From: Thermodesulfovibrio yellowstonii DSM 11347
GTDB lineage: Bacteria; Nitrospirota; Thermodesulfovibrionia; Thermodesulfovibrionales; Thermodesulfovibrionaceae
DNA: 64,000 nt
Assembly: GCF_000020985.1 (NCBI RefSeq)
Contig: NC_011296.1
Coordinates: 1,602,001 to 1,666,000 of the forward strand
Reading direction: 5' to 3'
The notes under the pieces are model-generated. The model did no database searches. It was not told where the DNA came from and saw only the letters and a program-made list of their open reading frames with translations. Positions within the stretch are counted from its first letter, which is position 1. Each line of letters starts with the position of its first letter. A program made the position numbers and the translations under genes. Positions 1-64,000 of this stretch are shown piece after piece.

Positions 1-1
1 G

Positions 2-1033
2 ATTCCACTTATTATTCAAAAAATTGCAATTGTATCAAGTAAATCTGCGGCTGGATACGAAGATTTTTTAAAGATTTTAAAAGAAAATAAATACGGATTT
101 AAATTTTATACTAAACTCTTTGATGCTTTTGTTCAGGGAGAAACTGCCGTGAATTCCTTAATAAATGCTTTTCAGAGATGTAGTCTTGAATTTAAAGATT
201 TTGATGCTATTATTTTAATTCGTGGTGGAGGCTCTGTTGCTGACCTTGCAATTTTTAATGATTATGAACTTGCAAAAACAATGGCTTTAATGCCTATACC
301 AGTGTTTACAGGGATAGGACATACAAGAGATGAAACTGTTGCAGACTGTGTTGCTTCAATGTCTTTTAAAACACCCTCTGAGGTAGCAAAATTTATTCTT
401 GACAGAGCATTAGATTTTGACTCAAAAATTGACAATCTCAAACAGAGAATTCTTCATAAAGTTGAGGCTTTTTTAAATACTGAAATTTCAAAAAATCAGA
501 GTCTTCAGGAAAGATTTAAACTGGCAGTGAAAAACTCAGGAGAAAAACTGTCTCAAAAGATGAACTTGATTGTAAGCGAGATTCATAATGGTATCTTGAA
601 AAAAGTTCACAGCGAAAAGGAGTTCTTATTCTCACTTAAACAGAATCTTCATAAAAAGACAAATTATATACTAAAAACAAAAGAAGTTGAAATCACAAAT
701 CTCAGTAACAGAGTAAAAATGAAAATGAGAGAGAATATTACACGAGGAAATTTCACGATAAAATCTTACAAAGAAAAGCTTTTTACAAAATTAAAAAATA
801 CTCTTGCATTAAAAAATATTGAGATAGAAAGACTACGGGAAAAACTTCATCTTCTAAGCCCAGAAAATATTTTAAAAAGAGGTTACAGCATAACTTATTT
901 GAATGGAAAGGTTTTGAAAAACTCTCAAGAAGCTTCCATTGGCGTAAAAGTTCAGATTCAACTTTATAAAGGGAAAATATATGGACAAGTAATAAATAAG
1001 GAGGAAGATTATGGAGAACCTAAGCTATTCTAA
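2..1033 (+). CDS. xseA: Exodeoxyribonuclease VII large subunit, 5'-truncated by the window edge
   Basis: This is the catalytic large subunit of exonuclease VII, which degrades single-stranded DNA to oligonucleotides in the cytoplasm. The reading frame is open from base 2, and the codons before the first ATG-like start at 149 encode a good XseA stretch (KIAIVSS, then AAGYEDF), so the true start lies outside the window. The RGGGS motif with the following DLAIFND segment is the conserved XseA signature. It is followed by a GIGHTRDETVADCVA block and a long lysine/glutamate-rich coiled-coil region, then the C-terminal GYSITYLNGK segment. The last 23 bp overlap xseB, the usual arrangement for the two subunits. 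Confident assignment; only the N-terminal OB-fold part is missing. Confidence 0.93.
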   Translation: MPLIIQKIAIVSSKSAAGYEDFLKILKENKYGFKFYTKLFDAFVQGETAVNSLINAFQRCSLEFKDFDAIILIRGGGSVADLAIFNDYELAKTMALMPIPVFTGIGHTRDETVADCVASMSFKTPSEVAKFILDRALDFDSKIDNLKQRILHKVEAFLNTEISKNQSLQERFKLAVKNSGEKLSQKMNLIVSEIHNGILKKVHSEKEFLFSLKQNLHKKTNYILKTKEVEITNLSNRVKMKMRENITRGNFTIKSYKEKLFTKLKNTLALKNIEIERLREKLHLLSPENILKRGYSITYLNGKVLKNSQEASIGVKVQIQLYKGKIYGQVINKEEDYGEPKLF

Positions 1034-1232
1034 GGCTATTGAAGAAATAGAAGAAATTTTAAAGTACATAGAGTCTCAAGAAGTTGATGTAGATGTGCTT
1101 GTTGAAAAAGTAAAAAGAGCAACTGAGCTTATTCGTTTTTGTAAAAGCAAACTTAAAACTGCTGAAGAGGAACTTCACAAAACTCTTATTGAGCTTGAAG
1201 GTTCTAATCTGACGGAGGAAGAACCATTTTAA
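1011..1232 (+). CDS. xseB: Exodeoxyribonuclease VII small subunit
   Basis: The 73-residue protein matches the size and pattern of XseB, the small helical subunit that binds many copies per large subunit. The N-terminal SYSKAIEEIEEILKYIE segment and the following VLVEKVKRA helix are typical of the two-helix fold. A strong GGAGG sits just before the ATG, inside the end of xseA, so the two are translationally coupled. The stop codon abuts the ATG of the next gene. Confidence 0.92.
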   Translation: MENLSYSKAIEEIEEILKYIESQEVDVDVLVEKVKRATELIRFCKSKLKTAEEELHKTLIELEGSNLTEEEPF

Positions 1233-1991
1233 ATGCCTACCCTAAATCATTCCTGGAAAGAAAATGTTTATTTTGTTTTAGTTGAACCAAAGGAATCAGG
1301 AAATATTGGCGCTTCTGCAAGAGCAATAAAAAATATGGGTTTCACAAATCTTACACTTATCAATCCTGTCCCACTTCAGGATGAAGCATACTGGATGGCA
1401 TGGGCAAGCAAAGACGTTCTTGAGAAAGCTCAGATTTTTAGAGAACTTGATGAATCATTAAAAGATAAAGCATTAATCATTGGAACAACTCGTAGAAGAG
1501 GAGCAAAAAGAGGAGCAATTATTGATGTAAAAGATGGCGTAAAAAGAGTTTATGAAGTAGCTCAGAATAATAAAGTTGCTATACTTTTTGGGAGAGAAGA
1601 CAAAGGGCTTTTCAATGAAGAAGTTGAAAAATGTGGATATCTTATAACTATTCCTACATCGCTGTTACAACCCTCTTTAAATCTTGCACAGGCAGTTTTA
1701 ATTGTTGCATATGAACTTATGAGGTGCGAGGAGTTGAAAGATTTTCATATGAACCGTCAGTTTTATGTAAGTCAAACAGAGCTTGATAAACTTTATGAAA
1801 GGCTCTTTAAGCTTTTGAAAAAAATTGACTACATACCTGATAACCCTGACATTGAAAAAAGAATAATAAATAATTTTAGGCATTTTTTCGGACGAACTGG
1901 ACTTACATTCTGGGAACTTAAACTCCTTCACGGACTTTGTACTCATATAGAAGAATTAATAGCTAAATGTCAAACCAACCCAAAAGCCTGA
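1233..1991 (+). CDS. trmJ: TrmJ-like tRNA/rRNA 2'-O-methyltransferase (SpoU family)
   Basis: This is a SpoU/SPOUT-class RNA ribose methyltransferase, most like TrmJ, which methylates position 32 of tRNA. The three knot motifs are visible: EPKESGNIGASARAIKNMGF near residue 18, LFGREDKGL in the middle, and IPTSLLQPSLNLAQAVLI, which forms the SAM-binding trefoil knot. At 252 residues it has the usual TrmJ length. Its ATG directly follows the xseB stop, so it belongs to the same transcript. Family assignment is firm; whether the target is tRNA position 32 or an rRNA site is inferred from similarity. Confidence 0.85.
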   Translation: MPTLNHSWKENVYFVLVEPKESGNIGASARAIKNMGFTNLTLINPVPLQDEAYWMAWASKDVLEKAQIFRELDESLKDKALIIGTTRRRGAKRGAIIDVKDGVKRVYEVAQNNKVAILFGREDKGLFNEEVEKCGYLITIPTSLLQPSLNLAQAVLIVAYELMRCEELKDFHMNRQFYVSQTELDKLYERLFKLLKKIDYIPDNPDIEKRIINNFRHFFGRTGLTFWELKLLHGLCTHIEELIAKCQTNPKA

Positions 1992-2025
1992 AATTTGCAA
2001 CTTCTTGAAAGTTAAGACTGTAGAG

Positions 2026-3126
2026 TCAGTAAAGTTTGATTTTTTTATAAAAGAAAGGTTTAAGAGTTTTCAAAGCTAAGATTGATAAACAAGGTTTTAA
2101 AAGCCACGAAAGTAATGATTTACTTCCAATGCATCTTTTGCAGTAAGGATGAATAACTTTGAATTTTTTAAATCCTTCAACTATTTCTCTTAAGTAATCG
2201 GATGAGAGAATTTCTTTTAATGACGATTCTTTAACATTCCCGATTTTTGTGTTTCCATCAAAATCTACACAACACAGGGTAACATCACCATTGTAAAGAA
2301 TACTGAAATGATCTCTCATACCAAAACAGTATCCTGCCCATGCTTTGTATATTTTGCCATCATAAAAAGCATTTCCCCAGTCTTCAAGTATATAGGTTTC
2401 AAAAAAAACATTTGAATAAACCTCTACAACATTCCATTTATAAGAGACCAGTTTATCTATTTTTTTGTATGCATTTTCTATTAAGCTTGTATTAACATTC
2501 AAAGCTTCATAAATCTTTCCTGCCCAGTATTTAAAAGTATTTCTCAGTTCATCTGTAGATGAAATAACTCTTATTGGTCCTATTTTTCTTTCCATATCCT
2601 TTTTCCGAAAGCTTGTATTTAAAAAACGAAACTTAAAAATAGTATCACTATGCTTTGAGTAATATGCTGTGAAAAAATTAAAAATTCCTTTTAAATAATC
2701 ATCAAATGTAAGGTGAGCCTTTCTTAAATTAAAGGATTTTGCATCCGGTGTTTGAAGTGAAATATCTATCTGATAAAGCGGATAATCAAGAAGCTTTTCA
2801 CCGACTTCTCCTCCGAGACCTGCTCCATTAGTTGTAAGCCCTACTTTTATTCCTGTTTTATCTGAATACGATAAAATCTCAAAAAAATCTGGATGGAGTG
2901 TAGGCTCGCCCATTACATGGAATGTTATTTTGTCACAGATATTATTTTCATGAATCTCTGAAATTAATTGTATTGCAAGTTTTTTATCCATATATCCCCG
3001 ATTTCTCTTCATAACAGATTTTGGACAAAAAATACAGTTAAAATCGCATATATTTGTAAGTTCAATATGTACTCTTTGAAGAGGAATATCTATATGCCCA
3101 AATTTTTGTTTTCCAAAATTGTTCAT
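2026..3126 (-). CDS. Radical SAM protein with SPASM-like C-terminal cluster domain
   Basis: A 366-residue radical SAM enzyme. The CDFNCIFC motif near residue 28 supplies the three cysteines for the SAM-cleaving 4Fe-4S cluster, followed by MGEPTLHPDF, the glycine-rich SAM-binding strand. The C-terminal third carries SPASM-type cysteines (CFGMRDHFSILYNGDVTLCC and later CKRC), which ligate auxiliary clusters in peptide- or sugar-modifying members. The gene stands alone, convergent with the TrmJ-like gene and divergent from the MlaE-like permease. The substrate is unknown. A short basic tail (FFYKKIKLY) ends the protein. Confidence 0.82.
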   Translation of the reverse strand: MNNFGKQKFGHIDIPLQRVHIELTNICDFNCIFCPKSVMKRNRGYMDKKLAIQLISEIHENNICDKITFHVMGEPTLHPDFFEILSYSDKTGIKVGLTTNGAGLGGEVGEKLLDYPLYQIDISLQTPDAKSFNLRKAHLTFDDYLKGIFNFFTAYYSKHSDTIFKFRFLNTSFRKKDMERKIGPIRVISSTDELRNTFKYWAGKIYEALNVNTSLIENAYKKIDKLVSYKWNVVEVYSNVFFETYILEDWGNAFYDGKIYKAWAGYCFGMRDHFSILYNGDVTLCCVDFDGNTKIGNVKESSLKEILSSDYLREIVEGFKKFKVIHPYCKRCIGSKSLLSWLLKPCLSILALKTLKPFFYKKIKLY

Positions 3127-3244
3127 GCTTTAAACTATCAAAACCACATCTTTAATGTCAAAAATTATAAGTTAAGACAAGACATTTCAAAAGCCTATTA
3201 TTTATTGAACAGCCTAATTTTATGGTAAGATATTTTTGTTTCAT

Positions 3245-4021
3245 ATGAAATCAACAATACAAATTCAAAAAATAATATCTGACCTACAGGATTTTTATAT
3301 TCTCTGTGTAAATTCAATAATTAGACTTTTTAGGAAACCTCTTTACTTTGATGATATTGTAGAACAAATGGAATATGCGGGTTCTTCTTCAGTTTTTATT
3401 GTTTCTTTAGTATGCCTTTTTGTCGGGATGGCTCTTTCTCTTCAACTAAGCGCTGAACTCAGTGGACTCGGATTAAAAATGTATACAGGCAAAATTGTCG
3501 GGATTGCAGTAATCAGAGAAATAGGTCCTCTTGTGACAGCACTTGTTTTCATTGGACGAGTCGGAGCTGGACAGACTGCAGAAATTGGCTCAATGATACT
3601 GGGACATCAGATAGATACACTAAGAGTATATGGGATTGATCCGATAAAAAAAGTGGTAGTTCCAAGAGTAGTTGCTTCTGTTGTTATGTTGCCATGTCTT
3701 ACAATTATAGGTGACTTAGTATGTCTTTTTGGTGGTTATTATATAGCAGTATTTGTAAGTAATCAAAGTGGCTCTTTTTACTGGTCAAGCATAATCAAGG
3801 AACTTACATTTCAAAATGTGCTCTCAGGCTCAATAAAGCCTTTTATTTTTGGATATTTAATTTCATGCATAAGTTGCTTTTACGGACTTACAACACGAGG
3901 AGGAGCAAAGGGTTTGAGAACATCCACAACCAAGGCAGTGGTTACATCAATTGTGGTTGTTATTGCAATGGATTTTGTGCTTACACGAATTCTGCTTTAT
4001 GCATTGGGATTTAGCGTATGA
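3245..4021 (+). CDS. mlaE: MlaE-family ABC transporter permease
   Basis: Inner-membrane permease of the MlaE family, which moves phospholipids between the inner and outer membranes of diderm bacteria. Several hydrophobic helices are visible (for example VFIVSLVCLFVGMALSL), together with the family pattern IREIGPLVTALVFIGRVGAG and EIGSM. I start at the ATG at 3245. A TTG at 3236 in the same frame is an alternative; ribosome-binding sequence is weak for both. The stop overlaps the ATG of the ATPase gene by four bases. The substrate-binding partner MlaD is not adjacent. Confidence 0.85.
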   Translation: MKSTIQIQKIISDLQDFYILCVNSIIRLFRKPLYFDDIVEQMEYAGSSSVFIVSLVCLFVGMALSLQLSAELSGLGLKMYTGKIVGIAVIREIGPLVTALVFIGRVGAGQTAEIGSMILGHQIDTLRVYGIDPIKKVVVPRVVASVVMLPCLTIIGDLVCLFGGYYIAVFVSNQSGSFYWSSIIKELTFQNVLSGSIKPFIFGYLISCISCFYGLTTRGGAKGLRTSTTKAVVTSIVVVIAMDFVLTRILLYALGFSV

Positions 4022-4761
4022 TAGTGTTTGACAATGTTTGGTTCTCATATGGTGATAGAGAAGTCCTAAAAGGAGTTAGTTTTTCCGCTAAATTTAATGA
4101 ACGTATAGCAGTTCTTGGAGAAAGCGGAGAGGGAAAAACAACCATTTTAAAACTTATCTTAGGCTTAATTTCTCCAGACAGAGGGAAAATTTTTATTGAT
4201 GGAGTAGATATAACCAAATTAAACGAGGAAGAATTAATTCCGATAAGAAGAAAATTCAGTATAGTCTTTCAGGAAGGAGCACTGTTTGACTCATTGCCTG
4301 TTAAGGAAAATGTAGCTTTTTTCATGAGAGAGATTTTAAAGCTTCCTGATGAGCAAATTTATAAACGGGTAAGAGAACTACTTAATAGAGTTGGGGTAAC
4401 AGATGCAGAGGAACTTATGCCAGAAGAGCTAAGTGGGGGAATGCACAGAAGAGTGGCAATTGCAAGAGCTCTGGCTATAGGAAAAACAAAGATGTTTTTA
4501 TATGATGAGCCAACCGCAGGTCTTGATCCCATAAATTCAGAAAGGATAATGGCATTAATAAAAGACCTTGCAGACAAAGAAAACATAGGATTTATGATAA
4601 TAACCCATGTTGTATATGTGGCATGGCAACTCTGTAATAGATTCATCTTCATCAAAGATGGGACTATTTTATTTGATGGTAACAGACAAGAGTTAATTTT
4701 AACAGACATTCCTGCAGTGAAAGATTTCATAAAGGAATTGTTTTTCAAGGTCAATAGATAA
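4018..4761 (+). CDS. mlaF: MlaF-type ABC transporter ATP-binding protein
   Basis: Cytoplasmic ATPase that powers the MlaE-like permease encoded just upstream, with which it shares a 4-bp ATGA overlap. Walker A is GESGEGKTT, the signature is LSGGMHRRVAIARAL, and Walker B is MFLYDEPTAGLDP, followed by the H-loop histidine in IITHV. Its 247 residues fit MlaF. The pair would act in retrograde or anterograde phospholipid transport at the envelope. The next gene is threonine synthase, so the usual mlaD-mlaC continuation is absent here. Confidence 0.87.
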   Translation: MIVFDNVWFSYGDREVLKGVSFSAKFNERIAVLGESGEGKTTILKLILGLISPDRGKIFIDGVDITKLNEEELIPIRRKFSIVFQEGALFDSLPVKENVAFFMREILKLPDEQIYKRVRELLNRVGVTDAEELMPEELSGGMHRRVAIARALAIGKTKMFLYDEPTAGLDPINSERIMALIKDLADKENIGFMIITHVVYVAWQLCNRFIFIKDGTILFDGNRQELILTDIPAVKDFIKELFFKVNR

Positions 4762-4839
4762 TTTAATTCAAAAACAATAGCCATATTTCACCTTTTTGAT
4801 TTAAAATAAAAAATTAATTTTTAAAATCGGAGGTGGGAA

Positions 4840-6087
4840 ATGAAATATGTAAAGGGACTTAAATGCAGGGAGTGTGGAAGAGAATACCCTGTTGAGCCCA
4901 TATACGTATGTGAATTCTGTTTCGGACCCCTTGAGGCAGTCTATGATTATCCAAAAATAAAGAGAGCTTTATCAAGAAAAGTTATAGAAAAAAGACCAAA
5001 AACACTCTGGAGATATAAAGAACTTCTACCCATAGATGGAGAACCACAAGCGGGGCTTAATTCAGGATTTACACCTCTTGTTAAAGCTGAAAATCTTGCA
5101 AAATTTCTTGGTGTAAAGGAACTTTATATAAAGGATGACACAGTTGCCCATCCAACCCTTTCTTTCAAAGACAGGGTTGTTGCAGTTGCTCTCACCAAGG
5201 CAAAGGAGTTCGGTTTTGATACTGTTGCCTGTGCTTCAACAGGTAATCTTGCCCATGCTGTATCTGCGCATGGTGCAAAATCAGGTTTTCATAGATTTAT
5301 TTTTATTCCTGCTACCCTTGAACAGAGCAAAATTCTTGCATCCATTGTTTATGAGCCAAATTTAGTTGCTGTAGACGGAAACTATGATGATGTAAACAGA
5401 CTATGTAGTGAAATTGCGAATAAATACAGATGGGCATTTGTAAATATAAATATTCGTCCTTTTTATGCGGAAGGGTCAAAAACTATAGGATTTGAAATAG
5501 TTGAACAACTTGGATGGGACACACCTGATAGCATTGTTGTTCCCTGTGCAAGTGGTTCACTTCTTACAAAAGTATGGAAAGCTCTTAAGGAATTTAAAGA
5601 AATTGGCATTATTAAGGATGTAGACACAAAAATATACGGTGCTCAAGCAACTGGATGTTCACCTATATCAACAGCCTTCAAGCAGGGTACAGACGTAATA
5701 AGACCTGTAAAACCAAATACAGTAGCCAAGTCTCTTGCTATTGGTAATCCCGCAGATGGATACTATGCTTTACAGGCTGTGAGAGAAAGCGGAGGAGCAA
5801 TGGAAGATGTATCTGATGATGAAATAATTGAAGCAATCAAAATACTTTCCAGAACTGAGGGAATTTTTGCAGAAACTGCAGGAGGAGTAACACTTGCAAC
5901 ATATATTAAACTTTTGAAGGAAGGCAAAATTGATAAAAAGGATTGCACGGTGCTCTGTATCACTGGCAATGGACTTAAAACAGCTGAGGTTTTAAATGGT
6001 AAAACAGCTGAGGTTTATCAGATTAAACCAAATCTTGCTTCCTTTGAAGAAGCCTTAAAGAGAATCAAACAAAAGGAGGAGAAATAA
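4840..6087 (+). CDS. thrC: Threonine synthase (first copy, with N-terminal zinc-ribbon-like segment)
   Basis: PLP-dependent enzyme of the threonine synthase family, which converts O-phosphohomoserine to threonine. The N-terminus has a four-cysteine ribbon (CRECGREY, CEFCFG), then the PLP-lysine motif LSFKDRVVAVAL and the ASTGNLAHAVSAH loop. The glycine-rich CITGNGLKTAEV lies near the C-terminus. A strong GGAGGTG precedes the ATG at 4840. A second homologue lies 540 bp downstream, with a sulfur carrier and a NIL protein between them, so one of the two may do a related beta- or gamma-replacement with a sulfur donor. Family certain, exact substrate less so. Confidence 0.88.
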   Translation: MKYVKGLKCRECGREYPVEPIYVCEFCFGPLEAVYDYPKIKRALSRKVIEKRPKTLWRYKELLPIDGEPQAGLNSGFTPLVKAENLAKFLGVKELYIKDDTVAHPTLSFKDRVVAVALTKAKEFGFDTVACASTGNLAHAVSAHGAKSGFHRFIFIPATLEQSKILASIVYEPNLVAVDGNYDDVNRLCSEIANKYRWAFVNINIRPFYAEGSKTIGFEIVEQLGWDTPDSIVVPCASGSLLTKVWKALKEFKEIGIIKDVDTKIYGAQATGCSPISTAFKQGTDVIRPVKPNTVAKSLAIGNPADGYYALQAVRESGGAMEDVSDDEIIEAIKILSRTEGIFAETAGGVTLATYIKLLKEGKIDKKDCTVLCITGNGLKTAEVLNGKTAEVYQIKPNLASFEEALKRIKQKEEK

Positions 6088-6089
6088 AA

Positions 6090-6368
6090 ATGGCAGTAAA
6101 AGTTTTGATACCAACACCACTTCAAAAAATCACTGGTGGCAAGGATGTTGTTGAAACACAACCGGGTAAAATAATAGATATAATCAATGCTCTTGATAAA
6201 AGTTTTCCCGGACTTGCAGAGCGACTCTGTCAGGATGGTAAGATAAGAAGGTTTATCAATGTTTATGTAAATGAGGAAGATGTAAGATTTCTTCAGGGAG
6301 AAGAAACTATAGTTAAAGACGGCGATGAAGTTTCAATTGTTCCTGCAATAGCAGGAGGCAGACTCTAA
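6090..6368 (+). CDS. MoaD/ThiS-family ubiquitin-like sulfur carrier protein
   Basis: A 92-residue beta-grasp protein. The C-terminal EVSIVPAIAGGRL is typical of MoaD-like sulfur carriers. They receive an adenylate and then a thiocarboxylate on a terminal Gly-Gly and deliver sulfur to a biosynthetic enzyme. Here two residues (Arg-Leu) follow the Gly-Gly, so maturation would need a peptidase such as a JAMM-type protease, as inferred for other extended carriers. It lies 2 bp after thrC and 11 bp before the NIL gene, so it is surely co-transcribed. A MoeB/ThiF activating enzyme is encoded at 62230-62949. Confidence 0.85.
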   Translation: MAVKVLIPTPLQKITGGKDVVETQPGKIIDIINALDKSFPGLAERLCQDGKIRRFINVYVNEEDVRFLQGEETIVKDGDEVSIVPAIAGGRL

Positions 6369-6379
6369 AGGAGGACATC

Positions 6380-6628
6380 ATGTCTGAAGTCAAAAAATTA
6401 AGAGTAAGGCTCACATTTCCACAAGAATTAATCAAAGAGCCTGTGCTTTTCAGAATGGCAAAAAAATATGATGTTATGCCAAATATTCGCAGAGCAAGGG
6501 TAACAGATACATTTGGAGAGATGATTCTTGAACTTGAAGGACTTGAAGAAAATCTTGAAAAAGGAATTAACTCCCTCAGAGAGCAGGGAGTTGTTGTTGA
6601 ATTAATAGAAGGAGATATTATTGAATAG
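6380..6628 (+). CDS. NIL-domain protein
   Basis: An 82-residue protein that looks like a stand-alone NIL domain, the small ferredoxin-like fold known from methionine ABC importers and from the NIL-ferredoxin proteins linked to sulfide-dependent homocysteine formation. Recognisable features are [18 protein letters not shown] at the start and the GEMILELEG strand followed by [15 protein letters not shown]. There are no cysteines for iron-sulfur clusters. It has a good GGAGG. It lies between the sulfur carrier and the second threonine synthase. The domain call rests on pattern; the role in sulfur amino acid metabolism is inferred from context. Confidence 0.78.
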
Positions 6629-6630
6629 CC

Positions 6631-7704
6631 ATGAATACCAAATCACATTGGAAAGGAATAATTAGTGAGTATTTTGAGCATTTCCCAGTAAACGAAAAAA
6701 CTCCTATAGTTACTCTTTTGGAGGGCAATACTCCTCTTGTAAAAGTAAACAATCTCACAAAGAAACTCAATATAGATTTGGAATTATATCTTAAATTTGA
6801 TGGTGCTAATCCTACAGGCTCATTTAAAGACAGAGGTATGACTTTAGCAATCTCTAAGGCAGTTGAAGAAGGCTCAAAGGCAGTTATATGTGCTTCTACA
6901 GGAAATACCTCTGCCAGTGCTTCTGCTTATGCAGCAAGGGCAGGAATTAAAGCAATAGTGCTTATTCCAGAAGGTAAAATTGCAACAGGAAAGCTTGTTC
7001 AAGCAATGATTCATGGTGCTAAGGTTATTCAGATAAAGGGAAACTTTGACCAGGCATTAAACATTGTAAGAGCTATAGTTAATGAATATCCAATCACTCT
7101 TGTTAATTCCATAAATCCATACAGAATTGAAGGGCAAAAATCAGCAGCATTTGAAGTATGTGACCAGTTAGGAAGAGTTCCTGATTATCATGCTTTACCT
7201 GTAGGAAATGCAGGCAACATATCTGCCTATTGGAAGGGATATAAAGAATACAGAGAAAAGGGAAAAATAAACAGCTTGCCAAAGATGCTCGGGTTTCAGG
7301 CATCGGGTGCAGCTCCAATTGTGCTTGGTCATCCTGTTGAAAAGCCTGAAACAGTAGCAACAGCTATAAGGATTGGTAATCCAGCAAGTTGGAAAACAGC
7401 AGTAGCAGCAAGGGATGAATCAGGTGGAACAATAGATATGGTTACAGACGAAGAGATTCTTTATGCTTATAAAATGATTGCTTCTTGTGAAGGAATCTTT
7501 TGTGAACCTGCCTCTGCTGCTTCCGTAGCTGGTGTAATAAAACTATATAAACAAGGATATTTCAAAAAGCAAAGCACAGTAGTATGCACTCTTACAGGTA
7601 ATGGACTAAAAGATCCAGACATTGTTTTTAAAGTTGCTGATGAGCCTCTTGTATTGCCTGCTGATTTAGAAAGTGTTAAAGCCTTTGTGGAGAAAATTTT
7701 ATGA
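6631..7704 (+). CDS. thrC: Threonine synthase (second copy)
   Basis: A 357-residue PLP enzyme of the same family as the gene at 4840 but without the N-terminal cysteine ribbon. It has [12 protein letters not shown], the PLP lysine in [14 protein letters not shown], the [19 protein letters not shown] loop and the C-terminal [12 protein letters not shown]. Size and motifs are those of the compact bacterial/archaeal threonine synthase, so this copy is the better candidate for the housekeeping enzyme. Its end overlaps the ApgM-like gene by four bases, which supports co-regulation of the last two steps of threonine synthesis. Confidence 0.88.
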
Positions 7705-8912
7705 AATATATTGTAATAATCCCCGATGGTGCAGCAGATTATCCAATTGATGAACTTGGAGGAAAAACTCCCCTTCAGGTTGCCCATACACCTAATATGG
7801 ATTTTCTTGCTTCAAAGGGCATAGTGGGAACAGTAAGAAACATTCCTCAAGGATTTTCTCCCGGCAGTGATGTTGCCAATCTTAGCATTCTTGGCTATGA
7901 CCCGAGAGTCTACTATACTGGCAGAGCACCATTAGAAGCTGTTAGCATGGGACTTACACTTTCTAAGGATGATATAGCTTATAGATGCAATCTTGTTACT
8001 TTAAAATTCTCTGACAAAAAGCAGATTATTATGGATGATTACTCAGCAGGACATATAACAAGTGATGAGGCAAAAATTTTAATAGAAGAAATTGATAAAA
8101 AGCTTGGAAATGATTTATTGAGATTTTATCCTGGTGTAAGCTACAGGCATATCATGATTTGGAAAGGAGGCACAGAGGATGTGGAATGCACTCCACCACA
8201 TGATATTACTGGCAAAGAGATTTCAAGATATCTTCCTATTGGGAAAAATGCTAATTTTCTCAAGGAGCTTATTTTTAAATCCGTAGAAATATTGAAAGAC
8301 CACCCTATAAATAAGAAAAGAATTGCTGAAGGGAAAAAATCTGCAAACAGTATATGGTTATGGGGACAGGGAAGAACTCCAAATCTGCCAACCTATCAGG
8401 ATAAATATAAGCTCAGTGGTGCATTAATTTCAGCAGTTGATCTTACCAAAGGGCTGGGAATTCTTGCAGGTTTTCATATAATAAATGTTCCAGGGGCAAC
8501 TGGCTGGATTGACACCAATTATGAAGGTAAAGCAGAATATGCACTTAATGCTCTTGAGCGTGTTGATTTTGTTTATCTTCATATAGAAGCTCCTGATGAA
8601 GCAGGGCATCAGGGAGATTATAAACTCAAAATTAAAGCTATTGAGGATATTGATAAAATTGTAGTAGGTAAAATTCTAAGACAAGCTCCTGAGAGATTTA
8701 AAGAATTCAAAATATTACTTCTTCCTGACCATCCTACACCGATAAAACTAAAAACTCATACCTCTGATCCTGTGCCTTTTGTCATTTATGATGGAAAAAA
8801 GGAAGTTACAGATATAAAAAGAGGTTTTTCAGAAGAGATTCTAAACTCTCCAGATATAAAAATAGAAGAAGGGTTTAAGCTTATGGATTTTTTCCTTAAA
8901 GGCAATGTCTGA
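7701..8912 (+). CDS. ApgM-type phosphoglycerate mutase homologue, proposed homoserine kinase
   Basis: A 403-residue alkaline-phosphatase-superfamily protein of the archaeal cofactor-independent phosphoglycerate mutase class. Metal-site segments are visible: [10 protein letters not shown] near the start, [15 protein letters not shown] with the catalytic serine, and [12 protein letters not shown] and LLPDHPTPI later. Members next to threonine synthase, as here, form a family that has been proposed to be an alternative homoserine kinase supplying phosphohomoserine. That reading fits the four-base overlap with the upstream thrC. Simple glycolytic mutase activity is the main alternative. Confidence 0.82.
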
Positions 8913-9540
8913 TTTAATAGATATTCTCCTTCATATTGATATTTACCTTGAGGCTTTATTTTCCCAGATTGGTATTTGGATATATGTGGTGCTTTTTTTC
9001 ATTATTTTTTCAGAAACAGGATTCGTAATAACACCATTTCTTCCGGGAGACTCTCTTTTGTTTGCCGTAGGAGCACTTTCATCAAGAGAGTTTATTTGTC
9101 CATGGAGTTCCTTTATTCTTATAAGTATTGCTGCTGTCTTAGGAAATACTCTAAATTATCACATTGGCAAGTTTATAGGACCGAAAATATTTCATAAAGA
9201 AAACTCCCTTTTATTCAATAAAAAACATCTGCAAACAACTGCGCTTTTTTATGAAAAGCATGGAGCAAAGACAATAATAATTGCAAGATTTTTGCCTATT
9301 CTAAGAACCTTTGCACCTTTTGTAGCAGGTATAGGAAAAATGAGATATCCAAAATTTCAGATATACAATATTTTTAGCAGCATGCTTTGGAGTGGTTCAT
9401 TTATCTTTGCAGGATACTTTTTTGGAAATCTTCCCTTTGTAAAGCAAAATTTCTCAATGTTCATACTTGGTATAATTATAATCTCAGTTATACCAACTAT
9501 CTGGAAAGCTTTGATGATTAAAAGGAGTGAAAAAACATGA
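8905..9540 (+). CDS. DedA-family (VTT domain) membrane protein
   Basis: Integral inner-membrane protein of 211 residues in the DedA/SNARE-associated family. Members flip or transport lipid carriers and affect envelope homeostasis. Typical features are ETGFVITPFLPGDSLLFAVG, the RFLPILRTFAPFVAGIGKM segment with its conserved arginine and proline, and several hydrophobic helices. It overlaps the preceding gene by 8 bp and the following rhomboid gene by 4 bp, so translation is coupled. The substrate cannot be told from sequence. Confidence 0.88.
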   Translation: MSDLIDILLHIDIYLEALFSQIGIWIYVVLFFIIFSETGFVITPFLPGDSLLFAVGALSSREFICPWSSFILISIAAVLGNTLNYHIGKFIGPKIFHKENSLLFNKKHLQTTALFYEKHGAKTIIIARFLPILRTFAPFVAGIGKMRYPKFQIYNIFSSMLWSGSFIFAGYFFGNLPFVKQNFSMFILGIIIISVIPTIWKALMIKRSEKT

Positions 9541-10259
9541 TACCAATAAGAGACTGTCTTCCAAGAAGATATACTCCTTATATGACATGGCTAATTATAT
9601 CTTTAAACTGCTTTGTTTTCCTTTTTGAGCTCATGTTCAGCAAAGAAGATTTAGACTATCTTTTCCATATATTCGGTGTAATTCCAGCAAGATATATGCT
9701 AATAGATACTCTGCCTATTGATCCCCTTTACTATCTTCCTTTTCTAACAAGTATGTTTTTGCATGGTGGGTGGTTCCATCTTATAAGTAATATGTGGATT
9801 ATGTGGATTTTTGCTGACAATGTGGAAGATAAAATGGGTTCTTTTAGATTTTTAATATTTTATCTCCTATGTGGATTTGGAGCTGGATGGATTCACTGTC
9901 TTACTAATCCTGCATCAACTATACCAACAGTTGGTGCTTCTGGCGCCATATCTGGTGTCTTAGGTGCCTATATGATAATGTTCCCTTATGCAAAAGTTAT
10001 AACTCTATTCCCAATTTTATTTTTTCCCTTCTTTTTTGCACTTCCTGCAATTTTTTATATACTTATGTGGTTTTTCATTCAACTTTTTTCAGGACTCGGT
10101 TCATTGCTTAGCCCAACTGATGTTGGTGGAGTTGCTTGGTGGGCTCATGTAGGTGGCTTCATTTTTGGTATAGTCCTTCATAGGCTATTTGTTATTAAAA
10201 AGAGACTTCATATGTATGATGACCATTTTGACTACTACTGTGCATGGGGAAGATGGTAG
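9537..10259 (+). CDS. Rhomboid-family intramembrane serine protease
   Basis: A 240-residue polytopic membrane protease. HGGWFHLISNMWIMW gives the helix-2 His/Asn residues, VGASGAISGVLGAYM holds the catalytic serine of the GxSG motif, and WWAHVGGFIFG gives the catalytic histidine, so the Ser-His dyad is complete. It probably has six or more membrane segments. It is the last gene of the run that begins at thrC, and is convergent with glnA. Native substrates are unknown. Confidence 0.9.
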   Translation: MIPIRDCLPRRYTPYMTWLIISLNCFVFLFELMFSKEDLDYLFHIFGVIPARYMLIDTLPIDPLYYLPFLTSMFLHGGWFHLISNMWIMWIFADNVEDKMGSFRFLIFYLLCGFGAGWIHCLTNPASTIPTVGASGAISGVLGAYMIMFPYAKVITLFPILFFPFFFALPAIFYILMWFFIQLFSGLGSLLSPTDVGGVAWWAHVGGFIFGIVLHRLFVIKKRLHMYDDHFDYYCAWGRW

Positions 10260-10261
10260 AA

Positions 10262-10291
10262 GATAGGGGGACGATTTATGTCACCCCTATC
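10262..10291. terminator. Inverted repeat between convergent rhomboid and glnA genes
   Basis: GATAGGGG at 10262-10269 pairs perfectly with CCCCTATC at 10284-10291 around a 14-base loop. It lies between two convergent genes, just beyond both stop codons, which suits a bidirectional terminator. No clear T-run follows on either side, so the call is tentative. Confidence 0.4.
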
Positions 10292-10299
10292 CTTCAGAA

Positions 10300-11634
10300 T
10301 TATAGAATTGGGAGATATCTTTCTAATTCATAGGGGAAAATTCTTATACGATAATCATCCCATTCTTTCTTTTTACTTTCAATTAGGTTTGTAAAAATAT
10401 GTTCTCCGAGTGTCTCTTTTAAAATTGTACTCTTTTCAGCATACTCAATAGCTTCAATAAGGCTACCAGGAAGGCTATCAATACCGAGAGACTTTCTTTC
10501 TTCAGGAGCAAGATGATAAACATCTTTTTCAATAGGTTCAGGTAACTTATATTTCTTCTCAACACCAGTTAATCCAGCATTAAGCATACATGCAAAAGCA
10601 AGGTAGGGATTACATGCTGGGTCAGGACTTCTTAATTCAATCCTTGTTGCTTTTTCTTTTCCGGGCTTGTAAAGAGGCACTCTTATAAGAGCTGATCTAT
10701 TTCTTCTTGCCCAGCAAATATAAACTGGAGCTTCATATCCTGGAACAAGTCTCTTATAGGAATTAACCCATTGATTAAGCACTAGCGTAATTTCTTTAAT
10801 ATGTGTTAGGACACCTGCTATATAACTCTTGGCTATATCTGAAAGATAATATGGATCCTTTGGATTGAAGAAAGCATTTTTATCACCTTTAAAAAGTGAC
10901 TGATGAGTATGCATTCCGCTTCCATTCTCACCAAAAAGAGGCTTTGGCATGAATGTGGCATAGACACCGTGTCTTTTTGCTATTTCCTTAACAACTACTC
11001 TGTAAGTCATCACTATATCTGCCATATTCAAAGCTTCAGCGTATCTAAGGTCAATCTCATGCTGAGAGGGTGCAACTTCATGGTGTGAGTATTCTACCTT
11101 AATTCCCATCTGCTCAAGTGCTAAGATAGTATCTCTTCTAAGATCCTCAGCTGCATCTAAGGGATAATCAAAATAACCCCCTTCATCTAAAATTTCTGGG
11201 TCCTTATCGGTTTTAAAATAGAAAAATTCAAGTTCTGGACCAAGATAGAAAGTAAAGCCTTTCTTCGCTGCTTTTTCAAGATTTGTCTTGAGAATATATC
11301 TTGGATCACCTTTATATGGTGTTCCATCTGGTTCATAGATGTCGCAGAACATTCTTGCAACAGGACTTTCTTTTGGTCTCCATGGCAAAACTGCAAAAGT
11401 TGTCGGATCAGGTCTTGCAATCATATCAGACTCATCAATTCTTGCAAATCCATGAATTGATGAACCATCAAATCCCATCCCCTCAGAGAAAGCAACCTCA
11501 AGCTCTTCCACTGGAACTGCAAAACTTTTAAGCTGGCCAAGAATATCTGTAAACCAGAGCCTGACAAATTTAACATTCATTTCTTTGACCAGTTTCATAA
11601 CATCTTTTTCATCTCTTGGCTTTGAATAAGTCAT
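10300..11634 (-). CDS. glnA: Glutamine synthetase, type I
   Basis: Makes glutamine from glutamate, ammonia and ATP in the cytoplasm, the main ammonium-assimilating enzyme. I start at 11634 (MTYSKPRDEK), giving 444 residues, because GGAGG lies six to seven bases before that ATG. Upstream in-frame starts up to 11691 lack such a site. Motifs include GFDGSSIHGFA, EFFYFKTDKD, NGSGMHTHQS and ELRSPDPACNPYLAFA. The length fits the alpha class, which is usually feedback-inhibited rather than adenylylated. A tyrosine (KDVYHLAPEE) is nevertheless present near the adenylylation site of the beta class. The promoter and operator are described separately at 11764-11815. Confidence 0.95.
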   Translation of the reverse strand: MTYSKPRDEKDVMKLVKEMNVKFVRLWFTDILGQLKSFAVPVEELEVAFSEGMGFDGSSIHGFARIDESDMIARPDPTTFAVLPWRPKESPVARMFCDIYEPDGTPYKGDPRYILKTNLEKAAKKGFTFYLGPELEFFYFKTDKDPEILDEGGYFDYPLDAAEDLRRDTILALEQMGIKVEYSHHEVAPSQHEIDLRYAEALNMADIVMTYRVVVKEIAKRHGVYATFMPKPLFGENGSGMHTHQSLFKGDKNAFFNPKDPYYLSDIAKSYIAGVLTHIKEITLVLNQWVNSYKRLVPGYEAPVYICWARRNRSALIRVPLYKPGKEKATRIELRSPDPACNPYLAFACMLNAGLTGVEKKYKLPEPIEKDVYHLAPEERKSLGIDSLPGSLIEAIEYAEKSTILKETLGEHIFTNLIESKKKEWDDYRIRIFPYELERYLPIL

Positions 11635-11763
11635 AACATCCTCCATTTTTTTATTTTCTATGAGGCAAAGCCTCTTTAAGATTAACCCCAAAAATTAAAC
11701 TAAATATACTTTAACAAACTTTTCTAAATATCTTCTATTCAATCTATCATTTTTTAATTTAAC

Positions 11764-11777
11764 GGCTAACGGTTGCC
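11764..11777. promoter_or_regulatory. GGCA-N6-TGCC-like palindrome downstream of the glnA -10 box
   Basis: The plus strand reads GGCTAACGGTTGCC, that is GGCTA-N4-TTGCC. It is a one-mismatch copy of the perfect GGCAA-N4-TTGCC palindromes at 12245-12258 (glutamate synthase) and 33734-33747 (nifA). It begins about 10 bases downstream of the glnA -10 box, so a bound protein would block transcription initiation. The general form GGNA-N6-TNCC resembles archaeal NrpR nitrogen operators. Repressor identity is inferred. Confidence 0.5.
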
Positions 11778-11786
11778 ATATAGCAT

Positions 11787-11815
11787 ATCATAGCAATAAT
11801 AAAAATTTTTGTCAA
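11787..11815 (-). promoter_or_regulatory. Sigma-70 promoter of glnA
   Basis: Reading the minus strand, TTGACA (11815-11810) and TATGAT (11792-11787) are separated by exactly 17 bases, with TG one base before the -10 (extended -10). This is the best-formed housekeeping promoter in the window. A single AACA-N4-TGTA element at 11814-11825 overlaps the upstream edge of the -35, and a palindrome follows the -10. The leader to the glnA ATG is about 145 bases. Confidence 0.75.
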
Positions 11816-11897
11816 CAATTTTGTAGGAAAAAATATCATTTTTAATCTGTCCACATATTATTTTAATTTTTTATACTTCTTATTTTTTCACCTTTTT

Positions 11898-11918
11898 ATG
11901 TCTTGAAAATCAAGACAT
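11898..11918. promoter_or_regulatory. Perfect 9-bp inverted repeat in the glnA/glt divergent region
   Basis: ATGTCTTGA and TCAAGACAT flank an AAA centre. No T-run follows on either strand, so it is more likely a protein-binding site than a terminator. It lies about 80 bp upstream of the glnA -35 box. The 597-bp region 11692-12288 holds the two promoters, this repeat and a cluster of dispersed repeat sequence; I see no gene in it. Confidence 0.45.
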
Positions 11919-11978
11919 GACAAAGAGGTTAAATTTTCACTTGCCTCAATCCTTTATTCTAAGCTAAGCAATGCAAAT

Positions 11979-12150
11979 CCTGAGCTTATGGGCGAAGACA
12001 GCGAAGAATCTCTTTCCTTTTCTCTCCATAACAGAAAAGGACCTTCACCTTCGGCTCAAAGTGACAGAATAGGACTGTATTCAGAGGCATTTCTTTATCT
12101 GCCATTTCAGTCATACTTTCTGCCATTCCGAACGAAGTGAGGAATCTCCT
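11979..12150. repeat. Cluster of dispersed REP-like repeat copies
   Basis: Three degenerate copies of a short palindrome-rich unit lie in tandem. The best is 12124-12149, whose reverse complement reads GAGATTCCTCACTTCGTTCG and continues GAATG. The same unit occurs at 20339-20375, 37039-37065 and 49958-49987. Units of this kind are scattered intergenic repeats in many bacterial genomes. An 87-codon open frame across this stretch on the minus strand is an artefact of the repeat. Confidence 0.7.
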
Positions 12151-12205
12151 AATAAATAAGCTTACTACATAAAAATTTGACTTTAGTAAAATTAAAACAT
12201 AAAAA

Positions 12206-12233
12206 TTGACAAAAATGTATTGCTTTATATATT
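12206..12233 (+). promoter_or_regulatory. Sigma-70 promoter of the glutamate synthase operon
   Basis: TTGACA at 12206-12211 and TATATT at 12228-12233 are separated by 16 bases, and the ATG of the first glutamate synthase gene lies 55 bases further on. A GGAG ribosome-binding site precedes that ATG. The palindrome at 12245-12258 lies where the transcript would begin. Confidence 0.65.
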
Positions 12234-12244
12234 CTAAATTAGAA

Positions 12245-12258
12245 GGCAACCTTTTGCC
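12245..12258. promoter_or_regulatory. GGCAA-N4-TTGCC operator in the glutamate synthase leader
   Basis: A perfect palindrome, GGCAACCTTTTGCC, starts 12 bases after the -10 box. The same palindrome with a different centre occurs at the nifA promoter (33734-33747), and a one-mismatch form occurs at glnA (11764-11777). Position over the start of transcription suggests a repressor. The GGCA-N6-TGCC shape fits NrpR-like operators known from methanogens. Confidence 0.6.
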
Positions 12259-12288
12259 GATGAATATAATTAGTTTTGGAGATTTTGA

Positions 12289-13398
12289 ATGTGTAGATTA
12301 GCAGCTATAACTTCATCCAAATATTTTTCTCCGATGGAGAATATACTTGCTCTTGAAACAATGAAAGAAGGGCATGATGGCTCTGGGCTTGGGCTTACTC
12401 TTAAAGATCTCGGAGGAGAGTTTAAAGACCTGAAGGAATACCCTATCCTTTCAGGAATATGTTCAAGAAAGGGCAGAGAAATTCTTGATGCCTATATGGA
12501 AGAGGCAGGCTTTAAACTCATCCATAAATGGAAACCCAAAATTAAGCCTGTGAAAGGAATTATAAAAAGAGATTATTATTTTGCAGCAGTGTATGACTAT
12601 CCTGATGAATGGAAGGACAAATCGTTTAGGGAAAAAGAAAACCTTCTTATGAACACGAGATTAACTCTTAGGAAAATGGGAGAAGCTGATGAATCTATTT
12701 TCGTTTTTTCTTTTTATCCTGATGTGATCACACTTAAAGAAGTGGGAGACCCCCTTGAAATTGGCGAGTTTTTTGGACTTGACAAAGACATTCTTAAAGC
12801 AAAGGTTATTTTTGCACAGGGCAGACAAAACACCAACTACCAAATTTATCTTTATGCCTGTCATCCCTTTTTCTTACAGGGTTACTGCACAATGACAAAT
12901 GGTGAAAATACAGCCTTTGTTCCCATAAGAGAATTCTTAATGAGTAGAGGTTTCCCGGGCTATATGGGATATAATTCAGACAGTGAAGTTTTCTGCCACA
13001 TACTTCACTACACTAATAAGAGGCTCGGTTTCCCGCTTACATATTATAAAGACGTTATCACCCCCCTCAAATGGCAGGAAATTGAACAAAGACCTGATAG
13101 AGAAGCACTATCACTAATAAAGCAATCACTTAGACCTTTATGTATCGATGGACCTAACATGGTTATAGGATTTATCCCTGATGGAACATGCTTTATGGTG
13201 CAGGATGCAAAGAAGCTGAGACCCGGTGTTGTCGGAGGAGTAAAGGGCAAATATGCCCTAATGTCAGAACTCTGTGGTCTTGATAAAGTTATTCCTGAAA
13301 GAGACAAATCAAAGGATATATTTCCAATGAAGTATGACATGGTGATTGTATCACCTGATGCAAAGGAGGTAAAGGTATGGAACCAGCTACAGGCTTAA
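12289..13398 (+). CDS. Glutamate synthase, amidotransferase-like domain subunit
   Basis: A 369-residue class II glutamine amidotransferase. The protein starts Met-Cys-Arg-Leu, so after Met removal Cys becomes the N-terminal nucleophile of the Ntn fold. GHDGSGLGLTLKDL supplies the usual glutamine-binding loop. In archaeal-type glutamate synthase this domain is a separate polypeptide that strips ammonia from glutamine for the FMN synthase domain encoded next. The end overlaps the next gene by 22 bp. The start has a GGAG site about 7 bases away. Confidence 0.85.
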   Translation: MCRLAAITSSKYFSPMENILALETMKEGHDGSGLGLTLKDLGGEFKDLKEYPILSGICSRKGREILDAYMEEAGFKLIHKWKPKIKPVKGIIKRDYYFAAVYDYPDEWKDKSFREKENLLMNTRLTLRKMGEADESIFVFSFYPDVITLKEVGDPLEIGEFFGLDKDILKAKVIFAQGRQNTNYQIYLYACHPFFLQGYCTMTNGENTAFVPIREFLMSRGFPGYMGYNSDSEVFCHILHYTNKRLGFPLTYYKDVITPLKWQEIEQRPDREALSLIKQSLRPLCIDGPNMVIGFIPDGTCFMVQDAKKLRPGVVGGVKGKYALMSELCGLDKVIPERDKSKDIFPMKYDMVIVSPDAKEVKVWNQLQA

Positions 13399-15044
13399 AG
13401 CTTGACTATAACCATAAATTAACTATAAAAGAGTTTCCTTACATTGTTAGATGGAGAGAAGACCGTTGCAAACGTTGCGGTCAATGCACAGCAGTATGTC
13501 CAAATGGTGCAATAAAGCCTGCTGTTAAATACACAAGGGTTATTGAATCAGGGGGAGACACACCTAAGCCAAGACCTGTAAGAAGAATCATTCATGTGAT
13601 TGAACAGGTTAACAACATGGAAAACTATTGCACAGGCTGTGCCATGTGTGCCCTTGTATGTCCCAATAATGCCATTGAACCTGAATACAATCCTCAAAAT
13701 AAATTTCTCTTTTACAAAAACCGTGGCGGTGAAGGATACAAAAGGGGTGGAAGAAGAAATGACCCTGGAGTTTCCACTCTTGACAGAATTAAATTTACAA
13801 GAATATCCATGCTGACTGACCCTGCCTTAGATGCAGGAAGGCATGAATTTAGAGTCCGCTCATACATTGGAAGAATCTTACCACCAGAAGAGTTACCTCT
13901 CAAAGTTAAAGATGGTAAACTTGTTGTTGATAAATCTTCAGGTAAGTTCATTCCACCTGTTAGAGAAATATTCCCCATAATGATTGGTAGCATGTCCATT
14001 GGAGCTCTCTCACCTCACATGTGGGAAGGGCTTGCCATGGGTGTAGCTTATCTGAATGAAGTTGAAGGAATTCCAGTAGTTATGTGCTCTGGTGAAGGAG
14101 GATTCCCTCCAAGACTTCTTAAATCAAGATATGTGAAATATTTTGTCCTTCAGATTGCTTCAGGTTATTTTGGATGGGATAGCATAATTCATACATTGCC
14201 TTACATGACAGAAGACCCAGCAGCAATAGAGATAAAGTACGGTCAAGGTGCAAAACCAGGTGATGGTGGACTTCTTATGGCACCGAAAGTAATTAAGCTT
14301 ATTGCCGAAATAAGAGGTGTTCCCAAATATGTTGACCTTCCCTCTCCTCCAACACATCAGACAAAGTATTCTATTGAAGAGGCAGTTATGAAGATGATTC
14401 AGTCCATGTCTATGGCTTTTGGATTCAGAATCCCAGTATATCCAAAAATTTCAGGAACAAAAACAGCAAAAGCTGTATTAAACAACTTAGCCCGTAATCC
14501 TTATGCTGCTGCATTATGCATAGATGGAGAAGACGGTGGAACTGGTGCAGCATACAATGTCTCCCTTGATAAAATGGGACATCCTATCGCATCAAACATT
14601 AGAGAATGCTACCTTGACCTTGTAAAGCAGGGTAAACAGAATGAACTTCCTTTGATTGCTGCAGGAGGCATTGGTAAAAAAGGTAATCTTGCAGCAAATG
14701 CTGCAGCACTTATAATGCTTGGTGCATCAGCTGTTGCAATAGGAAAATACATAATGCAGGCAACAGCTGATTGTCTTGGAGATGAGTATAATAGATGCAA
14801 TCTATGCAACACTGGTAAATGTCCGAGAGGGATAACAACTCAAGACCCTAAGCTTTACAGACGTCTTGACCCAGATAAAGTAGCAGAAAGAGTGGTGGAG
14901 ATATTCAAAGCTGCGGATGTAGAGCTTCGTAAAATTTTTGCACCTATGGGAAGAAGCACAGAGCTTCCAATTGGAATGTCTGATGGTTTAAGTATAGATG
15001 ATAAAGCAATGGCAGAAAGGTTGGAGATAAGCTATGCCTGCTAA
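13377..15044 (+). CDS. gltB: Glutamate synthase, FMN-binding synthase subunit with N-terminal ferredoxin domain
   Basis: A 555-residue protein. Residues 25-110 hold two 4Fe-4S motifs (CKRCGQCTAVCP and CTGCAMCALVCP). The rest is the FMN-binding synthase barrel, with GSMSIGALSPHMWEGLAMG, CSGEGGFPPR, GQGAKPGDGGLL and DGEDGGTGAAYN. The late CNLCNTGKCPRG cysteines match the 3Fe-4S ligands of glutamate synthase. It makes glutamate from 2-oxoglutarate and ammonia delivered by the amidotransferase subunit. GGAGG precedes the start and 11 bp overlap the next gene. Confidence 0.92.
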   Translation: MEPATGLKLDYNHKLTIKEFPYIVRWREDRCKRCGQCTAVCPNGAIKPAVKYTRVIESGGDTPKPRPVRRIIHVIEQVNNMENYCTGCAMCALVCPNNAIEPEYNPQNKFLFYKNRGGEGYKRGGRRNDPGVSTLDRIKFTRISMLTDPALDAGRHEFRVRSYIGRILPPEELPLKVKDGKLVVDKSSGKFIPPVREIFPIMIGSMSIGALSPHMWEGLAMGVAYLNEVEGIPVVMCSGEGGFPPRLLKSRYVKYFVLQIASGYFGWDSIIHTLPYMTEDPAAIEIKYGQGAKPGDGGLLMAPKVIKLIAEIRGVPKYVDLPSPPTHQTKYSIEEAVMKMIQSMSMAFGFRIPVYPKISGTKTAKAVLNNLARNPYAAALCIDGEDGGTGAAYNVSLDKMGHPIASNIRECYLDLVKQGKQNELPLIAAGGIGKKGNLAANAAALIMLGASAVAIGKYIMQATADCLGDEYNRCNLCNTGKCPRGITTQDPKLYRRLDPDKVAERVVEIFKAADVELRKIFAPMGRSTELPIGMSDGLSIDDKAMAERLEISYAC

Positions 15045-17451
15045 GAAAAAAGAACAAAAAGAAATGCCAAAAGTTGGCTTACACGAATCAGTGATTTCCT
15101 ATCAAGATGCTGTGAGATGGATTGATGACAGAACTGTCACCATATACGGCAATATTAACGGAAAAAGAGTTCCCTCACGAATTCTTGAGGAGTTTATTCA
15201 GGAATCAGTAAGGGATGGGGCAAGAAATCTTCATATATATGCAGACGGACAGCACGGAATTGGCGGAAGAATATATCCTCAGGGTGAGCCAATAAAGATT
15301 ACAATTGAAGGTCCTGTTGGGCAGAGATGCGGCTCAATGGGGATGTTTGGAACAGAGATAGTTGTAAAGGGTGGTGTCTCCGATGACGTGGGATGGCTTA
15401 ACTGTGGAGCTAAGATAACAGTGCTTGGTGATGCTACAAACGGAGCATGGAATGCTGCTGCACAGGGAATTCTATATGTTCAGGGAAGTGGTGGTGCCCG
15501 CTGTGACACAATGACAAAACACAATCCCCGTTTTGACCCACCGCAGTCATGGTATCTAAGAGATGTGGGAGACTCTTTCGCTGAGTTTAAGGCAGGAGGA
15601 ATAGCTGTAGTGTGCGGCGTAAATCCCCGTAATTCAAGAAGTGTTCTCGGATACAGACCCTGTGTTGGAATGGTTGGTGGTGTTATTTATTTCCGCGGGA
15701 GAATAGACGGGTATTCTGAAAGAGATGTGAAACTTCTTGAGATAACTGAGCAGGACTGGCAGTGGCTCTGTGAACATTTAAAGCCCTATCTTACAGCAAT
15801 TGAGAGAGTAGAACTCTATGATGAACTTACAAAAAGCCCGAATGAATGGCACAAGCTTATTCCCTATACTCCTCAGGAAAGAAGACAGAGACGGTGGTTT
15901 AAAGTCTCAATGGAAGAATTCAGAAAAAACTACTGGGAAAAGGAAGTAGGCAAAGGAGGAATTTTTGCCGAATACATTGACCATGAACCAACGATAATCC
16001 CATACATTGTAACAGGCGAATATCGTAGATATAAACCAGTTTGGGCAAATGAAAAGTATGCACCACCCTGTGCATACAGTTGTCCAACCCATATACCAAC
16101 TCATAAAAGAACCGCACTTATAAGGCTTGGAAAAGTAAAAGAAGCCATTGAGATGGTTCTTGAATATAGCCCCTTACCTGCAACTGTCTGCGGAATGATA
16201 TGTCCTAATCTATGCATGCAGGCATGCACTCGTGGCATAATTGACATGCCAATATCGGTCAAAGAGTTCGGTAAAGCTTCACTGGAGCTTCCAGCACCTA
16301 AGAAGCCAAAACCTACAGGTCATAAAGTAGCAGTAATTGGTGCAGGACCTGCTGGAATGTCTGTGGCATGGCAACTAAGCCTTAAGGGACATGAGGTTAC
16401 CATATATGAGGCAACAGATAAAATTGGAGGTAAAATAGAACTTTGCATACCAGAGCATAGACTTAATAAAGAAATTCTTCATAAAGAAATAGAGAGATTC
16501 AAAGAAGTTGTTCCTGATATAAGGCTTAACACAAAAGTGACAAAAGAGCTTTTTGAAGAAATTTTAAAGGAATATGAGTTTGTAGTAATTGCCGTTGGAG
16601 CTCACAAACCAAGAAAAATACCTTTCCCCGGCTCAGAGCACACAGTTTCTGCCTATGAGTTCATGAGAGATATAAACAGAGGAAAGACCTATGACCTGAA
16701 GGGGAAAAAAGTAGTTATAATTGGTGCTGGAAATGTGGGAATGGACACAGGAGTTGAAGCATTTCTTTGTGGTGCATCATCAGTGGTAGCTGTTGATATA
16801 CAAAAACCAGCTGCCTTTGGTGCTGAGTTTCAATATGCAAAGCAAAGGGGAGTAGAGATTATATGGCCTAAGGTGACAGAAAAATATGTTCCCGAGGAAA
16901 AGAAAATCTATTTTACTGATGGAACAAGCTTAGATGCAGATTTCGTTATAGTTGCAATAGGTGATATGCCTGACTTAGACTTTGTTCCTCATCAGATTCA
17001 TACTGAGAGAGGCTGGGTTGTGATAAATGAGTTTTTCCAGACATCAAATCCAAAAGTATTTGCCATAGGAGATGTAACAGGACTTGGACTTGTAACCCAT
17101 GCAATAGGACATGGAAGGCTTCTTGCAGAATATCTCCATGGAGAACTCATGCATGCACCAATAACAAGAGATTTAAGACCAAGAATACCCTATGAAAAAG
17201 TTAAAATTGACTATTATGAAAGATGTCGTGCTGTAACAAGCCTTGAACAAGAAGCAGAAAGATGTCTATCCTGTGGTTCCTGTAGAGACTGCCACATGTG
17301 TGAGATGACATGCTATTGGGGTGCTATAAGCAGAGTAGAAAAGCCCGATGGCAGATATGAATACGTAGTAGATGAAAATAAATGCATTGCCTGCGGCTTC
17401 TGCGTAGGAATCTGCCCCTGCGGCGTCTGGGAGATGGTAGAGAATATTTAA
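15034..17451 (+). CDS. Glutamate synthase GXGXG domain fused to FAD-dependent small-subunit oxidoreductase
   Basis: An 805-residue fusion. Residues 30-270 are the GXGXG (alpha subunit C-terminal) domain, with repeated glycine turns such as GGRIYPQG and CGAKITVLGDATNG. From about 340 a cysteine-rich linker (CAYSCPTHIPTHKRT, CGMICPNLCMQACTRG) leads to FAD-binding GAGPAGMSVAWQL and NAD(P)-binding GAGNVGMDTG, as in GltD. Two C-terminal 4Fe-4S motifs (CGSCRDCHMCEMTC, CIACGFCVGICPCGVW) end it. It passes electrons to the FMN synthase subunit encoded upstream. The fusion of these two parts is less common than the separate genes. Confidence 0.9.
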   Translation: MPAKKKEQKEMPKVGLHESVISYQDAVRWIDDRTVTIYGNINGKRVPSRILEEFIQESVRDGARNLHIYADGQHGIGGRIYPQGEPIKITIEGPVGQRCGSMGMFGTEIVVKGGVSDDVGWLNCGAKITVLGDATNGAWNAAAQGILYVQGSGGARCDTMTKHNPRFDPPQSWYLRDVGDSFAEFKAGGIAVVCGVNPRNSRSVLGYRPCVGMVGGVIYFRGRIDGYSERDVKLLEITEQDWQWLCEHLKPYLTAIERVELYDELTKSPNEWHKLIPYTPQERRQRRWFKVSMEEFRKNYWEKEVGKGGIFAEYIDHEPTIIPYIVTGEYRRYKPVWANEKYAPPCAYSCPTHIPTHKRTALIRLGKVKEAIEMVLEYSPLPATVCGMICPNLCMQACTRGIIDMPISVKEFGKASLELPAPKKPKPTGHKVAVIGAGPAGMSVAWQLSLKGHEVTIYEATDKIGGKIELCIPEHRLNKEILHKEIERFKEVVPDIRLNTKVTKELFEEILKEYEFVVIAVGAHKPRKIPFPGSEHTVSAYEFMRDINRGKTYDLKGKKVVIIGAGNVGMDTGVEAFLCGASSVVAVDIQKPAAFGAEFQYAKQRGVEIIWPKVTEKYVPEEKKIYFTDGTSLDADFVIVAIGDMPDLDFVPHQIHTERGWVVINEFFQTSNPKVFAIGDVTGLGLVTHAIGHGRLLAEYLHGELMHAPITRDLRPRIPYEKVKIDYYERCRAVTSLEQEAERCLSCGSCRDCHMCEMTCYWGAISRVEKPDGRYEYVVDENKCIACGFCVGICPCGVWEMVENI

Positions 17452-17456
17452 AAATA

Positions 17457-18914
17457 CTATCTGTTTTCTAATTCCTCATAGATACTGCTGAACTGCTCAA
17501 GGGCGGATTGAAGATTTTCTGTTATCTCCCTTGCGAGTATATCTGGCGAAGGAAGGTTTTCTGAGTCTTCAAGGCTTTCATCTTTAAGCCAAAAAATGTC
17601 AAGACTCACCTTATCCCTTTGAATTAATTCCTCATAGGTAAATGCCCTAAATCTTTCTGTCTCCTCTCTGTTTCTTCTATTTTCAGGATTATAGCACCTT
17701 ATGAAATCCTCAAGATGTTCATATCTCAATGGATTTGTCTTTAGTGTAAAATGCATATTTGTTCTCAGGTCATAAATCCAGAGTTTCTCTGTCCAGGGCT
17801 TTTCACTGGCAGGTTTTCTGTCAAAGAAAAGAACATTTGCTTTTACTCCTTGCGCATAAAATATTCCTGTTGGAAGCCTCAAAAGTGTATGAACATCGCA
17901 TTCAGCAAGCAACTTTCTTCTAATAGTCTCTCCAGCACCTCCCTCAAAAAGCACATTGTCAGGCACAACCATGGCAACTTTTCCATTAATCTTTGTGATA
18001 GTTTTTACATGCTGAAGAAAATTCAATTGTTTATTTGATGTAGTTGCCCAAAAATCCCGCCTTTCATAAGTGAGGGATTCTCTATCAGCCTTCCCCTCTC
18101 CATTTACAATAGTAATACTGCTTTTCTTTCCAAAGGGTGGATTTGTAAGAATAATATCATAACGCTCTCCTGTATCAGAAATCAGGGAATCTCCTGTAGC
18201 AATAGGGCTTTCCTCTCCACCTATGCCATGGAGATAAAGATTCATCACACAGAGTCTAACAACACTATCAACTATATCCCTACCTGAAAAAGTGTTATAT
18301 TTCAGAAATCTCTTTTGTTCCTTGTCCAGCCTATAATTCTTTGAGATGTACTCATGGGCAGCAAGCAAGAAACCGCCTGTCCCGCAGGCAGGGTCATGAA
18401 TGGTCTGTCCTGGCTCAGGACTTATACATTCTACAATTGCCTTAATAAGTGGTCTCGGAGTGAAGTATTGTCCAGCACCACCCTTGACGTCTTCTGCATT
18501 CTTCTGAAGTAATCCCTCATATATCTCACCCTTTATATCAATATCAAGTCCAGTCCAAGTCTCATTATTAATAAGCTCTATGAGACGTTTTAGTTTCGCA
18601 GGGTCTTGAATCTTATTCTGAGCCTTTCTGAATATTACTCCAAGCATGCCCTTTTCTTTTCCCAAACTCTCAAGGATATGACGGTAGTGAACCTCAAGAC
18701 TGTCTCCATCCCTCTCAATAAGGCTCTGCCAATCAAGCTCTTTTGGAATAATTGAAGGCTTATTAAAAGGTGGCTTTGTCTGTTCATCAGCCATTTTTAA
18801 AAAGAGTAGATAGGTAAGCTGTTCTACATAATCTCCGTAGCTTACACCATCATCTCGAAGGACATTACAGTAATTCCATAATCGTTGTACTATGGTTGAA
18901 GATTCATTGGGCAT
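17457..18914 (-). CDS. hsdM: Type I restriction-modification system DNA methyltransferase subunit
   Basis: A 485-residue N6-adenine methyltransferase. Residues 1-130 are the HsdM N-terminal helical domain (LWNYCNVLRDDGVSYGDYVE). The SAM site is DPACGTGGFLLAAHEYI and the catalytic motif is NPPFGKKS. HsdM pairs with HsdS to methylate host DNA, and with HsdR to restrict foreign DNA. It is the last gene of the minus-strand island, separated from hsdS by the HEPN and MNT genes, and converges on the glutamate synthase operon. Confidence 0.93.
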   Translation of the reverse strand: MPNESSTIVQRLWNYCNVLRDDGVSYGDYVEQLTYLLFLKMADEQTKPPFNKPSIIPKELDWQSLIERDGDSLEVHYRHILESLGKEKGMLGVIFRKAQNKIQDPAKLKRLIELINNETWTGLDIDIKGEIYEGLLQKNAEDVKGGAGQYFTPRPLIKAIVECISPEPGQTIHDPACGTGGFLLAAHEYISKNYRLDKEQKRFLKYNTFSGRDIVDSVVRLCVMNLYLHGIGGEESPIATGDSLISDTGERYDIILTNPPFGKKSSITIVNGEGKADRESLTYERRDFWATTSNKQLNFLQHVKTITKINGKVAMVVPDNVLFEGGAGETIRRKLLAECDVHTLLRLPTGIFYAQGVKANVLFFDRKPASEKPWTEKLWIYDLRTNMHFTLKTNPLRYEHLEDFIRCYNPENRRNREETERFRAFTYEELIQRDKVSLDIFWLKDESLEDSENLPSPDILAREITENLQSALEQFSSIYEELENR

Positions 18915-18935
18915 GACTTTTTTGGTCGTTTACTT

Positions 18936-19247
18936 TTAAATTACCTCTCCTTTTTCAGCATAATCAACAATCATTGAATCCCTACTTTCCCACTCTTCAG
19001 GTGTCATAGCTACAGCCTCAATTGGCTCAAATATCTCATAAATAGCATCGGAAAGAATCTCTATTCTTTCCCAGTAACTTTTTTCTCTAAAGTCTTCAGA
19101 TATAACTACTATATCAATGTCACTCCCTTCATGATAAGTCCCAGTAGCATAGGAACCAAAAAGAATTATTCTATCCACTTTTATTCCCTTAGACTCTATG
19201 GCTTTTTTGAATCTATATATAATCTCTAAAACTGCTTTTTTTTCCAT
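18936..19247 (-). CDS. MNT-type nucleotidyltransferase domain protein (antitoxin-like)
   Basis: A 103-residue minimal nucleotidyltransferase. GSYATGTYHEGSDIDIVVIS carries the GS-x-SDxD metal-binding pattern. Family members paired with HEPN proteins act as antitoxins that AMPylate or otherwise silence the HEPN toxin. It overlaps the HEPN gene by 22 bp, the usual pair arrangement, although here both genes are embedded between hsdS and hsdM. Confidence 0.87.
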   Translation of the reverse strand: MEKKAVLEIIYRFKKAIESKGIKVDRIILFGSYATGTYHEGSDIDIVVISEDFREKSYWERIEILSDAIYEIFEPIEAVAMTPEEWESRDSMIVDYAEKGEVI

Positions 19248-19606
19248 TCAAGTGCCTCAATACTTTTCTCAATTAAAGCTTTTGTAATAGGCTCGGTGAA
19301 GTGTTTTTGAAGTTTTTCTATATCCTCGGGATACCTTGTAACCACATGGGCTTCATTCAGTTTTACGAGAAATTTTCCAATTTCCTCAGGTGGTTTAACA
19401 CCTATCTTGTTTAAAAGATAAACAAGATTATGAACCTTTGGAGGTATTTCTTTTAATTTTTCTTGATATAGTCCCTTTAATGCCTTCTCAATAGATAGGT
19501 GACACATGAAGACAGCATAAAAATATCTGCCTCCACTAAACATAAATTTCGCTGTATCTATGTCATACTCAGCTTGTTTTAACCACTCTGAAGCTCTTTT
19601 ATTCAT
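19226..19606 (-). CDS. HEPN-domain protein (putative toxin of a HEPN/MNT pair)
   Basis: A 126-residue helical protein of the HEPN class. AEYDIDTAKFMFSGGRYFYA and CHLSIEKALKGLY are the recognisable first helices, followed by PPKVHNLVYLLNKIG. Some HEPN proteins are RNases; here the nearest Arg-His spacing (RYFYAVFMCH) is longer than the classic Rx4-6H, so RNase activity is uncertain. It overlaps hsdS by 8 bp and the MNT gene by 22 bp. It may be a toxin-antitoxin guard riding in the restriction operon. Confidence 0.82.
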   Translation of the reverse strand: MNKRASEWLKQAEYDIDTAKFMFSGGRYFYAVFMCHLSIEKALKGLYQEKLKEIPPKVHNLVYLLNKIGVKPPEEIGKFLVKLNEAHVVTRYPEDIEKLQKHFTEPITKALIEKSIEALEWKKKQF

Positions 19607-19880
19607 ACATTCCTATTCTAACAGATTTAATTTTATTTTTATTTGTCTGTTTTGCTTTATCAATTTTTATCCTTTCCAGCAATTTCTCAGCAGGTTCGTC
19701 ATTAGGGTCTTGTGGCACAAGCTTGCCCTCAAAGGCTTTCTTTAGGATGCTCTGCCTGAGCCTCTCTGCCTGCTTAAGACTCTGGTCAACAATCCCTTCT
19801 ATCTGCTCAACCACAGAAAATCGCCTCTCTATCTCTGAAACAATCTGCTGCTGCTCTGGAAGAGGGGGAGGGGGATAAAT

Positions 19881-19915
19881 AGATTTGAGATTTGAGATTT
19901 GAGATTTGGGATTTG
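19881..19915. repeat. Heptanucleotide tandem repeat (AGATTTG)4 plus one degenerate copy inside hsdS
   Basis: Four perfect AGATTTG units occupy 19881-19908, followed by a degenerate GGATTTG at 19909-19915 (the coding strand reads CAAATCT). Seven is not a multiple of three, so each slippage event moves the hsdS frame. The present four-copy state is out of frame; three or six copies would be in frame. Confidence 0.92.
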
Positions 19916-20338
19916 GAGATTGCTGAAAATGTGCTCCCTGTTCCAATCTTACTAATTTCTCTTTCAACATTTCGCAGATAATAAAAAAGGAATTTATAAA
20001 GCCCTCCAAATCTAATTGCGGCTAATCCACGGCCTATGCATGAAGTTTCAAAACAGATATTTGTCGGACCAACTGGTGCTCTGATAGATAGTAAGATATC
20101 ATTTTTCTCAGCAATCTTTTTGGGCTTTGAGCACCATTTTGATGGAATTGGATAGATAAGACCAAATTCGGCTTTCCCTTGATAAAATGGCAATCCAATT
20201 CTAACAGTATTGTATGTTTTGGAAGGAGGGGATTGTCCCATGATAATTTCTGCTGCCTCCCCCAACTTTACCCATCTCCACCCCTCAGGCAATTCAGGAA
20301 GGTCATTGTTAGCAACTGAAGGTTGCGTGACAATCTCT

Positions 20339-20375
20339 GAGATTCCTTCGCCACTTCTTTGCTCGGAATGACAGG
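20339..20375. repeat. Dispersed REP-like repeat inside the hsdS linker
   Basis: GAGATTCCTTCG followed by GCTCGGAATGACAGG is a copy of the repeat also seen at 12124-12149, 37039-37065 and 49958-49987. It lies in frame within hsdS, encoding a CHSEQRSGEGISEI linker between the two halves of the specificity subunit. Confidence 0.7.
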
Positions 20376-20980
20376 ATGAAGAATTAGTCAACTTGCCCTC
20401 AAAGGCATACTTTAAGACAGCCTGGCGATAACGCCTAATCTGAGCCTTTACCTTTTTCAAAGCCTCAACTCCAGCCTCAAGCCTCGTAAACAACTCCTCA
20501 ATCTTCGCAACAATCCGCTTTTGCTCATTGAGAGGAGGGAGAGGGATAGGTATTTGTTGCATTGATGATTGATTTAATTTAAGCCTTGTTGTACCAGTAA
20601 CATATCCATGATAATCAAAAATATTTAGGTAATGACATATAAAAGAATTCAAAATAACTCCATTAATTCCTCTTAAAACATGTGCATGGTTATTTACCCA
20701 ACTTTTTCCTCTGATGATATATGCTTTGTTTTTTGTAGGCTCAAAAAAAGGAGCTCCATCTTCCCCTAATAAAACAAGTTCTTCATCAAATATATAATCA
20801 TCAATCCAACCAACTTGTCCTGTAGCACCATAGTAAGGTATTAATTCTGACGGAGATTTACCAGAAATTCTTTTTTCTCTCTCATCCGTATTAACAGGTA
20901 TCCTCTTATTATCTAAGATTTCTACAACCTCCCCCAACCTCGTCCACACCCAGCCATTTGGAAGAGTTTTAGAAACTTCA

Positions 20981-23900
20981 TCATGCAAATCCATATTTCT
21001 GTTCTCTTTTCTCGAAAGCATCCTTCCCACCTTCTAATATTTCACAGACATGCTCTCTAATACCCTGTTTCTCTAATAGAAGATTTGATGCATCATCTTT
21101 AAATGTATTTTCAAGAGAACCACTGACATAGGAAACTCTTGATTCCTGACTTTCTAAACCTCTATCAAAATTAGCCACGATAACTTGTTCTGAGTCTGTA
21201 TTCACAACAAGATTGGGATTATGTGTGGCAATAATTACCTGTCTTCTTTTCTTGGCATTCCTGAAATATCTAACGAGCGTATGATAAACAGACCTATTAT
21301 CAAGATTCTCCTCCGGCTGATCTATTAGAATAGGTCTTTTATCTTCCTGATCAAGTTCTAAAAATAAGATAATAAGTGCTAATCCTTTTAAGCCCGGCGA
21401 TAAATGATTAAGCTCAATATCATTAAACTTAATTGAATAACTAATATTGTAGTATTTTGTTGAATAGAGCCAATTATAAAAATCTAGTTCAATATATCTT
21501 CTTTTTTTTAATTGAGAGGCAAGGGTTCTATCATTTTTAGTAAATAACTCCTCAACCTCTTTTAAAAATCTTCTGATAGATTCCTTATTGCTATCCGATA
21601 TTTTTTCACCTTCTAAATCTAAATTAAACTTCAACTCTTCTAATCTTTCTTTAAGCGCCTCAGGTCTTGATTGGCGAAACACCCCATCTGCCCTTAAATC
21701 AATCAATTCATGCCCATCACTTGACATAGAGTTTAAGTCAAAATCAAATTTAACTGTAAAATCAAATAATTTTTCGTTTATTTCTCCGCTTGCCTTTAAG
21801 ACTTTCTCTAACGGCGAATAAATATTTTTAAGAACATCTTTTTCCTCAAATAATAGTTCAAAGAACTTTATAAAAATATTTTCTCTTTCCTTTAATAATT
21901 GTGGCAAAAGATGTTCAGCAGTTTCTATTTTTTGTATATCAGAAATTAAAGATTCTCTCTTTTTTTTCAGTTCTGATAAAGACTTATTTATTTCTTCAAT
22001 TTTATTCTGCTTTGATTTCTCAAGTGCTAATTTATCTTTTTCTTTTTCAAAATTAGTGTTAACTACTTTTAATTCTTCTTTTTTTTCTTCTATATCATTT
22101 TCAAGAAGTTTTTTCCTGGCAATCAGTATCTGCTCTAAATCTTCAGGATATAAAACAATCTTTATTTCATCAATTTGATCTTTAGTAACTCCTACAGCCG
22201 AAAAGTCAAGTTTCAATTCATTTAAGAATTTTTTAGAATCCTCATGGAAGTTAGATACCTTATTATTTATCTCCTTTATTTTTAATAGCTTACTTTCAAT
22301 TTCTGAGATTGTCTTCTCAAGGTTTGACTTTTGTTCTGTAAGAGATTGAATTTTTTGGAGAATTTGTTTTTGTTCATCAGAATCTTTTATAGCATCAGAT
22401 ATTTTCTTAATTTCATTCTCTAAGTTTTCTATTTCTTCTTTAGCTTTTCTAATATTTTCCTCTTTGGAAGGCTTAGAGTTAATTAAATCATTATAGTTAT
22501 ATATTTGCACATTTATGCTCTGTATCTGTTTAGTGACTCTTTCTTTATTGCTATGAATAATCTTCAATTGAGCATCTTTATAACTTTTGAAATTTACGTA
22601 TGTTGCCTTAAGTTCCGATGGTATATTCTGAAAAATTACATCTTCAATTTGCCTTTCAAGTTCATTTTTACCAACTTCTGAACATAGTTGCTCAACATAA
22701 TCTTGTGGCAAATATCTTACTTTGCCTTCTTTATCGAATTCTTCCAATTTGTCTTTAATCTCTTCTTCAACAGAACTTCCATCATCCCACTCGAGTTTTA
22801 TTTTCGTTCCTTTTAAATCTCTAAATGCTCTTTTCAAAAATGACTTAGATTTATTCTCATCTTTCTCATAACACTTGTAACTTCCTGCTGCGTACGCAAT
22901 TAAATCTAAAATAGCGGTTTTACCGGTTCCCTTTCCTCCAATGATACTGACTAAACCATCATTTAATAAAATAGGTTTGCTGTCAAACCACTTATTCGAA
23001 TTAGAAATAGTAATTGATTTAATTATTTTATTCCTTTCTATTTTTTGTGGAGACTCCTCGCCTATGTAAACCCTCTCCTCAGGCTCATAAATTATCTGTT
23101 TTAAACCTTCAAATGTAGGATCAGCCTTAATCCAGCAATATCTTAATAAACAATTCGATTGATTGTTGCAATTATGACCAGGTTCACTTCTCTTTATACA
23201 AGGATAGCATATTTCAATGATTTTGTGAGCATCTGATCCATGAATACATGGTTTCAATCTACCATATTTTCTAGTTATCACGTCTGAATTATCACTTTTT
23301 TTCCCTAAAAAATAGTCCCTATCATTTGGATTAGATGAAAAAATACAGTCAGCAAATCTGTATATATTCTCTCTTGTAGCAGCAAGGCTTGAATGTTGAA
23401 TTCCCGATGCACCATCTCCACTTCTGTTTGATACAACAATTATTGAATTATCACGCAACGCCTTATCTTTCTTTATTATATCTTCTACTTTCTCAAAAGA
23501 AACCTTAAATTGTTCAATTCCAATCTTATATGCAATATTTTCCTGAAGACTGTTGTCATTTCTATATTTTCTTCCAAGTTTTATTAGATCGTTTCGGATA
23601 CACTTATAGACCTCATTTTGATAGTTAAATTCAAGGCTTGAAAAAAATTTACTGTCAAGATCATCAACAATTTCTGGCGAAAAAATTATATGCAAATTGA
23701 TTGGAGAATCAGTAGAGGTTACAGGAATGATTCTAATTTCTACATTAGGCAGTAAACACTCAATATTATTCAAATTGCCTGCATCTTTATATTCCTTTAC
23801 TTTTTTGTATCCTTCTATGGAAAAATAATCAGTTAATCCTATTACAGAAATATCTGTAAGAGATTCTAATTTTTCCAAATACTTTTCCCACTTTTCGTCA

Positions 23901-24004
23901 TCATTTATACCGTCAAATTGGTTGTTTAATACAGATGCTGGAGTATGTACATGCAAATCCCACTTACGCCATTCAGAGCCCTTGGGATATCTAAAAAATG
24001 ACAT
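20981..24004 (-). CDS. TrlF-like PHP-domain/SMC-like AAA ATPase
   Basis: A 1007-residue protein. The N-terminal WDLHVHTPAS is the HxH metal motif of a PHP (phosphoesterase) domain. Around residue 350, IIGGKGTGKTAILDLIAY is a Walker A, followed by about 350 residues of coiled coil, then the ABC-like signature region LSPGLKGLALIILFL, Walker B ILIDQPEENLD and the histidine switch IIATHNPNLVV. This is the layout of TrlF-type and other SMC-like ATPases often found in type I restriction islands. A defence role, such as DNA-end sensing with nuclease activity, is inferred from context. It overlaps hsdS by 14 bp. Confidence 0.8.
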   Translation of the reverse strand: MSFFRYPKGSEWRKWDLHVHTPASVLNNQFDGINDDEKWEKYLEKLESLTDISVIGLTDYFSIEGYKKVKEYKDAGNLNNIECLLPNVEIRIIPVTSTDSPINLHIIFSPEIVDDLDSKFFSSLEFNYQNEVYKCIRNDLIKLGRKYRNDNSLQENIAYKIGIEQFKVSFEKVEDIIKKDKALRDNSIIVVSNRSGDGASGIQHSSLAATRENIYRFADCIFSSNPNDRDYFLGKKSDNSDVITRKYGRLKPCIHGSDAHKIIEICYPCIKRSEPGHNCNNQSNCLLRYCWIKADPTFEGLKQIIYEPEERVYIGEESPQKIERNKIIKSITISNSNKWFDSKPILLNDGLVSIIGGKGTGKTAILDLIAYAAGSYKCYEKDENKSKSFLKRAFRDLKGTKIKLEWDDGSSVEEEIKDKLEEFDKEGKVRYLPQDYVEQLCSEVGKNELERQIEDVIFQNIPSELKATYVNFKSYKDAQLKIIHSNKERVTKQIQSINVQIYNYNDLINSKPSKEENIRKAKEEIENLENEIKKISDAIKDSDEQKQILQKIQSLTEQKSNLEKTISEIESKLLKIKEINNKVSNFHEDSKKFLNELKLDFSAVGVTKDQIDEIKIVLYPEDLEQILIARKKLLENDIEEKKEELKVVNTNFEKEKDKLALEKSKQNKIEEINKSLSELKKKRESLISDIQKIETAEHLLPQLLKERENIFIKFFELLFEEKDVLKNIYSPLEKVLKASGEINEKLFDFTVKFDFDLNSMSSDGHELIDLRADGVFRQSRPEALKERLEELKFNLDLEGEKISDSNKESIRRFLKEVEELFTKNDRTLASQLKKRRYIELDFYNWLYSTKYYNISYSIKFNDIELNHLSPGLKGLALIILFLELDQEDKRPILIDQPEENLDNRSVYHTLVRYFRNAKKRRQVIIATHNPNLVVNTDSEQVIVANFDRGLESQESRVSYVSGSLENTFKDDASNLLLEKQGIREHVCEILEGGKDAFEKREQKYGFA

Positions 24005-24016
24005 ATTACTCCCCCC

Positions 24017-24781
24017 TCACCCCAAGATTTCCATCTCCCTCCTTATATAATCCACCCCATTTTTCTCAAACTCTGTGAATTCTGGGAAAACTTTATCAAC
24101 AGCAGTCATTAGTCTTTTCTGGTCATTCCTGCTAAGACAATCAAGGCTTTCCAAAACAGTAACACTTCTGAACTTTAACTTTTCTATAATAAATTTCTGA
24201 CAGGAGATTATTGTTAACCTCGCTGTTGATGAATTATTCACACCAAAAAGATAAACTGGAACTCTACTGTGGTTAAAACAATAATTTACTTCATACTCAG
24301 GCATATCAGGTAAAGGATGAAAGTTTTTTTTCGGTTCATATTGAGCAAGATTTGTAAAAACAAAATCATCAAGCATCTCAAAAAAGAGGCTCTGGATAAC
24401 CTCTCTTTTATAAAGTTTCATATTACTTACTTTTAATATAACGCCTATAAATTGCATTAATGCAGGATAAAGATGTTCTAATTCTGTATCAAGAAATAAA
24501 ATTCCTCTCTCGTTCTGTATATTATATGATGAAATTATTGAGTTAAATATACGTTCTTTATTCGGTGTATCAATGTCATATGAATATGATAATCTCATTA
24601 ATGTTAAACCATAATCTGATATCCTAAAGAGGTTATTTCCAAGTGGAGTAATAAAGACCTCAACCATATCTCCATCTTCATGATAAAAAGGTATCAAAAC
24701 CTGCCAGACATTAGGTCTTTTTTCTCTTAAACCAATCTTCTGACTACATTGTTTCTGAAGTATCTCCAGTATTTCTCTCAT
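24017..24781 (-). CDS. DUF1828-domain protein
   Basis: A 254-residue protein whose first half reads like DUF1828: VWQVLIPFYHEDGDMVEVFI then RISDYGLTLMRLSY. The second half (YCFNHSRVPVYLFGVNN, DCLSRNDQKRLMTAVDKVFPEF) resembles the companion DUF1829 fold. The family is often found near restriction or toxin modules and has no settled function. It overlaps the upstream gene by 4 bp and ends 12 bp before the TrlF-like gene, so it belongs to the island transcript. Confidence 0.7.
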   Translation of the reverse strand: MREILEILQKQCSQKIGLREKRPNVWQVLIPFYHEDGDMVEVFITPLGNNLFRISDYGLTLMRLSYSYDIDTPNKERIFNSIISSYNIQNERGILFLDTELEHLYPALMQFIGVILKVSNMKLYKREVIQSLFFEMLDDFVFTNLAQYEPKKNFHPLPDMPEYEVNYCFNHSRVPVYLFGVNNSSTARLTIISCQKFIIEKLKFRSVTVLESLDCLSRNDQKRLMTAVDKVFPEFTEFEKNGVDYIRREMEILG

Positions 24782-25251
24782 AAGTCACCAAATAAACTCT
24801 TTTGAAAATCAAAATAATCATTAGCGTTTATAATATTTGTCCTTTTAATAAAATAATCAAGAGCCTCTTTATAAGAATTATATCTATCAGTTATCTCAGC
24901 AAAAGAGAGTTTACGAATATCCTTTTCAATATCGTCATTTTTTATCATATGAATGTGATAATCATAATGAGGAGAAGGTTTTAAGATGTCTTCGGTCACA
25001 TAATGAGGTCCATTACACCTAATTAAAGGCATTCCTTTATCAGGAGAGGGAAGAAGATCAAGTCCTATGGAAAAATTTTCCTGAAATTCCTTGTGTTTTC
25101 TTATGAACATCCTGAATTTATAATTTCCATCAATAGATTGGAGTTTAAAATCCCTTCTGAAGTGTTGATATTCTTCACTAAACTCCTTTGAAGAGCTCTC
25201 AATAATTCTTTTGGGCATTATTATTAATCTCTCAATTTCTCTTTCTATCAT
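24778..25251 (-). CDS. Hypothetical protein of the restriction island
   Basis: A 157-residue protein I do not recognise. It is predicted to be soluble, with an aromatic, histidine-rich middle (CNGPHYVTED, SPHYDYHIHMI) that could bind metal or nucleic acid. It has a 4-bp ATGA overlap with the DUF1828 gene downstream and starts 6 bp after hsdR ends, so the two proteins are probably made together. They may form a two-component accessory module or toxin-antitoxin pair; that is a guess from the overlap alone. Confidence 0.6.
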   Translation of the reverse strand: MIEREIERLIIMPKRIIESSSKEFSEEYQHFRRDFKLQSIDGNYKFRMFIRKHKEFQENFSIGLDLLPSPDKGMPLIRCNGPHYVTEDILKPSPHYDYHIHMIKNDDIEKDIRKLSFAEITDRYNSYKEALDYFIKRTNIINANDYFDFQKSLFGDL

Positions 25252-25257
25252 ATACTT

Positions 25258-28008
25258 TCATCCCACCAATACCTCATTTAATTCCTCTAAAATTATATCA
25301 GATTCTGTCCCAAAGAGGTAGTGGAATCTCATGAGTCCGCCCTTTTCGTAAAAGGGGGCGTAATCAAAGTCTTCTAATTCTATGGAGCATGAGGTGGCTA
25401 TATGGTCTTTTATCATTGTGAGCCATTCAAGTTGTTCAGGTGTAAAGGTTTTGCCAGAGCGTTGCTGTTCTCTTAGCCAATCGCTAAATCTCTCCTCAAC
25501 TATCTCTGGAAAGGGCTCAAGAAACTCGGTGCTGCCGAGAGTAAAGCGGAGGAGGGAGATTATATCTGTAAGCAGTCTCTGAGGACCTGCCTTTTTGACC
25601 TTTGACCTTTCAAGTTGCTCATAGGCTTTCCATACAAGCTCTGTTGTAAGGTAATAGGGTGGTTTCTGAATTGCATCGGCAAGCCTCTTTATCTCTTCAT
25701 AGGTTATGTGCCTTCTACCATAGGGCTTTTTGTAAAGAAGTTCAATAGCAATAAGCTCGTCTTTGTTTTCTTCAATAAATCTCTTGAATGTATCTATGAT
25801 TGTCTTTGCCTTCTCCTTAGCAGAATCATCAAATCCAGCAAGTATGACCCTGTCTTTACTTATTGTATCAATAATCTGTTCATTCCTCTTTTTTATTGTA
25901 ATGAGTATCTCTCTTAGGTCAGGGTTATCAAAGGGCTTGCATGCCTCATCAACAAGATTCTCTAAGGCATTCTTTATTTGCTCATTAGAGGGATTATCCG
26001 TATTAAATATCTCCTTTGCCTTTTCAATCTTTTTGTCAGGGTCTATGGCATCAATAAGCCTGTTAATAATCTCTTTTATTTTTCTTCCACCTGCTAAAGC
26101 TTCAATCTCCCTTCTGTCCTTTTCATTAAGTTCTCTGTCAAGCTTGCTCAAACGGGCTACAAGCGAGCTGAGGGTATCTTCATCCCTGTTTCCGAGAGCT
26201 ACTGAATGAATCAGCTTATCAAAGGGAATACTTCTTTTTCTCTCAAGGGGGCGGGAGTCTGTCTTATCATTCTCACATACACCAACGGCATCTACAATAA
26301 TAAAATGTGTTTTATGAAGGGCATCGGGTGTAACAGCCTGAAGGTCATCAGGGGAAATAACCCTCGTACCCCTTCCCTTCATCTGTTCAAAATAAACACG
26401 TGATTTTACATCCCTCATGAAAATGAGGCATTCAAGGGGTCTTATGTCTGTGCCAGTGGAAATCATGTCAACTGTCACAGCAATCCTTGGATTATAGGAG
26501 TTCCTGAAGCTTACTATAAGGTCTTCGGGTTTTTCTCCTGTTGTCCTGTAGGTAATCTTTTTACAGAAGTCATTTCCCTTTCCAAACTCCTCTCTCACAA
26601 TATGAACAATGTCTTCTGCATGGGAATCATCTTTTGCAAAGATAAGGGTCTTTGGGACTTCTGTCCTTCCAGGAAAAAGTTCTGTAAATAATTTCTCCTT
26701 GAAGGTTTTTATAATTGTCCTTATCTGGTCTGGTGCAACAATATCTCTGTCTAATTGGGAGGGAGTGTATTCAAGGTCTTCATCAAGCTGTTCCCATCTA
26801 AGCTGCCTTGTTAATTTATCTCTTTTGTCAACATAAAAGCCCGCTTCAACTTTACTCCCCTTCTCTGTAATCTCTGTCTTTATGCGATAAACGTCATATC
26901 CCACATTCACTCCATCGGCAACTGCTCTTTCATGGCTGTATTCCATAACAAGATTCTGATTAAAAAATCCGAGCGTCTGTTTTGAGGGCGTTGCTGTAAG
27001 TCCAATGATATAGGCATCAAAATACTCAAGAACCTGTCGCCATATATGGTAAATTGACCTATGGCATTCATCTGTAACAATAAAATCAAAGGTCTCTATA
27101 GGAATCTGAGGGTTGTAGGATATCTCCTTTGGTTCATCTGCTGAAGGATATTCAAAACCTGAAAATTCTTCAAGTTCAGGGGAAAACTCTGTCTCTCCCT
27201 TGAGCATTGAATAGAGTCTCTGAATGGTAGTGATGCATACACGGCTTACAGGGTCAATGGTGTTTGAGGTAAGATGCTGAATATTGTAGAGTTCTGTAAA
27301 TTTTCGTCCATCATCAGGTGTTATGTATTGCTGAAACTCATTTCTTGTCTGTCTGCCAAGATTGCTTCTGTCAACAAGGAAAAGAACTCTTCTCGCGTTT
27401 GCAAACTTGATAAGTCTATAGATGAAGCTCACGGCTGTAAAGGTTTTCCCTCCACCTGATGCCATCTGTATAAGTGCCCTTGGTCTGTCTTCTGAAAGAG
27501 ACTTCTCAAGATTTTTGATTGCTTCAATCTGACACTCTCTCAGTCCTTGAGTGTATAGTGGCGGCATCTTTTTCAGTCTGCCTCTTAAGGTATCTTTTTC
27601 ATTAAACCATTCAAGCAATGTTTTTGGTTGATGAAAGGCAAATACTCTTCTTGAGCGTGGTTCAGGGTCTTTTAAATTCCTGAAAAATGTCTCTGTACCT
27701 GTGCTTTCGTAAGCAAAGGGCAGGGTTTCTAATATTATCGGAAGATTGTTGGTAGGGTTTAATATGTATTTCGCAGTTTGTTCTGCAACTCCGCTTAGGG
27801 TTGTCCCTTCAGGCTTTGCCTCAATGACACCAACAGGAACCCTATTTACAAAGAGTAGATAATCAGCGATGCCCTCACTCAAGGGAAATTCACGAACAGC
27901 AACACCTAAGGAATCGCTAAGATTTACTCTACGATAATCCTGAACAACCCAACCAGCTTTTTCAAGAAGATTATCAATCCTTTCTCTTGCCTGTTGTTCT
28001 GGCGTCAT
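25258..28008 (-). CDS. hsdR: Type I restriction enzyme, endonuclease/translocase subunit
   Basis: A 916-residue HsdR of the EcoEI-like type. The N-terminal nuclease site is ADYLLFVNRVPVGVIEAKPE (PD-(D/E)xK pattern). The helicase motor has QMASGGGKTFTA (Walker A), TDECHRSIY (motif II), LTATP (motif III) and MKGRGTRVI (motif VI region). The C-terminal 200 residues fit the HsdM/S-contact domain. With HsdM and HsdS it translocates and cuts unmodified DNA. It is the first gene of the island; the divergent ferredoxin gene starts 126 bp away. Confidence 0.93.
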   Translation of the reverse strand: MTPEQQARERIDNLLEKAGWVVQDYRRVNLSDSLGVAVREFPLSEGIADYLLFVNRVPVGVIEAKPEGTTLSGVAEQTAKYILNPTNNLPIILETLPFAYESTGTETFFRNLKDPEPRSRRVFAFHQPKTLLEWFNEKDTLRGRLKKMPPLYTQGLRECQIEAIKNLEKSLSEDRPRALIQMASGGGKTFTAVSFIYRLIKFANARRVLFLVDRSNLGRQTRNEFQQYITPDDGRKFTELYNIQHLTSNTIDPVSRVCITTIQRLYSMLKGETEFSPELEEFSGFEYPSADEPKEISYNPQIPIETFDFIVTDECHRSIYHIWRQVLEYFDAYIIGLTATPSKQTLGFFNQNLVMEYSHERAVADGVNVGYDVYRIKTEITEKGSKVEAGFYVDKRDKLTRQLRWEQLDEDLEYTPSQLDRDIVAPDQIRTIIKTFKEKLFTELFPGRTEVPKTLIFAKDDSHAEDIVHIVREEFGKGNDFCKKITYRTTGEKPEDLIVSFRNSYNPRIAVTVDMISTGTDIRPLECLIFMRDVKSRVYFEQMKGRGTRVISPDDLQAVTPDALHKTHFIIVDAVGVCENDKTDSRPLERKRSIPFDKLIHSVALGNRDEDTLSSLVARLSKLDRELNEKDRREIEALAGGRKIKEIINRLIDAIDPDKKIEKAKEIFNTDNPSNEQIKNALENLVDEACKPFDNPDLREILITIKKRNEQIIDTISKDRVILAGFDDSAKEKAKTIIDTFKRFIEENKDELIAIELLYKKPYGRRHITYEEIKRLADAIQKPPYYLTTELVWKAYEQLERSKVKKAGPQRLLTDIISLLRFTLGSTEFLEPFPEIVEERFSDWLREQQRSGKTFTPEQLEWLTMIKDHIATSCSIELEDFDYAPFYEKGGLMRFHYLFGTESDIILEELNEVLVG

Positions 28009-28043
28009 AACATTCCCTTAAAGTTTCATATGAACATTATAAC

Positions 28044-28072
28044 AGAACATTTAGTTAACTAATAAGTGTTCT
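28044..28072. promoter_or_regulatory. Nested palindrome between divergent hsdR and ferredoxin genes
   Basis: AGAACA (28044-28049) and TGTTCT (28067-28072) enclose a perfect 12-bp palindrome TTAGTTAACTAA (28051-28062). A TATAAT at 28097-28102 points towards the ferredoxin gene, with a poor -35. The palindromes could be an operator for either side; nothing shows which. Confidence 0.45.
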
Positions 28073-28134
28073 AATTTAATTTCATGCTAAAAAGTGTATA
28101 ATTAATCATAGATTCCATCATTCAGGAGGCTAAG

Positions 28135-28809
28135 ATGAAGGGAAAAAACTTTACAAGGAGGGAATTTATAAAGGCTGCTGGAGCTGGTGCCACTCTTTTG
28201 CTTGCTAACAAATTTGGAATTCATTCTTTAGCATGGGCTGATAGTAAAAAGAAAACTTTAAAAATGGTGCTTGTTGACTATACTAAATGCACTGGATGTA
28301 GAACCTGTGAGGCAGTCTGCTCAGCCTATCACAATCCTGTTATAGTTAATGGTAAAAGTCTTCCAGGGCTTGGAAACCCTGTGTATTCAAGAATACGTGT
28401 GCATAGCTTTAATCCAGACGTGGACATCCCCAATGTGTGCAACATGTGTCCTGATGCACCCTGCGTTAAAGCCTGTCCTGTTGAGCCAGAGCCAAAGACA
28501 GGGCGGAGAGCCATTTATAGGGATGAGAAAACTCAAACCATTCAGAATGACCCCAAACGCTGTATTGCCTGCGGAAGCTGTGCAAAAGCCTGTGCTGAGC
28601 AAAGAACTGGTGTTATTGAGCTTGACCCTCAGACAGGAAAACCTCGCCCCACATGTAACCTCTGTGGAGGAGAGCCTCAATGTGTAAAACACTGTCCCTT
28701 CAATGCTCTTTCTGTTGTTGAGGTTAAAACCAGTAGCAAATTTTACGGTAAATCACCCAAAAAGATTGCCACTGAGCTTTCAAAACAGTGGTATGGCAAA
28801 GTAATTTAG
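28135..28809 (+). CDS. Four-cluster ferredoxin with Tat-like leader, AOR partner
   Basis: A 224-residue iron-sulfur protein. The N-terminus TRREFIKAAGAGATLLLA, followed by LAWA, is a twin-arginine leader with a plausible cleavage site. The body has CTGCRTCEAVCS, CNMCPDAPCVKACP, CIACGSCAKACAE and CNLCGGEPQCVKHCP, enough ligands for four 4Fe-4S clusters, as in DmsB/HycB-type electron-transfer subunits. It lies 10 bp before AOR and is probably its electron partner. The Tat leader is odd because AOR has none. Confidence 0.85.
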   Translation: MKGKNFTRREFIKAAGAGATLLLANKFGIHSLAWADSKKKTLKMVLVDYTKCTGCRTCEAVCSAYHNPVIVNGKSLPGLGNPVYSRIRVHSFNPDVDIPNVCNMCPDAPCVKACPVEPEPKTGRRAIYRDEKTQTIQNDPKRCIACGSCAKACAEQRTGVIELDPQTGKPRPTCNLCGGEPQCVKHCPFNALSVVEVKTSSKFYGKSPKKIATELSKQWYGKVI

Positions 28810-28819
28810 GAGGCGTAAA

Positions 28820-30628
28820 ATGAGTTCAATTAAGGGATATTATGGTAAATTGCTTTACATAAACCTTACGACCGGCAAGATTGAAAAAAGGGAAATCCCT
28901 GAGGAAGACCTTGCCAAATTTATCGGAGGACGGGGTTTAGGAGTAAAAATTTTATGGAATCATCTGCAAAAACCCGGAGTTGACCCACTTTCCCCTGAAA
29001 ATCCTCTCATTTTCATGACAGGTCCCTTTTCTGGATTTCCTGTTCCTTCTTCATCAAGAACCTGTGTGGTTACAAAATCACCTATAACATCTCCTGTGCA
29101 TTCTCCCTATCCACATGCATCAACTCTCACATACTCAAATATTGGTGGATTCTTCGGTCCTGAGCTTAGGTTTGCAGGTTATGATGGAATTGTAATTACT
29201 GGTAAAGCAAACTCTCTCTGCTACATTGTGATAGATGACGATAAGGTAGAAATTCGTGATGCTAAGAAATTTAAAGGCATGCGGACAGATGCCTTTGACA
29301 AGGCAATTTTGGAAGAACTCAAAGATAGAAGATATAAAACAGTATACATTGGACCAGCTGGTGAAAATCTTGTCCGATATGCCTCCATACTTCACACTTC
29401 TACCCGTGCAGCAGGTCGTGGCGGGGTGGGATGTGTTATGGGTTCAAAAAATTTAAAAGCTATTGCAGTAAAGGGAAGTAAGCAGCCCGATGTTGCTCAT
29501 CATAAAAAATTTATTGAAATTCTTGAAAAAGCCAGATTAGTGTTAAACAACTCTCCTAATACAAAAAACTGGAGATCCTATGGAACAGCTGGCTATATTG
29601 TAAAAAGTAGTGATCAAGGCACAGAAACAGTGCGTAACTTCAGAGAAGGCACTTTCCCGGAAGCATATAAAATTGGTGCAGAGGCAGCAAGAAGGGATGT
29701 CTGGGTAAGGGATATTGCCTGTATGTATTGCCCACTTGCCTGCAAAAAGAGCGGCCGCACAAAGGGTAAATATGGTGGTATTGTTCATGATGGGCCAGAG
29801 TATGAAACCGGAACAATGCTTGGCTCTAATCTTTTAATATCAGACATGGCTGGTTTACTCAAGATAATCTATAATGTTGATGACCTTGGTTTAGACGCAA
29901 TTTCAACTGGAGCAGTTATCGGATTTCTAATGGAAGCCTATGAAAAGGGAATGATTAATAGAAAATTCCTTGACGGAATTGAGCTTAAATGGGGAAGCGT
30001 TGATGCAACCCTTGCCATAGTACAAAAAATTGCATACAGAGACGGGATCGGAGACCTTGCCTCAAAGGGTGTAAAGGCATTATTTCAAAAAATTGGTCAG
30101 GGTAGTGAAAAGTTTGCCATACATGTAAAAGGACTTGAGCTTGCTGCCCACAACATTCAAGCAAATCCGCCAAGAGCACTCTGCTATGCTACTGCAAACA
30201 GGGGTGGATGTCACTTAAATGGTGACAGTGTTGAAGCGCAGAATTTTAGGGCTATGATTGACTCAACAGGAGTATGTTTATTCGCTGCCATGGATAAAGT
30301 CTATGAAGAACCAATAATTTCCATGCTCAGTGCAATAACAGGAGTTGAATATGACAGAGCACAGTTTCTTAAGGCAGGAGAGAGAGTCTTTAACTTAGAA
30401 AAGCTCTTCAACTACTGTGAGGGCTTCCGAAGAGAAGATGATTGGTTACCTGACCGCTTTTTTGAAGATGCCTTCACAATAGGACCGAAAAAAGGTGCTG
30501 TACTTGATAGGGCTAAGTTCCGTGACATGCTAACTCAATATTACAAAGAAAGAGGTTGGGATCCTGAAACCACCAAACCTACGGAGGCTAAATTAAAGGA
30601 ACTTGAGCTGGATAAAATTATTAGTTAG
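28820..30628 (+). CDS. aor: Tungsten-type aldehyde:ferredoxin oxidoreductase
   Basis: A 602-residue AOR, which oxidises aldehydes to acids (or the reverse with strong reductant) using a tungstopterin and one 4Fe-4S cluster. The family patterns GYYGKLLYINLTTGKIE, GGRGLGVKIL and MTGPFSG open the protein. CMYCPLACKK and the later GVCLF provide the cluster cysteines. Length is standard for the family. It has no signal peptide. It forms an operon with the upstream ferredoxin. The in vivo aldehyde is unknown. Confidence 0.92.
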   Translation: MSSIKGYYGKLLYINLTTGKIEKREIPEEDLAKFIGGRGLGVKILWNHLQKPGVDPLSPENPLIFMTGPFSGFPVPSSSRTCVVTKSPITSPVHSPYPHASTLTYSNIGGFFGPELRFAGYDGIVITGKANSLCYIVIDDDKVEIRDAKKFKGMRTDAFDKAILEELKDRRYKTVYIGPAGENLVRYASILHTSTRAAGRGGVGCVMGSKNLKAIAVKGSKQPDVAHHKKFIEILEKARLVLNNSPNTKNWRSYGTAGYIVKSSDQGTETVRNFREGTFPEAYKIGAEAARRDVWVRDIACMYCPLACKKSGRTKGKYGGIVHDGPEYETGTMLGSNLLISDMAGLLKIIYNVDDLGLDAISTGAVIGFLMEAYEKGMINRKFLDGIELKWGSVDATLAIVQKIAYRDGIGDLASKGVKALFQKIGQGSEKFAIHVKGLELAAHNIQANPPRALCYATANRGGCHLNGDSVEAQNFRAMIDSTGVCLFAAMDKVYEEPIISMLSAITGVEYDRAQFLKAGERVFNLEKLFNYCEGFRREDDWLPDRFFEDAFTIGPKKGAVLDRAKFRDMLTQYYKERGWDPETTKPTEAKLKELELDKIIS

Positions 30629-30684
30629 TAGATTATTTTATTTCTTTTTTTATTTCAGAAGTTCTTTAGGCTCGGGCTGGCATT

Positions 30685-30740
30685 AAAGTTTTATCTTGCC
30701 ATTCCAAAAATAAATATAGTATATTTATTAATAAAACTTT
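30685..30740. promoter_or_regulatory. 10-bp inverted repeat in the promoter of the toxin-antitoxin pair
   Basis: AAAGTTTTAT at 30685-30694 is the exact reverse complement of ATAAAACTTT at 30731-30740, 36 bp apart, ending just before the ribosome-binding site of the next gene. Toxin-antitoxin operons are usually autoregulated through such repeats. A weak terminator for AOR is the alternative. Confidence 0.4.
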
Positions 30741-30755
30741 TATGGAGGTGTTAAT

Positions 30756-31130
30756 TTGTTAATAGTGGAAGAAAAAAAAGAGTTTACGTTGCGGGGAAAA
30801 AAAATAACTATATGTAAAGATGATGTTTTAAAAATTTTATCAAAATACAAAGAAGAATCTTATCCGCAAAAAGGGCAAACTTCCAATTATTATCTTGTTT
30901 TAGAAGGAAAACTTATTCCTATTAAAAAAGCTTTGTTATTTGTTTTAGAAGATTTAGGACATGATTTTACTATACTTGATTTTGTTACACATGATGCTGT
31001 TCGTATTTTTCGCGCCTTAGGGTTTCCGATAGTTGTTGGTAAAGGCAACAAAAATCTTTTAAAATCCTTTATCGGTAGCCTCAGTCTTCAAGGGAATGCG
31101 ATAGAGGACAAGAAAAATATATATGAATGA
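30756..31130 (+). CDS. Putative antitoxin of a PIN-domain toxin pair
   Basis: A 124-residue protein with no fold I can name. The start is TTG, supported by a GGAGG seven bases upstream. Its last 8 bp overlap the PIN-domain gene, the usual order for antitoxin and VapC-type toxin. The N-terminal FTLRGKKITICKDDVLKIL could be a small beta/helix DNA-binding domain, and the C-terminus is lysine- and asparagine-rich, as in tails that wrap toxins. The function is inferred from position. Confidence 0.6.
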   Translation: MLIVEEKKEFTLRGKKITICKDDVLKILSKYKEESYPQKGQTSNYYLVLEGKLIPIKKALLFVLEDLGHDFTILDFVTHDAVRIFRALGFPIVVGKGNKNLLKSFIGSLSLQGNAIEDKKNIYE

Positions 31131-31512
31131 AAATTTCTATCTTCTTGATACCTCTTTTATTGTTGCTTTTCTGTCTTCAAAAGATGTTCACCATAAAAGA
31201 GCTTTAGAACTTTTTGTGCAAACTGAAGGTATATTTGCTTCTAATTTCTTAGTTTTTCAAGAAACAGTAACTGTTATATGCAGAAGAGCAAGAGAACAAA
31301 ATATGCTCTCATCAAATTTATTCAGAATAATTAATGATTTTTTCAATACAATAATGATAATTAATGAAATACCACCTAGGGAAGAAATATTAAAAATCAT
31401 GGAAAATTCTCAATTTCTTTTAAGTTTTACAGATGCTTCATTAATTTATTATTCTGGCAAACTTAAAGCAGAAATTCTCACATTTGACAATAACCTGCTT
31501 TCAATCAAATAA
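31123..31512 (+). CDS. PIN-domain ribonuclease toxin (VapC-type)
   Basis: A 129-residue PIN domain. The first acidic site is LLDTSFIVAF, the middle glutamate is in FQETVTV, and the distal acidic cluster is FTDASLIYY and LTFDNNLLS, so the usual three to four carboxylates that bind Mg2+ are present. PIN toxins cleave tRNA or other RNA. Overlap with the upstream gene suggests a toxin-antitoxin pair. The gene converges on the amidotransferase gene, with only 3 bp between the stops. Confidence 0.82.
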   Translation: MNENFYLLDTSFIVAFLSSKDVHHKRALELFVQTEGIFASNFLVFQETVTVICRRAREQNMLSSNLFRIINDFFNTIMIINEIPPREEILKIMENSQFLLSFTDASLIYYSGKLKAEILTFDNNLLSIK

Positions 31513-31515
31513 AAT

Positions 31516-32205
31516 TTATTCGCCCCAGAAAGCTTTATAAAAATTCTTTGCTCGCTGAGAGTATTCGGAGAGCATTTTTTCTGCTTCAGTAAGAATCTGC
31601 TCTTTTAAAGGATGGTCTTCAAACCATTCAATTAGCATCTCTTTTGTTACTTCAATATGAAACTGCAAAGCATAGACATTATCTTTGTATCTAAATGCCT
31701 GATTTTCATAGACTGAAGACTTTGCAAGATGCACTGCCCCAATAGGCAAATCAAAGGTATCTCCGTGCCAGTGAAATACTTTAAATTTTCTCCATACATC
31801 ACCAACAGAAGGATGCTTTGCAAGAGAAATCATTACAGGGTCCCTTAAACCATCACCGGTAAGTTCTATATCATGCCAGCCTATTTCTTCGCCATGTCCT
31901 TTATATACCTTTGCACCGAGTGTATAGGCAATGAGCTGAGCGCCAAGACATATTCCAAGCACCTTTAGATTTCTATTTATTGCCTCTCTTATAAGCCTTG
32001 AAACCACCTTAAGATGGGGATATTTATCCATCTCATAAACCCCCATAGGTCCACCCATTACTATTAAACCGCTATAGCCCTCAAGAGTTGAGGGTGTATC
32101 GCCATCTTCTGATTCAAAAATTTTATAAGGCGTGGAATTCTCAACTAAATAATTCTCTATACTGCCAGGACCTTCTGTCTTTATATTCTTAATTATCGCT
32201 ATCAT
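31516..32205 (-). CDS. Class I glutamine amidotransferase-like protein
   Basis: A 229-residue stand-alone class I amidotransferase of the GMP synthase-like type. The nucleophile is in VLGICLGAQLIAYTLGA, and the His-Glu pair is in ALQFHIEVTKEML, so the triad is intact. HWHGDTFDLP is typical of the family. There is no attached synthase domain. It overlaps the nifA gene by 17 bp and so is probably co-transcribed with it, which suggests a link to glutamine metabolism, but the acceptor is unknown. Confidence 0.83.
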   Translation of the reverse strand: MIAIIKNIKTEGPGSIENYLVENSTPYKIFESEDGDTPSTLEGYSGLIVMGGPMGVYEMDKYPHLKVVSRLIREAINRNLKVLGICLGAQLIAYTLGAKVYKGHGEEIGWHDIELTGDGLRDPVMISLAKHPSVGDVWRKFKVFHWHGDTFDLPIGAVHLAKSSVYENQAFRYKDNVYALQFHIEVTKEMLIEWFEDHPLKEQILTEAEKMLSEYSQRAKNFYKAFWGE

Positions 32206-33724
32206 GTAAATTTACTCCCTTTTTTATAATAATTCCGTATTTTTTTATTCTATAATTAAGCTGCCTTTCAGTAAGACCCAAAGCCTGTGCGGTTTTTCTT
32301 ATATTGAAATTAAATTTTGGCAGCGTATCCATTATTCTAATTCTTTCAAGTTCCTCAACCTCTGTGGGAAGCTTTAAATCTCCTAAGGAATAGGGCTTTA
32401 ATTTAAAAACCCCTCTAACAGTATCAGGAAGGTCGTAGACCTTTATTTTACTACTCTCTGTCATGACAACAAGCCTTTCTATAGTGTTTGCAAGTTCTCT
32501 TACATTTCCGGGCCAATCATAGGAAACAAGCACTTTTAAGGCTTCTTCATCAATTGAAACAGATTTTCTATAAATATTGCAGAAACTCTTAAGATAGTAC
32601 TCCACAAGCAGAGGAATATCCTCTTTTCTTTCTCTTAGAGGTGGAATATAAATTGGAATAACATTAAGCCTCCAGAATAGGTCTTCCCTGAAGTTTCCCT
32701 TTCTTATTTCCTCTGAGAGGTCTTTGTTTGTAGCTGATATGAGTCTTACATCTACCCTAATAGTTTTTGATGAACCAAGAGGCTCAACTGTTCTTTCCTG
32801 AAGCACCCTCAGTAGCTTTGGCTGAAGTGAGAGTGGTAACTCTGCTATTTCATCAAGAAAAATAGTGCCTCCATTTGCCTGTTCAAATTTACCAATTCTT
32901 TTTACAGCACCTGTGAATGCACCTTTTTCTGAACCAAAAAGTTCTGCCTCAAGAAGATTTTCTGGAATTGCTGCACAGTTTATTGCAACAAAGGGTCCCT
33001 TTGCTCTTTTACTTTGAAAATGAATTGTCTTTGCTATAAGCTCCTTACCTGTGCCAGATTCTCCAAACAGTAGCACTGTGGCATCTGTTGAAGCAACTTT
33101 CATTACTGTTTTAAGAACTGCCTGAAAAGAAGGTGACTGTCCAACAAGATTGGGAAAATTGTATCTGTCCTTAAGCTGAGCTCTCAGAATAATATTTTCA
33201 TCTTCCATGATTTTATAGCTTTCCCATAATTTGATAAACTGTCCAATTAAAGAGGCAACCACAGAAAGCACTCTTAAGTCATCATCCACATCTCCTTGCT
33301 CTTCAGCATAAATTCTGTCAGCAGATATAACACCAAGTATTTCATCCTCTATTCTTATAGGAACACAAAGAAAAGAAATGCCTTTTTTATTAGGTCTACT
33401 TCCTGTTTTATTAAGAAACTGAGGTTCTTTCTCTATATCTGGAATAAACATCGGCAACCCTGTCTCTATAACTTTGCCTACAATACCTTCACCAATTCTA
33501 TATCTTCCTCTGCTCATCTCTTCTTGAGTTAATCCATAGGCAGCAACAATACTGATTTCTTCTGTCTTTTTATCAAAGATAAAAATACTACCTCTTCTCA
33601 TATCAAGCTCTTTTGATAAAATTTCAAGGACAGAATATAGATTTTGCGCAAGGTCAAAGGAAGACGTTAAAACTCTGCTTACCTCAAAAAGTGCCTTCAA
33701 TTCTATGTTTTTATGTCTGGTCAT
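32189..33724 (-). CDS. nifA: NifA-like sigma-54-dependent transcriptional activator
   Basis: A 511-residue activator from the ATG at 33724; an in-frame TTG at 33742 would overlap the operator. Residues 1-170 form a GAF domain (FIFDKKTEEISIVAAYGL, RIGEGIVGKVIETG). Residues 200-430 are the AAA+ domain with Walker A GESGTGKELIA, the sigma-54 loop GAFTGA, and GGTIFLDEI. A Fis-type helix-turn-helix ends it (NIRKTAQALGLTERQLNYRI). It is the natural activator for the three sigma-54 promoters nearby. No obvious ribosome-binding site precedes either start. No cysteine-rich redox linker typical of oxygen-sensing NifA is seen. Confidence 0.87.
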   Translation of the reverse strand: MTRHKNIELKALFEVSRVLTSSFDLAQNLYSVLEILSKELDMRRGSIFIFDKKTEEISIVAAYGLTQEEMSRGRYRIGEGIVGKVIETGLPMFIPDIEKEPQFLNKTGSRPNKKGISFLCVPIRIEDEILGVISADRIYAEEQGDVDDDLRVLSVVASLIGQFIKLWESYKIMEDENIILRAQLKDRYNFPNLVGQSPSFQAVLKTVMKVASTDATVLLFGESGTGKELIAKTIHFQSKRAKGPFVAINCAAIPENLLEAELFGSEKGAFTGAVKRIGKFEQANGGTIFLDEIAELPLSLQPKLLRVLQERTVEPLGSSKTIRVDVRLISATNKDLSEEIRKGNFREDLFWRLNVIPIYIPPLRERKEDIPLLVEYYLKSFCNIYRKSVSIDEEALKVLVSYDWPGNVRELANTIERLVVMTESSKIKVYDLPDTVRGVFKLKPYSLGDLKLPTEVEELERIRIMDTLPKFNFNIRKTAQALGLTERQLNYRIKKYGIIIKKGVNLHDSDN

Positions 33725-33732
33725 ACATTGGA

Positions 33733-33761
33733 CGGCAAACAATTGCCGATAAACTATTATA
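33733..33761 (-). promoter_or_regulatory. nifA promoter (-10) with overlapping GGCAA-N4-TTGCC operator
   Basis: On the minus strand an extended -10, TGTTATAAT, has its hexamer at 33761-33756; the -35 is weak. Eight bases later the perfect palindrome CGGCAA-N4-TTGCCG covers 33748-33733, over the expected start site. It is the same GGCAA-N4-TTGCC element found at the glutamate synthase promoter and, with one mismatch, at glnA. This suggests nitrogen-dependent repression of nifA. Confidence 0.62.
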
Positions 33762-33819
33762 ACATTTGCGGTTAAGAAATGGAAGAGACAATAGATATAG
33801 GAGTCAATTTACCATCTAT

Positions 33820-34147
33820 TTAATATTCATCCAAAGCCTCTTCAAAATATTTATCAAATAAATATTTAACATCTGGATACTTCCTTAAAATCTGCATTTC
33901 GTAATTTTCTTTGAATTGGTCTGAAATCTTATAGATACACTCACCTTCAATTGCTTCCATTTGTAGTAAGCTATGGCATTCCTAAAGAAAAACTAAATCT
34001 AATGTATAAGGCTTAAAAAATTCAGATAGTTCATTATATAAATCTGAATAAAGTATTTATAGCCCTTTTCTTTTGAGAACCAAACACATAGGCAAGGGCT
34101 ACGTTATATTTTCTAAAAAGTCCTGAGAGTTTTTTAATTTTCTCCAT
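33820..34147 (-). pseudogene. Broken MNT-family nucleotidyltransferase
   Basis: From an ATG at 34147 the frame reads a normal nucleotidyltransferase start (MEKIKKLSGLFRKYNVALA, then VFGSQ), then stops after about 37 codons. The remainder of a similar protein resumes in other frames (SEFFKPYTLDLVFL, then after a stop ECHSLLQMEAIEGE, and RKYPDVKYLFDKYFEEALDE), ending at 33820. The GS motif is followed by a deletion and there are at least two frame breaks. It fills most of the 499-bp gap between nifA and glnK. A dead toxin-antitoxin remnant is likely. Confidence 0.7.
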
Positions 34148-34196
34148 ACTATAAAATTATAGCACAATAAAAAATTGTAAGCAGAAAGCAATAAAA

Positions 34197-34222
34197 AAGG
34201 CAGGCATGGTAGAGCCTGCCTT
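34197..34222 (-). terminator. Intrinsic terminator after glnK
   Basis: AAGGCAGGC and GCCTGCCTT form a perfect 9-bp stem with an 8-base loop. On the minus strand the stem is followed by a T-rich tract (six T), making a good rho-independent terminator for the torF-amt-glnK transcript, 20 bp beyond the glnK stop. Confidence 0.85.
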
Positions 34223-34241
34223 GTAATGCAAAGACCGAATA

Positions 34242-35938
<1,697 letters not shown>

Positions 35939-35950
35939 TTTTTCCCTCCT

Positions 35951-36787
35951 TTAAAAGCTAAAAGTAATACCTACGCCTGCTACCCATGTGTCATCAAGAT
36001 GTCCATTGTGATTATAAGAACTGCCATCAACAACTCTTTTTGCCTTGTTTGAAAGAGGAAACCAGTATTGAACCACTGGCTGAACAGTTACATTTTTCAT
36101 AACTGGTATTGTAAAGCCTGCCTGAAGCTTTCCATCGTGAAAAGCACTGTATTTTTTGCCTGTGTATTCTCCTGTGCTACTGTCATAGGTTCTCCAGTAA
36201 GAATCATCGCCCTTGAAATAGCCAAAGGATGCTGCAAGGTCAAGGGTTATGTCTTTGTAAACCTCAAAAGAATGAGAAAAGGACAGATTCACATAGGTGC
36301 CTGGATATGCAGAGATGTCACGGTAAATTGTAAGTGTAGGTTTTGAAATAATATCATAACTTGCACTTAAAAAAACTTCCTCTGTTTCATCAGTATATTT
36401 TGTTCCATAGTAGATATAACCACCTGTCAAAGAAAGTTTATCAATTGGATAAGTATAACTCAGTGTAAGGTCAGACTCATTAAAGCTTTTTCTGCTTGGT
36501 CTGTCTGGAACAAAACTCTGGGTTTGTCTTTCATTTGTATCAATGTTTCCCCAGTAATTCACAGAAAAACCCTTGTAAGAAACTGTAACAGATGGTTGAA
36601 TTACAACGCTACCTGAACTAAGTTCATAACCACGAAATATGTACCTGCTGTAAATTCCTGCAGAAACACTACCCGTTACTTTGTCCTCCTGTTTTGGTTC
36701 TTCTTTTTTAACTTCCTCTGCCATTGCCAAGGAAAAAGAAAAGAAAATAACCAAGACTACCGATACTAAATACTTAAAATGTCTCAT
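35951..36787 (-). CDS. TorF-family putative outer-membrane porin
   Basis: A 278-residue beta-barrel protein. A signal peptide (YLVSVVLVIFFSFSLAMA) is followed by a charged linker and TorF-like strands (GIYSRYIFRGYELSSGSVV). The alternating aromatic strands end in a C-terminal phenylalanine (GVGITFSF), the outer-membrane insertion signal. Located first in the amt-glnK operon, it may admit ammonium or another nitrogen source across the outer membrane. Confidence 0.82.
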   Translation of the reverse strand: MRHFKYLVSVVLVIFFSFSLAMAEEVKKEEPKQEDKVTGSVSAGIYSRYIFRGYELSSGSVVIQPSVTVSYKGFSVNYWGNIDTNERQTQSFVPDRPSRKSFNESDLTLSYTYPIDKLSLTGGYIYYGTKYTDETEEVFLSASYDIISKPTLTIYRDISAYPGTYVNLSFSHSFEVYKDITLDLAASFGYFKGDDSYWRTYDSSTGEYTGKKYSAFHDGKLQAGFTIPVMKNVTVQPVVQYWFPLSNKAKRVVDGSSYNHNGHLDDTWVAGVGITFSF

Positions 36788-36820
36788 AACAGCACCTCCA
36801 TTGAGTTTTTTTATTTATAA

Positions 36821-36837
36821 AAGCTAAATTCGTGCCA
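36821..36837 (-). promoter_or_regulatory. Sigma-54 promoter of torF-amt-glnK
   Basis: The minus strand reads TGGCACG-AATT-TAGCT, a -24/-12 promoter with one mismatch to TGGCACG-N4-TTGCW. It lies 34 bases before the torF ATG. A paired upstream element at 36883-36912 begins 46 bp from the -24 box. Confidence 0.75.
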
Positions 36838-36882
36838 GATAAAACTCTTTGAAATTTAAAGATTTTTTAAAACAAAAGAAAT

Positions 36883-36912
36883 TACAATTATGTAGAACTT
36901 TACAATTTTGTA
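36883..36912. promoter_or_regulatory. Tandem TACA-N4-TGTA upstream activating element for torF-amt-glnK
   Basis: Two perfect 12-bp copies, TACAATTATGTA (36883-36894) and TACAATTTTGTA (36901-36912), are separated by six bases. The same 18-bp repeat spacing occurs before the chemoreceptor gene and, less perfectly, before nifH. It is not the classical NifA site TGT-N10-ACA. The distance from the sigma-54 promoter suits an enhancer. Confidence 0.65.
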
Positions 36913-36989
36913 AATATCTTCATAGAGGCTATTCAATTATATTAACTATTCCATTTCGTCCCCCTTGATGAATACGAAAACTTGTCCTG

Positions 36990-37073
36990 AAAGAGTCATA
37001 CTGAGGTAAAGCGAAAGGTCTTTTCCCTTGGACGTGAAGAGATTCTTCACTTCGTTCAGAATGACAAAGGGAA
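36990..37073. repeat. Dispersed REP-like repeat, intergenic copy
   Basis: The core at 37039-37065 reads GAGATTCTTCACTTCGTTCA and continues GAATGAC. A second, diverged half (CATACTGAGG, GCGAAAGGTC) precedes it. It matches the copies at 12124-12149, 20339-20375 and 49958-49987. It lies between the chemoreceptor stop and the torF enhancer. Confidence 0.7.
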
Positions 37074-37136
37074 GATAAATGAAAAAATATTGAAGATTCA
37101 GGCGCTTTTCATAATAATAGAGAAAGCATTCTTTTA

Positions 37137-38483
37137 TTAAACTATTCTCTGATTTCCAAACTCAATTATTTTTCTTAAATCAACATCTGCTCCTAAAACT
37201 CCTATAAACTCTCCTTTTTCATTAAATATGGGAGAAGAGACTGTAAAGCAGTAAGAATTTGTAGCAACTGAAATATAAATATCGGAAATATAAGTTGAAA
37301 GCCTTTTTTTTGCCTCTATAAACCATTTTCTATTTGACCAGTCTTCACCATATCCTGTAGAACCATATTGGGCTTTGAACTCTCCTCTTGACACATTTTC
37401 AGTTATTTGAACACCTTTTTCATCTGTGACATAGAGAAGTTCAAAAATATCATATTGATAAATTAATTCTCTAAGATATTGCTCCATAGTGAAATGAAAC
37501 ATTGATTTAAGCTCCCTTGAAAGAGTTGCGTTTTCTACAATCTCTCTGGCATATTTATGAATTCTGCTTCTTACTTTTCCTATATCTAAAATCTGTTCTT
37601 CCGATAATGTATGGAGTTTATTTGCAAATCCTTTTAGATTATTTGAGGAAAGCACGGCATTTTTTACGAAATTCGACAATACATATAACGATTGTTCCAC
37701 ATTGTCAACTGTATTTTTTAAATTATCTGACACATTTTCTAATTTTTCAGCATTTCGGACAAGCTCTTCAAGAGGAGTATCTATGGATTCAAATTTCTTT
37801 CTATTTTCAGTAACCTTAACATAGGTTTTCTGCACCTGTTTTTCAATAATATTAGTTTCAATCTTTATTTTTTCAATAAGAGAGAATATATTTTTGGTTT
37901 TTGATGAAACATCTTTTGTTGCTGACATAGTTGCATGGGCGAGTTTTCCTACTTCCTCTGCTACGATTGCAAAGCCTCTACCATGTTCGCCAGCACGAGC
38001 AGCTTCTATAGATGCATTAAGGGATAATAGTTCGGTTTTATCTGCGATTTCCTTTATTGTTGTGGCAAGAGATGAAATCATTTTAATAGCATCGTATACA
38101 CTCAATGTAGTAGATACCAGAGTTTCAACAGCCTGTTTAATTGAAAGCATGCTTGTTTCTGTTTCCTTAAAACTCTCCTTAGTAAGGGTTATATTTTCAC
38201 TTACCCTGAATACTCTTTTTAAATTTTCGGTAGCAGAAATGGAAACTTCCTCTAATACTGTCCTGACTGCATCCATCTCCTTTGAAACAAGATTAACTAC
38301 TCCATCAATTTTTTCTGTGCCTGATTTTAAAACCTCTGCTTCTTTTTCAATTAGAGGAGAAAGATCAACAAGTTCAATAGATTTACTTAAAATTTTTTCC
38401 ATTAATTCATTATTATTTCCTTGTTGATTTTGATAGCTTTTTCCATTTCTTTTATTCATTAATTTTGATAAAGTTCCAAACAT
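37137..38483 (-). CDS. Soluble methyl-accepting chemotaxis protein with C-terminal sensor domain
   Basis: A 448-residue chemoreceptor with no transmembrane segment. The signalling hairpin comes first: the tip is [20 protein letters not shown] followed by [15 protein letters not shown], near residues 165-205. Two long helical arms surround it. A PDC/Cache-like sensor follows at about 330-440 ([43 protein letters not shown]). This is the reverse of the usual sensor-then-signal order. It has its own sigma-54 promoter and enhancer pair, so it is probably made under nitrogen limitation. The ligand is unknown. Confidence 0.87.
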
Positions 38484-38542
38484 TTTAGCCCTCCTTTAAA
38501 ATTTCATACATTTTAAAAACTTCAAATATTTCTTTTTTTTAT

Positions 38543-38558
38543 TTCAATTGTTATGCCA
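38543..38558 (-). promoter_or_regulatory. Sigma-54 promoter of the chemoreceptor gene
   Basis: The minus strand reads TGGCATA-ACAA-TTGAA, matching TGGCAYR-N4-TTGCW except for one base of the -12 box. The nifH promoter has the same TTGA variant. The ATG lies 59 bases downstream, and the paired enhancer element begins 45 bp upstream of the -24 box. Confidence 0.7.
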
Positions 38559-38602
38559 TATAAAAAATTAAGAAATTCAAGAAGATTAGTAGTGAAAAAT
38601 TC

Positions 38603-38632
38603 TACATTTTTGTATGAATTTGCATTTTTGTA
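38603..38632. promoter_or_regulatory. Tandem TACA-N4-TGTA element upstream of the chemoreceptor
   Basis: TACATTTTTGTA (38603-38614, perfect) and TGCATTTTTGTA (38621-38632, one mismatch) are separated by six bases, the same geometry as at torF (36883-36912). Distance to the -24 box is within 1 bp of that at torF. Confidence 0.65.
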
Positions 38633-38640
38633 AAATTAAA

Positions 38641-38706
38641 TACCTGGCATAAAGGATAAAAGATTGGAGGGAAGAGGTTTTAAAATTTATCCTTTTATGC
38701 CTGGTA
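38641..38706. terminator. Long stem-loop after nifB, terminator of the nif operon
   Basis: TACCTGGCATAAAGGATAAA (38641-38660) pairs with the complement at 38686-38706, with one mismatch and one bulge, around a 25-base loop. It begins 6 bp beyond the nifB stop. On the minus strand a T-rich stretch follows. It separates the nif operon from the chemoreceptor promoter. Confidence 0.75.
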
Positions 38707-38711
38707 AAATA

Positions 38712-39593
38712 CTAAACTGATTCACAGTAGTCAAAAGCTAAAGCATTATTTATTAATTCAAGCTCAATATCTTTATCTTCTTCAAGACTACCAAAAGCAT
38801 CTGCTCTGCATTGCCTGCAGTGTCTGATCTGTCTTATATGTTTTTCGCAAACCTTTCTAATATCTTCTAATACCTGACAGGATGGCTTTTGTAAATTAAT
38901 CATTTTCCCGTTTGGTATAAGAGGAATGATGTTCATCACTTTAGCTTTAAGCCTTCTTGCTCTTTCGGCAATATTTTCAATCTCTCTCTCATTTACTCCT
39001 GGAATTAACACAGAATTTACCTTTACACAGAAACCTCTGTCCGTAAGCATTTCCAAGCCATTCCATTGGTTCTCAAGAAGATATTCAGAAGCTTCTCTGC
39101 CCTTCATTAACTTCCCATCGTACAAAATCCAAGCATAAATCTTTTCTGCAGTAGAAGGATTAATGGCATTAATTGTCACTGTAACCGTAAAAATTCCTAA
39201 ATCCTGTAAAACTTCTACTTTCTTAGGTAAAAGAAGTCCATTGGTTGAAAGACAGAGAAAAATATTAGGAAACTCTTTCCTTACAAGTTTAAAAAAATTA
39301 AAAGTTGACTCATTAGCAAGAGGATCCCCTGGACCTGCTACTCCAATAACAGAGATTCTATCTCTCTCAGTTGCTACTAACACTCTTTTTAAAGCTTCCA
39401 ATGGTGTAATAATTCTACTTGATACTCCAGGTCTTGATTCATTTACGCAATCATAATTTCTATTACAGTAATTGCAACTTATGTTACAGACTGGTGCTAC
39501 AGGAAGATGCAATCTTCCATATCTTTCATGACCTCTCTCTGAAAAGCAGGGATGTGTATTGATTACTCCTTCCTCAAGAGATTGCTTTTTCAT
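38712..39593 (-). CDS. nifB: NifB, nitrogenase FeMo-cofactor core synthase (short form)
   Basis: A 293-residue radical SAM enzyme that builds the 8Fe-9S-C NifB-cofactor. The N-terminal HPCFSERGHERYGRLHLPVA is diagnostic. CNISCNYCNRNYDC holds the SAM-cluster cysteines, VAGPGDPLAN the SAM strand, and RHCRQCRADAFG the C-terminal ligands. It lacks the NifX-like C-terminal domain of many proteobacterial NifB proteins, as in archaeal and other anaerobe forms. It overlaps nifI2 by 20 bp and is the last gene of the operon. Confidence 0.95.
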   Translation of the reverse strand: MKKQSLEEGVINTHPCFSERGHERYGRLHLPVAPVCNISCNYCNRNYDCVNESRPGVSSRIITPLEALKRVLVATERDRISVIGVAGPGDPLANESTFNFFKLVRKEFPNIFLCLSTNGLLLPKKVEVLQDLGIFTVTVTINAINPSTAEKIYAWILYDGKLMKGREASEYLLENQWNGLEMLTDRGFCVKVNSVLIPGVNEREIENIAERARRLKAKVMNIIPLIPNGKMINLQKPSCQVLEDIRKVCEKHIRQIRHCRQCRADAFGSLEEDKDIELELINNALAFDYCESV

Positions 39594-39993
39594 TTTCCTC
39601 CCCTGTTCTTATTCTAACTGTCTTTTGTATTGGACATATAAATATTTTTCCATCTCCGTGCTTTCCTGTTCTATTAACTTCAATTATTTTCTTTATGATT
39701 AGTTCCACAACTTCATCTGGAGCAATTATTGTAAGCATTCTCTTAGGCACAAAAAGGGCTACCTTAGGAAGACTGTGTTCAAGGGCATAGGTTGAGGGAG
39801 TTGGTTTCAGTTTCACAGCAGTGCAGTAGCTTTCAGGCAAATCAGAGTCAAGCTCTTCTATGCAGGCATCACCTTTCTGTTTTCCTCTACCTTCAACACC
39901 TTGAAGAGTAAGAGATGGAAAGCCAAGTTCCTCCAGTGCCTTCTTTGTTACAGGTGTTTTATCTCTTCTTATTATTGCCACAATCTCTTTCAT
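39574..39993 (-). CDS. nifI2: NifI2, PII-like nitrogenase regulator
   Basis: A 139-residue PII-family protein. The start MKEIVAIIRRDKTPVTKKAL and GVEGRGKQKGD are NifI2-like. It has an extended T-loop region (DLPESYCTAVKLKPTPSTYA) and the C-terminal TGKHGDGKIFICPIQ. In methanogens NifI1 and NifI2 form a complex that blocks NifDK when ammonium is available and is released by 2-oxoglutarate. It overlaps nifI1 by 4 bp. Here the pair lies late in the operon rather than between nifH and nifD. Confidence 0.9.
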   Translation of the reverse strand: MKEIVAIIRRDKTPVTKKALEELGFPSLTLQGVEGRGKQKGDACIEELDSDLPESYCTAVKLKPTPSTYALEHSLPKVALFVPKRMLTIIAPDEVVELIIKKIIEVNRTGKHGDGKIFICPIQKTVRIRTGEENEKAIS

Positions 39994-40307
39994 AGTCCCT
40001 CCTTTCCTGTTCTTATTGTAAAGGCTTTTTCAACAGGGCTTATAAAAATCTTTCCATCACCAATGAATCCTGTGCGAGCCTTATCTTCAATAATTTTTAC
40101 TACTTTATCGACATCCTCATCGTCTACAACCATCATTAGAAGCGTTTTTGGAAGTTCATCGTAATGAACTGGTCCAACCTGCAGTCCCTTCTGCTTACCT
40201 CTTCCAAAGACTGGCATCTTTGTTAGAGATGGATATCCTGCGCCTTCAAGGGCAAGGACTACTTCCTGCTCTTTCTCTGGTCTTATGAATGCTCTAATCA
40301 TTTTCAT
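39990..40307 (-). CDS. nifI1: NifI1, PII-like nitrogenase regulator
   Basis: A 105-residue PII-family protein. MIRAFIRPEKEQEVVLALEG, VFGRGKQKGLQVG and VHYDELPKTLLMMVV match NifI1. The T-loop is short and lacks the tyrosine that is modified in enterobacterial PII. TGFIGDGKIFISPVEKAFTI completes the fold. It partners NifI2 in ammonium switch-off of nitrogenase. Spacing to the NifX gene is 2 bp, and the overlap with nifI2 is 4 bp. Confidence 0.9.
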   Translation of the reverse strand: MKMIRAFIRPEKEQEVVLALEGAGYPSLTKMPVFGRGKQKGLQVGPVHYDELPKTLLMMVVDDEDVDKVVKIIEDKARTGFIGDGKIFISPVEKAFTIRTGKEGL

Positions 40308-40309
40308 AG

Positions 40310-40711
40310 TTATTCCTCCTTTTTATTGAGTAATTTTTTTAGCCATGGTGGCGGCGATGTTTTTATTGTTTCGTAAAGTTTTTCAAGGCATTCTTCAATT
40401 GAGCTTCCCTCCTTTACTTTAAGGGGCATAATTCCCTTCTGAGAGAGCCTTGCAGCAGAAGGCGGTCCTATCTCAGTCATGTAAATGATTTTACAGTCCG
40501 ATAGAGCCTTCACTTTATCCCATACAAGGTCATTGTGAACTTCTGGAGTATCCTTGCTCTCCTCTATTGCCCTATCTCTACCTTCTGAAAACTTTCTTAT
40601 CTCCATAAATTTATATCCCTCTTCCTCAACTTCATAGACCACAAACTGACCAGAACGTCCAAAGTGCTCATTCACCCTTATTCCGTCTGTAGATGCAAAG
40701 GCTACTTTCAT
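40310..40711 (-). CDS. nifX: NifX/NafY-type FeMo-cofactor carrier protein
   Basis: A 133-residue member of the dinitrogenase iron-molybdenum cofactor family. MKVAFASTDGIRVNEHFGRS is the family start, and IIYMTEIGPPSAARLSQKGI is the core. Such proteins carry NifB-cofactor or FeMo-cofactor between assembly proteins. It overlaps nifEN by 1 bp at the stop/start. NifX, NafY and the free domain of NifB are hard to tell apart; position next to nifEN favours NifX. Confidence 0.85.
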   Translation of the reverse strand: MKVAFASTDGIRVNEHFGRSGQFVVYEVEEEGYKFMEIRKFSEGRDRAIEESKDTPEVHNDLVWDKVKALSDCKIIYMTEIGPPSAARLSQKGIMPLKVKEGSSIEECLEKLYETIKTSPPPWLKKLLNKKEE

Positions 40712-43266
40712 CAGTGCACCTCCTTTCTTAGCAACAAATTAGCCATTTCGTTTATAAGATTCAGGCTACCCCTGTAACCAATTGTGACCTTGTGAGTTAA
40801 TCCCAAGCTCTTGTAAACAGGAAAACCTATCTCAAGTAGCACTACTTCCAACTTCCTTGCTTTCTCCTCGGCATGACTGTTTGAAAGAAGGAGTTCAAAA
40901 TCACCTTCAAGGTCATAGAGACTTCCAATTAGGACTTCCTTAGACTGAATTTTCTCTAAAATTTCACCGCCTATTGGAAGCACAACAAGCTCTAAATCTA
41001 ATCCTGCTTCATTTAGAATTTCAGAAAGCCCTAATGCCAAATCAGGCTCTGTAGCTACTGCAGCCTTCCTTCCTGCCACATAAAACTGGGCATCTCTCAT
41101 ACCGTCAATTAGTATTCTTCTTTGTCTTTTAATCTTCTCAGGTACCTCCCTGCCGCTTAAAAAGGAAAGAAACTCGAAAAATTCATCATTTGAGTTTACT
41201 CCCATAAGGCTATCGAAGACTTTGTATTCAATTCCAAATTTTTCTTTAAGTATCTCTCCTGCACCCTTCAAGCTTCTTCCTATTACTACGGTAAATTCTG
41301 AGGAAGCCATATCTTCTATCTCTGAGAGAGTTATACCTCCCTTAGTAATTCCTGAAAAGCCTCTGCTTCCATCAAGCTGAGAAAGGTCTGGTAAAATAAG
41401 AGGTTTTAAGCCGAAAAGTTCAACAATCTCCCTTAATTCGGAAAAATCAGCAGGTGTAAGATGTCCTCCTGTAACAACGTTTATCTGTCCCCTTTTCTTT
41501 CTGCAAGCACACTCAGGAATAAGACTCAAAATTCCTTCAACTGCCTTTGCATAACCATACTCAAGAGAACCCTCATAATCAGGAATTGGTATGTGTGGGA
41601 CTTTAAAGGTCTCATCCCTTAGTGGAGTTATTACAGCCTCAATGTCCTCTCCTTTCATGTGGGATAGAGCTCCGGTAATTACAGCAACTAATTGGGCACC
41701 CTTATTTTTAAAGTTCAGAATATTGCTCTTTAGCTTTTCCTCTCCTCCCATGACCACTTCTTCAGTAAAGAGCTTTGTTGTGTTCATCACTATCGGTTCC
41801 CGAAAATGCTTTATAAGCAATACCTTTCCAATGAAGTTACATCCCTGTGCAGTATGTAGAAGTGGCACCGTCCTGTCTATTCCCTGCAAAGCCATAGCAG
41901 CACCAACAAAAGGAGAGTTCTTAAGGGGGTCTATAAAGCCCTTCTTTAACTTTATTGATAGTGGTCTCCTATTACTTTTATCTTTTGAGTAAAATTCAAT
42001 GGCTCTACTTATATCTTCGGCAAGATTAAGGAGTCCTCTGTAGCCTGCGTATGCCCTATGACGTTCCTGATTGACGTCAACAAAAGGAATTCCCTCTTTA
42101 ACGCCGAGATATAGGTTTCTTCCACCGGCAACAAGAATCTCTGCCTTCTTATCTTTCATAATTTTCAAAATATTTGCCGGCGAAGTATCCTCAAAGAGCA
42201 GGCAGTCTTCACTTACAAGTTCCTTTATCTTCTCTTCATCGTCATAGGTGCTCTTTTTTGTGCCTACTCCTACAACCTCTATACCTATGTCCTTTAAAGC
42301 TGAAACCATAGACCAGGACTTAACTCCACCTGTGTATAGGACTGCCCTTTTACCAATCAGGTTTCCATATCTCTTTAAGCCCTCTTCAAGCTTTTCCTCC
42401 TCCCTCTGAATCAGTCTCTCTACTTTTTCAGTTAAAGTTCCCTCTTTATCGAGAAAACTCGCTATCTTTCTTAATGCCTGAGTAGTCTCGGTTTTTCCGA
42501 AAAAGGAGACTTCCACATAGGGAATTCCATATTTTTTCTCCATTTCAATTCCAATGTTTACAAGGGCTCGGCTACAGACAATCACATTTAGCTTTGCTCT
42601 ATGTGCCCATTTTATCTCTCTGTAGGTAGAGTTACCAGTTATTCTTGAAAGAATCCTAAATCCAGCTTCCTCAAGTAGGGGTTCAATAAGGTATTGGTCT
42701 CCGGCAATGTTATACTCGCCAATTATGTTAATGTCTCTATCAGTTGTAAAGGATGGCTCTTCTCTGCCTATTACGTAATCGAGCAAAACCTCTCCGGCAA
42801 TACGGTTTCCCAAGTTCTTAGGTCCGATGAAACCAGGTGCATTGACGGGGATTATGTCTACTCCAAATTTTTTCTCGGCATCTCTACAAATTCTCTCTAA
42901 GTCCTCACCGAGTAAACCTGTAACACAGGTTGAGTAAACAAATACTGCCTGAGGATTAGTCTCTTCTATAATCTCCTCTATTACTTTAAGAAGCCTCTGC
43001 TCACTTCCTACGATAAGGTCAAGCTCCCTTAGGTCTGTGGTAAATCCCCTTTTATGGAAAGAACCCCTGTCTGATAGAGTTCCCCTTCCTTCCCATGAGT
43101 TAGCTGAGCAGGATATGGGACCGTGAACTAAATGGACTGCATCGGCAATGGGCTGTAGCACAATCATTGCTCCATCAAAGGCACAGGACTCACCACCCCT
43201 TGAGCGACATACTTTGTGTTTCCGCTGTTTTTCTTCGCTCTTTTTTTCTATTGTCTCAAGATACAC
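40711..43266 (-). CDS. nifEN: NifE-NifN fusion, FeMo-cofactor scaffold
   Basis: One 851-residue chain corresponds to NifE (about 1-430) joined to NifN (about 435-851). NifE features are CRSRGGESCAFDGAM, HLVHGPISCSANSWEGRGT and YSTCVTGLLGEDLE. NifN features are PLKNSPFVGAAMALQGIDR, LLHTAQGCNFIGKVLL and VITGALSHMKGEDIE. The fused protein would assemble as a dimer where a NifE2N2 tetramer is usual, and convert NifB-cofactor to FeMo-cofactor. The length is close to the sum of the separate proteins, with almost no linker. No stop or frameshift signs are seen. Confidence 0.92.
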   Translation of the reverse strand: MYLETIEKKSEEKQRKHKVCRSRGGESCAFDGAMIVLQPIADAVHLVHGPISCSANSWEGRGTLSDRGSFHKRGFTTDLRELDLIVGSEQRLLKVIEEIIEETNPQAVFVYSTCVTGLLGEDLERICRDAEKKFGVDIIPVNAPGFIGPKNLGNRIAGEVLLDYVIGREEPSFTTDRDINIIGEYNIAGDQYLIEPLLEEAGFRILSRITGNSTYREIKWAHRAKLNVIVCSRALVNIGIEMEKKYGIPYVEVSFFGKTETTQALRKIASFLDKEGTLTEKVERLIQREEEKLEEGLKRYGNLIGKRAVLYTGGVKSWSMVSALKDIGIEVVGVGTKKSTYDDEEKIKELVSEDCLLFEDTSPANILKIMKDKKAEILVAGGRNLYLGVKEGIPFVDVNQERHRAYAGYRGLLNLAEDISRAIEFYSKDKSNRRPLSIKLKKGFIDPLKNSPFVGAAMALQGIDRTVPLLHTAQGCNFIGKVLLIKHFREPIVMNTTKLFTEEVVMGGEEKLKSNILNFKNKGAQLVAVITGALSHMKGEDIEAVITPLRDETFKVPHIPIPDYEGSLEYGYAKAVEGILSLIPECACRKKRGQINVVTGGHLTPADFSELREIVELFGLKPLILPDLSQLDGSRGFSGITKGGITLSEIEDMASSEFTVVIGRSLKGAGEILKEKFGIEYKVFDSLMGVNSNDEFFEFLSFLSGREVPEKIKRQRRILIDGMRDAQFYVAGRKAAVATEPDLALGLSEILNEAGLDLELVVLPIGGEILEKIQSKEVLIGSLYDLEGDFELLLSNSHAEEKARKLEVVLLEIGFPVYKSLGLTHKVTIGYRGSLNLINEMANLLLRKEVH

Positions 43267-43275
43267 AGTATCCTC

Positions 43276-44787
43276 CTATCTAATTACATCAAAGCTTGGT
43301 GAATCCTTTGTTTCCCTGTCGAGCTCATCAAGAACAGTGTTTACCATTAATGTAAGAAGGTTGAGGGCTCCCTGATAACCGAGGATTGGATATCTATGCA
43401 TATGATGTCTGTCAAAAATCGGAAAGCCTACTCTGATTAATGGTATTCCAGTGTCTTTCCAGAGAGCTTTACAGTAAGAATTACCAATCAGAAGGTCAAC
43501 AGGTTCAGTAAAAAGAAGAGACCTAAGATGCCACATGTCCTTTTTTATGTAAACCTTTCCTTCTGAACCAAAGAGTGGTTCTCTCTTAAGAATTTCATAG
43601 GCTTCCCTTTCAAAGTCTTCGTCTCCATTAGTGCAAACAATATGAACAGGAATTCCTCCAAGTTCAAGAATAAAGCTAAGGAGTCCAAGAAGTAAGTCAG
43701 GGTCTCCAATAAGGGCAAATCGTTTTCCATGAATATAGGCATAGGAGTCAATAATTGCATCAACTACTCTACCTCTCTCCTCAATTAGTTCCTGAGGAAT
43801 CTCTTTTCCTGTGAGTTCTTTCACTGTATCAATAAATAGGTCTGTGTTTCTAATTCCTACAGGATAGGGAATGTTTACAAAGGACTGTCCCCAGGATTCC
43901 TTTATGAATTCACCTGTTTTAAGGGTTGAATACTTCTGAAGGGCGATGGTCGCCTTTGAGTTTATAGAATCCTTTAATTCTTCGAGAGAAGTTCCACCTG
44001 GATACATTTCGTAATCACCGTAGTTTGGAGAATCAAGGCTATCGCTTATGTCTGCAAGAATTATATGGGGAACTTCCATTAAATTTAGCATTCTCCTTAT
44101 TTCTCTGTAGTTTCCTGAATAGGTGTCAAAGCCAAGAATTAGGTTAATTTTTTCTCCCTTTATAGTCCTCAATCCCTGTGTGGCGTAACTCAATATCCCT
44201 TTAAGCATGGCATCATAGCCGTTTATGTGAGAGCCTGTAAAACTTGGAGTATTTGCATAAGGAGTTGGTAAGTCTTCGGGAATAATACCCTGCTGCTTTG
44301 CCTTTTTTATGAAGGCATTAAGGTCATCCCCTATTACCTCAGCCATACAGGTTGTAGAAATTGCAAACATCTTTGGTTTATATAGGGCATAGGCATTCTC
44401 AAGCCCCTCAATCATGTTACTTAAGCCGCCGAATACGGCAGCATCCTCAGTCATTGACGTAGAAACTGCAGGCACAGGCTCTTTAAAATGTCTGCTTAAG
44501 TGGCTTCTAAAGTAGGCAACACATCCTTGGGAGCCATGAACAAAGGGCATAGTGTCCTTAAATCCTAAGGCACATAGCACTGCACCAAGGGGTTGGCATG
44601 CCTTAGCTGGATTGATTGTAAGCGCCTTACGGTTAAAGTTTTTCTCTTTGTATTCCTCTGTCTTTGTATACTCGTCAACCTTCTTTACCTCCTCTTCAGA
44701 GTAAGGGCATTCAAACTCCCTTTTGTCTCTGAAGAGTTTTTCATAGTCTTCTCTCCTGTATAGTTTTACATGGTCTTGAACTTTCAT
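43276..44787 (-). CDS. nifK: Nitrogenase MoFe protein beta chain
   Basis: A 503-residue NifK from the ATG at 44787, which has GGAGG eight bases upstream and overlaps the nifD stop by the ATGA arrangement. An in-frame ATG at 44814 is less likely. P-cluster ligands lie in [30 protein letters not shown] and [16 protein letters not shown]. It pairs with NifD to form the alpha2-beta2 dinitrogenase. NifK-typical [13 protein letters not shown]-like and [20 protein letters not shown]-type segments continue to the C-terminus. Confidence 0.95.
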
Positions 44788-46223
44788 CTTCCTTTCCTCC
44801 TTATAAGCTTCCATGAGGGGTTATTTACTGCCATGTCCATGTCTCGGGCAAAAACAGGAAAACCATCAAAGCCGTGATAGGGACCAGAGTAATCCCAAGA
44901 ATGCATCTGTCTGAAAGGAATTCCCATCTTATGGTAGACATATTTTTCCTTTATTCCCGAGCCTACCAAGTCAGGCTTCAATGCATCGGCAAAGTTCTCA
45001 AGTTCGTAATGGGGAGGGTCATCGTATATGAGAGAGTTCTTAGGAAGCTCTGGATAGGTTCTTTCATAGTCATCTCTGTGGGCAAACTCATAACCTGTGG
45101 CAACAACAACCATTCCCAAGTCCTCATAGGCACCGACAATGTGTCTTGGACGGAGTCCTCCCACATAGAGCATGACTCTTTTTCCTTCAAGGCGTGGTCT
45201 ATACTGTTCAATAACTGAATCCATTAGGGGTTTATATCTTTCAATGACCCTTTCAGTCTGCTCAACTATTTTGTCGTCAAATCTTTTGGCAATCTTTCTC
45301 ATGCTTTCGTATATCTTTGTGGGACCAAAGAAGTTATACTCCATCCAGGGAATTCCAAAATTCTCCTCAAGATATCTGGCAATGTAGTTTGTTGACCTGT
45401 AGCAGTGAACCAGAATAAGCTTCGGTCTTGGCATGTTTGTAAGCTCATTGAGAGTGCAATCCCCTGGAATCTGGGCAATAACTCTCAATCCCATCTCCTC
45501 AAGAATCTTTCTTGAAGACCATGCCTCACCACCAATGTTGTAGTCCCCAAGAATAAGAACATCATAGGGAGTCTCCTTTTCAAGAATTCCCTTAACCTTA
45601 CCCAAAACCCAATCTCTAATGCTGTCATTGGCAATGTGATGTCCAAGGGACTGACTTATCCCACGGAAACCCTCGCATCTTACAGGAATCACAGGTATTC
45701 CAAGTTCCTTTGTCATTTTACGGGCAACACTTTCAATATCATCGCCGATTAGACCTACTGGACATTCGCACTGAATGCTAATACCTTTAGCTAAAGGAAA
45801 AATCTCCCTAATCTCTCTGCAAAGTTGTTCAAGCTTTTTATCTCCTCCAAAGACAATGTCATTTTCCTGAAAATCAGAGGTAATATGCATTGCACCAAAG
45901 GCATTTATACCTGTTTTACCAGTGTAATAATTTCTCCTTGACCACCAGCTATACTGACCGCAACCAACAGGACCATGACTTATGTGAATCATATCCTTTA
46001 TAGGACCCCATACAACACCCTTTGAGCCTGCATAGGCACATCCACGGGAGGTCATTACACCAGGACGGCTCTTTACATTTGATTTTATCTGGCAAATAGA
46101 AGAGGTACATTCAGGATCGTTATAGATTAGATGTTTTTTCCTTTCTTTCTTTGTTTTTTCAGGATAATTTTCAATAATTTTTTCTATTAATTTTTCTGTA
46201 TCCTGCTCAATTACTCTTAGCAT
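44784..46223 (-). CDS. nifD: Nitrogenase MoFe protein alpha chain
   Basis: A 479-residue NifD. P-cluster cysteines are in [31 protein letters not shown] and [13 protein letters not shown]. FeMo-cofactor ligands are Cys in [12 protein letters not shown] and His in [31 protein letters not shown] is also typical. No delta-subunit (vnfG/anfG) gene follows, which supports the molybdenum type. It lies 17 bp after nifH. Confidence 0.96.
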
Positions 46224-46240
46224 TTTCTCCTCCTACTTTT

Positions 46241-47086
<846 letters not shown>

Positions 47087-47100
47087 TTATTAGATTTGGT

Positions 47101-47117
47101 GATCAAACTCCATGCCA
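47101..47117 (-). promoter_or_regulatory. Sigma-54 promoter of nifH
   Basis: The minus strand reads TGGCATG-GAGT-TTGATC, matching TGGCAYR-N4-TTGCW with one change in the -12 box. The nifH ATG is 36 bp downstream. The 391-bp gap 47066-47456 holds this promoter, the enhancer copies at 47172-47223 and a hairpin at 47385-47431; I see no gene in it. Confidence 0.75.
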
Positions 47118-47171
47118 GCATATAAATGTCTGAAATTATTCATTTCTCAGAATATATGGAACAAAATTATC

Positions 47172-47223
47172 TACATTTTTGTAGAGTATAAAGGAGTTTT
47201 TTGTAGGAAAATACAATTTTGAA
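47172..47223. promoter_or_regulatory. TACA-N4-TGTA enhancer copies upstream of nifH
   Basis: A perfect copy TACATTTTTGTA (47172-47183) is followed by a half-site GAGTTTTTTGTA (47194-47205) and TACAATTTTGAA (47212-47223). The last two are again 18 bp apart. The first copy starts 55 bp above the -24 box, about one helical turn further than the corresponding sites at torF and the chemoreceptor. Confidence 0.6.
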
Positions 47224-47384
47224 TAAATGTTATTGATTTGATGATTTAATAAAAATAAAATTCTATATCTACATATCTATATAACCATGCTTTCTTAGTT
47301 TATCAACGCAAATACTTCTGATACTTTTAATACATAGATGCCATCTACTTTTGTCTTATCTCTTTTAAAATTACCGAGACTGCT

Positions 47385-47431
47385 CAAAAACTTGTGATTT
47401 ATTGGAAATCAATAAACTACAAGAGTTTTTG
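47385..47431. terminator. Imperfect long hairpin between hydE and the nifH control region
   Basis: CAAAAACT...TTTATTG and CAATAAA...AGTTTTTG pair over most of about 20 positions around GAAAT. It lies 26 bp after the hydE stop. It is probably the transcription terminator of the hydrogenase operon, but no clean T-run follows. Confidence 0.5.
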
Positions 47432-47456
47432 AAGAGGCTTAAAATGGAAATGATAC

Positions 47457-48449
47457 TTATGAAACATCTCTTCCTACGCTCTTAAGAGTGTCTTTCCAGT
47501 ATGAGTAAGAGTTTTTACCTTGAGTTTTGCCCGGATATATTTCATAGAGATTTCTATATATTTCAGAAGTGACATCAGGCATAATAACATTTGCTCCACA
47601 GTAAAATGCCTTAATCCTCATACTGGAGGAAAGACTTCCAAGTGCTGTGGTTGCTGGTAAATTTGCTTTGGGAAGGATAAGCCTCGTGATGGCTAAAACT
47701 TTTAGAGTTAAGAGGGGATCACCAAAAGGATATGAGGTTAAAGGTGTGTCTGGATGAGGGATAAATGGTCCTATGCCAATCATGTCAAGTTCAAGCTCCT
47801 TCATAAGAGCTATATCCTCTGCAAGGGACTCAATGCTTTGTCCCGGAAGTCCTACTATGATGCCTGAGCCTGTTTCATAGCCGAGCTTTTTAAGCCATCT
47901 GAGACATTGAATTCTTCTGTCTAAGGTTGTATCAGGTTTGAGTCTTCTGAAAAGTTTTTCATCGGAAGTTTCAAACTTAAGTAGGTATCTATCTGCGCCA
48001 GCCTCTCTGAGGACCACGTAATCATTGTAACTTAACTCACCTACAGACAAAGTTACTGCCACATTGAGTTTTTTAATCTCTCTTACAACTTTACTCAGTC
48101 TTTCAGCATTCCAGAAGGGCTCTTCTCCAGATTGTAAAACAATAGTTTTGAAGCCTTCCTTTACAGCCTCTGTAGCTACCTTAACTATTTCTTCTTCTTT
48201 CATCCTGTAACGAGGGAGTTTCCTGTTTTCCCTTCTTATTCCACAGAAAAGACAGTTACACTTACAGTAGTTTGAAAACTCTATTATTGCTCTAAGATGG
48301 ACTGTATCTCCGTGAACCTGCTTTCTCACATCATCAGCCATCCGAGCCAATTCCTCAAAAGGAAGCTCTCTTAAAAGATAAAGTATCCAGTCTTTAAGAG
48401 AGGTCTTATTTTTACTTGATGTTAAAGCCGAAATTTCATGGCTATTCAT
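47457..48449 (-). CDS. hydE: HydE, FeFe-hydrogenase maturation radical SAM enzyme
   Basis: A 330-residue radical SAM protein. CKCNCLFCGIRREN carries the SAM-cluster cysteines and LQSGEEPFW the SAM strand. GSGIIVGLPGQSIESLAEDI and MIGIGPFIPHPDTPL are HydE signatures. It acts on the iron-cysteine synthon made by HydG during synthesis of the H-cluster diiron unit. It overlaps hydF by 8 bp and is the last gene of the operon. Confidence 0.93.
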   Translation of the reverse strand: MNSHEISALTSSKNKTSLKDWILYLLRELPFEELARMADDVRKQVHGDTVHLRAIIEFSNYCKCNCLFCGIRRENRKLPRYRMKEEEIVKVATEAVKEGFKTIVLQSGEEPFWNAERLSKVVREIKKLNVAVTLSVGELSYNDYVVLREAGADRYLLKFETSDEKLFRRLKPDTTLDRRIQCLRWLKKLGYETGSGIIVGLPGQSIESLAEDIALMKELELDMIGIGPFIPHPDTPLTSYPFGDPLLTLKVLAITRLILPKANLPATTALGSLSSSMRIKAFYCGANVIMPDVTSEIYRNLYEIYPGKTQGKNSYSYWKDTLKSVGRDVS

Positions 48450-49713
48450 AAATTGCTCTTTCTGTTATTTTCTTTAAAATTTCTATCTCTGCTTTTACCT
48501 CCTTTTCTGCTTCATCTATCATTCCCTGAAGGTGTGGAAAAGGAGAAAGTGCCCTATGAAGAACTCCGTGAATGTGAGCCATTATCACACCATAATTGAC
48601 AATAGGAACACCAGCCCGCTTAGCCTGTAGAATTCTACTAAGCATCTCCTTTCGATTGAGCATGCAGGCACCACAATGAACAATGAGACTGTATTCAGTG
48701 AGATTATCAGGAAGTGGACCACTACCAGCTTTTACCTCAATCTCAACCTCACCTCCAACCTGTGCCCTTAGCCAGCGGGGAATTTTTACTCTTCCAATGT
48801 CATCCTCCACAGGATGATGGGTGCATGCCTCTGCTATGAGCACTTTATCTCCTGGCTTTAGTTTTTTTACAGTTAGAACACCCTCAACAAGTGTCTGCAA
48901 ATCTCCTTTGTAACGGGCAAAAAGAATTGAAAATGATGTAAGCCTTATGTCTGCGGGTGTATCTGCTGCAACTTTATTGTAAACAGAGGCATCAGTAACT
49001 ACAAGTGAAGGTCTTTTATTGAGTAAACTTAGGGCATAAAGCAACTCTCTTTCTTTTACAACCATAGCGATTGCCTCGTTGTCAATAATGTCTCTTATCA
49101 CAATCTGCTGAGGAAGAATTAGTCTTCCTTTGGGTGCAGCCTTGTCAACGGGAATTACGCATATTACTACATCTCCGGGATTTATCAAGTCTCCCAAGAC
49201 TGTAGGAAGAGTCCAGTCTTTTGGAGCATTGTTTACTATAGTCTGTTTAAGCTCAACTATGCCTTCAGCTGTCAGGGCACTTACAAAAACCTTAGGTTCA
49301 GGCAACTCATACTTCTTAGCTTCTGGATGGATATCTATTTTATTTACAACATAAATCAAGGGAGTCCCTGTTTCTTCTGCTTTTTTCACTATATCCCTTT
49401 CAAACTCTCCAAACCCTTTTTCAGGGTCAATTACAAGTAAAACAAGGTCTGTCTTATCAAGCACTTCATAGGATTTCTTTTTTCTTAATTCACCAAGTTT
49501 TCCCACATCATCAATTCCTGCTGTATCAATAAGAACAACCGGTCCAAGAGGAAGAATCTCCATGGCTTTTGCTACAGGGTCTGTAGTTGTTCCGGGAACA
49601 TCAGATACAATCGCGAGAGACTGACCAGTGAGAGCGTTTATAAGGGATGATTTTCCTGCATTTGTCCTTCCAAAGAGAGCTATATGAAGTCTCTGACTTT
49701 TTGGCACACTCAT
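48442..49713 (-). CDS. hydF: HydF, FeFe-hydrogenase maturation GTPase and scaffold
   Basis: A 423-residue protein. The GTPase domain has P-loop GRTNAGKSSLIN, VPGTTTDPVAK, DTAGIDDVG and VNKID. The C-terminal half holds the cluster ligands: EACTHHPVEDDIGRVKIPR and VHCGACMLNRKEM give one histidine region and a CxxC pair. HydF carries the diiron precursor and passes it to apo-hydrogenase. It overlaps hydE by 8 bp and the upstream small gene by 4 bp. Confidence 0.94.
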   Translation of the reverse strand: MSVPKSQRLHIALFGRTNAGKSSLINALTGQSLAIVSDVPGTTTDPVAKAMEILPLGPVVLIDTAGIDDVGKLGELRKKKSYEVLDKTDLVLLVIDPEKGFGEFERDIVKKAEETGTPLIYVVNKIDIHPEAKKYELPEPKVFVSALTAEGIVELKQTIVNNAPKDWTLPTVLGDLINPGDVVICVIPVDKAAPKGRLILPQQIVIRDIIDNEAIAMVVKERELLYALSLLNKRPSLVVTDASVYNKVAADTPADIRLTSFSILFARYKGDLQTLVEGVLTVKKLKPGDKVLIAEACTHHPVEDDIGRVKIPRWLRAQVGGEVEIEVKAGSGPLPDNLTEYSLIVHCGACMLNRKEMLSRILQAKRAGVPIVNYGVIMAHIHGVLHRALSPFPHLQGMIDEAEKEVKAEIEILKKITERAIYE

Positions 49714-50042
49714 GGAGTTGTCTCCTTTGAAAGCAGCATTTTTATGGTTGATATGATTTCATCTTTCTCGGTGATTCTCTCCCATTCATTGGAGACAGCA
49801 GCGTATCTGTCATTGATATAAATTAACTCTGGTGGAAGAAATGAGTCTTCTTTGTGTCCGGCTATGTATGAGTGTCTCTTTCCCATTATTTCTACAAACC
49901 AAATGTGGGCATTGTATTTTTCTTTGACAAACTCTGCTATTTTGTTTAATTCAAGAAGGAGATTCTTAGCCTTCGGCTCAGAATGACAAATGGATGGCTC
50001 AGAATGAAGAGTCTCCTTAGAAATATAGGTCTCTTTCGCCAT
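49710..50042 (-). CDS. Hypothetical protein between hydG and hydF
   Basis: A 110-residue protein from an ATG at 50042, chosen for the GGAGG 9-10 bases upstream; it overlaps hydG by 26 bp and hydF by 4 bp. The middle part (YNAHIWFVEIMGKRHSYIAG, ELIYINDRYAAVSNEW) reads like a folded, conserved protein. The N-terminal third includes residues encoded by a dispersed repeat (49958-49987), so a mobile repeat has been absorbed into the reading frame. The gene could be a hydrogenase accessory factor or merely a passenger; I do not recognise the family. Confidence 0.6.
   Translation of the reverse strand: MAKETYISKETLHSEPSICHSEPKAKNLLLELNKIAEFVKEKYNAHIWFVEIMGKRHSYIAGHKEDSFLPPELIYINDRYAAVSNEWERITEKDEIISTIKMLLSKETTP
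49958..49987. repeat. Dispersed REP-like repeat inside a hydrogenase-operon gene
   Basis: GGAGATTCTTAGCCTTCGGC and then TCAGAATGAC matches the repeat family at 12124-12149, 20339-20375 and 37039-37065. A diverged second half (GGCTCAGAATGAAGAGTCTCC) follows at about 49996-50016. It encodes CHSEPKAKNLLLE on the minus strand. Confidence 0.65.
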
Positions 50043-51522
50043 TTTTAATCCTCCCGTAGTATTCAATGAGCTTGTTGTAAACTTTATGAGGCACTTTTGC
50101 CTTTAACTCGTCAAGCTCCTTCTGAATAACTTTCTCTCCTGCCTCCTTTGTCTGCTCAGAGGCAAAGTCATCAAGCCATTCTCTGAAAGTAAGCACTGCA
50201 TTGAGTTTACAGAATACTGCCTCTTTTCCTGTCTTAAGCAAACTCATTATTCTATCTCCTGTTCTTCCACATCTGTAACCGGCTGTGCAAAAGCTTGTAA
50301 TAAAACCCATCTCTGCAAGTTCTCTGATTACTTCGTCAAGGCTACGGGGGTCTCCAATCTCAAACTGCTGTCGCTCAAGCTCCTGTTCTGTGTAACGGTC
50401 AGAGTATGCACCAATTCCTATTTTTGTGGATGCATCTGTCTGGGTTATCATTCCTGAAGCTATGATTTCTCTTCTTATGTGAGCAGGCTCTCGGGCAGTA
50501 AGTATCATGCCTGTGTAGGGAACAGAAAGTCTTATCACTGCAATGAGTTTTTTGAAGTCCTCATCGGAAACTTTATATCTTGTCTCCTGCACAAAGGGAG
50601 TGTTTGCTGCAGGCTCAAGCCGTGGGAAAGAAATTGTATGGGGACCGATTCCAAAGCGTTTCTCAAGCTCCCTTGCATGATAGACAAGTCCCATAACCTC
50701 AAATCTCCAGTCATAAAGTCCAAAAAGTACTCCCAATGCCACATCATCAACTCCCGCTTCAAGGGCTCTGTGATGGCAGTAAAGCCTCCATTGATAGTGG
50801 TGTTTAATTGTTCCCTTAGGATGAAGCTTTGCGTATGTGTCATGATGATAGGTCTCCTGAAAGACCTGATATGTGCCGATTCCAACTTCCTTAAGCATCT
50901 TTAACTCATCTATGCTCATTGGTGCGGCATTCACATTAACCCTTCTTATCTGCCCGTATCCGTTTTTTGTTTTTACCTTGACAGAGTAAATAGTCTCTAT
51001 CGTATCTCTTATGTAATGAACTCCTGTTGCAGGATGCTCACCGTAAACAACAATAAGTCTTTTATGTCCTATCTCACCAGCAAGCACCTCTGCCTCTCTT
51101 TTTACTTCTTCAAGAGTTAGCACCCTTCTTTTAATCACATGATTGTCTCTTCTGAAACCACAGTAAACGCAGTTATTCACACATAGATTTCCACAGTAAA
51201 GAGGTGCGAATGTGACAATTCTGTTGTCATAAACCTTTTTCTTTACCTTTGCTGCTACATCAAAAACCTCTTGCCAGAGTTCCGGGTCTTTAAGATTAAG
51301 CAAAGCTGCTGTCTCATCGGAAAGAAGTGTTTCAATTGAAAGGGATTTCTGAAGTATATCCCTTATTCGGGATGGTTCTGGATTCTGATTTTGCTTTAGT
51401 TTTTCCCAGATTTCCTCATCGTCTATGAAGTCCCTCCCGCCTTCCATATACTTTTCTATCTCTTCTTCCTTAATCACGCTGTTTATCCAGTTTTTTTCCT
51501 CTTTTGCTAAAACAGCTTTCAT
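50017..51522 (-). CDS. hydG: HydG, FeFe-hydrogenase maturation tyrosine lyase
   Basis: A 501-residue radical SAM enzyme that splits tyrosine to release CO and cyanide as iron ligands. CGNLCVNNCVYCGFRRDN carries the SAM cluster. The C-terminal auxiliary cluster ligands are in FCTAGYRCGRTGDRIM. FQETYHHDTYAKLHPKGT is a HydG/ThiH signature. HydG is told from ThiH by this C-terminal CTAGYRCG region and by its place among hydE and hydF. It overlaps aspA by 4 bp. Confidence 0.95.
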   Translation of the reverse strand: MKAVLAKEEKNWINSVIKEEEIEKYMEGGRDFIDDEEIWEKLKQNQNPEPSRIRDILQKSLSIETLLSDETAALLNLKDPELWQEVFDVAAKVKKKVYDNRIVTFAPLYCGNLCVNNCVYCGFRRDNHVIKRRVLTLEEVKREAEVLAGEIGHKRLIVVYGEHPATGVHYIRDTIETIYSVKVKTKNGYGQIRRVNVNAAPMSIDELKMLKEVGIGTYQVFQETYHHDTYAKLHPKGTIKHHYQWRLYCHHRALEAGVDDVALGVLFGLYDWRFEVMGLVYHARELEKRFGIGPHTISFPRLEPAANTPFVQETRYKVSDEDFKKLIAVIRLSVPYTGMILTAREPAHIRREIIASGMITQTDASTKIGIGAYSDRYTEQELERQQFEIGDPRSLDEVIRELAEMGFITSFCTAGYRCGRTGDRIMSLLKTGKEAVFCKLNAVLTFREWLDDFASEQTKEAGEKVIQKELDELKAKVPHKVYNKLIEYYGRIKNGERDLYF

Positions 51523-52937
51523 TTTAAAAGCCTCCTTAAGTATTTAATCCCGGCAAAGCCGGGAGTTGTTAATTCCTGTGGTTGAGTTATGCTCTCAATC
51601 TCTTCCTTTGTGAAAAATCCTCTCTCAATCAGGATTTCTTCAACTCTTTTGCCTGTGCTTAAAGCCTCTTTGTAAATCTCTGCACAGACTTCATAGCCAA
51701 GATAGGGAGAAAAGGCAGTTATAATACAGGAGCTTCTATCAAAAAGCTCTCTACATCTTGCCTCATCAACGGTTATTTCTGAGATGCATCTCTCCCTGAA
51801 AAGTGTTGAACAGCTCTTAAGCATCTTTAAAGAACCAATAAGTTCGTGTGCTATAAGCGGTAGAAACGGGTTAAGCTCAAGATTTCCCATGCTACAGGCA
51901 AAGCTTACTGCATGGTCTGATACAATCACTTTTATTCCAACCTGTGTAACCATCTCAGGAATAACGGGATTTACCTTTCCAGGCATTATTGATGAGCCAA
52001 CCTGAACAGCAGGAAGCCTTAACTCACCTATTCCTGCTTTTGGTCCAGAGCTTAAGAACCTTAAATCTGAAGCGATTTTTATAAGGTCTGAAGCTAAGGT
52101 TTTAAGATATCCTGATACTTCAGATAGAGAGTCGGTATTCTGAGTTGCCTCAAAGAGATTCTCTGCTTTTGCAAGGGGAAGCCCTGTAAATTCTCGAAGT
52201 TTCTCTATTGCCATATCAATGAAAATTTTGGGACAGTTAAGTCCTGTGCCCACAGCAGTTCCGCCGAGACTGACCTGACGAACCCTTTCTACTGCCTTAT
52301 TCAGCCTCCACCAGTCCCTGTTTAAAGCCTCTGCCCATGCAGAAAACTCCTGCCCCACTGTAACAGGAACAGCGTCCTGGAGTTCAGTTCTTCCAACCTT
52401 AAGAATTTTTGCATATTCCTTTTCTTTTTTCTGAAACTCACCTTGAAGTAAAGCAACCTCATCTGCGAGCTCTCTCAGAAGCCTTACAATCGCGGTTTTT
52501 ACAGCTGTGGGGAAAACATCGTTCGTTGACTGATTTAGATTTATGTGAAGGAGGGGATGAATTACATCGTAGATACCTTTTTCAAATCCCATAAGCTCAA
52601 GGGCTCTGTTGGCAATAACCTCGTTAATATTCATATTAAGTGTTGTGCCTGCTCCACCTGAAAGAGCATCAACGATAATCTGTCCATCTAAGTTACCTAC
52701 TGCCAGCTCATCGCAGGCTTTAAGAATTGCCTCTGCCTTGCTGTTTTCAAGCATTCCAATCTCTCTGTTAACCCATGCACAGGCTTTCTTGACAATAGCC
52801 ATTGCCCATATGAGCTCCCTGTGAGGAGGCTGTCCTGTGACAGAAAAGTTTTCCTTTGCTCTTAATGCATGAATACCGTAGTAGGCATCCTTCGGAATAG
52901 AAAGCTCACCAAGAGAGTCCCTCTCTATGCGTATCAT
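51519..52937 (-). CDS. aspA: Aspartate ammonia-lyase
   Basis: A 472-residue member of the aspartase/fumarase family. GSSIMPGKVNPVIPEMV is the family signature, with SGGAGTTLNMNINEVIANRA and QSTNDVFPTAVKTA earlier, both aspartase-like. It converts aspartate to fumarate and ammonia. It sits inside the hydrogenase maturation operon, overlapping both hydG and the regulator gene by 4 bp, an association seen in other FeFe-hydrogenase bacteria. It may supply ammonia for the azadithiolate bridge; that is inference. Confidence 0.9.
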   Translation of the reverse strand: MIRIERDSLGELSIPKDAYYGIHALRAKENFSVTGQPPHRELIWAMAIVKKACAWVNREIGMLENSKAEAILKACDELAVGNLDGQIIVDALSGGAGTTLNMNINEVIANRALELMGFEKGIYDVIHPLLHINLNQSTNDVFPTAVKTAIVRLLRELADEVALLQGEFQKKEKEYAKILKVGRTELQDAVPVTVGQEFSAWAEALNRDWWRLNKAVERVRQVSLGGTAVGTGLNCPKIFIDMAIEKLREFTGLPLAKAENLFEATQNTDSLSEVSGYLKTLASDLIKIASDLRFLSSGPKAGIGELRLPAVQVGSSIMPGKVNPVIPEMVTQVGIKVIVSDHAVSFACSMGNLELNPFLPLIAHELIGSLKMLKSCSTLFRERCISEITVDEARCRELFDRSSCIITAFSPYLGYEVCAEIYKEALSTGKRVEEILIERGFFTKEEIESITQPQELTTPGFAGIKYLRRLLK

Positions 52938-53194
52938 TTCTTCTCCTTTTCAGAGATAAGAAGGCTTTTTACAGTTACACCTTTTATCATTCCAAGCTTT
53001 CCTGTAAGAGAGCCTATTCGGTCTGTGTTTCCTTCTACAAAAAGTGAGATAAAGCCAGTGTCTGTCTCTTTTTGAGGTATTCCCATTCTGGCAAGAATTA
53101 TCTCTGCATGCTCAGATAGGATTTGGTTTACTAAAGGAGCATTTTTATTTCTTTCAGCTACGATTATTCCAACAATTCCAATCTTTCTATTCAT
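52934..53194 (-). CDS. TM1266-type putative iron-only hydrogenase system regulator
   Basis: An 86-residue ACT-like protein. RKIGIVGIIVAERNKNAPLV, ARMGIPQKETDTGFISLFVE and LTGKLGMIKGVTVKSLL match the family named as a putative FeFe-hydrogenase regulator, a small alpha/beta fold similar to the NikR ligand-binding domain. It has no DNA-binding domain, so regulation would be by protein contact or ligand. It overlaps aspA by 4 bp. Confidence 0.85.
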   Translation of the reverse strand: MNRKIGIVGIIVAERNKNAPLVNQILSEHAEIILARMGIPQKETDTGFISLFVEGNTDRIGSLTGKLGMIKGVTVKSLLISEKEKK

Positions 53195-53284
53195 CCCTTG
53201 ACCTCAGATTTTTCCTCTGTCTCAGGTTTTATTTAACTTTTCTAAACCCTCTCCTCAGGAGTTTCTCCCTTGGATAAGGCATTT

Positions 53285-53566
53285 TTATCCGAAAACTACG
53301 CTTCCGCCGTCAAAAACTTCTTTCAAAGCCATGAGGTCACATAAAAGCTCCTCATCTTTAATCTCACTTGCGCATTCTTCAATTATTTCGCTTATCTTGC
53401 TTATGTATTTTTCATCAAGAATAAACCAATCATTATAGGTAGTCTTTACAGCCTCAGTGTTATGAAGAAGATAGCTTTTCTTTGAGAGAACTTCTGAGAT
53501 TTGCATCAGCCTTTCAATTGTTGTAAACCAGTATTTTCTGTTGCCGAGACTATAATAAACCACCAT
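53285..53566 (-). CDS. Small hypothetical protein in the hydrogenase operon
   Basis: A 93-residue protein starting at 53566 (MVVYYSLGNRKYWFTTIERL), chosen because GAGGAG lies just upstream; an ATG at 53593 in frame lies in a hairpin. It is acidic and helical towards the C-terminus (ISKISEIIEECASEIKDEE) with two cysteines. It lies between the small hydrogenase subunit gene and the TM1266-type gene, 90 bp from the latter. I do not recognise a family. The position suggests a hydrogenase-related role. Confidence 0.55.
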   Translation of the reverse strand: MVVYYSLGNRKYWFTTIERLMQISEVLSKKSYLLHNTEAVKTTYNDWFILDEKYISKISEIIEECASEIKDEELLCDLMALKEVFDGGSVVFG

Positions 53567-53582
53567 TTTAAACTCTCCTCTA

Positions 53583-53604
53583 AGCCCGGGCATTAGCCCG
53601 GGCT
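53583..53604. promoter_or_regulatory. GC-rich hairpin between hydrogenase structural and accessory genes
   Basis: AGCCCGGGC (53583-53591) and GCCCGGGCT (53596-53604) form a perfect 9-bp stem with a 4-base loop, unusually GC-rich for this region. It lies 4 bp beyond the small-subunit stop. No T-run follows, so it may be an mRNA processing or stability element that lets structural genes be expressed more than the maturation genes. Confidence 0.6.
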
Positions 53605-53608
53605 AATA

Positions 53609-53935
53609 CTATACCCTTGCCTTGTAATGCGTATGCAACAATGCTTCACTTACTTCACTTAAAGGATGATGAGCAAACTCAGAGTAAAACCTTTTTATCA
53701 TCGGGTTTTCATGGGATGCGGCCATTTTAAATTTCTCTCTTGATATAACGTCATCCTTATACTGCCCGGACTGTCTTGCTTTTATGAGTTTAAGTCTTTC
53801 TTTTCCGACCTTTGTCTCAAAAAAGTTTTTCTCTGCTGTATCACCAGCAAAAGATGGCTTTGTAAAGGAAAGGCTGATAATTCCAGCACCTGCTAATTTT
53901 AGAAAAGACCTTCTTGTAAGCTTTCTGATTTTCAT
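53609..53935 (-). CDS. hydB: Periplasmic FeFe-hydrogenase small subunit with Tat leader
   Basis: A 108-residue protein. The leader KLTRRSFLKLAGAGIISLS has the twin-arginine motif and ends at SFA, a good cleavage site. The mature part has EKFKMAASHENPMIKRFYSE and HHPLSEVSEALLHTHYKARV, the iron hydrogenase small-subunit domain. As in Desulfovibrio, it would escort the leaderless large subunit through the Tat pore to the periplasm. It overlaps the large-subunit gene by 4 bp. Confidence 0.87.
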   Translation of the reverse strand: MKIRKLTRRSFLKLAGAGIISLSFTKPSFAGDTAEKNFFETKVGKERLKLIKARQSGQYKDDVISREKFKMAASHENPMIKRFYSEFAHHPLSEVSEALLHTHYKARV

Positions 53936-55329
53936 AGTTTGCCTCCTTCAAAGTTTTTTACAAGAGAATAAAAAAGCTGGTCTAAGAGAGAAAGTTCAAT
54001 TGGATGAACTGGCTGTCCACCTCCGTTAATACAGCCACCAGGACAGTTCATTACCTCTATGAAGTGATAGGGGCTTTTACCTGCTAAAACTTCTTCAACA
54101 ATTGGCTTCAGATGTGCTGCATCTGTTCCTATGCCATTTACTACACAGACCTTGACCTGAAGTTCTTTTGTTCCGAAAGCCTTCTGATATTCTTCTCTTA
54201 GAGGAACAGGAATAGTTGCTGAGACAACAGGTTTTGTAAAACCTCTCACACCTTCAAAATCCCATTTAGGACTCATTGCCTGTGGCTCCTGCCCGGAGAG
54301 AACATGAAAGGCAAATCTTACAGCTGCTTCCATAACTCCACCGCTTGTGCCAAATATAGTAGCACCACCTGAGTAAAATTTGAACATCTCAGGTTTTCTG
54401 CTTGCATCCTCAGACATTTTCATTGGGTCTATGTTCATACGCTTTAGAAGTTCTGCAAGGTCTCTTGTTGTTAGAACTGCATCCACATCTCTCATACCTG
54501 ACTTCTTTAAATACTTTCCTGCAGAATCAAATTCAGGACGGGAGGCTTCAAATATTTTTGCTGTACAGGGCATTACTCCAACGGTGAAAATATTCTCAGG
54601 TTTCGCTCCCCAAAGCTTTGCACCGTAGGTCTTTGCTGTTGCTCCTGCCATCTGCTGGGGTGATTTGGCTGAAGAAAGGTAGGGAATAAGTTTTGGATAG
54701 AAAACTTCTACATATCTTACCCATGCGGGACAGCAGGAAGTAAACTGTGGTAGGGGATGATGAGAGAACTCTTTGATATCAAGAGTTATTTTTTTCCCCC
54801 AGAGTTCAACAGGTAACTGTTTAAGCCCTGCATGGGCTGCTACTTTTGCAAGTAACTCTGTGCCTTCCTCAAGAATTGTCTGGTCAGCGGCAAAGTTGTT
54901 GTCATAGATTAAAAAACCTGCTTTTTCCAAAGCAGCCCATAGTCTTCCCACTGTAAGTGTGCCTGGCTCAGCACCAAACTCTTCTCCAATGGCAACTCTC
55001 ACAGCCGGAGCAATAATTGCAACAACCTTAGTTTTTTTGTCTTTAAGTTTTGCCATTACCACATCAACAAAGCTCATCTGTTCAACTGCACCAAAAGGAC
55101 AGTTAAGCAGGCACTGACCACAGTTGATACATTTGTCAAGGTCAATGCTGTGTTTGTCTCCGAAGGAGCCTTTTACTGCTCCTGCAGGACAAACACTGCT
55201 ACAGGTATGACAGCCAACACAATTACCCTCGTTGATTTTGATTATTCCTCTTAGCTCTCCTGCTCTGTAAGTTCCTGTCTGTGACTTCACTGCACCGTTA
55301 CCCTTGAATGTGTTTACTTTTCTTACCAT
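53932..55329 (-). CDS. hydA: FeFe hydrogenase large subunit (probably periplasmic)
   Basis: A 465-residue catalytic subunit. Two 4Fe-4S motifs open it (CVGCHTCSSVCP, CINCGQCLLNCP). The H-cluster motifs are complete: FTSCCPAWVRY, MPCTAKIFEASRPE and EVMNCPGGCINGGGQP. It lacks a signal peptide and lacks the C-terminal small-subunit domain, which is encoded separately downstream with a Tat leader. This matches a periplasmic H2-uptake enzyme. No cytochrome partner gene lies nearby. Confidence 0.92.
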   Translation of the reverse strand: MVRKVNTFKGNGAVKSQTGTYRAGELRGIIKINEGNCVGCHTCSSVCPAGAVKGSFGDKHSIDLDKCINCGQCLLNCPFGAVEQMSFVDVVMAKLKDKKTKVVAIIAPAVRVAIGEEFGAEPGTLTVGRLWAALEKAGFLIYDNNFAADQTILEEGTELLAKVAAHAGLKQLPVELWGKKITLDIKEFSHHPLPQFTSCCPAWVRYVEVFYPKLIPYLSSAKSPQQMAGATAKTYGAKLWGAKPENIFTVGVMPCTAKIFEASRPEFDSAGKYLKKSGMRDVDAVLTTRDLAELLKRMNIDPMKMSEDASRKPEMFKFYSGGATIFGTSGGVMEAAVRFAFHVLSGQEPQAMSPKWDFEGVRGFTKPVVSATIPVPLREEYQKAFGTKELQVKVCVVNGIGTDAAHLKPIVEEVLAGKSPYHFIEVMNCPGGCINGGGQPVHPIELSLLDQLFYSLVKNFEGGKL

Positions 55330-55347
55330 ACAACCCCCCTTTATTAG

Positions 55348-57117
55348 TTATTTTTTTCCTCTCGGTGTGTAATGAGTGTGAAGTAACTCATGTGATAGAT
55401 GACCGAGAGGTTCCTTAAGGAATTCTTTGTAGATTGCCTGAATTTCAGGATTTTCATGACTTTTTCTGAGAGGCATCTTTCTATCTCTTTCATAAATTCC
55501 AGCAATTCGCATCTCCCTCTTTTCAACAGTTGTGGGAATAGGCTGTCCGCCGCCACCAATACATCCACCAGGACAGGTCATAACTTCAATAAAATGATAA
55601 TCCTTGAGCTCACCTCCTCTTACCTTTTCTATAAGTTGTCTTGCTGCACCAAGGGAGTGAGCAACGAGAACTTTCACTGTTAATCCATTCATGCTCACAG
55701 AAGCTTCTTTAATATCTTTCATTCCTCTTACATCTTCAAAGTCAAGCTTCTGAAGGGTTTTGCCTGTCACCACCTCATAGGCTGTTCTTAAGGCGGCTTC
55801 CATAACTCCACCTGTTGCTCCAAATATCTGGGCTGCACCTGTTCCTTCTCCCATAACAGGGTCATAGGCTGAGTCTGGCAGTTTGGCAAAATCAATCCCT
55901 GCTTCACGTATCATTCTTATTAGTTCTCTTGATGTAAGAACTACATCTACATCCCTTGAGATATTGGGATTTTTCCAGAATTTTGCCGCTGCGTTCATCT
56001 CAGGTCTGGCTGCTTCATATTTTTTAGCTGTGCATGGCATTATTGAGACAACAAAGATATCTTCAGGAGAAATGCCTTTTTTCTGGGCATAATAGGTTTT
56101 TGCTATTGGACCGAGCATTTGTTGAGGAGACTTACAACTTGAAATATGAGGAATCAGGTCAGGGTAAAACTCCTCAAGAAACTTAATCCATCCAGGAGAA
56201 CATGATGTAAACTGAGGCAGCACTCCTCCGTTTTTAATTCTGTGGATAAGCTCGTATCCCTCTTCCATTATGGTGAGGTCTGCAGACCAGTTTGTATCAA
56301 AGACTGCATCAAATCCAATTCTTTTGAGTGCACTGACCATTTTACCGGTAATATCTGTTCCAACAGGTAAGCCAAAGGCTTCACCTATGCTGACGTGGGT
56401 TGCCGGTGCGGTCTGAACAACTACGTGTTTCTTCGGGTCTGCAATTGCTTCCCATACCTTCCATGTATCATCCCTTTCAACAATAGCAGCAGTGGGACAG
56501 ACAAGGGCACACTGTCCGCAGGCAACACATTGAGTTTCAATAATTGGCTTTCCACCTAAGGGACGAACTACCGCATCATAGCCATTTCCGTAGAGTTCAA
56601 GGATATCAACGGACTGAAGAACCTTGCATGCAGTTATACATCGCTGACATATGATACACTTGTTAGGATTTCTAACTATTGATGGAGATGAGTCATCAAT
56701 TGGCAAATCTTTTTTCTCACCCTGCGGTCTTATCTGTCTTACATTAAGCTCTGCACAAACTGCCTGAAGTTCACATATGCCGTTTTTCGGACAGGTTGGA
56801 CAGTCAAGATGATGTTCACTCAGCATCATTTCAAGATTTAGCTTTCGGGCAGCTAAAATCTTAGGAGTATTGGTTCTTATGACCATGCCTTCTTGAACAG
56901 GCGTATTACAGGATGAAACAAAATCTCCCTTTCCCTCTACTTCTACTACACAGACCCTGCAAGCTCCTATATCGTGTTTGATATGCCTTAATCCGACATG
57001 GTCAAGAAAACAGAGAGTTGGAATTTTCACGCCTACCTGTTCAGATGCTTTAAGTATAGTAGTTCCCTCTGGCACAGTGACCTTTTGTCCATCAATTGTG
57101 ATTGTTACGTTAGCCAT
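55348..57117 (-). CDS. FeFe hydrogenase catalytic subunit, cytoplasmic multi-cluster form
   Basis: A 589-residue enzyme. The N-terminal 2Fe-2S domain (CFLDHVGLRHIKHDIGACRV and later SCNTPV) is followed by the His-ligated cluster region (HHLDCPTCPKNGICELQ) and two 4Fe-4S motifs (CIICQRCITACK, CVACGQCALVCP). The H-cluster motifs are FTSCSPGWIKF, MPCTAKKYEAARPE and EVMTCPGGCIGGGGQP. The small-subunit domain is fused at the C-terminus (ELLHTHYTPRGKK). It lacks a leader and so acts in the cytoplasm. No NADH-binding HydB/NuoF with FMN site is encoded here; the partner is the protein encoded just upstream. Confidence 0.93.
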   Translation of the reverse strand: MANVTITIDGQKVTVPEGTTILKASEQVGVKIPTLCFLDHVGLRHIKHDIGACRVCVVEVEGKGDFVSSCNTPVQEGMVIRTNTPKILAARKLNLEMMLSEHHLDCPTCPKNGICELQAVCAELNVRQIRPQGEKKDLPIDDSSPSIVRNPNKCIICQRCITACKVLQSVDILELYGNGYDAVVRPLGGKPIIETQCVACGQCALVCPTAAIVERDDTWKVWEAIADPKKHVVVQTAPATHVSIGEAFGLPVGTDITGKMVSALKRIGFDAVFDTNWSADLTIMEEGYELIHRIKNGGVLPQFTSCSPGWIKFLEEFYPDLIPHISSCKSPQQMLGPIAKTYYAQKKGISPEDIFVVSIMPCTAKKYEAARPEMNAAAKFWKNPNISRDVDVVLTSRELIRMIREAGIDFAKLPDSAYDPVMGEGTGAAQIFGATGGVMEAALRTAYEVVTGKTLQKLDFEDVRGMKDIKEASVSMNGLTVKVLVAHSLGAARQLIEKVRGGELKDYHFIEVMTCPGGCIGGGGQPIPTTVEKREMRIAGIYERDRKMPLRKSHENPEIQAIYKEFLKEPLGHLSHELLHTHYTPRGKK

Positions 57118-57135
57118 ATTTATCCTCCTCAGAAA

Positions 57136-57960
57136 TTATTTAAGCATTACTGTCTGCCAGCCTGGATTGGCTGGAATACTATGACCACAGCTTCCTTTCA
57201 AGTGAGCCTCTATATCGCTTTTGCAGTGTTGAAGAGCAAATTTGACTGCTTTTCCTGCCATTAATCCAAGGTCACATTTGCTTGATGCTCCAATATCATC
57301 TGCAAAGTATTCTAAAAGAGAGAGTTCTCGTGTAGATATGGAACCGTCAAAAATCTTTTTTACCATCTCTTGCATTCTCTTCGTGCCTATTCTGCAAGGA
57401 ATGCACTCTGCACAGGAGTTTTCTTGGGCGTAGCTCAGGAAAAAGTCAATCATCTCAGCCATGCATTTGTCTTCCTCCCAGAATAGTTTTCCTGCGGAGC
57501 CAACGGTTGCTACAGTACGCGAAAGAGTCTGCCAGTCAATATCAACAGGAGTTTTGAGAGATAGAGGACCGAGGCTTTGAATCTTTTCAACAAATTCCTT
57601 TGCTACCTGAGAAAACTTAAGCCCTTCTGAACCAGAAATCCATTCAAGTCTTACTCTTTGTTTCGGAATTCCAATTACTTCAAGAAATCTTGTGAGAAGA
57701 TTAAATCTTCGGTTTGCATAATAGTTTCCTGTTTTGTAATGACAGTCTCCGGGATGACATCCTGCAACTAATACACCATCTGCACCTGACAGAAAGGCTT
57801 TAATTACAAACTCTGGCTCAACTCGTCCTGAACAGGGAACTCTAACAGGATACAAGTAGGGTGGATAACTATACCTTAAAGAACCTGCCATATCCGCTCC
57901 TGCATAGCTACACCAATGACATAAAAAGGCAATAACCTTAGGCTTGAAGCCCTGCTCCAT
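57136..57960 (-). CDS. MvhD-like protein fused to a NuoF-type 4Fe-4S C-terminal domain
   Basis: A 274-residue fusion. Residues 1-140 resemble MvhD/FrhD-type delta subunits (VIAFLCHWCSYAGADMAGSL, VPCSGRVEPEFVIKAFLSGA, VAGCHPGDCHYKTGNYYA), which carry a 2Fe-2S cluster between hydrogenase and heterodisulfide reductase. Residues 170-255 match the C-terminal 4Fe-4S domain of NuoF (ENSCAECIPCRIGTKRMQEM, then SKCDLGLMAGKAV). The FMN/NADH-binding domain of NuoF is absent. It is the first gene of the operon and probably links the cytoplasmic hydrogenase to a Hdr-like flavoprotein encoded elsewhere. Confidence 0.82.
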   Translation of the reverse strand: MEQGFKPKVIAFLCHWCSYAGADMAGSLRYSYPPYLYPVRVPCSGRVEPEFVIKAFLSGADGVLVAGCHPGDCHYKTGNYYANRRFNLLTRFLEVIGIPKQRVRLEWISGSEGLKFSQVAKEFVEKIQSLGPLSLKTPVDIDWQTLSRTVATVGSAGKLFWEEDKCMAEMIDFFLSYAQENSCAECIPCRIGTKRMQEMVKKIFDGSISTRELSLLEYFADDIGASSKCDLGLMAGKAVKFALQHCKSDIEAHLKGSCGHSIPANPGWQTVMLK

Positions 57961-58009
57961 AGCAAAACCTCCTAAAAATTTTTTAGTTTTTTGCTTTCTT
58001 AGCTTTTAG

Positions 58010-58076
58010 CCAGCCTTCGGGCAGGCAGGTTCAGTTGAATTTTTTAGGGCTTCAGCCCTTGTAAGCCTTCCTGGCG
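58010..58076. repeat. GC-rich hairpin elements in the leader of the hydrogenase operon
   Basis: GCCAGCC-TTCG-GGCAGGC (58010-58027) can form a stem with one mismatch and a tetraloop, and AGGGCTTCAGCCCT (58046-58059) is a second stem. Both lie in the transcribed leader between the promoter and the first gene and stand out from the AT-rich surroundings. They may be a dispersed repeat or a leader attenuator. Confidence 0.5.
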
Positions 58077-58100
58077 GGTTAGTTGATAGATATTTTAAAT

Positions 58101-58141
58101 TTGTTAACAACAAACATATCACAAAATTTTTATTTTGTCAA
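58101..58141 (-). promoter_or_regulatory. Sigma-70 promoter and palindromic operator of the hydrogenase operon
   Basis: On the minus strand TTGACA (58141-58136) and TATGTT (58118-58113) are exactly 17 bases apart. A perfect palindrome TTGTTAACAA lies at 58101-58110, directly after the -10. It resembles half of the redox repressor Rex family of sites, but the spacing is not a full Rex site, so the regulator is open. The ATG of the first gene is about 150 bases away. Confidence 0.7.
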
Positions 58142-58215
58142 GACCCTAAAATGCCTTATAAAAAATCTAACAGAAATAAAGACTCTGGAGACTGATATAA
58201 TTAAGTTTAGATTTT

Positions 58216-59031
58216 CTAAAGCTTTTTTACTGTATTATGAATCTCAAGCAAAGTTAAGATGAGATTTTTAAAATCTTTCAAAGGAATCATATTGGGTCCA
58301 TCACATAGAGCCTTTTCTGGTTCAGGATGGACCTCAAAAAATAGTCCATCAACTCCGCAAGCAACAGCTGCTCTGCTCAAATAGGGAATGAATTCTCTCT
58401 GCCCTGATGAGCATGTTCCAGCTCCGCCAGGGAGTTGAACAGAGTGTGTAGCATCAAAAACTACAAAAACTCCCATAGAACGAATTATTGGAAAACTTCT
58501 AAAATCAACAACAAGATTATTATAACCAAAGCTTGTGCCTCTTTCTGTAATTATTATTTTTTCATTTCCTGTGGATTTAATCTTTTCAATTATATTTTTC
58601 ACATCCCAAGGTGCAAGAAACTGTCCTTTCTTAACATTTACAGGCTTTCCTGTTTTAGCAACTTCCACAATGATATCTGTCTGTCTGCATAAAAAAGCAG
58701 GAATTTGAATAATGTCAAGAAAATCTTTTGCAATCTGTACCTCTTCTACTGAATGAACATCACTCAGAACAGGCACTTCAAATTCTTTTTTAACCTTATT
58801 TAATATTTCAAGTCCCTTTTTTATTCCAGGACCTCTGTATGAGTTGATAGATGAACGATTTGCTTTATCATAAGAAGACTTAAATATAAAAGGAATTTTT
58901 AGATTTTGGGAAATCTCTTTCAAAGCAAAAGCGGTTTTAAATACAATTTCTTCACTCTCTATAACACAGGGACCGGCTATAAGAAAAAGCTCATTTTTTT
59001 GTATTCGTGTGTTATTAATAGAAAAAGTCAT
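58216..59031 (-). CDS. kdsA: KDO-8-phosphate synthase
   Basis: A 271-residue enzyme that joins phosphoenolpyruvate and arabinose 5-phosphate to KDO-8-phosphate for lipopolysaccharide. Key segments are IAGPCVIESEE, FKSSYDKANRSSINSYRGPG, VLSDVHSVEEVQIA, ITERGTSFGYNNLVVDFR and FDATHSVQLPGG. It implies an outer membrane with LPS. It overlaps the preceding lipoprotein gene by 4 bp, suggesting translation coupling. Confidence 0.94.
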   Translation of the reverse strand: MTFSINNTRIQKNELFLIAGPCVIESEEIVFKTAFALKEISQNLKIPFIFKSSYDKANRSSINSYRGPGIKKGLEILNKVKKEFEVPVLSDVHSVEEVQIAKDFLDIIQIPAFLCRQTDIIVEVAKTGKPVNVKKGQFLAPWDVKNIIEKIKSTGNEKIIITERGTSFGYNNLVVDFRSFPIIRSMGVFVVFDATHSVQLPGGAGTCSSGQREFIPYLSRAAVACGVDGLFFEVHPEPEKALCDGPNMIPLKDFKNLILTLLEIHNTVKKL

Positions 59032-60008
59032 TTTTTCTGTTGCAATTCAAAAGCTTTTTTAGCAGCCTCAGCAGCACGCTTTGCTTCTTCAGCTGCTCTC
59101 TTTGCCTCTTCTGCTGCTTTTTTAGCTTCTTCGGTGTCTTTTTCTTCTTTCTGTTTTTCTTCTTTTATCTCAATTTTCTTAACAGTTGGTGGGATTATAT
59201 CAAGCTTATAATTATTCTTATCTTCAGAGGGAATACCTCTGTCACTTGTTGTTACAATATAACCTGAGTTTCTATCAGAAATCCATAACCTGCCATCAAT
59301 CCACACCATTCCTGCTGGATAGGAGATATATCTGGAAGGAAGCACTTCTTCCACAACTTTACCAGTTATACTATCAAGTTTAACAATTTTTACATTATCT
59401 GAAGATGTTGATGGTTTATTAAAATTTATACCAGCAATAATCAAATATTTACCGTCCCATGTAATTGCGGTTGGTATTGGTACAGGGGAAAGATATTCTG
59501 ATAGAATAGAGCCATCTTCTGTTGAAACTTTATATATTTTATTTCTTTTTGAATCAGCAATCCATAAATGGTTTTCTTTAAAAGCTATGTCTTCTGGATA
59601 AATTGAAGTCAGTGAAATTTTTCTTATAACTTCTCCCTGTGGTGTGATTTTTAAAATTCTTTTATTTGCTGCATCAGCAACCCATATAAATCCTGTATTT
59701 CCTGATGTTTGTTGCCATGCAATCCCTGTTATATACGGTGGATTTTCTTTTGAAGTTATTGTTACAGGATAATTATTAAAAAAATAATTGCCTTCATAAC
59801 CAATAATAGAACCAGCTGTTGCTGTATCAATTTCATCTAAAAAAACAATTATTCCCTCTTTTGCTACTATAAGGTTTTTACCATCCCATGTAATTGCTGA
59901 AACTCCTGAAGGAATTGATTCTCCAACTCCTGCTATATCCATTTTTACCTGTTCTGTGCACCCTGCAGAAATTATTAACAATATTAATATGGTTAAATAT
60001 TTTCGCAT
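59028..60008 (-). CDS. Lipoprotein with beta-propeller-like repeats and a charged helical tail
   Basis: A 326-residue protein. The signal peptide LTILILLIISAGC has a lipobox, so the cysteine is lipid-modified. The body has several WDGKNLIV/WDGKYLII and WIADSKRNK/WVADAANKR repeats like NHL or similar propeller blades. The last 50 residues are a repetitive EEAKKAAEEAKRAA-type helix rich in Ala, Glu and Lys, likely a coiled coil. Function unknown. It is placed between bioA and kdsA. Confidence 0.75.
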   Translation of the reverse strand: MRKYLTILILLIISAGCTEQVKMDIAGVGESIPSGVSAITWDGKNLIVAKEGIIVFLDEIDTATAGSIIGYEGNYFFNNYPVTITSKENPPYITGIAWQQTSGNTGFIWVADAANKRILKITPQGEVIRKISLTSIYPEDIAFKENHLWIADSKRNKIYKVSTEDGSILSEYLSPVPIPTAITWDGKYLIIAGINFNKPSTSSDNVKIVKLDSITGKVVEEVLPSRYISYPAGMVWIDGRLWISDRNSGYIVTTSDRGIPSEDKNNYKLDIIPPTVKKIEIKEEKQKEEKDTEEAKKAAEEAKRAAEEAKRAAEAAKKAFELQQKK

Positions 60009-60030
60009 ATTGCCTCCTCATTCAACTATT

Positions 60031-61389
60031 TCAATAGTTCAAACCTATTATACAACCTTTTATTACCTCAAGCAACCTTTCAAGATTTTCCTCTGATATA
60101 ACCAGTGGAGGCATTATCACAATAACATCTCCAAGAGGTCTTAGCCATACTCCGTATTTCCTTGCAGATTTAACAATTTTCCAGCCAGTCTGCTCAAAAT
60201 AGGGGAATGATTCTTTATTTTTTTTATCTTTTACAATCTCAACTCCTGCAATCATTCCCTTTTGACGAACATCTCCTACATAAGGAAGTTGAGCTATCTC
60301 TAAAAGTTTATTTTTCAAAAGTTCAATTTTTGGTAAAAGTTTCTCAACAGTCTTTTCTTTTTCAAATATTTCAAGATTTGCCAGCGCTGCAGCGCAGGCT
60401 AAGGGATTTCCTGTATAAGAATGACCATGATAAAAAGTTTTTTTCTCTTCAAGCTCACCGATGAATGCATTGAAGATTTTTTCATTAACTGCAGTAATAG
60501 CTAATGGCATATAACCATTAGTTATTCCTTTACTTAGGCATATAATATCTGGACTTACTTTTTCATGTTCACAGGCAAACATTTTACCAGTTCTGCCAAA
60601 ACCTGTAGCAACTTCATCAGCAATAAGAAGAATGTTATATTTATTACAAAGTTCTCTTAATCCTTTCAAATAACCTTCTGGCCAGACAATTATTCCACCC
60701 GCACACTGAACAAGGGGCTCAACAATGACTGCTATAACCTTTTCTTGGTTTTGGGCAATAATCTTTTCCATTTCATTGAGGCAGCCAAGTTCGCAGGCAG
60801 GATATGTATGATTAAGCTCACATCTGTAACAGTATGGTGCTGGTGCTTGAATGGATTTGTTTAAAAGGGGTTTGTAGACCTCATGAAATAGTTCTACTCC
60901 GCCAACACTAACTGCTCCTATTGTATCTCCGTGATAGGCTTCCTTAAGACTTACAAATGTGTCTTTACCTTTTATTCCCTGATTAATCCAATATTGATAG
61001 GCAATCTTCATGGCAATCTCAACAGCTGTTGAGCCATTGTCAGAGTAAAATATTTTAGTTAATGGCACGCCGTTTTCAGTGAGTAAGTCTGCGATTTTTT
61101 TTGCAAGTACTATACTTGGCTCATTACAGGCACCAAGCAAAGTTGAGTGAGCAAGCTTGTCTATTTGACTCTTTAATGCTTCATCTATCTCCTGTCTTCT
61201 ATGTCCATGAATATTTACCCAAAGAGAAGACACTCCATCAAGATACCATTTACCATCAATGTCCTTAAGAAAACAGTCTCTGCCTTCTATAAAAATTGTT
61301 GGTTCATCATCAAGCCAATTTTTCATTTGAGTAAAAGGATGCCAAATATATTTTTTATCCCATTCAATAAGAATAGTCTTATTCATCAT
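60031..61389 (-). CDS. bioA: Adenosylmethionine-8-amino-7-oxononanoate aminotransferase
   Basis: A 452-residue class III aminotransferase in biotin synthesis, making diaminopelargonate from KAPA with SAM as amino donor. WHPFTQMKNW is the BioA start, LWVNIHGHRRQEIDEALK and SDNGSTAVEIAMK follow, and the PLP lysine is in CLSKGITNGYMPLAI. The protein has the usual length. The other bio genes are not in the window. It is divergent from the DsrE-like gene. Confidence 0.93.
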   Translation of the reverse strand: MMNKTILIEWDKKYIWHPFTQMKNWLDDEPTIFIEGRDCFLKDIDGKWYLDGVSSLWVNIHGHRRQEIDEALKSQIDKLAHSTLLGACNEPSIVLAKKIADLLTENGVPLTKIFYSDNGSTAVEIAMKIAYQYWINQGIKGKDTFVSLKEAYHGDTIGAVSVGGVELFHEVYKPLLNKSIQAPAPYCYRCELNHTYPACELGCLNEMEKIIAQNQEKVIAVIVEPLVQCAGGIIVWPEGYLKGLRELCNKYNILLIADEVATGFGRTGKMFACEHEKVSPDIICLSKGITNGYMPLAITAVNEKIFNAFIGELEEKKTFYHGHSYTGNPLACAAALANLEIFEKEKTVEKLLPKIELLKNKLLEIAQLPYVGDVRQKGMIAGVEIVKDKKNKESFPYFEQTGWKIVKSARKYGVWLRPLGDVIVIMPPLVISEENLERLLEVIKGCIIGLNY

Positions 61390-61455
61390 TCCTCCTTCAT
61401 TGACTTTTCACTTTTTTATTATAAAATATATAAAATTATTTTTTTGGAGGATAAT

Positions 61456-61782
61456 ATGAAAATTGGAATACTTATTTCAAACAATGACGCAGAAACTCTA
61501 TGGAATGCCTTCCGTTTTGGAATTCTTTGCTTAAATATGGATTATGAAAATGAAGTAACCATATTCCTTAACTCAAAGGCAACAGCTTATGAAGATGCTG
61601 ATTCTGAAAAATTCAATATCAAAGAGTTAGTTAAAAGTTTTGCACTTGGCGGTGGAAAAATTATAGGTTGTCAAAAAAGCATGGGGATGAGAGGACTTGA
61701 AGGAAATGAGATTTGTCAAAAAGGTGGGCAGAAAGATTTATATGAACTGATGGTTAAAAGTGATAAGTTTATCTGTTTTTGA
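61456..61782 (+). CDS. DsrE-family-like protein
   Basis: A 108-residue protein from the ATG at 61456, where a GGAGG lies five bases upstream. An open frame running back to 61201 has no ribosome site and crosses bioA, so I reject that longer start. MKIGILISNNDAETLWNAFR and EVTIFLNSKATAYED match DsrE/DsrF folds, which shuttle persulfide sulfur. Two candidate cysteines (IIGCQKSMGMRG, EICQKGG) lie in the C-terminal part. It converges on the hypothetical gene at 61786. Sulfur-relay role is inferred. Confidence 0.78.
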   Translation: MKIGILISNNDAETLWNAFRFGILCLNMDYENEVTIFLNSKATAYEDADSEKFNIKELVKSFALGGGKIIGCQKSMGMRGLEGNEICQKGGQKDLYELMVKSDKFICF

Positions 61783-61785
61783 CGT

Positions 61786-62229
61786 TTATAATTTTTCAGC
61801 TAAACTATAAAGGTATGTCTGAAACTCCTGAGATGATAAATTTTCAGGAATATTCTCATTTATCAACATTGCTCTAAGCATTTTTCTTAATAACTCTGAG
61901 GGAGCAAACTTCTCTATCTTTTCACCTAACTGCTGAGAGTAGTTATGTATCAAAAAAGACTCTGTATACCAGAGGTCTTCATTGAGAGGTTTTATCTGCT
62001 GACATAGAAGATTTTTAATTGTTTCAGGAGTAGCATTATTTTCAATAACTATTGCTCTGATATCATTGTTAAGAGTCTGAAGTCCCTTCACTGCCGGGTT
62101 CTGTCCAAGTCTGTGCCTTCCTTTTGTAATTGGAGAAAATTTTGTAAGATTCACACCCGAGCAGTAAATGTGTTTTTGTTTATCAACAGGTCTTATAACA
62201 AAATACATGAAATTATTGATATATTCCAT
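61786..62229 (-). CDS. Hypothetical protein next to the MoeB/ThiF gene
   Basis: A 147-residue protein I do not recognise. It begins where the MoeB/ThiF-like gene ends (its ATG directly follows the stop), so the two are translated together. FSPITKGRHRLGQNPAVKGL is a basic stretch, and the C-terminal half is predicted helical. There is one cysteine in HIYCSGVN and one in NLLCQQI. The tight linkage suggests a partner or substrate of the activating enzyme. Confidence 0.6.
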   Translation of the reverse strand: MEYINNFMYFVIRPVDKQKHIYCSGVNLTKFSPITKGRHRLGQNPAVKGLQTLNNDIRAIVIENNATPETIKNLLCQQIKPLNEDLWYTESFLIHNYSQQLGEKIEKFAPSELLRKMLRAMLINENIPENLSSQEFQTYLYSLAEKL

Positions 62230-62949
62230 TTATTTCCTACCACAAATAGGGCAAGATGGGTCCTTTTGAGCTTTAAAAGTTTTAAAGTCTGCGCTCATAC
62301 CATCCCAGACAAGAAGTTTGTTTTTTAGAAGTTTACCAATACCTACAAGATATTTTAGCGTCTCTAAAGCCTGTAAAGCGCCTATAACTCCAGGAGTAGC
62401 TCCAACAACTGGAAAGGTTTCCTTTGGAGGTGCTTCAGGAAAGAGACATTTAAGACAAGGAGTTTCAGGGGAGTGAATAAAGCTCAGCATTCCCTGAATT
62501 CCATAAATTGCACCAAATACAAGGGGTATACCCTTTTTTATAGCAACTTCATTGAGTATATACCTTGTCTCAAGATTATCCATACAGTCAAGAATAATTT
62601 GTGAGTCTTCTATAAGCTCAAGGGCATTTGTCTCGGTTATTTTTTCACTAATAGGAATAACCTCAACTTCTGGATTTATTGCAGTGAGAGTTATCTTTGC
62701 TGATAGTGCTTTATTTATACCAATTCGTGTATGACAGTGAAGTATCTGTCTATTTAGATTGGTGATTTCTACGCTGTCAAAATCACATATAATTATTTTA
62801 CCAACTCCAGCAACAGCAAGATAGATTGAAACAGGGCTTCCAAGTCCTCCTGCTCCAGCAATAAATACAGTTGAATTTTTAAGTTTTCTTTGTCCTTCCT
62901 CTCCCCAACCTTCAATAAGCATTTGACGGCTATATCTTAAGAAATCCAT
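62230..62949 (-). CDS. MoeB/ThiF/HesA-family adenylyltransferase
   Basis: A 239-residue E1-like enzyme that adenylates the C-terminal glycine of a ubiquitin-like sulfur carrier. The nucleotide site is AGAGGLGSPVSIYLAVAGVG, then DFDSVEITNLNRQILH and DCMDNLETRYILNE. CLKCLFP and CPICGRK form the structural zinc pairs. No rhodanese domain is attached. It overlaps trpS by 13 bp. Its partner could be the carrier encoded at 6090-6368 or another ThiS/MoaD outside the window. Confidence 0.88.
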   Translation of the reverse strand: MDFLRYSRQMLIEGWGEEGQRKLKNSTVFIAGAGGLGSPVSIYLAVAGVGKIIICDFDSVEITNLNRQILHCHTRIGINKALSAKITLTAINPEVEVIPISEKITETNALELIEDSQIILDCMDNLETRYILNEVAIKKGIPLVFGAIYGIQGMLSFIHSPETPCLKCLFPEAPPKETFPVVGATPGVIGALQALETLKYLVGIGKLLKNKLLVWDGMSADFKTFKAQKDPSCPICGRK

Positions 62950-63923
62950 CCAATAACCTCCTTCATTCCCTTAAGGGTTTCTCCAGCAACTTTTCTTGCT
63001 TTTTTAGAACCTTCTTGGGCAATTTCTATAAGAAGTGAAGGATTGTCTATCAGTTTTTGTCTTTTTTCCCATATTGGTTTAAGTGTATCAATAACATGGT
63101 TTATTAGTATTTTCTTACAATCAATACATCCAATTGATGCCGTGGTACAGCCACTGGTTACCTCTTTCCTTTCTTCTTCTGTTGAAAATATTTTATGTAA
63201 ATCAAAAACAGGGCATTTTTGAGGGTCTCCTTTGTCTGTTCTTCTTTTACGAGCAGGGTCTGTAACCATAGTTCTTATTTTTTCATTAACTGTTTTTTCA
63301 TCATCGCTAAGATAAATAGCATTACCATAACTTTTAGACATTTTTCTCCCATCCACACCGGGTACTTTGGGAAACTCTGTGAGTAGTGCCTCAGGTTCAG
63401 GGAAAAACTCTTTTCCATAAAGATAGTTAAATCTTCTTGCAATTTCACGAGAAATCTCAAGATGAGGAACTTGGTCAACTCCAACAGGAACATATTTTGC
63501 TCTGTAAATGATAATATCAGCTGTTTGAAGCACAGGATATCCTAAGAAGCCATAAGTGTCAAGATCTTTATCTTTAATCTGCTCTTTTTTTTCTTTATAG
63601 GTAGGAACCCTTTCAAGCCATCCAAGTGGTGTTATCATGCTTAAAAAAATATGAAGTTCTGCGTGTTCCGGAACTTGAGACTGTATGAATATAGTTGATT
63701 TTTCAGGATCAAGTCCCGCAGAAATAAAATTCATAAGAAGGTCAACAGTATATTCCTTTATCTGTGACGGATTGCCATAGCCTGTGGTTAAAGCATGCCA
63801 GTCAGCAACAAAAAAGTAGCATTCATATTGAGTCTGAATTTTCACCCAGTTTGAAAGTGCACCTATAAGATTCCCAAGATGAAGTGGTCCGCTTGGCTGC
63901 ATTCCACTTAATACTTTATCCAT
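62937..63923 (-). CDS. trpS: Tryptophanyl-tRNA synthetase
   Basis: A 328-residue class I aminoacyl-tRNA synthetase that charges tRNA-Trp. The HIGH-type motif is GPLHLGNLIGAL near residue 14, and the KMSKS loop is RKMSKSYGN. SGMQPSG at the start is the TrpRS opening. The gene follows the partial frame at 63933 with GGAGG sitting at its stop. Confidence 0.96.
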   Translation of the reverse strand: MDKVLSGMQPSGPLHLGNLIGALSNWVKIQTQYECYFFVADWHALTTGYGNPSQIKEYTVDLLMNFISAGLDPEKSTIFIQSQVPEHAELHIFLSMITPLGWLERVPTYKEKKEQIKDKDLDTYGFLGYPVLQTADIIIYRAKYVPVGVDQVPHLEISREIARRFNYLYGKEFFPEPEALLTEFPKVPGVDGRKMSKSYGNAIYLSDDEKTVNEKIRTMVTDPARKRRTDKGDPQKCPVFDLHKIFSTEEERKEVTSGCTTASIGCIDCKKILINHVIDTLKPIWEKRQKLIDNPSLLIEIAQEGSKKARKVAGETLKGMKEVIGWIS

Positions 63924-63932
63924 TAAAGCCTC

Positions 63933-64000
63933 CTAAAAAAGTGAAAGTATTTTAAAGAAAAATTTTACTAAAGGCCATACAAAAACGCTGGTCAATCCTG
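63933..64000 (-). CDS. C-terminal end of an unidentified gene, cut by the window edge
   Basis: The minus strand from the window end is open to a TAG at 63935-63933 and would encode a hydrophobic tail (GLTSVFVWPLVKFFFKILSL). The trpS ribosome-binding site overlaps the stop, so translation may be coupled. A YggT-like membrane protein would fit the tail, but 22 codons are too few to name it. Confidence 0.35.
   Translation of the reverse strand, partial: GLTSVFVWPLVKFFFKILSLF

Follow-up and report, generated by a model that had tools for sequence, protein, structure and literature searches.

The locus analysed here raises the question of what a HydABC-type [FeFe]-hydrogenase exchanges electrons with when the gene directly upstream of it encodes not a NuoF/HydB subunit but a fusion of an MvhD domain with the C-terminal part of NuoF. 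The locus lies in a stretch of 64,000 nucleotides (hereafter the window, to which coordinates refer unless stated otherwise) of the Thermodesulfovibrio yellowstonii DSM 11347 genome, a single contig of 2,003,803 bases (NC_011296.1, positions 1,602,001 to 1,666,000). The first-pass annotation of the window had proposed that this fusion links H2 to an Hdr-type complex instead of supporting NADH bifurcation.

The fusion protein and its hydrogenase

The gene of the MvhD–NuoF adaptor (57136–57960, minus strand) encodes a protein of 274 aa, within which Pfam recognizes a complete FlpD domain (PF02662, residues 9–131, E-value 9e-52, 174.7 bits), i.e., the MvhD [2Fe-2S] domain, followed by a complete NADH_4Fe-4S domain (PF10589, residues 170–253, E-value 4e-20, 72 bits), i.e., the C-terminal [4Fe-4S] domain of NuoF and HydB. 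The same search of the 274-aa protein detected neither the FMN-binding Complex1_51K (PF01512) nor the SLBB domain. All ligands of the [4Fe-4S] cluster (C183, C186, C189, and C229) are in place, and the conserved cysteines characteristic of the MvhD/FlpD family are likewise all kept. Among proteins of solved structure, MvhD of the Mvh-Hdr, Elp-Hdr, and Fdh-Hdr complexes corresponds to the N-terminal part, with 54% identity to chain D of 5ODC in the structural match, while residues 138–256 align to residues 412–530 of the 599-aa HydB of A. woodii. This indicates that MvhD has taken the place of roughly the first 410 residues of HydB, the NADH/FMN module among them; the C-terminal 2[4Fe-4S] domain of HydB is missing as well.

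An AlphaFold2 model of the fusion (mean pLDDT 75, pTM 0.55) was built with alignment A1, as in alignment A2 the NuoF-C part was misaligned onto FlpD and that alignment was dropped. With these values the folds of the domains are usable, but their relative arrangement is not. Foldseek searches with this model gave MvhD chains as the best matches of the N-terminal half (TM-scores normalised to the target of 0.79–0.85) and HydB, NfnB, and NuoF chains for the C-terminal half. Thus, Pfam, AlphaFold2, and Foldseek agree on the two-domain composition that had been read from the window, and the claimed lack of the NADH/FMN-binding domain is borne out by the Pfam search. The same architecture occurs in eight genomes of two phyla, so it is not an artefact of assembly or a frameshift. 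A promoter-like site at 58141–58113 was rejected, since equally good matches arise by chance.

The fusion gene ends 18 bp before hydA (55348–57117, minus strand), which encodes a group A [FeFe]-hydrogenase catalytic subunit of 589 aa, composed of an N-terminal 2Fe-2S domain, a NuoG-like HCCC site, two ferredoxin-type clusters, the H-cluster, and a fused small-subunit domain. The first four of these features (with 2x[4Fe-4S] sites) are those of HydABC of group A3. HydA carries no Tat signal, and the Tat-targeted small subunit that marks periplasmic HydAB enzymes (group A1) pairs with the second large subunit of the operon (see below). The protein scores 858 bits against NCBIfam NF040763, the model of the NADH-dependent group (cut-off 765). 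Among solved structures, it is closest to HydA1 of the bifurcating enzymes from T. kivui (661 bits) and A. woodii (644 bits), ahead of CpI with about 485. In a tree of 41 [FeFe]-hydrogenase large subunits, the fusion-linked HydA proteins form one clade among the NuoF-linked, HydABC-type ones. The L1 motif variant TSCSPGW, with Ser for the second Cys, could have indicated that the enzyme is inactive or unusual; this was dismissed, because HydA1 of A. woodii and most NuoF-linked HydAs carry it too. In each of the six loci of HydA relatives that were fully inspected, a NuoF/HydB-type protein is encoded directly upstream of HydA, which means that the fusion stands in the slot of HydB.

An NADH-bifurcating enzyme would need the missing flavin domain from elsewhere. 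The fusion carries the sole NADH_4Fe-4S domain of the host genome, and no Complex1_51K domain was found in 16 Thermodesulfovibrio genomes (the host included) and three Thermodesulfobacterium genomes, although the same search detected it in nine of the 14 control genomes. This agrees with the published observation that complex I of Thermodesulfovibrio lacks the NADH dehydrogenase module (PMC5165239). NADH bifurcation by a HydABC-type enzyme is therefore unavailable in these genomes, and the earlier statement that the enzyme does not bifurcate to NADH is well supported; a full NuoF serving it from another locus, which would have spoken against this, was searched for in the host, its genus, and Thermodesulfobacterium and was not found. 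Among the ORFs around the operon, none encodes a NuoE/HydC-like subunit.

Ancestry of the fused FlpD domain and candidate electron acceptors

We consider it reasonably likely (a probability of about 0.6) that HydA and the fusion make up a soluble complex in the cytoplasm, through which H2 exchanges electrons with an HdrA-centred complex and not with NAD(H). The evidence for the acceptor comes mainly from the FlpD domain. A phylogeny of 122 FlpD domains places the fusions together with the MvhD proteins of Thermodesulfovibrio and Thermodesulfobacterium in one clade (support 100/100), which also holds MvhDs of two Archaeoglobaceae and one Peptococcaceae. The free MvhDs of this clade are encoded, in the operons inspected, in the order HdrA-HdrC-HdrB-MvhD-MvhG-MvhA, with the exception of one Archaeoglobaceae locus without MvhGA. 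Inside the clade, the branching order of fused and free copies is not firm, and owing to a long branch the tree of NuoF-C domains gives no deep placement of the fusion.

The fused FlpD and the free MvhD of the host share 61% identity. Fifty positions are identical across all sampled fusions and all free MvhDs of the clade, and five positions fixed in the free proteins were never seen in the fusions. Between the two genera, the fused FlpD shows 74% identity, the free MvhD 77%, and the NuoF-C part 58%, i.e., the FlpD surface is held as tightly as that of the HdrA-docking protein.

Besides one complete HdrACB-MvhDGA operon, the T. yellowstonii genome encodes QmoABC, with an FlpD domain of its own, and a stand-alone HdrA-like protein of 609 aa (genome positions 603062–604858; L136:7039-8865), whose gene is flanked by genes for a 2[4Fe-4S] ferredoxin and a TusA-like protein. 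HdrABC appears to be the most likely partner, as the fused FlpD is of the same kind as the MvhD of HdrABC itself. Support for the proposed bridge to an Hdr-type complex is indirect: the FlpD domain falls into the HdrACB-MvhDGA clade, its conserved positions are kept, and a complete operon is present, but no hdr gene lies in the [FeFe]-hydrogenase operon. It also counts against the bridge that HdrABC-MvhDGA is complete without the fusion and found in fusion-free relatives, and that in one Thermodesulfobacterium genome (G366) an insertion sequence sits in HydA, whereas the fusion has stayed intact.

Co-occurrence with HdrA, suggested earlier as a check, proved uninformative. Full-length HdrA does accompany the fusion in five of five fusion-bearing Thermodesulfovibrio genomes and in one further fusion-bearing genome (G329), with a fragment at a contig end as the only HdrA of G301 and interrupted or truncated copies seen in G366; it is, however, also present in five of the six well-covered fusion-free Thermodesulfovibrio genomes, so that co-occurrence neither supports nor refutes the link to Hdr.

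The alternative that survives best shares the flavin-free, NAD-independent, cytoplasmic HydA–fusion complex and differs in the acceptor: the FlpD domain would serve free ferredoxin, the 609-aa HdrA-like protein, or a membrane or DsrMK-type partner, and not HdrABC. The lack of a linked hdr gene speaks for it, as do the existence of this third HdrA-like protein beside a ferredoxin gene and the enrichment of Sporomusa MvhD in membranes (PMC9430772). We regard it as unlikely, although worth keeping in mind, given that the fused FlpD is specifically of the HdrACB-MvhDGA kind and that the 609-aa HdrA-like gene is present across the genus, including genomes without the fusion.

Several features of the hdr and mvhD genes were observed in passing. 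The HdrA gene of the HdrACB-MvhDGA operon (L135:9999-12005, minus strand; about 1,328,000–1,330,000 of the genome) contains a single in-frame TGA where the sequence MDCSA(C)ILTPK has its Cys, so that its product is probably a selenoprotein. One TGA and one Cys copy of HdrA lie side by side in G329, and other Thermodesulfovibrio genomes differ in TGA or Cys. Many MvhD-like matches in Nitrospirota also contain a single in-frame TGA (e.g., G144:C42:51231-51641 and G048:C18:116722-117120), which suggests that selenocysteine homologs of MvhD are widespread in this phylum.

A second hydrogenase in the operon and the distribution of the module

The fusion opens a minus-strand operon running from 57960 down to 47457 (10.5 kb, with gaps of at most 90 bp and mostly overlapping genes). 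HydA is followed by a second [FeFe]-hydrogenase large subunit (53932–55329), a small subunit (53609–53935; Pfam Fe_hyd_SSU) with an N-terminal twin-arginine signal (RRSFLK), a 102-aa ORF (53285–53593), a TM1266-family putative regulator of iron-only hydrogenase systems (52934–53194; TIGR03959, PF21699), an aspartate ammonia-lyase-like gene (51519–52937), which overlaps its neighbours by 4 bp, the H-cluster maturase HydG (50017–51522; TIGR03955), a 118-aa ORF, the H-cluster maturation GTPase HydF (48442–49713; TIGR03918), and the H-cluster maturase HydE (47457–48449; TIGR03956). The 102-aa ORF has no match in Pfam or NCBIfam and is missing from the corresponding position in Thermodesulfobacterium. 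The aspartase-like gene is also found in the Thermodesulfobacterium loci, and lies downstream of the hydrogenase in L007, L213, and L214. In at least one other genome (L186) it likewise follows the hydrogenase, next to HydA; a role in maturation is possible. Elsewhere in the window (28135–30628), an aldehyde ferredoxin oxidoreductase-like gene is preceded by a gene for a 4Fe-4S protein with a twin-arginine-like signal.

The Fe-only hydrogenase genes THEYE_A1725–A1728 of T. yellowstonii were described by Frank et al. in 2016 (PMC5165239) as one four-subunit enzyme, probably periplasmic, which would unite the Tat small subunit, the second large subunit, HydA, and the fusion. This published reading fits the close spacing of the four genes, −4 to 18 bp within one operon, and the Tat signal on the small subunit. 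Nevertheless, HydA has a small-subunit domain of its own, while the second large subunit has none (nor a 2Fe-2S or HCCC domain, only two ferredoxin-type clusters) and would obtain it from the Tat protein, which argues for two enzymes and not one. Furthermore, the best PDB matches of the second large subunit are to the Desulfovibrio periplasmic enzyme, and in the tree of large subunits the cytoplasmic, HydABC-like clade of fusion-linked HydAs is far from this periplasmic-type protein. The partners of MvhD known so far are also cytoplasmic, and a single four-subunit enzyme is, in our opinion, highly improbable. The second large subunit and the Tat small subunit most likely constitute a separate, periplasmic enzyme, as judged from their sequences. 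Together with the HydA–fusion module, the operon would then equip both sides of the membrane, and it may be speculated that the two hydrogenases cycle H2 as a pair.

The fusion has a narrow distribution. Among 296 sampled genomes of the host phylum it is limited to five Thermodesulfovibrio genomes, and among 395 genomes from the phylum of T. thermophilum it was found in three only (G301, G329, and G366). In a scan of 84,980 species genomes, the sole addition among the best 80 matches listed was T. thermophilum itself. Three further candidates (G506, G369, and L044), in which matches ran beyond the FlpD domain, turned out on inspection to be separate genes and were rejected. A search for both genes covered 11 Thermodesulfovibrio genomes: five carry the [FeFe]-hydrogenase together with the fusion and six carry neither. 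The fusion lies directly upstream of HydA in eight genomes of Thermodesulfovibrio and Thermodesulfobacterium, and the order fusion-HydA-HydA2-Tat SSU-aspA-HydG-HydF-HydE is common to both genera, from which we infer that the fusion–hydrogenase module was probably transferred between the two phyla.

In the Thermodesulfobacterium genome G366, the HydA gene is interrupted by a transposase gene (L214:9195-12302), and HdrA by a copy of the identical transposase (L212:4210-7566), the other HdrA copies seen being truncated. If HydA and HdrA have been lost together, this would be consistent with a functional link between them, in this single case.

Proposed electron transfer and relation to known complexes

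By analogy with HydABC and the Hdr complexes, the electron path of the HydA–fusion complex may be outlined as follows. H2 would be split at the H-cluster of HydA, as is known for the family and as the motifs present allow, and the Fe-S chain of HydA would carry the electrons to its N-terminal [2Fe-2S] cluster, as in HydABC. The NuoF/HydB C-terminal domain of the fusion is predicted to dock on HydA in the manner of HydB, so that electrons could pass from this [2Fe-2S] cluster to the [4Fe-4S] cluster of the fusion and further to the [2Fe-2S] cluster of its FlpD domain. As MvhD does in Mvh-Hdr, Fdh-Hdr, and Elp-Hdr, the latter would deliver them to the HdrA subunit of HdrABC, whose genes lie at another locus, and the FAD of HdrA may bifurcate the electrons received. 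The MvhD domain would thereby stand in for the NADH/FMN module. The docking interfaces, the identity of the partner, and the direction of electron flow are the predicted parts of this scheme, and the opposite direction, i.e., H2 production, fits equally. That the fusion is instead a degenerate HydB remnant, which only stabilises HydA or takes ferredoxin electrons and whose FlpD has no specific partner, would account for the loss of the FMN domain and the HydB C-terminal 2[4Fe-4S] domain and for a model without a firm domain arrangement, but it is the least probable explanation, given that every FlpD and [4Fe-4S] ligand cysteine is kept, that the fused FlpD equals free MvhD in conservation and exceeds the NuoF-C part, and that the architecture persists across two phyla.

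The complex proposed for HydA and the fusion combines features of several known systems. It shares with HydABC of group A3 (PDB 7Q4V, 8A6T, and 7P8N) the HydA subunit, the C-terminal [4Fe-4S] domain of HydB, and the order in which the partner gene precedes hydA, but its partner has MvhD in place of the FMN/NADH domain and lacks the C-terminal 2[4Fe-4S] domain, and no HydC was found nearby. With the electron-bifurcating H2:heterodisulfide/ferredoxin complex MvhAG-MvhD-HdrABC (PDB 5ODC) it shares the MvhD-type [2Fe-2S] connector and the H2 substrate, and HdrABC and MvhAG are themselves encoded in the host genome. It differs in that the catalytic subunit beside the fusion is an [FeFe] HydA and not the [NiFe] MvhA of group 3c (MvhGA being encoded at another locus), that the connector is fused to NuoF-C, and that the genes lie apart from hdr. 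In anaerobic bacteria, FlxABCD-HdrABC and MetVF-MvhD-HdrABC also employ an MvhD-like connector to HdrA; their donors are NADH or methylene-THF enzymes and not hydrogenases (PMC5861303, PMC5606693).

MvhD is known to link the Mvh, Fdh, and Elp modules to HdrA, and under nickel limitation Elp takes the place of Mvh (PMC12350162, PMC6085437). The Elp-Hdr complex of Methanothermobacter (PDB 8RVU) may be regarded as the nearest conceptual precedent, as its input module has no catalytic domain of its own and passes electrons to HdrA via an MvhD homolog (PMC12350162). Like Elp, the host module would be a nickel-free alternative input to HdrA, and each lacks a catalytic domain of its ancestral module. 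Elp takes electrons of F420H2 via an FdhB-like flavoprotein, whereas for the host module the predicted donor is H2 via HydA, with no flavin involved. In those parts of the open-access literature naming MvhD with NuoF, HydB, or [FeFe]-hydrogenase that were available, no description of an MvhD–NuoF-C fusion was found.

The HydA–fusion module could thus be a nickel-free and flavin-free alternative to [NiFe] MvhAG-MvhD on the same HdrABC. The full proposal, i.e., nickel-free, H2-driven, HdrA-based bifurcation in thermophilic sulfate reducers, in which an [FeFe]-hydrogenase with MvhD for the NADH module replaces [NiFe] Mvh on the same HdrABC, combined with transfer of the module between phyla, is tentative, and we hold it at somewhat less than even odds.

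The two-enzyme reading of the operon would correct the published account of these genes as a single four-subunit periplasmic enzyme. If the link to Hdr is true, hydrogenases and Hdr complexes would be more interchangeable than assumed, and HydABC and Mvh-Hdr, regarded as independent solutions for electron bifurcation, would share a natural adaptor by which an [FeFe]-hydrogenase directly feeds HdrA. Such an adaptor would also offer a ready-made component for connecting [FeFe]-hydrogenases with Hdr complexes. For the sulfate reducers themselves, it would mean that they gain H2-linked Hdr chemistry without nickel, in parallel to the Elp-Hdr switch of methanogens.
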